Shown here piece by piece: positions 1-21,924 of a stretch of DNA of 21,924 nt. Source of the stretch: Candidatus Zixiibacteriota bacterium (GTDB lineage: Bacteria; SM23-81); contig DAOVRJ010000005.1 of the NCBI GenBank assembly GCA_030628225.1, forward strand, positions 1-21,924. The letters are read 5' to 3'. Position 1 is the stretch's first letter. Each line of letters begins with the position of its first letter. Below the pieces are notes generated by a model. It was not told the origin of the DNA and did not search any database. It worked only from the letters and a program-made list of their open reading frames with translations. The translations under genes were made by a program, and so were the position numbers.

Positions 1-2267
1 CCCTGTATATCTTCTATCTCTTTGACCAGCAGGGACAAAAGGCCCGGAGATGAGCCTTCCCCAGAAATGGCCAGATCCCAGGCCTCCCCGGTCAATAGCT
101 TCCCTTTTTTAAGATCTATAGGCAGGTAGCCCTCTCCCCGGAACACACTGTCACCCCGGCGGGCCTGAAACTCCTCCACGGTCAGCCGACCGTCAGCATA
201 AGCTAACTGGGTGCTGATTCTATCAAATGTCACCTGGTCGAAGCTGCCCTCTTCCCAGCAAAAGGAGGCGTTTCCCAGCGGATCCTTTGTGCACCCCTCC
301 AGGGCCACATCCAGGGAGACCGTACCGGAGAGCAGATGCCCGGTGGGCAACAGATGGGAGATAAGCTCCAATTGTACTTCCTGAAGGCGAGCCATTCCCT
401 GGATGCTGGAGCCAGGCCCCATCGTCCCCTGTAATGAGATGGATCCCTCCTCCAGGATCAACTGAGACTCCTCCAGCCGGAGAACACCGTTCCCGTAAAA
501 CAGCTCCAGGGGCCGGGAACTGAAGAAGCCACATCCACCATAGTCGCCCCACAGGGTGTCGACCCGGGCCACAACATGCCCTTCTACGAAGTTTACCTGG
601 CCGGCAGCGGCCATTTGTCCCTGGTGACTCTCCAGGCTGAGGGAATCCAGGTATATCTGCTGGCCAGTGAACCGCCCCCGGGCCAGTCCCCGATCGATGA
701 TCACACGACCGGCCTCACCGTGGAAAAATCGCAGGGCGAAAAACCCTTCATCGCGAGATATGGCACCCCTCAAGCCGAAACTACCCCTGGCTCCCTTGAG
801 CTCGCCGGCGCCCTGTCGAAGATCACTCAGCTTCAACTGACCGGCCAGGACCGGGTCGGAAAACGGTCCCAGAGCACGGAAACGCGCCTGCAAAGCGCCC
901 GACATCTGCGAGCGATTCAACAGCCGACCCACATCCTCCACCTCAACCTCGGCCCAGGCGTCCAGGTGTTGACCATCATCCAGGGAACCGACCAGAAAGA
1001 GATGGGCCCCTTCCAGGTCCAGCTCCAGACCTTGATCCACGGTCCAGAGGCCCCGGTCATAGCGGATCTGCCCCCGGATGTTCTGAAAGGCCCGGCCAGC
1101 GACAGCACCGTCTCCCAGATCCACATCGGCGGTGACCTGGAGAGTCTGCAGAGAAAGGTTTTTGCCCGATGTCACAAGCCGGCCAGTTAGCTGAGATGGT
1201 GGCCCCCCTCCCGTGATCGCCGAGAGATCCACCTGCCGGAGGGCAAGGTCTGCCCAGAAACCAGGGTCATCCTTGCCTGTCTGCAGATATCCCCACCCCT
1301 GCATGATGATGCCCGGACTCCTCAAAGAAAGATGATCCAGTTTGAGCTTGTCCTCTTGCCAGCTAAAATTGGTGCTCAGCTCATGTATATCATATCCGGC
1401 AGCCTGGCCCCGGATCTGAATATGTCCTTTGCAACTGATACTGTCCCCCTGAACCCGGGCATTCAGCATCAGATCACCCTCTGGGAATTCCTCCAATCCC
1501 AGGGCCAAGGACAACTCGTCCATACAGAGAGAGTCTGCCCAGACGCCCAGGGAACATGAAAAGGCGGGAAATAGCACAAGCCGGCCGGAAATACCCAGCC
1601 GGGACTTGCCTGTTTCAGCCTGAAGCCGAGCTAACTGCAACGTGCCCCGGGAAAAGATCAGATCCGTGGCCAGGGCTTTCACAGCCATCTTTCGGCAGGG
1701 CACAACAAGTTGGCAACGAACCAACTGTAAATGCAGCTGCTCCTGTTTGGCATGGACCGAGAGCTCCAGATCCAGACTGTCCACCTGAACCCCGGATGAG
1801 CTCTCCAGCCGTCCACCGGAAATGGTCAAACGATCCACTTCGAAGGCTGGAATCGCCGGCACGATCTGACCAGCGGTCAATGGTTCCGATACGGCTTTTG
1901 CTGAGCTTCCTTTGTCGGGCTGGGGCCAGAGAATGACGGGGTCCTGCAGCAAAACTTCCTGCAGGCGCCACCGTCTTCTGACCAACTGGCGCCAGTCATA
2001 CTGAAGGTAGACGCCCGACACCTGTACCCGGCCCTGGCCGCCGGCGAACAGAACCTGCACCTCTCTCAAAGAGAGACTCCGGTAAAAATCTCCCCCGATA
2101 TCGCCGATCTGGATCTCCAGACCAAGAGGACCCTCCAGGAACCAGTCGATGGTCCTGTTAGCCAACCACTCCGGCAGGGGCGTGAATAACAGGGCCAGCA
2201 GACCAGCGAGGCAGAGGAAAATCACCCCCAGGAGAGCAAAAGATGTCTTTCGGCTCTTTGGAAACAT
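1..2267 (-). CDS. AsmA/TamB-like envelope protein (N-terminal part, 3' end outside window)
   Basis: An uninterrupted minus-strand frame runs from an ATG at 2267 to the left edge, 755 codons without a stop. I checked the frame near 1260, 1580 and the left edge. A basic start (MFPKSRKTS) is followed by a hydrophobic segment at about residues 9-29, a signal anchor. The rest is long and repetitive, with alternating hydrophobic residues, many short Gly/Asp turns and no catalytic motif. The first 100 residues (GPLGLEIQIGDIGGDFY, then SLREVQV) look like the start of TamB/AsmA-family proteins. These are anchored in the inner membrane and span the periplasm as a beta-groove that moves phospholipids or helps outer-membrane assembly. 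The gene follows ldcA by 156 bases and may have its own promoter. The C-terminal DUF490 domain that would separate TamB from AsmA lies outside the window. Family level is fairly sure; the exact member is not. Confidence 0.72.
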   Translation of the reverse strand, partial: MFPKSRKTSFALLGVIFLCLAGLLALLFTPLPEWLANRTIDWFLEGPLGLEIQIGDIGGDFYRSLSLREVQVLFAGGQGRVQVSGVYLQYDWRQLVRRRWRLQEVLLQDPVILWPQPDKGSSAKAVSEPLTAGQIVPAIPAFEVDRLTISGGRLESSSGVQVDSLDLELSVHAKQEQLHLQLVRCQLVVPCRKMAVKALATDLIFSRGTLQLARLQAETGKSRLGISGRLVLFPAFSCSLGVWADSLCMDELSLALGLEEFPEGDLMLNARVQGDSISCKGHIQIRGQAAGYDIHELSTNFSWQEDKLKLDHLSLRSPGIIMQGWGYLQTGKDDPGFWADLALRQVDLSAITGGGPPSQLTGRLVTSGKNLSLQTLQVTADVDLGDGAVAGRAFQNIRGQIRYDRGLWTVDQGLELDLEGAHLFLVGSLDDGQHLDAWAEVEVEDVGRLLNRSQMSGALQARFRALGPFSDPVLAGQLKLSDLRQGAGELKGARGSFGLRGAISRDEGFFALRFFHGEAGRVIIDRGLARGRFTGQQIYLDSLSLESHQGQMAAAGQVNFVEGHVVARVDTLWGDYGGCGFFSSRPLELFYGNGVLRLEESQLILEEGSISLQGTMGPGSSIQGMARLQEVQLELISHLLPTGHLLSGTVSLDVALEGCTKDPLGNASFCWEEGSFDQVTFDRISTQLAYADGRLTVEEFQARRGDSVFRGEGYLPIDLKKGKLLTGEAWDLAISGEGSSPGLLSLLVKEIEDIQ

Positions 2268-2323
2268 GATCAGTTAAACTCCCGGCGTGGGAAGATGAGG
2301 GAGTGTTATAGACTCCCCCATTT

Positions 2324-2353
2324 AAATTAGCAGCAGAAAGGAGGAAAGGTCAA
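2324..2353 (-). promoter_or_regulatory. possible promoter for the AsmA/TamB-like gene
   Basis: On the minus strand TTGACC (2348-2353) matches the -35 consensus at five of six bases. It is followed after 18 bases by the AT-rich TAATTT (2324-2329), a poor -10. The position, about 60 bases before the ATG and downstream of the hairpin after ldcA, suits a promoter. The -10 is weak, so this is only a candidate. Confidence 0.25.
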
Positions 2354-2385
2354 GGGGAAAGTAATCTGCAGATCAGCTATCCCAG

Positions 2386-2417
2386 CAGGCCAGCTGACCG
2401 AGCCATCAGCTGACCTG
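2386..2417 (-). other. hairpin just after ldcA, no U-tract
   Basis: An inverted repeat with 12-base arms (CAGGTCAGCTGA and TCAGCTGGCCTG on the minus strand, 11 Watson-Crick pairs and one G-U) encloses an 8-base loop. It begins 6 bases after the ldcA stop codon. No run of U follows, so it is not a standard intrinsic terminator. It may stabilise the 3' end of the message or act with Rho. Confidence 0.5.
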
Positions 2418-2423
2418 GGAATC

Positions 2424-3371
2424 TCACCTCACCCCGGACTCCAGGATATTCAACAGACCCAGGTCAGCGTCCAGGGTGGCCTGCACCCCCTGGGGCAGGG
2501 TAGCCTTAAACCGTCCGTGGCCGAAACCTAATCCAGACAGAACGGGAACTCCCAGATCTCCCAGGCGATCCCGGAACACTTCCGCCGAGCTGAAAGAATC
2601 TGCGAAAGTACTTTTTCCCTCTCTTGGCTCACAGCGAATATACTGGCCCAGGGCAATGCCGGCTACCCTGTCTAGTCTTCCCGACAGCCGCAGTTGGGTG
2701 AGATATCGGTCCAGGCGATAGGGTTCCTCATCCACGTCTTCCATAAAAAGAATGGCTCCCTCCAAATCGGGCTCAAAGAGTGTACCCAACAGAGAGACCA
2801 GGACCGACAGACATCCGCCCATCAGAGTACCGGTGGCCACGCCGGGACAGATGGCCACCGCCTCCTCTCCCTCCGGGGGAGCCCCGATGGGCGCCGGAGG
2901 GCGAGGTTGGGTCAGGACAGACAGCATTCGCTCTCGATTGTCCTGTGCAAAATCACCGGCCATCTCCGTGGTCACCATTGGCCCGTAAAAGGTCACCAGT
3001 CCGATCTTTCTCAGGATAGCTATCTCCAGAACGGTGATGTCACTATAGCCCATGAGGATTTTAGGGTTTTTCTTCAGGGTCTCAAAATCCAGCCAGGGCA
3101 ACAACCTGCTGGCGCCGTATCCGCCGCGGACACAGAAGATGGCCTCCACGGTCCTATCGGCGAACATCTCGTTCAGGTCCGCCGCCCGGGCCTCATCGTC
3201 TCCGGCCAAATAGCCGTGGCTGTTCAGCAAATAACGGCCCGGCCGCACACGGAAACCCAACTCCTCCAGGGCTCGCTGACCCCGGCGCAGGGAGCCGGAG
3301 TTGACCGGACGGCTGGCCGGGGCCACCAATCCAATCAGGGCACCGGGCTTCAGTCTGCGGGGCTTGATCAT
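2424..3371 (-). CDS. ldcA: LD-carboxypeptidase (peptidase family S66)
   Basis: This 315-residue protein is a cytoplasmic serine peptidase of family S66. The family removes the terminal D-alanine from murein tetrapeptides during cell-wall recycling. The length is typical. The nucleophile motif GYSD places Ser110. The LFMEDVDEEPYRLDR segment supplies the catalytic Glu near residue 211, and GLGFGHGRF supplies His285. The triad order and spacing agree with characterised S66 enzymes. The N-terminal APASRP and the CVRGGYGASRLLP segment are also typical. The ATG at 3371 has AGGAGCG a few bases upstream. A terminator separates the gene from glgA, so it probably has its own promoter, but I see no convincing one in the 96 bases between. 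The related microcin-immunity protein MccF is less likely given the gene's wall-related neighbours. Confidence 0.9.
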   Translation of the reverse strand: MIKPRRLKPGALIGLVAPASRPVNSGSLRRGQRALEELGFRVRPGRYLLNSHGYLAGDDEARAADLNEMFADRTVEAIFCVRGGYGASRLLPWLDFETLKKNPKILMGYSDITVLEIAILRKIGLVTFYGPMVTTEMAGDFAQDNRERMLSVLTQPRPPAPIGAPPEGEEAVAICPGVATGTLMGGCLSVLVSLLGTLFEPDLEGAILFMEDVDEEPYRLDRYLTQLRLSGRLDRVAGIALGQYIRCEPREGKSTFADSFSSAEVFRDRLGDLGVPVLSGLGFGHGRFKATLPQGVQATLDADLGLLNILESGVR

Positions 3372-3467
3372 GAACGCTCCTGTGGGCCGTCGAAATATGA
3401 CCTGGTCTGGCCAGCTCCCTGGAAAAGGATCCTCATAGCCATCTCCGCCTGGAATAAAGCTCCCCAG

Positions 3468-3503
3468 AAAAAAGAGACGGGGAGCCCTCCGGCCACCCCG
3501 TCT
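3468..3503 (-). terminator. intrinsic terminator after glgA
   Basis: On the minus strand AGACGGGG (3496-3503) pairs with CCCCGTCT (3475-3482). A further GCC/GGC pairing lies inside the loop. One C and six T (3468-3473) follow directly. It starts 24 bases after the glgA stop and is the clearest rho-independent terminator in the window. It closes the purD-M23-galT-glgA unit. Confidence 0.9.
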
Positions 3504-3527
3504 GTCGTTGGCAATCGTTGAGCAACT

Positions 3528-5006
3528 TCACTTCTCCAGTGCCCTCTGGTACAGCTGACGGTATTTCTGTGCCGATCGTCCCCAGGAAAAATCGGCCTCC
3601 ATGGCCCGGCCCACCAGTTTTTGCCACCGGCTCCCGTCCGCATAGGCCCGCACAGCTCTCCCGATGGCGGCCAGCATCCGATCTGCTCGATATTCTTCGA
3701 AGACAAACCCGTTGCCGCTCTCGGGATCCTGATCCACATCCCGGATCGTATCGGCCAATCCGCCGGTGGCCCTGACGATAGGGATGGTCCCGTATCGCAA
3801 ACTGTACATCTGGTTCAGTCCGCAGGGCTCGTAGCGGGAGGGCATCAAAAACATGTCCGCCCCGGCCTCGATCAAATGGGCCAGACTGTTGTCAAAAGCC
3901 AGAGCCAGACCTATCTTTTCGGGGTACCTCTTCTGTAACGCTTGAAGTTTGCGATGGTACTCTATTTGTCCTGTGCCCAGGATTACCAGCTGGAGGTCCA
4001 GGGCCAGGATCTCCTCTGAGACCTGGAGGATCAGATCGAAACCCTTCTGATCGGCCAGGCGGGATATCATTCCAATGAGCGGATGCTGTTTTCGCAACCA
4101 CGGCAGATCAAAAGCTTTAAGCAGGGCCACCTTGTTCTTGCGCTTTCCGGACAGGTCCCCCCTGCCGTAGCGCTGAGCAATAAGCTGGTCTTTTTCGGGG
4201 TTCCATTGGGTGTAATCCACCCCATTGAGGATTCCGTACAGGTCGGCGCTTCGGCTCCTGAGCACACCCTCCAGGCCCACTCCAAATTCGGCACTTTGCT
4301 GGATCTCCTGGGCATATCGCTCGCTGACGGTGTTGATCACATCGGCAAAGACCAGGCCGGCCTTCATGTAATTGAGCTCACCGAAGAACTCCATAGCCTC
4401 CATGGGATTGGCCAGCCGTTGGGGAAGGCCGATCTTGGAGATGATCTCCCGGGGAAATCGCCCCTGGTAGGCCAGGTTATGGATGCTATAGACCGTTTTA
4501 ACCCCCGCTAAAACGGGGTCGTGGTCAAAGACCGTGCGCAGATAGACGGGGATGAGACCGCAGTGAAAATCGTTGCTGTGAATTAGATCCGGCCTCCAGC
4601 CGTCCTTTCTGATCCACTCCAGGAGAGCCAGATTAAAAAAGGCGAACCGGAGAGCGTTATCGGCATAGCTCTGGCCGGTCTTAGTATCCGCGTACACGCC
4701 GTGGCGATGGAAAAACCGCTGGTTTTCCAGAAAGTATATCTCCACCTCGCTGGCCGGCAAAAAAGCTCGCCAGAGGGTAACCGTCTCTGTTTCCTCTCCC
4801 ATGGAAACGGATATGGGTCCGCAGACCTCCTGCAGGTTGAATTGCTCCCGGGATACCGACCCATAAAGGGGCATGACCACTCGCACATCCAATCCCAGGT
4901 GTTCAAGAGCCTTGGGCAATGCGCCGGCGACATCGGCCAACCCGCCGACCTTGGCATAGGGAACCACCTCAGCAGCGGCGAAAAGCACCTTTATCTGCTC
5001 CGCCAT
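3528..5006 (-). CDS. glgA: glycogen synthase (ADP-glucose type, GT5)
   Basis: This 492-residue cytoplasmic glucosyltransferase extends alpha-1,4-glucan from a nucleotide-glucose donor. The N-terminal KVGGLADV (Lys19 to Val26) is the conserved donor-binding loop. HNLAYQG at 176-182, RLADQKGFD around 316-324 and PSRYEPCGL at 389-397, with Glu393, are the GT-B family's signature sites. TGGLADTI follows at 414-421. The length of about 490 residues suits bacterial GlgA. The ATG at 5006 has AAAGGAG six bases upstream. The galT stop lies 10 bases before it, so the two are co-transcribed. Pairing with a galactose-1-phosphate uridylyltransferase ties sugar-phosphate input to glucan storage. No frameshift or missing residue is seen. 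Starch-synthase-type UDP-glucose use cannot be excluded by reading. Confidence 0.95.
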   Translation of the reverse strand: MAEQIKVLFAAAEVVPYAKVGGLADVAGALPKALEHLGLDVRVVMPLYGSVSREQFNLQEVCGPISVSMGEETETVTLWRAFLPASEVEIYFLENQRFFHRHGVYADTKTGQSYADNALRFAFFNLALLEWIRKDGWRPDLIHSNDFHCGLIPVYLRTVFDHDPVLAGVKTVYSIHNLAYQGRFPREIISKIGLPQRLANPMEAMEFFGELNYMKAGLVFADVINTVSERYAQEIQQSAEFGVGLEGVLRSRSADLYGILNGVDYTQWNPEKDQLIAQRYGRGDLSGKRKNKVALLKAFDLPWLRKQHPLIGMISRLADQKGFDLILQVSEEILALDLQLVILGTGQIEYHRKLQALQKRYPEKIGLALAFDNSLAHLIEAGADMFLMPSRYEPCGLNQMYSLRYGTIPIVRATGGLADTIRDVDQDPESGNGFVFEEYRADRMLAAIGRAVRAYADGSRWQKLVGRAMEADFSWGRSAQKYRQLYQRALEK

Positions 5007-5016
5007 AGACGCTCCT

Positions 5017-6036
5017 TTACGCTTCTTGCCCCGAAGAGCCCGGCTCCTCCAGCAGATACTTAACCGCCTGTTCCGGGGGCATGGGATTAATGTAAAAACC
5101 GGTGCCCCATTCGAAACCGGCCACCTGGGTCAACTTGGGCATTATCTCGATGTGCCAGTGATATTCCTGGGAATAGTCATCCTTAAAGGGAGCTGTGTGC
5201 ACGATATAGTTGTATGGAGGACCTTTGAGGGTTTTCTTCAGCCGTCCCAGGATTTCCTTCATTATGGCGGCCAACTGGCTGTACTCGTGCTTGTGGGCCT
5301 CCTCGAAGTGCGCCTCATGTATTTTGGGGATGATCCACATCTCGAAGGGAAATCGGGAGGCAAAGGGCGCGATGGCCACGAAATCTTCATTCTCGCCGAT
5401 GATCCTGATGCGATCTCTGAGCTCCTGAGCAACGATATCGCAGAAAACACAGCGCTCTTTGTACTCGTAATATTCGCTGGCTCCAGCCAGCTCCTCCATC
5501 ACCCGCTTGGGAACAATCGGGGTGGCGATCAGCTGGCTGTGGCTGTGAATCAGAGAGGCACCGGCGGCTCGGCCCTGATTTTTAAAGATCAGGACATATT
5601 TAAATCGTGGGTCTTTCTTCAGATCCAGGATACGATCACGATAGGCCCAGAGGATATCCTCGATCTGCTTCTGTTCCAAATCGGCCAATGTCCTCTCGTG
5701 GTCGGGAGTCTCGATGATCACCTCATGCGCCCCTATCCCGTTCATCTTGTCGAACATCCCCTGTCCCTGCCTGTTGAGTTTCCCCTCTATGCGCAGCGCC
5801 GGGAATTTATTGGACACTACCCGCAAGCTCCATCCGGGCTGGTCCGGCAAAGTTCCCGGCTTACGATAGGCCATGATCTCCGGTGGGGTCTTGTCCTCAT
5901 TCCCCGGACAGAAAGGACATAGTTTCGTCTTCAGCGGTTTCTCGTCAAGAGAGACGAAATCGTCGGGCCGTTTGCTTCTCTCGGTGGCGATGATCACCCA
6001 GCGCCCAATGACCGGGTCCTTTCTCAGCTCTGGCAT
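5017..6036 (-). CDS. galT: galactose-1-phosphate uridylyltransferase
   Basis: This 339-residue HIT-superfamily enzyme exchanges UMP between UDP-glucose and galactose-1-phosphate in the Leloir pathway. Metal ligands appear as CPFC (Cys40, Cys43). The active-site segment is IHSHSQ, with His164, the nucleophile His166 and Gln168, the same numbering as the E. coli enzyme. The usual HPH is HSH here. FKNQGRAAGAS supplies the conserved Asn153. A second CVFC pair (196, 199) may bind another metal. The ATG at 6036 has GGGAGGT eight bases upstream. It lies 75 bases after the peptidase stop and 10 bases before glgA. An ADP-glucose-specific phosphorylase or UTP-hexose-1-phosphate uridylyltransferase of the same superfamily is the main alternative, and the glgA partner keeps that open. 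Confidence 0.88.
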   Translation of the reverse strand: MPELRKDPVIGRWVIIATERSKRPDDFVSLDEKPLKTKLCPFCPGNEDKTPPEIMAYRKPGTLPDQPGWSLRVVSNKFPALRIEGKLNRQGQGMFDKMNGIGAHEVIIETPDHERTLADLEQKQIEDILWAYRDRILDLKKDPRFKYVLIFKNQGRAAGASLIHSHSQLIATPIVPKRVMEELAGASEYYEYKERCVFCDIVAQELRDRIRIIGENEDFVAIAPFASRFPFEMWIIPKIHEAHFEEAHKHEYSQLAAIMKEILGRLKKTLKGPPYNYIVHTAPFKDDYSQEYHWHIEIMPKLTQVAGFEWGTGFYINPMPPEQAVKYLLEEPGSSGQEA

Positions 6037-6072
6037 CCCGGGTTACCTCCCATTTCAACTGTTAGATTCTCC

Positions 6073-6099
6073 CCGGCCTCACCGGCAAACGGTGTCCGG
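6073..6099 (-). other. small hairpin between peptidase gene and galT
   Basis: CACCG (minus strand 6090-6094) pairs with CGGTG (6080-6084) around a 5-base loop. Outer CCGG arms (6096-6099 and 6073-6076) are separated by a small internal loop. No T run follows, so I do not call a terminator. Confidence 0.3.
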
Positions 6100-6111
6100 T
6101 TAGCTCAGCTC

Positions 6112-7350
6112 TTACCAGAACGGCAAGTATCTCAGCGGATTAACGGCCCGGCCATTCTTGCGCACCTCGAAATGAAGATGCGGCCCCGTGGACTGGCCCG
6201 TGTTGCCCACCGAGGCGATCACCTGTCCCTTCTTGACGTATTGGTTTTTCCTCACCAGAATTTTACAGCAGTGGCCATAGACGGTCCGAAATCCCATGTC
6301 GTGTCTGAGAACCACTACCTTACCAAACCCTCCATTCCAGCCACAGCTAACCACCTTCCCGCTTCTGGCTGCTCTGATGGGGGTGCCGTAGCCGGCAGTG
6401 AGGTCGATGCCTGAATGCCACTGCCGACGGCGAAGAATGGGATGAAACCGATAGCCAAACCCGGAGCTGATCCGGCCGAACCTGACCAGGGGCCAGATAA
6501 AGGTGCCCCGATCCAGGGGTCTTCCTCCCGGAACGAACACCTCCTGGTCCGGAATCAGCCTGACATCATGGCTCAGATGGTTGGCCCTGGCCACAGTAGC
6601 CAGAGGCACTCTGTACTTATCGGCGATCTCCCCCAGGGATCTCTCCTTTTTCACCGTAACCAGGATGCCCTTCTGCGAGAGCACCACAATATGGTCTCCA
6701 GGGTAGATATAGCCTCCGTCAAGAGATTCATTGGCCCCGAAGAGGGTGGGCACATCCACTCCGTAACGGCGGGCGATATCCCATAGATTTTCCCCGACCT
6801 GGACGGTGTGTATGCTTTTGGCCAGAGGAGGCCAGTCCATTTCTCTTAAGACCCGCCCAGAAGCTTTGATGCGCGGCAAACATAGATCCAATAGATCGGA
6901 TCCATGCCGGGCCGGGGTGGGAATACGCAGCTGCTGGCCAGGTCTCAATTGACGGGCATAGCTAAAACCGTTGGCTCTGACGATCTCCTCCACATGAATG
7001 CCGTAATCGCTGGCCAGGGTCCACAGATCATCGCCGTCTTCCACTATATGGACGCTGGCCTCTCCTCCCCAAGATGTCTCCCTCACCTTGCTGGCCGCAG
7101 GGATGCCCGCGCTGACCCCCTCACCACCACCAACTGCCTGCCAGGAGAACAAGCTCCCGGATCCACCGCCTTGTGAGCTCCCAACCATTACAGCGCTGCC
7201 CACGGAAAATAGTCCCAGACAAGCCATGAGCAGACATAGGGGCAAAGCGTCCTGGATCTGTCCCTCATCACGCCTGCCGGGGGCGGAAAGGGATCGGGAT
7301 ATCAATCTCACAACAGCTCTGCGCATCGGTTTCATCTTCATGGGGAACAA
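6112..7350 (-). CDS. LysM-repeat M23 peptidase (LytM-type cell-wall hydrolase)
   Basis: This 412-residue envelope protein has an N-terminal membrane segment at about residues 34-57. Three LysM-like repeats follow at about 100-145, 181-225 and 229-273. They should bind peptidoglycan. A C-terminal M23 domain carries HSGID (His312, Asp316), YGH (His360) and HLHFE (His391, His393). These are the zinc and catalytic residues of lysostaphin-like endopeptidases, so the enzyme is probably active. The start is ambiguous. A near-perfect Shine-Dalgarno (GAGGAGGTGAT, 7359-7369) best fits a TTG at 7350. The ATG at 7341 makes an ATGA overlap with the purD stop but is 21 bases from GGAGG. An in-frame TAG at 7357-7359 excludes any longer start. 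Its place inside a purine and sugar operon says little about regulation. Confidence 0.9.
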   Translation of the reverse strand: MFPMKMKPMRRAVVRLISRSLSAPGRRDEGQIQDALPLCLLMACLGLFSVGSAVMVGSSQGGGSGSLFSWQAVGGGEGVSAGIPAASKVRETSWGGEASVHIVEDGDDLWTLASDYGIHVEEIVRANGFSYARQLRPGQQLRIPTPARHGSDLLDLCLPRIKASGRVLREMDWPPLAKSIHTVQVGENLWDIARRYGVDVPTLFGANESLDGGYIYPGDHIVVLSQKGILVTVKKERSLGEIADKYRVPLATVARANHLSHDVRLIPDQEVFVPGGRPLDRGTFIWPLVRFGRISSGFGYRFHPILRRRQWHSGIDLTAGYGTPIRAARSGKVVSCGWNGGFGKVVVLRHDMGFRTVYGHCCKILVRKNQYVKKGQVIASVGNTGQSTGPHLHFEVRKNGRAVNPLRYLPFW

Positions 7351-8699
7351 TGTGAACTATCACCTCCTCGACCATCTGGGCGAGGGTCCTGCCCCACTCC
7401 CCTTGCCACACAGTCTGGAGAGAAACGCTCTTCTCTGGCCAGGGCTCGATGGGCGATATCCCCTCGAAAATACGCCCCGGGGAAGGAAATCCTCTCCACC
7501 GCCCGATACACCCGACTGACCGCCTCCTGCACATTGGCCCCCATGGCCGTCACTCCCAACACCCGACCACCATCGGTCAATATCTGCGCATCCTGCATCC
7601 TGGTTCCGGCGTGAAAGACCATCACATCCTCCGCAAAAGGGCCACCGAGCCCCTGGATGGCAAATCCTCGCTGATACTGGCCAGGATATCCAGCCGAGGC
7701 CATCACCACGCAAACGGCGGCAGCTGAGGACCAGCGAACCTGTCGCCCTGGCAAAGTTCCGTCGCAGACGGCCAACAACAGCTCTAAGAAGTCATGTTCT
7801 AATAGAGGCAGGATGACCTGTGTTTCTGGATCTCCAAATCGACAGTTAAACTCCACTACCCGGGGACCCGCCTTTGTCATCATCAGACCGGCGTAGAGCA
7901 CACCTTGAAAAGGATACCCCTCCCGCGCCATCCCGCACACGGCCGGTCTGAGAATACGATCTTCGACCTCGGCCATCACGTCCTCGGTGATAACCGGGGC
8001 CGGCGCGTAAGCTCCCATTCCCCCGGTGTTCGGCCCTCGATCTCCCTCGTAGATGCGCTTGTGGTCCTGTGCGGAAATCATGGTCAGATAATTCTCTCCA
8101 TCCACCAAGGCCAGAATCGAGGCCTCCTCCCCCTCCATAAACTCCTCCACCACCACCCTCTCTCCGGCACTGCCAAAGGCCCGTTCTTCCATAATCTGGC
8201 GAATGGCCGCCTGGGCATCGGCCACGGTTTCGGCCACAATAGAGCCCTTTCCAGCAGCCAGGCCATCGGTCTTGACCACCACGGGCGCACCGTGGCGTTG
8301 AACATACCGGCAAGCCTCATCTGACGAGGTAAATACGCTATAATCAGCGGTGGGGATCTGGTGACGGACCATGAAGTCCTTGGCGAAAACCTTGCTGGTC
8401 TCCAGAAGAGCTGCCTCCCGGCTGGGCCCGAAGATGGTCAATTTCGCCTCCCGGAACTTATCTACTATGCCCTGCTCCAGGGGCAATTCCGGCCCCACCA
8501 CAGTGAGATCAATCCTCTTCTGCCGGGCAAAGGCCAGAAGGCCATCGACGTCCATCGCCGGGATGGGCAGGCACTGGGCCAGCTCACTGATGCCGGCGTT
8601 GCCAGGCGCCGCATAAATCTGGGGAGCCATAGGGCTCTGGGCAATTTTCCACACTAAAGTGTGTTCTCTCCCACCACCGCCAACCACCAGAATTTTCAC
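7338..8699 (-). CDS. purD: phosphoribosylamine--glycine ligase (GARS)
   Basis: This ATP-grasp enzyme joins 5-phosphoribosylamine and glycine in purine biosynthesis. The N-terminal VVGGGGREHTL (5-15) and PGNAG (32-36) are the family's opening motifs. DGLAAGKG (145-152) and GPNTGGMGAYAP mark the ATP-grasp core, and VEFNCRFGDPETQ the metal site. The usual C-terminal FRGDIAHRAL ends near residue 420. About 33 further residues, rich in Arg, Gly and Asp, extend past it and overlap the next gene, so the total of 453 is longer than the usual 420-430. The start is a GTG at 8699 with GAGGAGG ten bases upstream. It stands first in a separate transcription unit downstream of a purine-degrading cluster, so synthesis and breakdown genes abut. 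Confidence 0.95.
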   Translation of the reverse strand: MKILVVGGGGREHTLVWKIAQSPMAPQIYAAPGNAGISELAQCLPIPAMDVDGLLAFARQKRIDLTVVGPELPLEQGIVDKFREAKLTIFGPSREAALLETSKVFAKDFMVRHQIPTADYSVFTSSDEACRYVQRHGAPVVVKTDGLAAGKGSIVAETVADAQAAIRQIMEERAFGSAGERVVVEEFMEGEEASILALVDGENYLTMISAQDHKRIYEGDRGPNTGGMGAYAPAPVITEDVMAEVEDRILRPAVCGMAREGYPFQGVLYAGLMMTKAGPRVVEFNCRFGDPETQVILPLLEHDFLELLLAVCDGTLPGRQVRWSSAAAVCVVMASAGYPGQYQRGFAIQGLGGPFAEDVMVFHAGTRMQDAQILTDGGRVLGVTAMGANVQEAVSRVYRAVERISFPGAYFRGDIAHRALAREERFSPDCVARGVGQDPRPDGRGGDSSHCSP

Positions 8700-8793
8700 C
8701 GGTCACACGCCTCCTCGACCGACCTTCTTAAATTGAGAACCAAAAAAACTGCTTTCAAAGTAACGGCATCCATAGAGGAAATGCAACACTTTT

Positions 8794-8852
8794 CTTGGGC
8801 AAAGCCGGCAAATCTCGACCGTTCCGGTCCCCTTTGCCAAGCCCCGACCGGA
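8794..8852 (-). promoter_or_regulatory. overlapping alternative hairpins between cupin gene and purD
   Basis: The 154-base gap between the cupin stop and purD holds two mutually exclusive foldings. In one, TCCGGTC (8846-8852) pairs with GACCGGA (8823-8829) right after the cupin stop. In the other, CTTGGCAAAG (8832-8841) pairs with CTTTGCCCAAG (8794-8804) with one bulge, enclosing a small GACCG/CGGTC hairpin (8817-8829). No U-tract follows. This could be a terminator-like end of the catabolic operon or a leader structure for purD. Downstream, TTGAAA with TTTAAG after a 19-base spacer is a weak promoter candidate. Confidence 0.3.
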
Positions 8853-8853
8853 C

Positions 8854-9204
8854 TCAGCCATCAGCCGCCACAGGCACCAGGCATAGGAAACGCAGGGGCT
8901 CATCGCCCACGTTTATGAACTGATGCTCCTTTTGGCCGGGGACAAAAACAGCCGATCCGGCCGACAATGACATCTTCCCCCAGGATCCACTCACAGATCC
9001 CTGACCGTCGAGGATGAAAACCTCGTGCTCGTGAGCATGGCGATGCAACGGCGTGTACCCTCCGGGCACCACCTCAAAAAGGCGCATGGCAAAGGTTGGA
9101 GCGTCGTCCTCTTTGCCGATCAGACGTCTGATGGAGACACCTTTGGCTCCCGGGATCTGCACAGTTGTCCGGGCGATCTTCTCGCTTTCCTTCACTTTGA
9201 TCAT
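8854..9204 (-). CDS. single-domain cupin protein
   Basis: This 116-residue soluble protein is one cupin barrel. Motif 1 is HRHAHEHEVFILDGQG, with His54, His56 and Glu61 as likely metal ligands. Motif 2 is GSAVFVPGQKEHQFIN, with His94. All four usual metal-binding positions are present, so it probably binds a divalent metal. The ATG at 9204 follows the thioesterase stop by 24 bases, making it the last gene of the catabolic operon. Cupins of this size are isomerases, dioxygenases or small-molecule sensors, and the fold alone does not choose. In this setting it may act on an opened-ring purine product or a ureido compound, but that is inference from location only. Bicupin ureidoglycine aminohydrolases are about twice as long, so it is not a direct match. 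Confidence 0.85.
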   Translation of the reverse strand: MIKVKESEKIARTTVQIPGAKGVSIRRLIGKEDDAPTFAMRLFEVVPGGYTPLHRHAHEHEVFILDGQGSVSGSWGKMSLSAGSAVFVPGQKEHQFINVGDEPLRFLCLVPVAADG

Positions 9205-9228
9205 AGTAATTTAGCTCCTGGCAGCGGT

Positions 9229-9621
9229 TTAAATTTTCATCAATGTCCCCCGGGCATCGGCCAGCAGCGTCCCATCGGCCGATTGAACCTGGGCGTACAT
9301 ATCCAGTGTTCGGCGAGTCTCCCTGATCAGTTGAGCCGTGAAGATAAGCTCCTGCCCAACCAGCGCCGGTCTCTTGAAAGTCACCTGCATTCTGGCCGTG
9401 ACCACCTTCAGACCCAACCTATAGGGAAGCTTGACCATCACCTCATCCAGTATGGTGGCCAGAATGCCCCCGTGAACGACGTTGGCATAACCCTGATGTT
9501 CTTTGCCAGGCGTGAATTTCGTCTGCAGAGCCCCATCGTCCTTCAGTAAAAAATCCAGCTTCAAACCGATGGGATTTTGAGGACCACAGGCAAAGCACAT
9601 CCCGTCATCGTGAAATTCCAT
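9229..9621 (-). CDS. hotdog-fold thioesterase, PaaI/4HBT-like
   Basis: This 130-residue protein has the marks of PaaI-like acyl-CoA thioesterases. It opens with CFACGPQNPIGLKL, typical of a subgroup with an N-terminal Cys pair. HGGILATILDEVM follows at 50-62, where His50-Gly-Gly and Asp59 lie in the catalytic helix region. The ATG at 9621 is preceded by GGGGGAG at six bases. An alternative ATG at 9639 overlaps the xdhB stop as ATGA and would add six residues. It hydrolyses an acyl-CoA or acts as a related hotdog protein; the substrate is not evident. Tight spacing to xdhB and the cupin makes it part of the operon. I know of no thioesterase in the E. coli purine cluster, so its presence is unexplained. 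Confidence 0.82.
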   Translation of the reverse strand: MEFHDDGMCFACGPQNPIGLKLDFLLKDDGALQTKFTPGKEHQGYANVVHGGILATILDEVMVKLPYRLGLKVVTARMQVTFKRPALVGQELIFTAQLIRETRRTLDMYAQVQSADGTLLADARGTLMKI

Positions 9622-9635
9622 GGTTGCTCCCCCAG

Positions 9636-10502
9636 TCATCCGGCCATCCATTCTTCTCCCCAACACAGCAGAATCCTGGCCAGCAGAGCTTCCACCAGCT
9701 GACAGCGATACCAGGCCGATCCGCGCACGTCATCGATGGGCCGACACTGCTGCGCCACAGAGGCGGTTGCCTGGGCGATGAGATCCTCACCGAGAGCCTC
9801 TCCAGTCAATATTTCCTCCACCCTGGTGGCCCTGACCACCGTGGGACTCACAGATCCCAGGGCGATCCTGACCCGAGCGAAACGACCTTTCTCCTGAACA
9901 GCCGCCACGGCCACAGAGGCCACGGCGATGGACAGGGCCTGTCGAGAGCCAAATTTCTCATACTGAGAGCGAGAGCCAGGGGCTCTGTGGGGAAATCTCA
10001 CCCCGGTGATCAGCTCCTTCGGACGCAAGGCCGTCCGGGAGGGACCCTCCATGAGAGACTCAACCGGCAGCCAGTGAGAACCGTTCAGGGACCTGAGCTC
10101 AACCTCGGCCTCCAGAACTACCAGAGGGGGCACTGTATCGGCCGCCGGCGAGGCGTTGGCGATATTACCGCCGATGGTGCCCCGATGGCGGATCTGCGGA
10201 GAGCCCACCTTTGATGCCCCCTGCGCCAGGGCCAGCCCGTGCTCCCGGATCAGGGCAGAATGGGCCAGGTCCCAGTGAGTGGTCAGGGGGCCAATCCACA
10301 CGTATTTGCCCTCCATTCGTATTCCACGCAACTCATGGAGGCCAGCCACATCCAGCACCAGACCGGGCCGAAGTCCTCTCTCCTTCATCTGGACCAGCAG
10401 ATCTGTTCCACCGGCCAGGACCTTAACCCCCCCGGCCCCTTCGTCCAAAAGTTGCAGGGTCTCCTCCACAGATTCGGGAGCCAGGTAGCGGAAGACATCC
10501 AT
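9636..10502 (-). CDS. molybdenum hydroxylase FAD-binding subunit (XdhB/YgfM-like)
   Basis: This 288-residue protein is the flavin subunit of a xanthine-dehydrogenase-type enzyme. It passes electrons between the 2Fe-2S subunit and an external acceptor. LAGGTDLLVQMK near residues 29-40 and IRHRGTIGGNIANASPAAD near 105-125 are the two FAD-binding signatures, and the length is normal. The ATG at 10502 shares its A with the stop of the preceding short gene (TGATG), so the two are translationally coupled. An upstream GTG at 10505 in frame is possible. The 2Fe-2S subunit lies about 2.3 kb upstream, separated by the permease, a MocA-like gene and a gene remnant, an unusual split. No large molybdopterin subunit is in the window. 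CO dehydrogenase or nicotinate-dehydrogenase medium subunits look alike; the purine context favours xanthine or a related purine. Confidence 0.88.
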   Translation of the reverse strand: MDVFRYLAPESVEETLQLLDEGAGGVKVLAGGTDLLVQMKERGLRPGLVLDVAGLHELRGIRMEGKYVWIGPLTTHWDLAHSALIREHGLALAQGASKVGSPQIRHRGTIGGNIANASPAADTVPPLVVLEAEVELRSLNGSHWLPVESLMEGPSRTALRPKELITGVRFPHRAPGSRSQYEKFGSRQALSIAVASVAVAAVQEKGRFARVRIALGSVSPTVVRATRVEEILTGEALGEDLIAQATASVAQQCRPIDDVRGSAWYRCQLVEALLARILLCWGEEWMAG

Positions 10503-10756
10503 CACGTCAGCATCTCCATCTCGACGATTTTGGGCGGAACGGTCCCTATGCTGAGCAATTTTTGGTGAAATTCCCTGAGGTCGAATGCCTCTCCCCTCAG
10601 GGTCCGGTATTGATTTCGGATCTGCAAAATCTCCAGCTTGCCTATCAGGTGGTCGTAGGTGTGGATTCCCTGAAAGGTAGCATCCACGGGCCGGGCTTTA
10701 TGTTCCGACCGAAAGAACTCCTCGACAAAGCGGTCCAGCTCCTGTTCGGCGTTCAT
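10502..10756 (-). pseudogene. internally deleted DUF885 gene remnant (84 codons, in frame)
   Basis: The 84-residue product looks like two ends of a DUF885-family protein joined together. Residues 8-36 (FVEEFF, then RPVDATFQGIHTYDH) resemble the family's N-terminus. Residues 37-75 (LIGKLEILQIR, then FDLREFH) resemble its C-terminus. Full members are roughly 550-600 residues, so about 500 central residues, including any metal site, are missing without loss of frame. The junction lies near 10645-10655. The ATG at 10756 is my choice; a GTG at 10810 is also in frame. The stop overlaps the xdhB start, so ribosomes ending here may restart on xdhB, which could explain why the frame survives. It could instead be a real short protein. 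The family match is from memory of its motifs. Confidence 0.6.
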
Positions 10757-10814
10757 ATCTCTGTTTCCCACCTGGCTTTTTTGACTGTACAAAAATGTCT
10801 CGAAGACCACTTAT

Positions 10815-11429
10815 TCATGGGTCCCCGGCATCATGACCGGGATCTTCTTCCCCAAAGATTACCTCCCGGACATCCCCAGGCCTGTCTATGTCCGCCAACA
10901 CCCCCGGGACGGATACCTCTACCTCTAATACGTCTCCGGCATGGCCACGCAAAATATCCCGTCCCCCCACATCTCCTTTCAGCGCCCGAAGCTCCGGCCA
11001 GTATCTCCGGCCGATGATCACTGGATGGCCCCTTCGCCCACCATATGTGGGCACCACTATCTGATAATCTCCCCGGGAATACTCGCTTAAAAGCCGGTCG
11101 ATGACCTGCGCAGGAATGTAAGGCTGATCCCCCAGAGCAATGAGCACAGCTTGAGCACGGGGATGAACGGCGGATAGACCTCGACGTATGGAACTGCTCA
11201 TCCCCCGGGCATAGTCGGGGTTGACGATGATCTTGCAGCCCGTTCCCTTTAGGCTGGGGGCGACCGCCTGAGCCCCATGACCCAGAACCACCACTATTTC
11301 GTCCACCCGTGAGGCGCGCAGGTTGGCCAGGACGTGCTGCAGAATGGTCTTGTGGCCCAGCTTCACCAAGGGCTTGGGCCGACCCATTCTGCGGGAGGCT
11401 CCCGCTGCCAGAACCACAGCCGATATCAT
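10815..11429 (-). CDS. mocA: MocA/MobA-like molybdenum cofactor nucleotidyltransferase
   Basis: This 204-residue protein is a nucleotidyltransferase of the MobA/MocA type. LAAGASRRMGRPKPL at residues 7-21 is the nucleotide-binding signature. ALGDQPYI near residue 120 holds the metal-binding Asp, and the RGHPVI segment is also typical. MocA attaches CMP to molybdopterin to give the cofactor used by xanthine-dehydrogenase-family enzymes. The E. coli homologue YgfJ sits in the purine cluster next to ygfK, so the context fits. The ATG at 11429 starts one base after the permease stop. It probably matures the hydroxylase whose 2Fe-2S and FAD subunits flank it. MobA (GMP transfer) is less likely because the operon's enzyme is of the MCD-using family. 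CTP versus GTP use is inferred. Confidence 0.85.
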   Translation of the reverse strand: MISAVVLAAGASRRMGRPKPLVKLGHKTILQHVLANLRASRVDEIVVVLGHGAQAVAPSLKGTGCKIIVNPDYARGMSSSIRRGLSAVHPRAQAVLIALGDQPYIPAQVIDRLLSEYSRGDYQIVVPTYGGRRGHPVIIGRRYWPELRALKGDVGGRDILRGHAGDVLEVEVSVPGVLADIDRPGDVREVIFGEEDPGHDAGDP

Positions 11430-11430
11430 C

Positions 11431-12735
11431 TCACGTATATGGGTAGAAGATGAAGAATAACAGCGACAGGATTCCCAGGATCCACATGCCCGGGTGCACC
11501 TCCCGGGTTCGCCCGGAGACGATCTTGAAGAAAGGATACAGCACGAAACCGGCGGTCATACCCACCCCGATATTGAAGGTGAAGCTCATCAGCACCACCG
11601 TCATGAAGGCCGGGATCAGCTCGGTGTAGTCATCGAACTTGATACGAGTGATGGGGCTGAGCATCAACAGACCGACCATGATGAGGGCTGGGCCGTAAGC
11701 CATAGCAGGAACGGCTGTGAAAAAGGGCGTGAAGAACAGAGCCAGCAGAAATAGAAGAGCCGTGACCACCGCCGTCAGGCCTGTTCTGCCTCCCTCCTCT
11801 ATGCCGGTGGCCGACTCGATGTAGGTCCCGGTGGTGGTAGTGCCCAGCAGGGCACCGAGAACAGTGGCCAGGGCATCGGCCAGCATGGGTTTCTCCACCT
11901 CCGGAAGGTTCCCCTCCTCATCCAGGAATCCGGCTCTGGCCGAGACGCCGATGAGCGTGCCCATGGTGTCCACGAAATCCATGACGAAGACGGTGAGGAT
12001 GATGGAGAAAAATCCCCAGGTGAGGGCACCCAGGATGTCCAGCTTGAGGAAGATGGGTCCCAGGCTGGGGGGCATGCTCACCAGACTGGCGGGCGCCTTG
12101 GCCACGCCTAAAATGAAGGCCAACACGGTGGTGACCACCATGCTCAACAGCAGCGCACCCTTGACCCGCTTGACCATCATCACGCCCATGAGCAGGAAAC
12201 AAAATATGGCCAGCAGTACTGGCGTGCTGGTGATCTGTCCGATCCTCACTGGAGCACCCAGTGAGCCCAGAGTTACCAGACCTGTCTCGTTGAGGCCGAT
12301 GAAGGCCAGAAAGAGGCCGATGCCCGCGGCGAAGCTGAACTTCAATCCCTGGGGAATCGAGTTGGCCAGCCAGGACCGCAGACGAAAGATGGTCAGCAGG
12401 GTGAACAGGACTCCCCCGATAAAGATGGCCCCCAGGGCCGTCTGCCAGCTGTAGCCCAGGATCTTCACCACGGTGAAGGCCACAAAAGCGTTCTCTCCCA
12501 TATACGGTGCGATGGCGAAGGGCCGATTGGCGTAAAACCCCATGATCAACGTGCCAAAGGCGGCTGACAGGATGGTAGCCACCATGGAGGGACCCCGGGG
12601 AATACCGGCCGCCTCCAGGATGGCGGGGTTGACGACGATGATGTAGGCCATGGTGATGAATGTGGTAAGGCCGCCGAGGACCTCCCTTTTCACGGTGGTG
12701 CCATGCTCTTGTAACCCGAAAAGTTTCCCGGACAT
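11431..12735 (-). CDS. purine permease, AzgA/PbuG (NCS2) family
   Basis: This 434-residue inner-membrane protein has about a dozen hydrophobic segments. It carries sequences typical of adenine/guanine/hypoxanthine permeases: FITMAYIIVVNPAIL near the start, PYMGENAF in helix 3, DTMGTLIGVSARAGFLDEEG, and TGTYIESATGIEEGGRTGL. Such carriers import a purine base with protons. I chose the ATG at 12735 because GGGAGGTG lies just upstream. An in-frame GTG at 12768 would add 11 residues and overlap xdhC. In E. coli the purine region also encodes permeases of this group (GhxQ) and of the xanthine/urate group. The AzgA-type sequence suggests hypoxanthine, guanine or adenine as substrate rather than urate. 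It is embedded between the 2Fe-2S subunit and mocA, so uptake is made with the ring-oxidising enzyme. Confidence 0.92.
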   Translation of the reverse strand: MSGKLFGLQEHGTTVKREVLGGLTTFITMAYIIVVNPAILEAAGIPRGPSMVATILSAAFGTLIMGFYANRPFAIAPYMGENAFVAFTVVKILGYSWQTALGAIFIGGVLFTLLTIFRLRSWLANSIPQGLKFSFAAGIGLFLAFIGLNETGLVTLGSLGAPVRIGQITSTPVLLAIFCFLLMGVMMVKRVKGALLLSMVVTTVLAFILGVAKAPASLVSMPPSLGPIFLKLDILGALTWGFFSIILTVFVMDFVDTMGTLIGVSARAGFLDEEGNLPEVEKPMLADALATVLGALLGTTTTGTYIESATGIEEGGRTGLTAVVTALLFLLALFFTPFFTAVPAMAYGPALIMVGLLMLSPITRIKFDDYTELIPAFMTVVLMSFTFNIGVGMTAGFVLYPFFKIVSGRTREVHPGMWILGILSLLFFIFYPYT

Positions 12736-12764
12736 GCCCACCTCCCTGTTTGAAGGATAGCCTG

Positions 12765-13256
12765 TCACTTACGCGGTTTGTTCCCTTCACCGGCCCGCCG
12801 AATAGCCCTGAGGATGGCCGAGTAGCCGGTACAGCGGCAGAGGTGGCCGGAGATGGCCTCTTTGATCTGGCCCTCATCTGGGTGAGGAAGGCGATCCAGC
12901 AGGGCTCTGGCCGAGAGAACCATCCCCGGAGTGCAGAAACCACACTGTACCGCTCCCTCATCGATGAAGGCCTGCTGGACTGGGTCCAGCTCCCCGTCCT
13001 GCTCCAGCCCCTCGATGGTCACGATCCGGTGACCCTGGGCCTGGACGGCCAGGATCAGGCAGGAGTTGACCGGCTGGCCATCCATCAATACCGTGCAGGC
13101 TCCGCACTGCCCTTTGCCACACCCTTCCTTGGTGCCCGTTAAACCAAGATGGTCCCGAATTAGCTGCAGAAGGGTGGTCTGGGGCGCCACCACCACCCGG
13201 TATGGTCGATCGTTGACCACCAGCTGGACGATCAATTCCGGCGAGTCTTCTTTCAC
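12765..13256 (-). CDS. molybdenum hydroxylase 2Fe-2S subunit (XdhC-like)
   Basis: This 163-residue protein is the small iron-sulfur subunit of a xanthine-dehydrogenase-type enzyme. The plant-type ferredoxin cluster uses Cys46, Cys51, Cys54 and Cys66 (EGCGKGQCGACTV, then NSC). The second cluster uses Cys105, Cys108, Cys140 and Cys142 (QCGFCTPGM and HLCRCTGY). All eight ligands are present. It relays electrons from the molybdenum centre to the FAD subunit. The start is a GTG at 13256 overlapping the stop of the threonine-synthase-like gene as GTGA, so translation is coupled. The FAD subunit is further downstream in the same operon and the molybdenum subunit is not seen. XdhC here follows the E. 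coli name for the 2Fe-2S subunit; in other bacteria that name is used for a maturation factor. Confidence 0.93.
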   Translation of the reverse strand: MKEDSPELIVQLVVNDRPYRVVVAPQTTLLQLIRDHLGLTGTKEGCGKGQCGACTVLMDGQPVNSCLILAVQAQGHRIVTIEGLEQDGELDPVQQAFIDEGAVQCGFCTPGMVLSARALLDRLPHPDEGQIKEAISGHLCRCTGYSAILRAIRRAGEGNKPRK

Positions 13257-14491
13257 TTCGCCCTCCGAATCTCGCGGACCACCGCTGCCATCGTCGGCTC
13301 TATATGGGTGGGCTGCGCAGCAGCCTTCAGCGCGGCCTGCACATCTTTGAGGCCACTGCCGGTAATCACTACCACCACTCGCTCATCCACCCCCACCCTA
13401 TCCTGGGAAAGGGCCTTGAGCAAACCGGCGAATCCGGTCACCCCCGCCGGTTCCCCGAAAACTCCGGTTTTTCGGGCCAGAATGCCCATGGCCTCTAGGA
13501 TCTGCCCATCGTCGACGGCCACCATGAAACCTCTGGAATCCCGCACGGCCCTCAGGGCCTTCAGGGCATCACGGGGATGGCCCACGGCTATGCTGTCGGC
13601 TATGGTCCGCGGAAGAACCGTCTGCACTGGCTGGCCCGTTTCAAAAGCTCGCCTGATAGGCTGACAGCCCTCTGCCTGGACTCCCACCAATCGGGGCATC
13701 TTGTCTATAAATCCCAGCTGCAGGAGGTCGTGAAAACCCTTCCACAATCCCCCGATGATACAGCCATCCCCCACCGAGACGAAAACTGTGTCCGGAGCCC
13801 TCCACCCTAATTGCTCGCAGATCTCCAGGGCAGCCGTCTTCTTTCCCTCGGAAAGATAGGGGTTATAGGCGGTGTTGCGGCTGTACCAGCCGAACTGGCT
13901 GCTCGCTTCCAGGCACAGGTCAAAGGCCTGATCATAGGTGCCTTGAACCAAAAAAACTTGCGCCCCGTAAGTCAGCAGCTGAGCCACCTTAGCTTGGGGG
14001 GCATTATGGGGAACGAAGATGATACTGCGCAACCCAACGCTGGCGCTGATGCCGGCCAGAGAGGAGGCAGCATTTCCCGTGGATGCGCAGGTGATGACCT
14101 GATGGCCCAGTTCCATGGCCTTGGCCACGCCGACGGCGCTGGCCCGGTCCTTGAAAGATGCGGTGGGATTGCGGCCATCATCCTTGAAGTACAGATGGGG
14201 GCAGCCCAATTCCTGGCCCAACTTCTCGGCCTTGTACAGGGGAGTCCAGCCCACCTTCAGGGGCGGGCGGGGAGCCTGGCGAAGCACCGGCAGCAGGTCC
14301 AGATAGCGCCAGATAGACATGTCCCGGTTGGCCGAGAGCCGCTCCTTGGTCAATCGCCGGGCGATGAGCGGGTAATCGTAGACCACATCCAGTATTCCCT
14401 CCACCCCACAGGAGGGGCAGACATACAAAACCTTCCGCGGATCGTGATCTTTCCCGCAAATCATGCAGCGCAAACAGGATACTTGATCCAT
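13253..14491 (-). CDS. threonine-synthase-like PLP enzyme with N-terminal zinc ribbon
   Basis: This 412-residue protein is a fold-type II PLP enzyme related to threonine synthase. Cys9, Cys12, Cys25 and Cys28 (CMIC and CPSC) form a zinc-ribbon start common in this subgroup. NPTASFKDRA holds the PLP lysine, Lys114. CASTGNAASS near 135-144 and NPYLSEGKKT near 200 are family motifs. The phosphate loop reads GDGCIIGG where threonine synthases usually have a GN-rich sequence, so the substrate may differ. Threonine synthesis makes little sense between carbamate kinase and a hydroxylase subunit. A catabolic lyase for a diamino or hydroxy amino acid, in place of YgeX diaminopropionate ammonia-lyase, is my inference. 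The ATG at 14491 has GAGGAGG only two bases before it, an unusually short spacing, but no better start exists nearby. Confidence 0.82.
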   Translation of the reverse strand: MDQVSCLRCMICGKDHDPRKVLYVCPSCGVEGILDVVYDYPLIARRLTKERLSANRDMSIWRYLDLLPVLRQAPRPPLKVGWTPLYKAEKLGQELGCPHLYFKDDGRNPTASFKDRASAVGVAKAMELGHQVITCASTGNAASSLAGISASVGLRSIIFVPHNAPQAKVAQLLTYGAQVFLVQGTYDQAFDLCLEASSQFGWYSRNTAYNPYLSEGKKTAALEICEQLGWRAPDTVFVSVGDGCIIGGLWKGFHDLLQLGFIDKMPRLVGVQAEGCQPIRRAFETGQPVQTVLPRTIADSIAVGHPRDALKALRAVRDSRGFMVAVDDGQILEAMGILARKTGVFGEPAGVTGFAGLLKALSQDRVGVDERVVVVITGSGLKDVQAALKAAAQPTHIEPTMAAVVREIRRAK

Positions 14492-14512
14492 GACCTCCTC
14501 GTGTCCCCGGCG

Positions 14513-15457
14513 TCAGCGGGCCGTGATCCTGGTTCCAGCCTTTCCCCTGATGGCCTCCACTATCCGCTCCGGTGAGGTAATAATCACCTGACCACCGCCC
14601 TTCTGGAGAAACTGAATGGCGGCCTTGATCTTGGGCTCCATGCTTCCCGGAGCGAATTGATCCTCTTTCAAAAATGCCTCGGCCTCCCGGATGGTCATGT
14701 GGGAAATGATTTTCTGGTCGGGCCGGCCGAAATTCACATATACATGATCCACGGAGGTGGAGATGAGCAATAACTCTGCTCCTATTGCGGCGCCCAGAAG
14801 GCTGGAGGCATAATCTTTGTCGATGACCGCCGCCGCCCCGGTCAAGCGCCCCTGCTCATCCCGGACCACAGGTATGCCCCCTCCCCCAACGGAAACAACA
14901 ACATACCCTTTTTGTATCAAAGTGTTAATGCTCTCTATCTCAACTATTTCCTGAGGTGCCGGGGATGCTACGACCCGCCGGTATCCCCGCCCGGCATCCT
15001 CGATCATCTCCCACCCCTCTTCCCGTTGACACCTCAGAGCTTTCTCCTTGTCGTAGAAGGGTCCGATGGGCTTACTGGGATGCTGAAAGGCAGGATCATC
15101 GGCATCCACTACCACCTGGGTAACCACGGTGACCACCTGCTTGTCTATCCCCCGGGTTCGAAACTCATTGCCCAGAGCCCTCTGGATATGATAGCCAATG
15201 GCTCCCTGGGTGTCGGCGCCGCAGGAGTCCAGGGGCACCGCATGCAACACGTGGCAGGACAACTCAACCCGCCGCAGGATGAAGCCCACCTGCGGTCCAT
15301 TGCCATGGGTGATGACCACCTCATACCCGGCCTCCACCATGCCAGCGATATGGGAGCAAGTTTTAGCCACCGCCTGGTACTGATCGGGAACGGTCTGGTG
15401 ATCTTTATCCTTAATCAGAGAGTTGCCGCCTATGGCCACCACGGCGATTTTTGACAT
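14513..15457 (-). CDS. arcC: carbamate kinase
   Basis: This 314-residue enzyme makes ATP from carbamoyl phosphate and ADP, releasing carbamate that breaks down to ammonia and CO2. AIGGNSL at 8-14 and THGNGPQVG near 50-58 are the opening signatures of the family. VSVGGGGIPVV, the DKDYASSLLGAAIGAELLL stretch and the C-terminal FAPGSMEPKI are also conserved. The length is typical. The ATG at 15457 starts three bases after the preceding stop and has GGGGGAG upstream. Two carbamoyltransferase genes lie directly upstream, and in E. coli yqeA sits in the same type of cluster with ygeW. It is therefore the energy-yielding last step for carbamoyl groups released from ureido compounds. Arginine deiminase is absent here, which argues against an arc operon. 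Confidence 0.95.
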   Translation of the reverse strand: MSKIAVVAIGGNSLIKDKDHQTVPDQYQAVAKTCSHIAGMVEAGYEVVITHGNGPQVGFILRRVELSCHVLHAVPLDSCGADTQGAIGYHIQRALGNEFRTRGIDKQVVTVVTQVVVDADDPAFQHPSKPIGPFYDKEKALRCQREEGWEMIEDAGRGYRRVVASPAPQEIVEIESINTLIQKGYVVVSVGGGGIPVVRDEQGRLTGAAAVIDKDYASSLLGAAIGAELLLISTSVDHVYVNFGRPDQKIISHMTIREAEAFLKEDQFAPGSMEPKIKAAIQFLQKGGGQVIITSPERIVEAIRGKAGTRITAR

Positions 15458-15460
15458 ATC

Positions 15461-16480
15461 TCACTCCCCCATGGTCTGGGCCATGACAGCCTTCTGCACG
15501 TGAAGGCGATTTTCGGCCACGTCGTAAATGATGGACCGGGGACCGCTGGCCACACCATCGCTCACCTCGTGACCTCGGTCCACAGGCATAGGGTGAATAA
15601 ACAGGGCGTCGTTGGTCAGATCCATGCGAGATTCATCGCAAATCCAATCACGATACTGCATGGCTTTTTCGATCTCTTCCTGCCTGTTAAGACCACCCTG
15701 GTAGGCCACCGGACTCATCCAGTTGCGTGAGTAGACCACGTCGGCCCCCTCGTATCCAGCCCGGCTGTCGTTGAGAATCTCGAACGTGGACCCGGCGGCA
15801 GTGCAGTTGGCTCTCACCTGGTCCATGACCTGCGGATCCAGATCATATCCCCGGGGATACGCCACGGTGATGTCCATGCCCAGGCGGGAGTTGATCAACA
15901 GGCTCTCCTGCACCGAGCACCAGGCCCGGGCCAGGGCACCGTGACCCCAGATCTGCAGCAGCTTCTTCCCCTTTAGGCTATCGGTGTCAAAAGCCTCCCG
16001 CATGCCCATCACGTCGGCCAAGCCCTGGCAGGGATGGAATTTGTCGTCGGCCATGTTGATCACCGGGATGGAGGCCTGCTCCGCGTACTGGCGAATGAGC
16101 TCATCCCCGTCTCCGTAAGCCTCGATCTTACCCTCCAGAATGCGAATGCCCATGCCGCAGGCATAGCGGCTCATCACCCTGGCAGCATCCTCGATGGTCT
16201 CGCCGGCGCTGCTCTTGGTCCTCAGGCGCATCCCCCCCGGCTCCAGAAACTGAGCGTGGCCACCCAACTCCGTGGCGGCCGCCTCAAAGGACTGACGGGT
16301 ACGCACCGAGGGGTTGTAGAAAAACATCAGAAAGGTCCTGTGCCTCAGCAGCGAAGTATACTGGTCCGAAAACCGACTGGCCTTCATCTGTCGGGCCAGT
16401 TTGAGGACCTGCTCCAACTCCTCCAAGCTCCAATCCTGAGTGCAGATGAGATCTTTTCCGTAGAGTTCTGATTTTGCCAT
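15461..16480 (-). CDS. YgeW-like carbamoyltransferase, HPMP-motif paralogue
   Basis: This 339-residue cytoplasmic enzyme belongs to the aspartate/ornithine carbamoyltransferase family. Carbamoyl-phosphate contacts are SVRTR (58-62) and HPCQ (149-152). The second-substrate loop reads HPMPVDRG (296-303) and so resembles the aspartate-type HPxP more than the ornithine-type HCLP. The loop from Trp178 to Gly201 is a few residues longer than in ordinary ornithine enzymes. That agrees with the knotted branch (YgeW, acetyl- and succinylornithine enzymes) but lacks its usual prolines. The C-terminal AENRLHVQKAVMA is nearly identical to that of the upstream paralogue. The ATG at 16480 has GAGGGGAAAT before it, 15 bases after that paralogue. 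In this operon it most likely runs toward carbamoyl phosphate. The amino-acid substrate is unknown. Confidence 0.88.
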   Translation of the reverse strand: MAKSELYGKDLICTQDWSLEELEQVLKLARQMKASRFSDQYTSLLRHRTFLMFFYNPSVRTRQSFEAAATELGGHAQFLEPGGMRLRTKSSAGETIEDAARVMSRYACGMGIRILEGKIEAYGDGDELIRQYAEQASIPVINMADDKFHPCQGLADVMGMREAFDTDSLKGKKLLQIWGHGALARAWCSVQESLLINSRLGMDITVAYPRGYDLDPQVMDQVRANCTAAGSTFEILNDSRAGYEGADVVYSRNWMSPVAYQGGLNRQEEIEKAMQYRDWICDESRMDLTNDALFIHPMPVDRGHEVSDGVASGPRSIIYDVAENRLHVQKAVMAQTMGE

Positions 16481-16495
16481 ATTTCCCCTCGTCTC

Positions 16496-17539
16496 CTATC
16501 TCATGGTCAGGGCCATAACCGCCTTTTGAACGTGCAAGCGGTTCTCCGCCTCGTCGAAGACCACCGACCGGGGGCCATCGATGACCTCGTCGGTGACCTC
16601 AAAACCCCGGTCACAGGGCAGACAGTGCATGTAGACGGCTCCCGGCTTGCACAGATCCATTTTAACCTGATTGCAGATCCAATCTTTGTGCTCGTTGAAC
16701 AACCTCTCCGTCTTCTCCATCTCCAGCCTGGCCGAATTTGGCGGGATGTTCTCCAGACTGGTCCAGGATTTTGGATAGACCACATCGGCGCCGCGAAAAG
16801 CCTCCTGCATATCGTTGGATATCTGGAAAGAACCACCGGAATTCTCCGCATTGACCTGGCAGGCTTTGATCACCTCGGGGTCCAGCTCCAGCCCTTTGGG
16901 GTGGGCCAGGACCACCTCCATGCCCATCTTGGTGGCACCGATGATGGCACTCTGCGGCACGCTCAGAGGCTTCTCCACGCTGGGCGAGTAAGCCCAACTC
17001 ATCACGAACCGCCGGCCGGCAAACCCGCCCAGCTTCTCCTTAACGGTCAGCAGATCTGCCAGAGCCTGACAGGGGTGGTATTTATCGCACTCCATGTTTA
17101 TGATGGGAATATCTGCCCAGCGGGCGAACTCGTTGACGATCTCGTTGGCTTTCCCATAAACCCATCCAACGGGATTCCCGTACATTCTGATGGCGATGGC
17201 GTGACCCATGCGAGATAAAGTACGGGCCACGTCCGATACCCTCTCTGTGGAGTAGGCCTGCTCGTCCCCCTTCAGCGCCGGTGTATAAATCTTACCGGGG
17301 GACAGGAAGTGGGCATGGCCGCCCAGCTGGGTCATGCCAGCCTCGAAGCTGTTGCGGGTACGCAACGACTGATTGTAAAAGATCATGAACAGACTCTTAT
17401 CGGAGAGCAGATGATGGGACTCGCCGGTGACGAACTTGCGCTTCAAATCCAGGGCTATGTCCAAGAGGGTATCGATCTCCTCCCGTGAGTAGTTCAGGAG
17501 GGTGATGTAGTCCCTTCCGCGGAAGGTGTTGGTTTTCAT
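16496..17539 (-). CDS. YgeW-like knotted carbamoyltransferase
   Basis: This 347-residue enzyme carries SLRTR (58-62), HPCQ (155-158) and HCLPCDRG (305-312), the complete carbamoyltransferase signature. The segment WAYSPSVEKPLSVPQ at 182-196 matches the proline-rich knot loop of E. coli YgeW (WAYSPSYGKPLSVPQ as I recall it), so the assignment to the knotted catabolic branch is good. YPKSW at 255-259 is also shared. YgeW is thought to run in the degradative direction, giving carbamoyl phosphate from a ureido compound. The ATG at 17539 has a perfect AAGGAGGTAA eight bases upstream, stronger than its neighbours. The 111-base gap before it holds a small hairpin, so it may be expressed at a different level from the genes upstream. 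The diverged paralogue follows at once. Confidence 0.9.
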   Translation of the reverse strand: MKTNTFRGRDYITLLNYSREEIDTLLDIALDLKRKFVTGESHHLLSDKSLFMIFYNQSLRTRNSFEAGMTQLGGHAHFLSPGKIYTPALKGDEQAYSTERVSDVARTLSRMGHAIAIRMYGNPVGWVYGKANEIVNEFARWADIPIINMECDKYHPCQALADLLTVKEKLGGFAGRRFVMSWAYSPSVEKPLSVPQSAIIGATKMGMEVVLAHPKGLELDPEVIKACQVNAENSGGSFQISNDMQEAFRGADVVYPKSWTSLENIPPNSARLEMEKTERLFNEHKDWICNQVKMDLCKPGAVYMHCLPCDRGFEVTDEVIDGPRSVVFDEAENRLHVQKAVMALTMR

Positions 17540-17572
17540 GTAGCATTACCTCCTTGAGAAACGAACAGAAAT

Positions 17573-17591
17573 GGAGATTCTATCTATCTCC
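17573..17591 (-). other. small hairpin upstream of the first carbamoyltransferase gene
   Basis: GGAGAT and ATCTCC, six bases each, flank a seven-base loop on the minus strand, followed by the pyrimidine-rich ATTTCTGTT. It lies in the 111-base gap after the cysteine-synthase-like gene and about 33 bases before the ATG at 17539. It could be a weak partial terminator or an RNA-processing site. Confidence 0.3.
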
Positions 17592-17650
17592 GAAAACGAA
17601 TAAGAACCGGCGGGCAGACAACGGGCCGTGTCCGAAGAAACCGATCGCTC

Positions 17651-18697
17651 TCACTCGATGATCTCCCACCCGCTCTGATATTCATCCAGCTGATCAATAG
17701 TATATTGGTCCATGGGGTGGTCTCGCTCGGGGATCTCCACTTCCTTGGGCTCCCCGCAGAGCTCCGTGGAGAAATATCGCTGCCCCGTGTCGTTTATCAT
17801 GGTAACGATGTTCTTCAACTCCGGGTGCCTCGCGGCCAGCTTGATAGCGGCGACCACATTGCTCCCCGAGGAAATACCGCAGAAGACCCCCTCCTCCAGA
17901 GCCAGCCGCTGTCCCATCTGGATGGCCTTCCGGGAAGTGGTGGTGATGATCCCATCCAGGAGACTCAGATCCAGGTTGAAGGGCACAAATCCATCCCCGA
18001 TCCCCTCGATCTTGTGCGACCCCCACTCCCTCCTGGAGAGCATGGGCGCCTCGGTGGGCTCAACGGCGAAAAGCTTCACCCGGGCATTCTGCTCCCGAAG
18101 ATAGCGGCCCACGCCAGTGATGGTCCCGCCGGTCCCCTGGGTGGCTACGAAGGCGTCCACCTGTCCCCCTGTCTGCTCCCAGATCTCCGGACCGGTAGTT
18201 TTATAATGGGCTCCGATGTTGTCGGCATTGCCGTACTGGTCCGGTTCCCAGTACTTGCCCGGATTGGCTACCTTGATCTCGGCTGTCTTGGCAATACACA
18301 GGTCCACGTCCGACTCAGCTCCAGGCGTGAAGATGATATCTGCCCCGTAGGCCCGCATGATCTTCATCCGCTCCTCGCTCATCCCATCGGGCATCACAAT
18401 GGTCACCTTGTAACCCAGCATCTTGCCCACAAAGGAACAGGCGATGCCGGCATTGCCGGTAGAGGTCTCGATAATCTCCATGCCCGGCTTCAGGTCGCCC
18501 TTCTCGATAGCCTGGGTGATCATCTCGTAGAAGATGCGGTCTTTCAGGCTGCCAGTGGGGCTGAACCACTCGATCTTCCCCAGAATATGAGACTCAAGTC
18601 CCTGGGTGACTTTGTTGAAGCGCAGCAGCGGCGTTCTGCCGATGGCTTCGAACATATTGTTAGCGATGTTCTTATTGGCATCCCACTTTACTTCCAT
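17651..18697 (-). CDS. cysteine-synthase-like PLP enzyme (CysK/CBS family)
   Basis: This 348-residue fold-type II PLP enzyme has Lys52 in PTGSLKDRIF as the Schiff-base lysine. TQGTGGTITGVGRYL (186-200) is the phosphate-binding loop, and SSGSN (276-280) contacts the pyridine ring. QYGNADNIGAHYKTTGPEIW is also strongly family-like. The substrate loop, TSGNTG in cysteine synthases, reads STGNAG (79-84). That replaces the Thr that helps hold the substrate carboxylate, so O-acetylserine may not be the substrate. The ATG at 18697 has AAGGAGAG upstream and follows ssnA by 17 bases. It occupies the kind of position that ygeX (diaminopropionate ammonia-lyase, same fold) has in E. coli. I therefore infer a beta-elimination or replacement on a purine-derived amino acid. 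True cysteine or cystathionine synthesis remains possible. Confidence 0.85.
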   Translation of the reverse strand: MEVKWDANKNIANNMFEAIGRTPLLRFNKVTQGLESHILGKIEWFSPTGSLKDRIFYEMITQAIEKGDLKPGMEIIETSTGNAGIACSFVGKMLGYKVTIVMPDGMSEERMKIMRAYGADIIFTPGAESDVDLCIAKTAEIKVANPGKYWEPDQYGNADNIGAHYKTTGPEIWEQTGGQVDAFVATQGTGGTITGVGRYLREQNARVKLFAVEPTEAPMLSRREWGSHKIEGIGDGFVPFNLDLSLLDGIITTTSRKAIQMGQRLALEEGVFCGISSGSNVVAAIKLAARHPELKNIVTMINDTGQRYFSTELCGEPKEVEIPERDHPMDQYTIDQLDEYQSGWEIIE

Positions 18698-18714
18698 AAA
18701 GTTCTCTCCTTCCC

Positions 18715-20061
18715 TTAAAATCTTTCCCATAATTTTCCGGCCAGCTCTCGGGCCCGTGCAGCCACATCTTCCTCGTTCAAGCACAATAACTGGCCATCTC
18801 GCATGAGTATCTTTCCATTCACAATGGTGGTCTGCACCCGGGCTCCGCCGATGCCAAAGAGCAGATGTCCCAGAAAAGTTTCCGACCGCAACGGTGTGGG
18901 CGGGAAATAGTCCAAGAAAATCAGGTCGGCGGCTGCACCGGGCCGTATGATCCCCAGGGAACTGTTGAAAAATAACGCTGCAATCTCCCTGTTGTTCTGA
19001 AAAGCCATCTGCTGCACCTCGGCATAGCCCACCCGGGGATCCCGGTGAGATAGCTTGTGCAGAATGTTGGCCGTCCTGATCTCGTCGAACATATTGGCGG
19101 TAAAACCATCGGAGCCCAACCCCACACGCACTCCCTGCCCCATCATCTCTAAAACCGGGGCCACACCTACCCCGTTGTTGCAGTTAGACTGGGGATTGTG
19201 CACCACATTGGCGCCCATCTTTCGGAGAATCTCCATGTCATCATCGTCCACATGCACACAGTGAATGGCCAGAGTCTGCGGCCCCAGAACATCTATGTCG
19301 GCCAGGCGTTGCACCGTCGACTTACCATATTTCTGTTGCGCATCCCGGACATCGGCGGCGTCCTCGGCCACATGGAGGTGAAAACCCACACCTAAATCCC
19401 CGGCCAGCTTAACGCATTGCTTGAGGGTCTTATCTGAGAGAGTAAAGGAGGCGTGCAGCCCAAAGCTGGCCGCCAACATGGGATTCTTCTCTGCCTGACA
19501 TCTGCGAATGAATCGGCAATTCTCGCCAATGCCGGCCTCGGCCTCTTGCGGACCGCCCCGGTCGGAGACCTCGTAGCACAGACAGCCGCGCAGACCGGTC
19601 TGCTCCATGGCATCGGCGATGAGATCCAGGCTGCCCGGTATGTTCCCCGGGCTGGCGTGATGATCGATGATGGTTGTGGTACCGTGCCGTATGCATGAAA
19701 TAAGTGCCACCAGGGCGCTGTAGAAAATATCATCCTCGTCGAGAGCCCTGTCCAGACGCCACCACAACCGCTCCAATATCTGCACGAAGTTGGCCGGTGG
19801 CTCGTCCTTCAGGGCCATCCCCCGGGCCAGAGTGCTGTACAGATGCATGTGGGCGTTGATCAAACCAGGCATGACCAACTGACCCCCGGCATCCAGGATC
19901 TGCTCCGTCGGGTGGCGTCCAATGAGCTTCTGGGTGGGCCCTACCTCGACGATGAGGCCGTCTCTGATGAGCAGGGCCCCGTCCGGGATGATCTGGCCGG
20001 ATTCATCCAGGGTTACCAGGCTGGCATGGGTAATCAACAACTGCTTCGCTAGTTCTTTCAT
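18715..20061 (-). CDS. ssnA: SsnA-like amidohydrolase / aminohydrolase
   Basis: This 448-residue metal-dependent hydrolase of the amidohydrolase superfamily has HMH (His71, His73), HLHVAE (His228, His230, Glu233), His267 in AIHCVH, and GSDG with Asp318. These are the metal and catalytic residues of deaminase-type members. LWWRLDRALDE (99-109) and IDHHASP (132-138) match the E. coli SsnA signature as I remember it, as does the length. The start is the ATG at 20061 with GAGG five bases upstream; longer frames to 20178 lack support and overlap preA. It follows the PreA-like gene by 20 bases. In E. coli ssnA lies beside ygfK, the same pairing. It probably deaminates or hydrolyses a purine-derived ring; guanine deaminase and methylthioadenosine deaminase are related alternatives. 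Confidence 0.9.
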   Translation of the reverse strand: MKELAKQLLITHASLVTLDESGQIIPDGALLIRDGLIVEVGPTQKLIGRHPTEQILDAGGQLVMPGLINAHMHLYSTLARGMALKDEPPANFVQILERLWWRLDRALDEDDIFYSALVALISCIRHGTTTIIDHHASPGNIPGSLDLIADAMEQTGLRGCLCYEVSDRGGPQEAEAGIGENCRFIRRCQAEKNPMLAASFGLHASFTLSDKTLKQCVKLAGDLGVGFHLHVAEDAADVRDAQQKYGKSTVQRLADIDVLGPQTLAIHCVHVDDDDMEILRKMGANVVHNPQSNCNNGVGVAPVLEMMGQGVRVGLGSDGFTANMFDEIRTANILHKLSHRDPRVGYAEVQQMAFQNNREIAALFFNSSLGIIRPGAAADLIFLDYFPPTPLRSETFLGHLLFGIGGARVQTTIVNGKILMRDGQLLCLNEEDVAARARELAGKLWERF

Positions 20062-20081
20062 CTGTCCTCTTCCTTTTGATC

Positions 20082-21311
20082 TTATCCGGACTTCCCATTG
20101 TCTGTGGCCAGCACTTCCTCCATGTACAGACAGCCGGGCACAGGACAAACGGCCAGGCAGAGACCGCACCCCACGCATTTCTCCTCATCCATCTGGGGCA
20201 ACCTATTCTCGTCCAACTCAATAGCCTGATGCCCCCCGTCGCGGCAGGCCAGGTAGCAGAGGTCGTCCTTGACGCACAGCTCGGAGCGTATCCGGCTGAT
20301 CACCTTTTTCTCTCGGGAAAGATCGCCGTGGCCGGTGATGAAGGGCAGCGACTTTCCCACCAGTTCCTCCGCTGACCGCATCCCCTTGTGCCGCAGATAG
20401 CGCTCCAGACCATCTTTGAGATCTTCGATAATTCGAAAACCATAATGCATGGGGGCAGTGCAGAACTGGACCGTGCGTGCGCCCACCAGCATGAACTCCG
20501 CGGCATCCCGCCAGTCGGCGGCCCCGCCCGTTCCGGTAATGGAAATCTGAACACTCCGGGAGATCTCGGCGATGACCCGCAGGGTAATCGGCTTTATGGC
20601 CGGACCGGACAGACCGCTGTATGTGGATTTGCCCGCCACCTGGGGGTAGGGCACGAAGGTCTCCAGATCCAGACCCATGAGGGCCGGGATGGTGTTGGAG
20701 GCGCAGATACCGTCGGCTCCCCCATCTCTGGCGGCCTGGGCCACCTCCACGATATCGGCCACCTGGGGGGTGATCTTAATCACCACCGGTGTTGAGCCCG
20801 CCCCCTCCTTCACCCAGGCGGTCACCTCTCGGACCAGCCCGGGATCCTGACCCAGCATAAAACCTGGCTTAGCACCCAGGGTCCCCTGCGGACAGGAGAA
20901 ACTGCACTCGATGATATCAGCCCCGGCAGCGCTGAGCCGACGGGCCACCCCAATCCAGTCCTCCTTGGTAGCCGCCATCATGCTGGTCACCACCACCTTC
21001 TGGGGAAATTCTTCCTTCAGAGCGCGGACCCGCTCCTCGATCTCATCGACATGGTGCTGGGATATTAGGTCGATGTTGCCCAACCCAAAAACCCTCCTGC
21101 CCTCATGTTCCAGACCCACGATCATGGGATAAGCCAGGTCTACAGTAGTTTCCTCCACGGATGTCGTTTTTAGCACTGCTCCGGCCCATCCGGCCTGAAA
21201 AGCCCTGCGGACCATCTCCAGATCATCGGTACATGGAGAAGCAGCCAGGATGAAAGGGCTGTCGAAGACGAGACCACAAAAACTGGTGCTGAGATCAGCG
21301 GGTTGTGACAT
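20082..21311 (-). CDS. PreA-like / dihydropyrimidine-dehydrogenase-type flavin and Fe-S subunit
   Basis: This 409-residue protein has an FMN barrel like dihydroorotate and dihydropyrimidine dehydrogenases, then a C-terminal ferredoxin domain. Recalled pig/human DPD positions map well: Asn609 to Asn79 (GNIDLIS), Cys671 to Cys140 (FSCPQG), Lys709 to Lys179, and Asn736-Thr737 to Asn206-Thr207. Substrate-binding Asn668 is Ser137 here, so the pocket differs. The ferredoxin part has Cys379, Cys382, Cys385 and Cys356 for one cluster. The other has Cys346, Asp349, Cys352 and Cys389, with Asp replacing one Cys. The start ATG at 21311 has GAGGGA upstream. The GltD-like partner ends 37 bases before it, giving a PreT-PreA type pair; E. 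coli YgfK combines related parts in one chain. The substrate is probably a purine-derived ring rather than uracil. Confidence 0.85.
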   Translation of the reverse strand: MSQPADLSTSFCGLVFDSPFILAASPCTDDLEMVRRAFQAGWAGAVLKTTSVEETTVDLAYPMIVGLEHEGRRVFGLGNIDLISQHHVDEIEERVRALKEEFPQKVVVTSMMAATKEDWIGVARRLSAAGADIIECSFSCPQGTLGAKPGFMLGQDPGLVREVTAWVKEGAGSTPVVIKITPQVADIVEVAQAARDGGADGICASNTIPALMGLDLETFVPYPQVAGKSTYSGLSGPAIKPITLRVIAEISRSVQISITGTGGAADWRDAAEFMLVGARTVQFCTAPMHYGFRIIEDLKDGLERYLRHKGMRSAEELVGKSLPFITGHGDLSREKKVISRIRSELCVKDDLCYLACRDGGHQAIELDENRLPQMDEEKCVGCGLCLAVCPVPGCLYMEEVLATDNGKSG

Positions 21312-21348
21312 GGAAAATTCCCTCTGTCGGCGCCCGAAGACGCATGAG

Positions 21349-21924
21349 TTAACGGTGTTCCTGCAGATATTTATGAATACCTCGAGCCCCCCTCTTCCCC
21401 TCACCCACCGCCTGCACCACGGTCGACCCTCCATTTACCGCATCGCCGCCGGCAAAGATCTGCGGGTTGGAAGTCTGGCCGTTCTCCTGGTCTGCGATAA
21501 TCAGGCCGCCAGGCGAGATGTCCAGGGAGAACGACCTGGCCAGGGATGCATCCGGCCTCTGGCCGATGGCCTCCACCACGCTGTCGACGCGAAGCTTAAA
21601 CTCAGTTCCGGCCACAGAAACGGCATTTTCGGGCGTAAAAAGACCGGGTTTCTTCCAGCTGATGCCCACCCCCTCCAAACCCACCACCTTACCCTGGCCG
21701 TTTCCCAGAATGCACAAGGGCCGGCACCGGGTATGCAGCTCCACTCCCTGATCCAGGGCAAAGCGAATTTCCGAGGGAAAGGCGGGCATCTCCCGGGGAC
21801 CCTCCAGACAGACTATCTCCACCTTGTGGGCACCCAGCTTCAGAGCACTGCAGGCCACATCTATAGCCACATTTCCGCCGCCTATAACTGCTACTCTGCG
21901 GCCCAACTGGGCAGAAAGTTCCTC
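21349..21924 (-). CDS. GltD/PreT-like NAD(P)H:FAD oxidoreductase (C-terminal part)
   Basis: The frame is open to the right edge, so only the last 191 residues are seen and the start lies outside. VAVIGGGNVAIDVACSALKL is the nucleotide-binding Rossmann motif. AIGQRPD and IFAGGDAVNGGSTVVQAVGE form the flavin-contact region of glutamate-synthase-small-subunit-like proteins. In PreT and the N-terminal half of dihydropyrimidine dehydrogenase this module takes electrons from NAD(P)H and sends them through Fe-S clusters to the PreA part. The PreA-like gene is next, 37 bases on, so a two-protein complex is the natural reading. The N-terminal Fe-S ligands, which in this family can include a non-Cys residue, cannot be examined here. 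GltD of glutamate synthase is the alternative but lacks a large-subunit neighbour in view. Confidence 0.85.
   Translation of the reverse strand, partial: EELSAQLGRRVAVIGGGNVAIDVACSALKLGAHKVEIVCLEGPREMPAFPSEIRFALDQGVELHTRCRPLCILGNGQGKVVGLEGVGISWKKPGLFTPENAVSVAGTEFKLRVDSVVEAIGQRPDASLARSFSLDISPGGLIIADQENGQTSNPQIFAGGDAVNGGSTVVQAVGEGKRGARGIHKYLQEHR

Follow-up and report, generated by a model that had tools for sequence, protein, structure and literature searches.

Why should an operon for purine breakdown carry two diverged carbamoyltransferase genes beside a single carbamate kinase gene? The arrangement lies in a 21,924-nucleotide stretch from Candidatus Zixiibacteriota bacterium (assembly GCA_030628225.1, contig DAOVRJ010000005.1), which is referred to in its entirety as the window. 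The initial annotation proposed that a reductively opened purine leaves two ureido groups on a three-carbon acid and that a specialised enzyme removes each of them. A reductive anaerobic pathway for uric acid degradation was published in 2025 (PMC12507026), and the acid that had been guessed is its intermediate 2,3-diureidopropionate (DUPA), the product of HyuA (PMC12507026, PMC12990295). In E. coli, YgeW is assigned to one ureido group, hydrolysis by YgeY to the other, and YgeX to diaminopropionate (PMC12507026), and a commentary lists two open questions, which ureido group is cleaved first and what the intermediate is (PMC12990295). A search of open-access papers yielded no account of urate degradation by paired carbamoyltransferases.

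The two transferases, termed CT1 and CT2, and the kinase are encoded in that order by three open reading frames on the reverse strand, separated by gaps of 15 nt (CT1/CT2) and 3 nt (CT2/kinase) (Table 1). Reading frames, profile matches and motif alignment confirmed the annotated tandem of carbamoyltransferases with intact carbamoyl-phosphate (CP) motifs followed by carbamate kinase. The surrounding operon, described from the outset as purine-type, is a reductive anaerobic uric acid degradation operon: SsnA, UacX, the Fe-S and FAD subunits of xanthine dehydrogenase (Xdh) and an NCS2 permease are encoded in the window, and XdhA and HyuA on a neighbouring contig of the same genome (G000:C97). 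The latter contig also encodes the PreT N-terminus and fits the right end of the window, in that the PreT-like fragment in the window corresponds to residues 254–443 of a sister-genus protein (73% identity) and the fragment on C97 to residues 1–211 (70%). Across both contigs, the operon comprises genes for HyuA, an XdhA-type subunit, the PreT-like reductase, UacX, SsnA, two PLP enzymes, CT1, CT2 and the kinase. In the sister genus, the order HyuA-XdhA-PreT-UacX-SsnA-CysK-CT1-CT2 is found on one strand of one contig (G001:C5), and the DUPA-making enzymes are linked to CT1 and CT2 in the window's genome and in its relatives. No RNA families or tRNAs were found in the window.

Table 1. Genes of the urate operon in the window, with the evidence for each assignment
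Feature	Coordinates	Strand	Evidence
PreT-like FAD reductase, C-terminal part (gene cut by contig end)	21349..21924	-	similarity to sister-genus protein
UacX/PreA-like FMN + 2x[4Fe-4S] reductase	20082..21320	-	NF006183 456 bits; alignment with E. coli PreA
SsnA aminohydrolase, marker of reductive urate degradation	18715..20040	-	TIGR03314 562 bits, cut-off 455.5; NF005540 589, cut-off 444
CysK-like fold-type II PLP enzyme, candidate 2,3-diaminopropionate lyase	17651..18700	-	TIGR01136 351 bits, cut-off 344
CT1, carbamoyltransferase, sister clade of YgeW	16496..17539	-	Pfam OTCace_N + OTCace; 347 aa
CT2, carbamoyltransferase of distinct clade	15461..16480	-	Pfam OTCace_N + OTCace; 339 aa
Carbamate kinase (ArcC/YqeA type)	14513..15457	-	NCBIfam TIGR00746 (arcC) 390 bits, cut-off 358; NF009007 419, cut-off 266
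ThrC-like fold-type II PLP enzyme, second candidate diaminopropionate lyase	13253..14491	-	NF006050 321 bits, cut-off 303
Xanthine dehydrogenase-type [2Fe-2S] subunit	12765..13256	-	NF043084 197 bits, under cut-off 217
NCS2 xanthine/uracil-family permease	11431..12768	-	Pfam Xan_ur_permease 133 bits
MocA-like molybdenum cofactor cytidylyltransferase	10815..11429	-	reading of the translation
Xanthine dehydrogenase-type FAD subunit (XdhB)	9636..10505	-	NF043083 220 bits, under cut-off 310

Both PLP enzymes are recurrent associates of the module. The CysK-like gene occupies the equivalent place in the sister-genus operon, and close relatives adjoin SsnA and CT1 in one further genome (G070) and SsnA in another (G103); the ThrC-like gene is a frequent neighbour and lies downstream of the kinase in many loci. 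When the window's proteins were compared with the model for diaminopropionate ammonia-lyase (YgeX type; cut-off 276), the ThrC-like protein reached 66 bits, and the CysK-like protein was not among the matches listed.

CT1 and CT2 are 39% identical, and their predicted structures match solved transcarbamylases with top Z scores >44. CT1 contains all of the superfamily motifs (SxRT, HPxQ, HxLP and the CP-binding Arg), its own motifs being SLRT, HPCQ, YPKSW, HCLP and the Pro-rich loop SPSVEKPLSVPQ. CT2 (SVRT, HPCQ, YSRNW and a GHGALAR loop) has SxRT, HPxQ and the Arg, with HPMP instead of HxLP in 38 of 39 sequences. SxRT, HPxQ and the CP-binding Arg are kept by both proteins in every relative examined. 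The difference between HCLP and HPMP was considered as a mark of specificity for the side-chain or the alpha nitrogen, and this idea was set aside because these side chains make no direct contact with substrate in the reviewed structures (PMC4581275).

The nearest solved structure for both proteins is N-acetylornithine carbamoyltransferase (AOTCase; Z 45.7 for CT1 and 44.2 for CT2), AOTCase falls in the same subgroup as CT1 and CT2 in the tree, and against the AOTCase model NF003384 (cut-off 288) CT1 scores 294 bits, barely above the cut-off, and CT2 249, below it. These matches, together with a third, OTC-like gene downstream in some loci, speak for a misannotation in which CT1 and CT2 belong to the arginine pathway (as ornithine or acetylornithine carbamoyltransferases of the anabolic or the arginine-deiminase type). 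That explanation is nevertheless highly improbable. AOTCase and N-succinylornithine transcarbamylase (SOTCase) are anabolic arginine enzymes. No arginine gene was recognised in this operon. The DxxxSMG motif of OTCase and the RxQxER motif of ATCase are absent, the loop reading YPKSWTS in CT1 and YSRNWMS in CT2. Neither Trp77 nor the carbamylated Lys302 of AOTCase is kept (T86/E314 in CT1, L86/E305 in CT2; the AOTCase row of the alignment is the K302E mutant 3m5c, in which Glu marks position 302). At the positions of AOTCase E144 and K252, CT1 has Glu and Lys, and CT2 has Ala and Arg; CT2 also differs from these enzymes in its HPMP, which stands where they have HCLP. Furthermore, the initial annotation would have counted it against its proposal if this were the cell's only such enzyme, and it is not: an OTCase and an ATCase are encoded elsewhere in the genome and cluster in the tree with ArgI and PyrB of E. 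coli.

The description of both proteins as YgeW-like needs one correction. In the tree, the sister group of CT1 (clade support 99) comprises YgeW and short SsnA-linked relatives (support 91), and CT2 forms its own deep clade (support 100) within the same group; neither passes the curated YgeW model TIGR03316 (cut-off 500), scoring 173 and 118 bits, respectively. The gene for E. coli YgeW (YTCase) likewise adjoins one for a carbamate kinase (YqeA), in an operon for urate that also encodes SsnA and HyuA (PMC12507026), and CT1 keeps equivalents of YgeW K270, K203, S200 and C330 as well as the Pro-rich loop. However, at 396 aa, YgeW is longer than CT1 and CT2, which are shorter at both ends and in the 240s loop and lack both the additional terminal helices of YgeW and its extension of that loop. 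A plasmid search for a characterised close relative gave none >43% identical among the matches listed.

The second-substrate pockets, assigned from the YgeW positions in Table 1 of PMC4581275, differ between the two proteins, each being nearly invariant. At YgeW Q98, D124, Q160, S200, K203 and K270, CT1 has Y, Y, E, S, K and K (three of six retained), and CT2 has R, L, A, A, R and R (none of six). The pocket is Y85/Y120/E150/S187/K190/K257/C306 in CT1, nearly invariant within its clade, and R85/L115/A144/A182/R185/R252/P297 in CT2, each residue being invariant in 39/39 or 38/39 sequences.

The distribution of the genes was surveyed starting from CT2, which biases the sampling, in genomes that are all or nearly all metagenome-assembled, and gene absences are therefore soft. 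CT2 is present in about 18 phylum-level groups. The CT1-CT2-kinase arrangement is not a matter of chance, because it recurs in many phyla, and such pairs beside carbamate kinase occur within the urate gene set in many uncultured anaerobes, including Asgard archaea. SsnA exceeds its cut-off in 40 of 54 genomes with CT2 versus 3 of 56 without it (Fisher 1.6e-14, uncorrected for kinship beyond the breadth of the sample), or in 49 of the 54 when matches of 350–451 bits are also counted; the remaining five have no SsnA-like match >190 bits, perhaps through incompleteness. SsnA or HyuA lies <=20 kb from CT1 or CT2 in 21 of the 54 genomes. In the phylum of G021, represented by two genomes only, both carry CT1, CT2 and SsnA and thus offer no contrast for a phylum-matched control. 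Recurrent unlabelled neighbours of CT2 are regulators, transporters and unrelated genes.

The co-occurrence of the paralogues, suggested initially as a check, extends to 41 genomes, in 28 of which they are adjacent. Such adjacency could reflect subunits of one heteromeric carbamoyltransferase catalysing a single YgeW-type step, as the initial annotation allowed, since the active sites of transcarbamylases lie where subunits meet and receive a residue from the 80s loop of the neighbour (PMC4581275). This alternative is disfavoured and seems decidedly unlikely: in the other 13 of the 41 genomes the genes are unlinked (>1.6 kb apart or on separate contigs), seven genomes contain CT2 without CT1, CT1b or YgeW, the CP site is intact in each protein and neither looks like a pseudo-subunit, and a single trimer cannot contain equal numbers of two subunits.

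Whereas E. coli combines one YgeW with hydrolysis by YgeY, the window's genome has two transferases, and no match to the YgeY model TIGR03526 was found in it; a search of the same genome with M20 Pfam profiles returned only an M42-type aminopeptidase. The D-aminoacylase UacY, as a second ureido enzyme, was not recognised among the PF07969 matches in this genome, of which the strongest is a 523-aa amidohydrolase without a good fit to any curated family, followed by a cytosine deaminase-like protein. CT1 is present in 17 of 18 YgeY-less genomes (p = 0.04). YgeY exceeds its cut-off in 29 of the 54 CT2-containing genomes, adjoining CT1-CT2 in some operons, and would therefore be partly redundant there if two transferases serve DUPA. 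A plain replacement of YgeY by CT2 is too simple an account, because several CT2-containing genomes keep YgeY without CT1.

It is also conceivable, if unlikely, that only one of the pair acts on DUPA, the second ureido group being removed by an unrecognised hydrolase, and that CT2 (or CT1) uses another ureido acid, such as N-carbamoyl-beta-alanine, formed when pyrimidines are degraded reductively, or an N-carbamoyl amino acid derived from other hydantoins. UacX and PreT resemble the dihydropyrimidine dehydrogenase PreTA, HyuA is a D-hydantoinase/dihydropyrimidinase-type enzyme, and a catabolic beta-alanine transcarbamylase has been postulated (PMC4581275). In addition, several loci contain CT2 and carbamate kinase with no purine gene nearby, and in other genomes CT2 accompanies both a full YgeW and YgeY, canonical YgeW (TIGR03316 over cut-off) being present in six CT2-containing genomes. 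However, SsnA-linked UacX proteins have S in place of the N of E. coli PreA in the motif IEC(N/S)FSCP (SFSCP versus NFSCP), whereas the second PreA-like protein of G092, encoded in its HyuA cluster, has retained the N. The location of CT1 and CT2 inside the urate operon itself in the window and sister genus, the genome-wide co-occurrence of CT2 with SsnA, and the failure to find YgeY or a recognisable UacY in the window's genome also argue against this reading.

The distinct, conserved pockets and the lack of YgeY, here as in other genomes with CT1, fit two specialised phosphorolytic steps, which lends partial support to the two decarbamoylating enzymes proposed initially. Both ureido groups of DUPA are probably phosphorolysed, one by each putative enzyme, to yield two carbamoyl phosphates. 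HyuA would open ureidomethyl-hydantoin to DUPA, one transferase would pass the carbamoyl group from the first ureido nitrogen on to phosphate, and the other would perform the same phosphorolysis on the remaining mono-ureido acid. Both carbamoyl phosphates would be converted to ATP by the single carbamate kinase, and the PLP enzymes may split 2,3-diaminopropionate into pyruvate and ammonia. We infer from these sequence comparisons which substrate each transferase uses, in what order and with what regiochemistry: CT1, with its partly YgeW-like pocket, would do the job of YgeW or a close relative of it, and CT2, with its different pocket, would act on the other ureido position, from which YgeY hydrolysis in E. 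coli removes the group with no ATP gained. Phosphorolysis of a ureido acid has an unfavourable equilibrium, and the kinase would have to pull this reaction twice, which counts against two phosphorolytic steps. Also weighing against this reading are the canonical YgeW of six CT2-containing genomes, the seven genomes in which CT2 has no CT1, CT1b or YgeW beside it, and the five without an SsnA-like match.

Two characterised systems offer partial parallels. Ureidoglycine carbamoyltransferase (UGTCase) of Rubrobacter is a purine-catabolic carbamoyltransferase recognised from gene context and assays, but it belongs to the ATCase branch, uses ureidoglycine and acts as a single transferase (PMC4016543). 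L-2,3-diaminopropionate transcarbamylase (DPTCase) of the zwittermicin and viomycin clusters converts diaminopropionate to 3-ureidoalanine, the biosynthetic direction of the reaction proposed here in reverse, and belongs to the unknotted OTCase branch with an HDLP motif, in contrast to HCLP in CT1 and HPMP in CT2 (PMC4581275).

The paired transferases would constitute a new variant of the known reductive urate pathway. The comparative data tip somewhat towards a variant that is widespread in many uncultured bacterial phyla and Asgard archaea, with two dedicated transferases, CT2 as a new substrate class with an HPMP/YSRNW/GHGALAR pocket and a doubled ATP yield at this stage. If so, two ATP would be made per purine by substrate-level phosphorylation at this stage, against the one presumed for E. 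coli, and the extra ATP would matter for energy-limited anaerobes. Because each ureido group seemingly has its own transferase, the question of cleavage order and intermediate becomes directly testable, with one substrate expected for each enzyme. A role would also be given to two clades of transcarbamylases for which ornithine or acetylornithine carbamoyltransferase is the best curated match, and the use of urate or purines is suggested in many uncultured lineages, among them Asgard archaea.

In the reductive urate route shown by Li et al. (2025), urate is converted to 2,8-dioxopurine by XdhD, the ring is dearomatised by YgfK or UacX, and SsnA and HyuA open it to 2,3-diureidopropionate (DUPA), of which YgeW phosphorolyses one ureido group and YgeY hydrolyses the other, YgeX leading on to pyruvate (PMC12507026). 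DUPA is the diureido three-carbon acid that the initial annotation had postulated. According to a commentary, the order in which the ureido groups leave is disputed between two groups of authors (PMC12990295). Whereas this route uses one YgeW and YgeY, the Zixiibacteriota genome G000 encodes two transferases (CT1 and CT2) and no recognisable YgeY: it has no TIGR03526 match, and its single Pfam M20 match is an M42-type aminopeptidase. The open-access literature searched contains no account of such a transferase pair in urate breakdown, and the novelty of the variant is judged on that basis.

The two diverged carbamoyltransferases and one carbamate kinase assigned by the initial annotation to 14513–17539 were confirmed as ORFs; the transferases are 39% identical, and the intergenic spacing is 15 nt (CT1/CT2) and 3 nt (CT2/kinase). 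Upstream of CT1 lie genes for a CysK-like PLP enzyme, for SsnA (562 bits against a cut-off of 455.5) and for a UacX/PreA-like reductase; the last gene, for a PreT-like reductase, runs off the contig end and leaves only the C-terminal part. Downstream of the kinase are a ThrC-like PLP enzyme, an Xdh-type [2Fe-2S] subunit, an NCS2 permease, a MocA-like protein and an Xdh-type FAD subunit, a gene content that upholds the proposed purine-type operon. By model score, neither PLP enzyme is YgeX. Both occupy its expected place, and CysK-like relatives (69–71% identity) also adjoin SsnA-operon genes in two other genomes (G103 and G070). Either enzyme could be a candidate diaminopropionate lyase, and the remaining one might act on the other enantiomer. 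A 102-aa ORF between the MocA-like and XdhB-like genes matches DUF885 only over the last 84 positions (449–532 of 532) and is probably what remains of a once larger gene. Next after the XdhB-like gene, on the same strand, are genes for a thioesterase-like protein and a small cupin, neither of which is known to be linked to the urate pathway.

Coordinates of features in the window and at related loci
Feature	Position	Strand	Remarks
CT1	16496-17539	-	347 aa; first of three in transcription order; two Pfam carbamoyltransferase domains
CT2	15461-16480	-	339 aa; second; two Pfam carbamoyltransferase domains
Carbamate kinase	14513-15457	-	314 aa; third; above curated ArcC cut-off
CysK-like	17651-18700	-	
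ThrC-like	13253-14491	-	
102-aa ORF	10502-10810	-	
Cupin	8854-9204	-	
Thioesterase-like	9229-9666	-	
OTC-like third transferase	L045:14806-15729		
OTC-like third transferase	L046:13425-14354		
OTC-like third transferase	L055:11442-12386		
OTC-like third transferase	L057:13639-14574		
OTC-like third transferase	L076:9603-10547		
OTC-like third transferase	L084:12030-12944		
OTC-like third transferase	L104:13195-14094		
OTC-like third transferase	L117:13458-14363		
OTC-like third transferase	L203:11903-12808		
~850-aa protein	L210:3557-6112		G092
~850-aa protein	L204:10452-13001		G021

The window is the entire contig C219 of an assembly of 2.34 Mb in 306 contigs (92% complete). Another contig of this assembly, C97, encodes HyuA and an XdhA-type subunit and also residues 1–211 of the PreT-like protein, and the PreT-like fragment of the window matches residues 254–443 of the sister-genus counterpart. 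In that genus (G001:C5), HyuA, XdhA, PreT, UacX, SsnA, CysK-like, CT1 and CT2 are consecutive on one strand of one contig. Because of the split protein (1–211; 254–443) and this unbroken gene order, we infer that C97 and C219 are very probably neighbours, separated by a gap of about 125 nt.

In a tree of 129 carbamoyltransferase sequences, CT1 (support 99) and CT2 (support 100) form separate clades. Both fall in one group (support 100) that also contains AOTCase and YgeW but not OTCase or ATCase. They are not the only such enzymes of the cell, which the initial annotation had listed as part of a counter-case: G000 encodes an anabolic OTCase and an anabolic ATCase besides, and these cluster with E. 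coli ArgI and PyrB. It is very improbable that CT1 and CT2 are arginine enzymes. The sister of CT1 (support 91) comprises YgeW and short single transferases, most of which share a contig with an SsnA-like gene in other genomes. Four single transferases of about 325–331 aa (L012, L013, L014 and L015; genomes G028, G054, G053 and G016), each a few kb from an SsnA or SsnA-like gene on the same contig, are the nearest YgeW kin without its extra length, and are possible bridging forms. A small divergent group, CT1b (L046, L047, L054), lies outside the CT1 clade.

At YgeW residue positions (PMC4581275, Table 1), the carbamoyl-phosphate site (S71, R73, T74, R122, H165, Q168) is invariant in every CT1 and CT2, so the motifs described as intact are indeed so. 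The second-substrate positions Q98, D124, Q160, S200, K203 and K270, plus C330, read Y, Y, E, S, K, K, C in CT1 and R, L, A, A, R, R, P in CT2, each residue being kept in all sequences or all but one or two. Pockets so fixed within each clade, yet so unlike between the two, argue that the enzymes have different substrates, and against their being isozymes or one of them a dead subunit. A CT1/CT2 heteromer is quite unlikely. The CT2 combination SVRT/HPCQ/HPMP occurs in no family tabulated in PMC4016543, and CT2 is without the prolines of the Pro-rich loop. The AlphaFold models are confident (pLDDT 95.5 for CT1, 94.1 for CT2), and for both the best structural match is AOTCase (CT1: Z 45.7, rmsd 1.6, 324 aligned; CT2: Z 44.2, rmsd 1.9, 323 aligned); the YgeW-type structure 2yfk is matched with Z 42.2 and 40.2, respectively.

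The reading we favour, with some reserve, is that CT1 and CT2 are two steps on DUPA: each would phosphorolyse one ureido group, and carbamate kinase would make two ATP from both. The YgeW-like pocket of CT1 suggests that it takes the YgeW step. Action of CT1 or CT2 on another ureido acid is unlikely. A pyrimidine substrate would suit the resemblance of UacX and PreT to PreTA, but the IECNFSCP motif of E. coli PreA reads IECSFSCP in the window UacX and its closest SsnA-linked relatives, and NFSCP is retained by a second PreA-like protein, encoded in the HyuA cluster of G092. In dihydropyrimidine dehydrogenase, the Asn of this motif contacts uracil. Its replacement by Ser favours a purine substrate for the operon reductase, while the CT2 substrate is not settled thereby.

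Genomes were sampled starting from CT2, and the named loci are MAGs, in which gene absences may be gaps. CT2 was found at at least 80 loci (≥60% identity); hosts among the matches listed include Chloroflexota, Elusimicrobia, Eisenbacteria, Caldisericota, Auribacterota, WOR-3, Hydrothermota, Myxococcota-type bacteria, Spirochaetes, Acidobacteria, Heimdall-, Hod- and Thorarchaeota, and others. A recurrent unit is CT1-CT2-kinase, frequently followed by the ThrC-like gene, and CT1 accompanies CT2 in 41/54 CT2-positive genomes, the co-occurrence that the initial annotation had proposed to survey. SsnA exceeds the cut-off in 40/54 (49/54 counting matches of 350–451 bits) as against 3/56 CT2-negative genomes of the relatives set (Fisher 1.6e-14, a phylogenetically rough control), and 12 of the 18 named groups include SsnA-positive genomes. 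CT1 or CT2 lies <20 kb from SsnA or HyuA in 21 of the 54.

YgeY is above cut-off in 29 of the 54 CT2-positive genomes and below it in 25, 18 of which have no match >150 bits. CT1 is present in 17 of these 18 (Fisher 0.04, a weak test chosen after the data were seen); the presence of CT1 where YgeY is missing could equally suggest that it takes the YgeY step. CT1, CT1b and YgeW are all missing from seven genomes, three with YgeY, three with a weaker M20 protein and one with neither. By these counts, nearly all CT2-positive genomes contain one or more additional candidates for removing the other ureido group.

Nine loci have a third carbamoyltransferase, OTC-like, behind the CT2-kinase(-ThrC) genes. 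In the tree, which included all of these copies except that of L203, they take up three separate positions among the OTCases, as though OTC had come to stand beside the module on more than one occasion; carbamoyl phosphate might there be handed on to citrulline. Proteins of ~850 aa adjoin SsnA at two loci; that of G021 fuses a GltD/YgfK-like FAD domain to a PreA-like domain and is a third reductase architecture besides YgfK and split PreT+UacX.

Eight Asgard MAG loci (Heimdall-, Hod- and Thorarchaeota) have CT2 (L078, L083, L087, L096, L103, L109, L111, L120), and G086 holds HyuA, CT2, kinase, CT1, a ThrC-like gene and an SsnA-like gene inside ~20 kb. CT2 in these MAGs, together with the G086 cluster, suggests urate or purine breakdown in these archaea.
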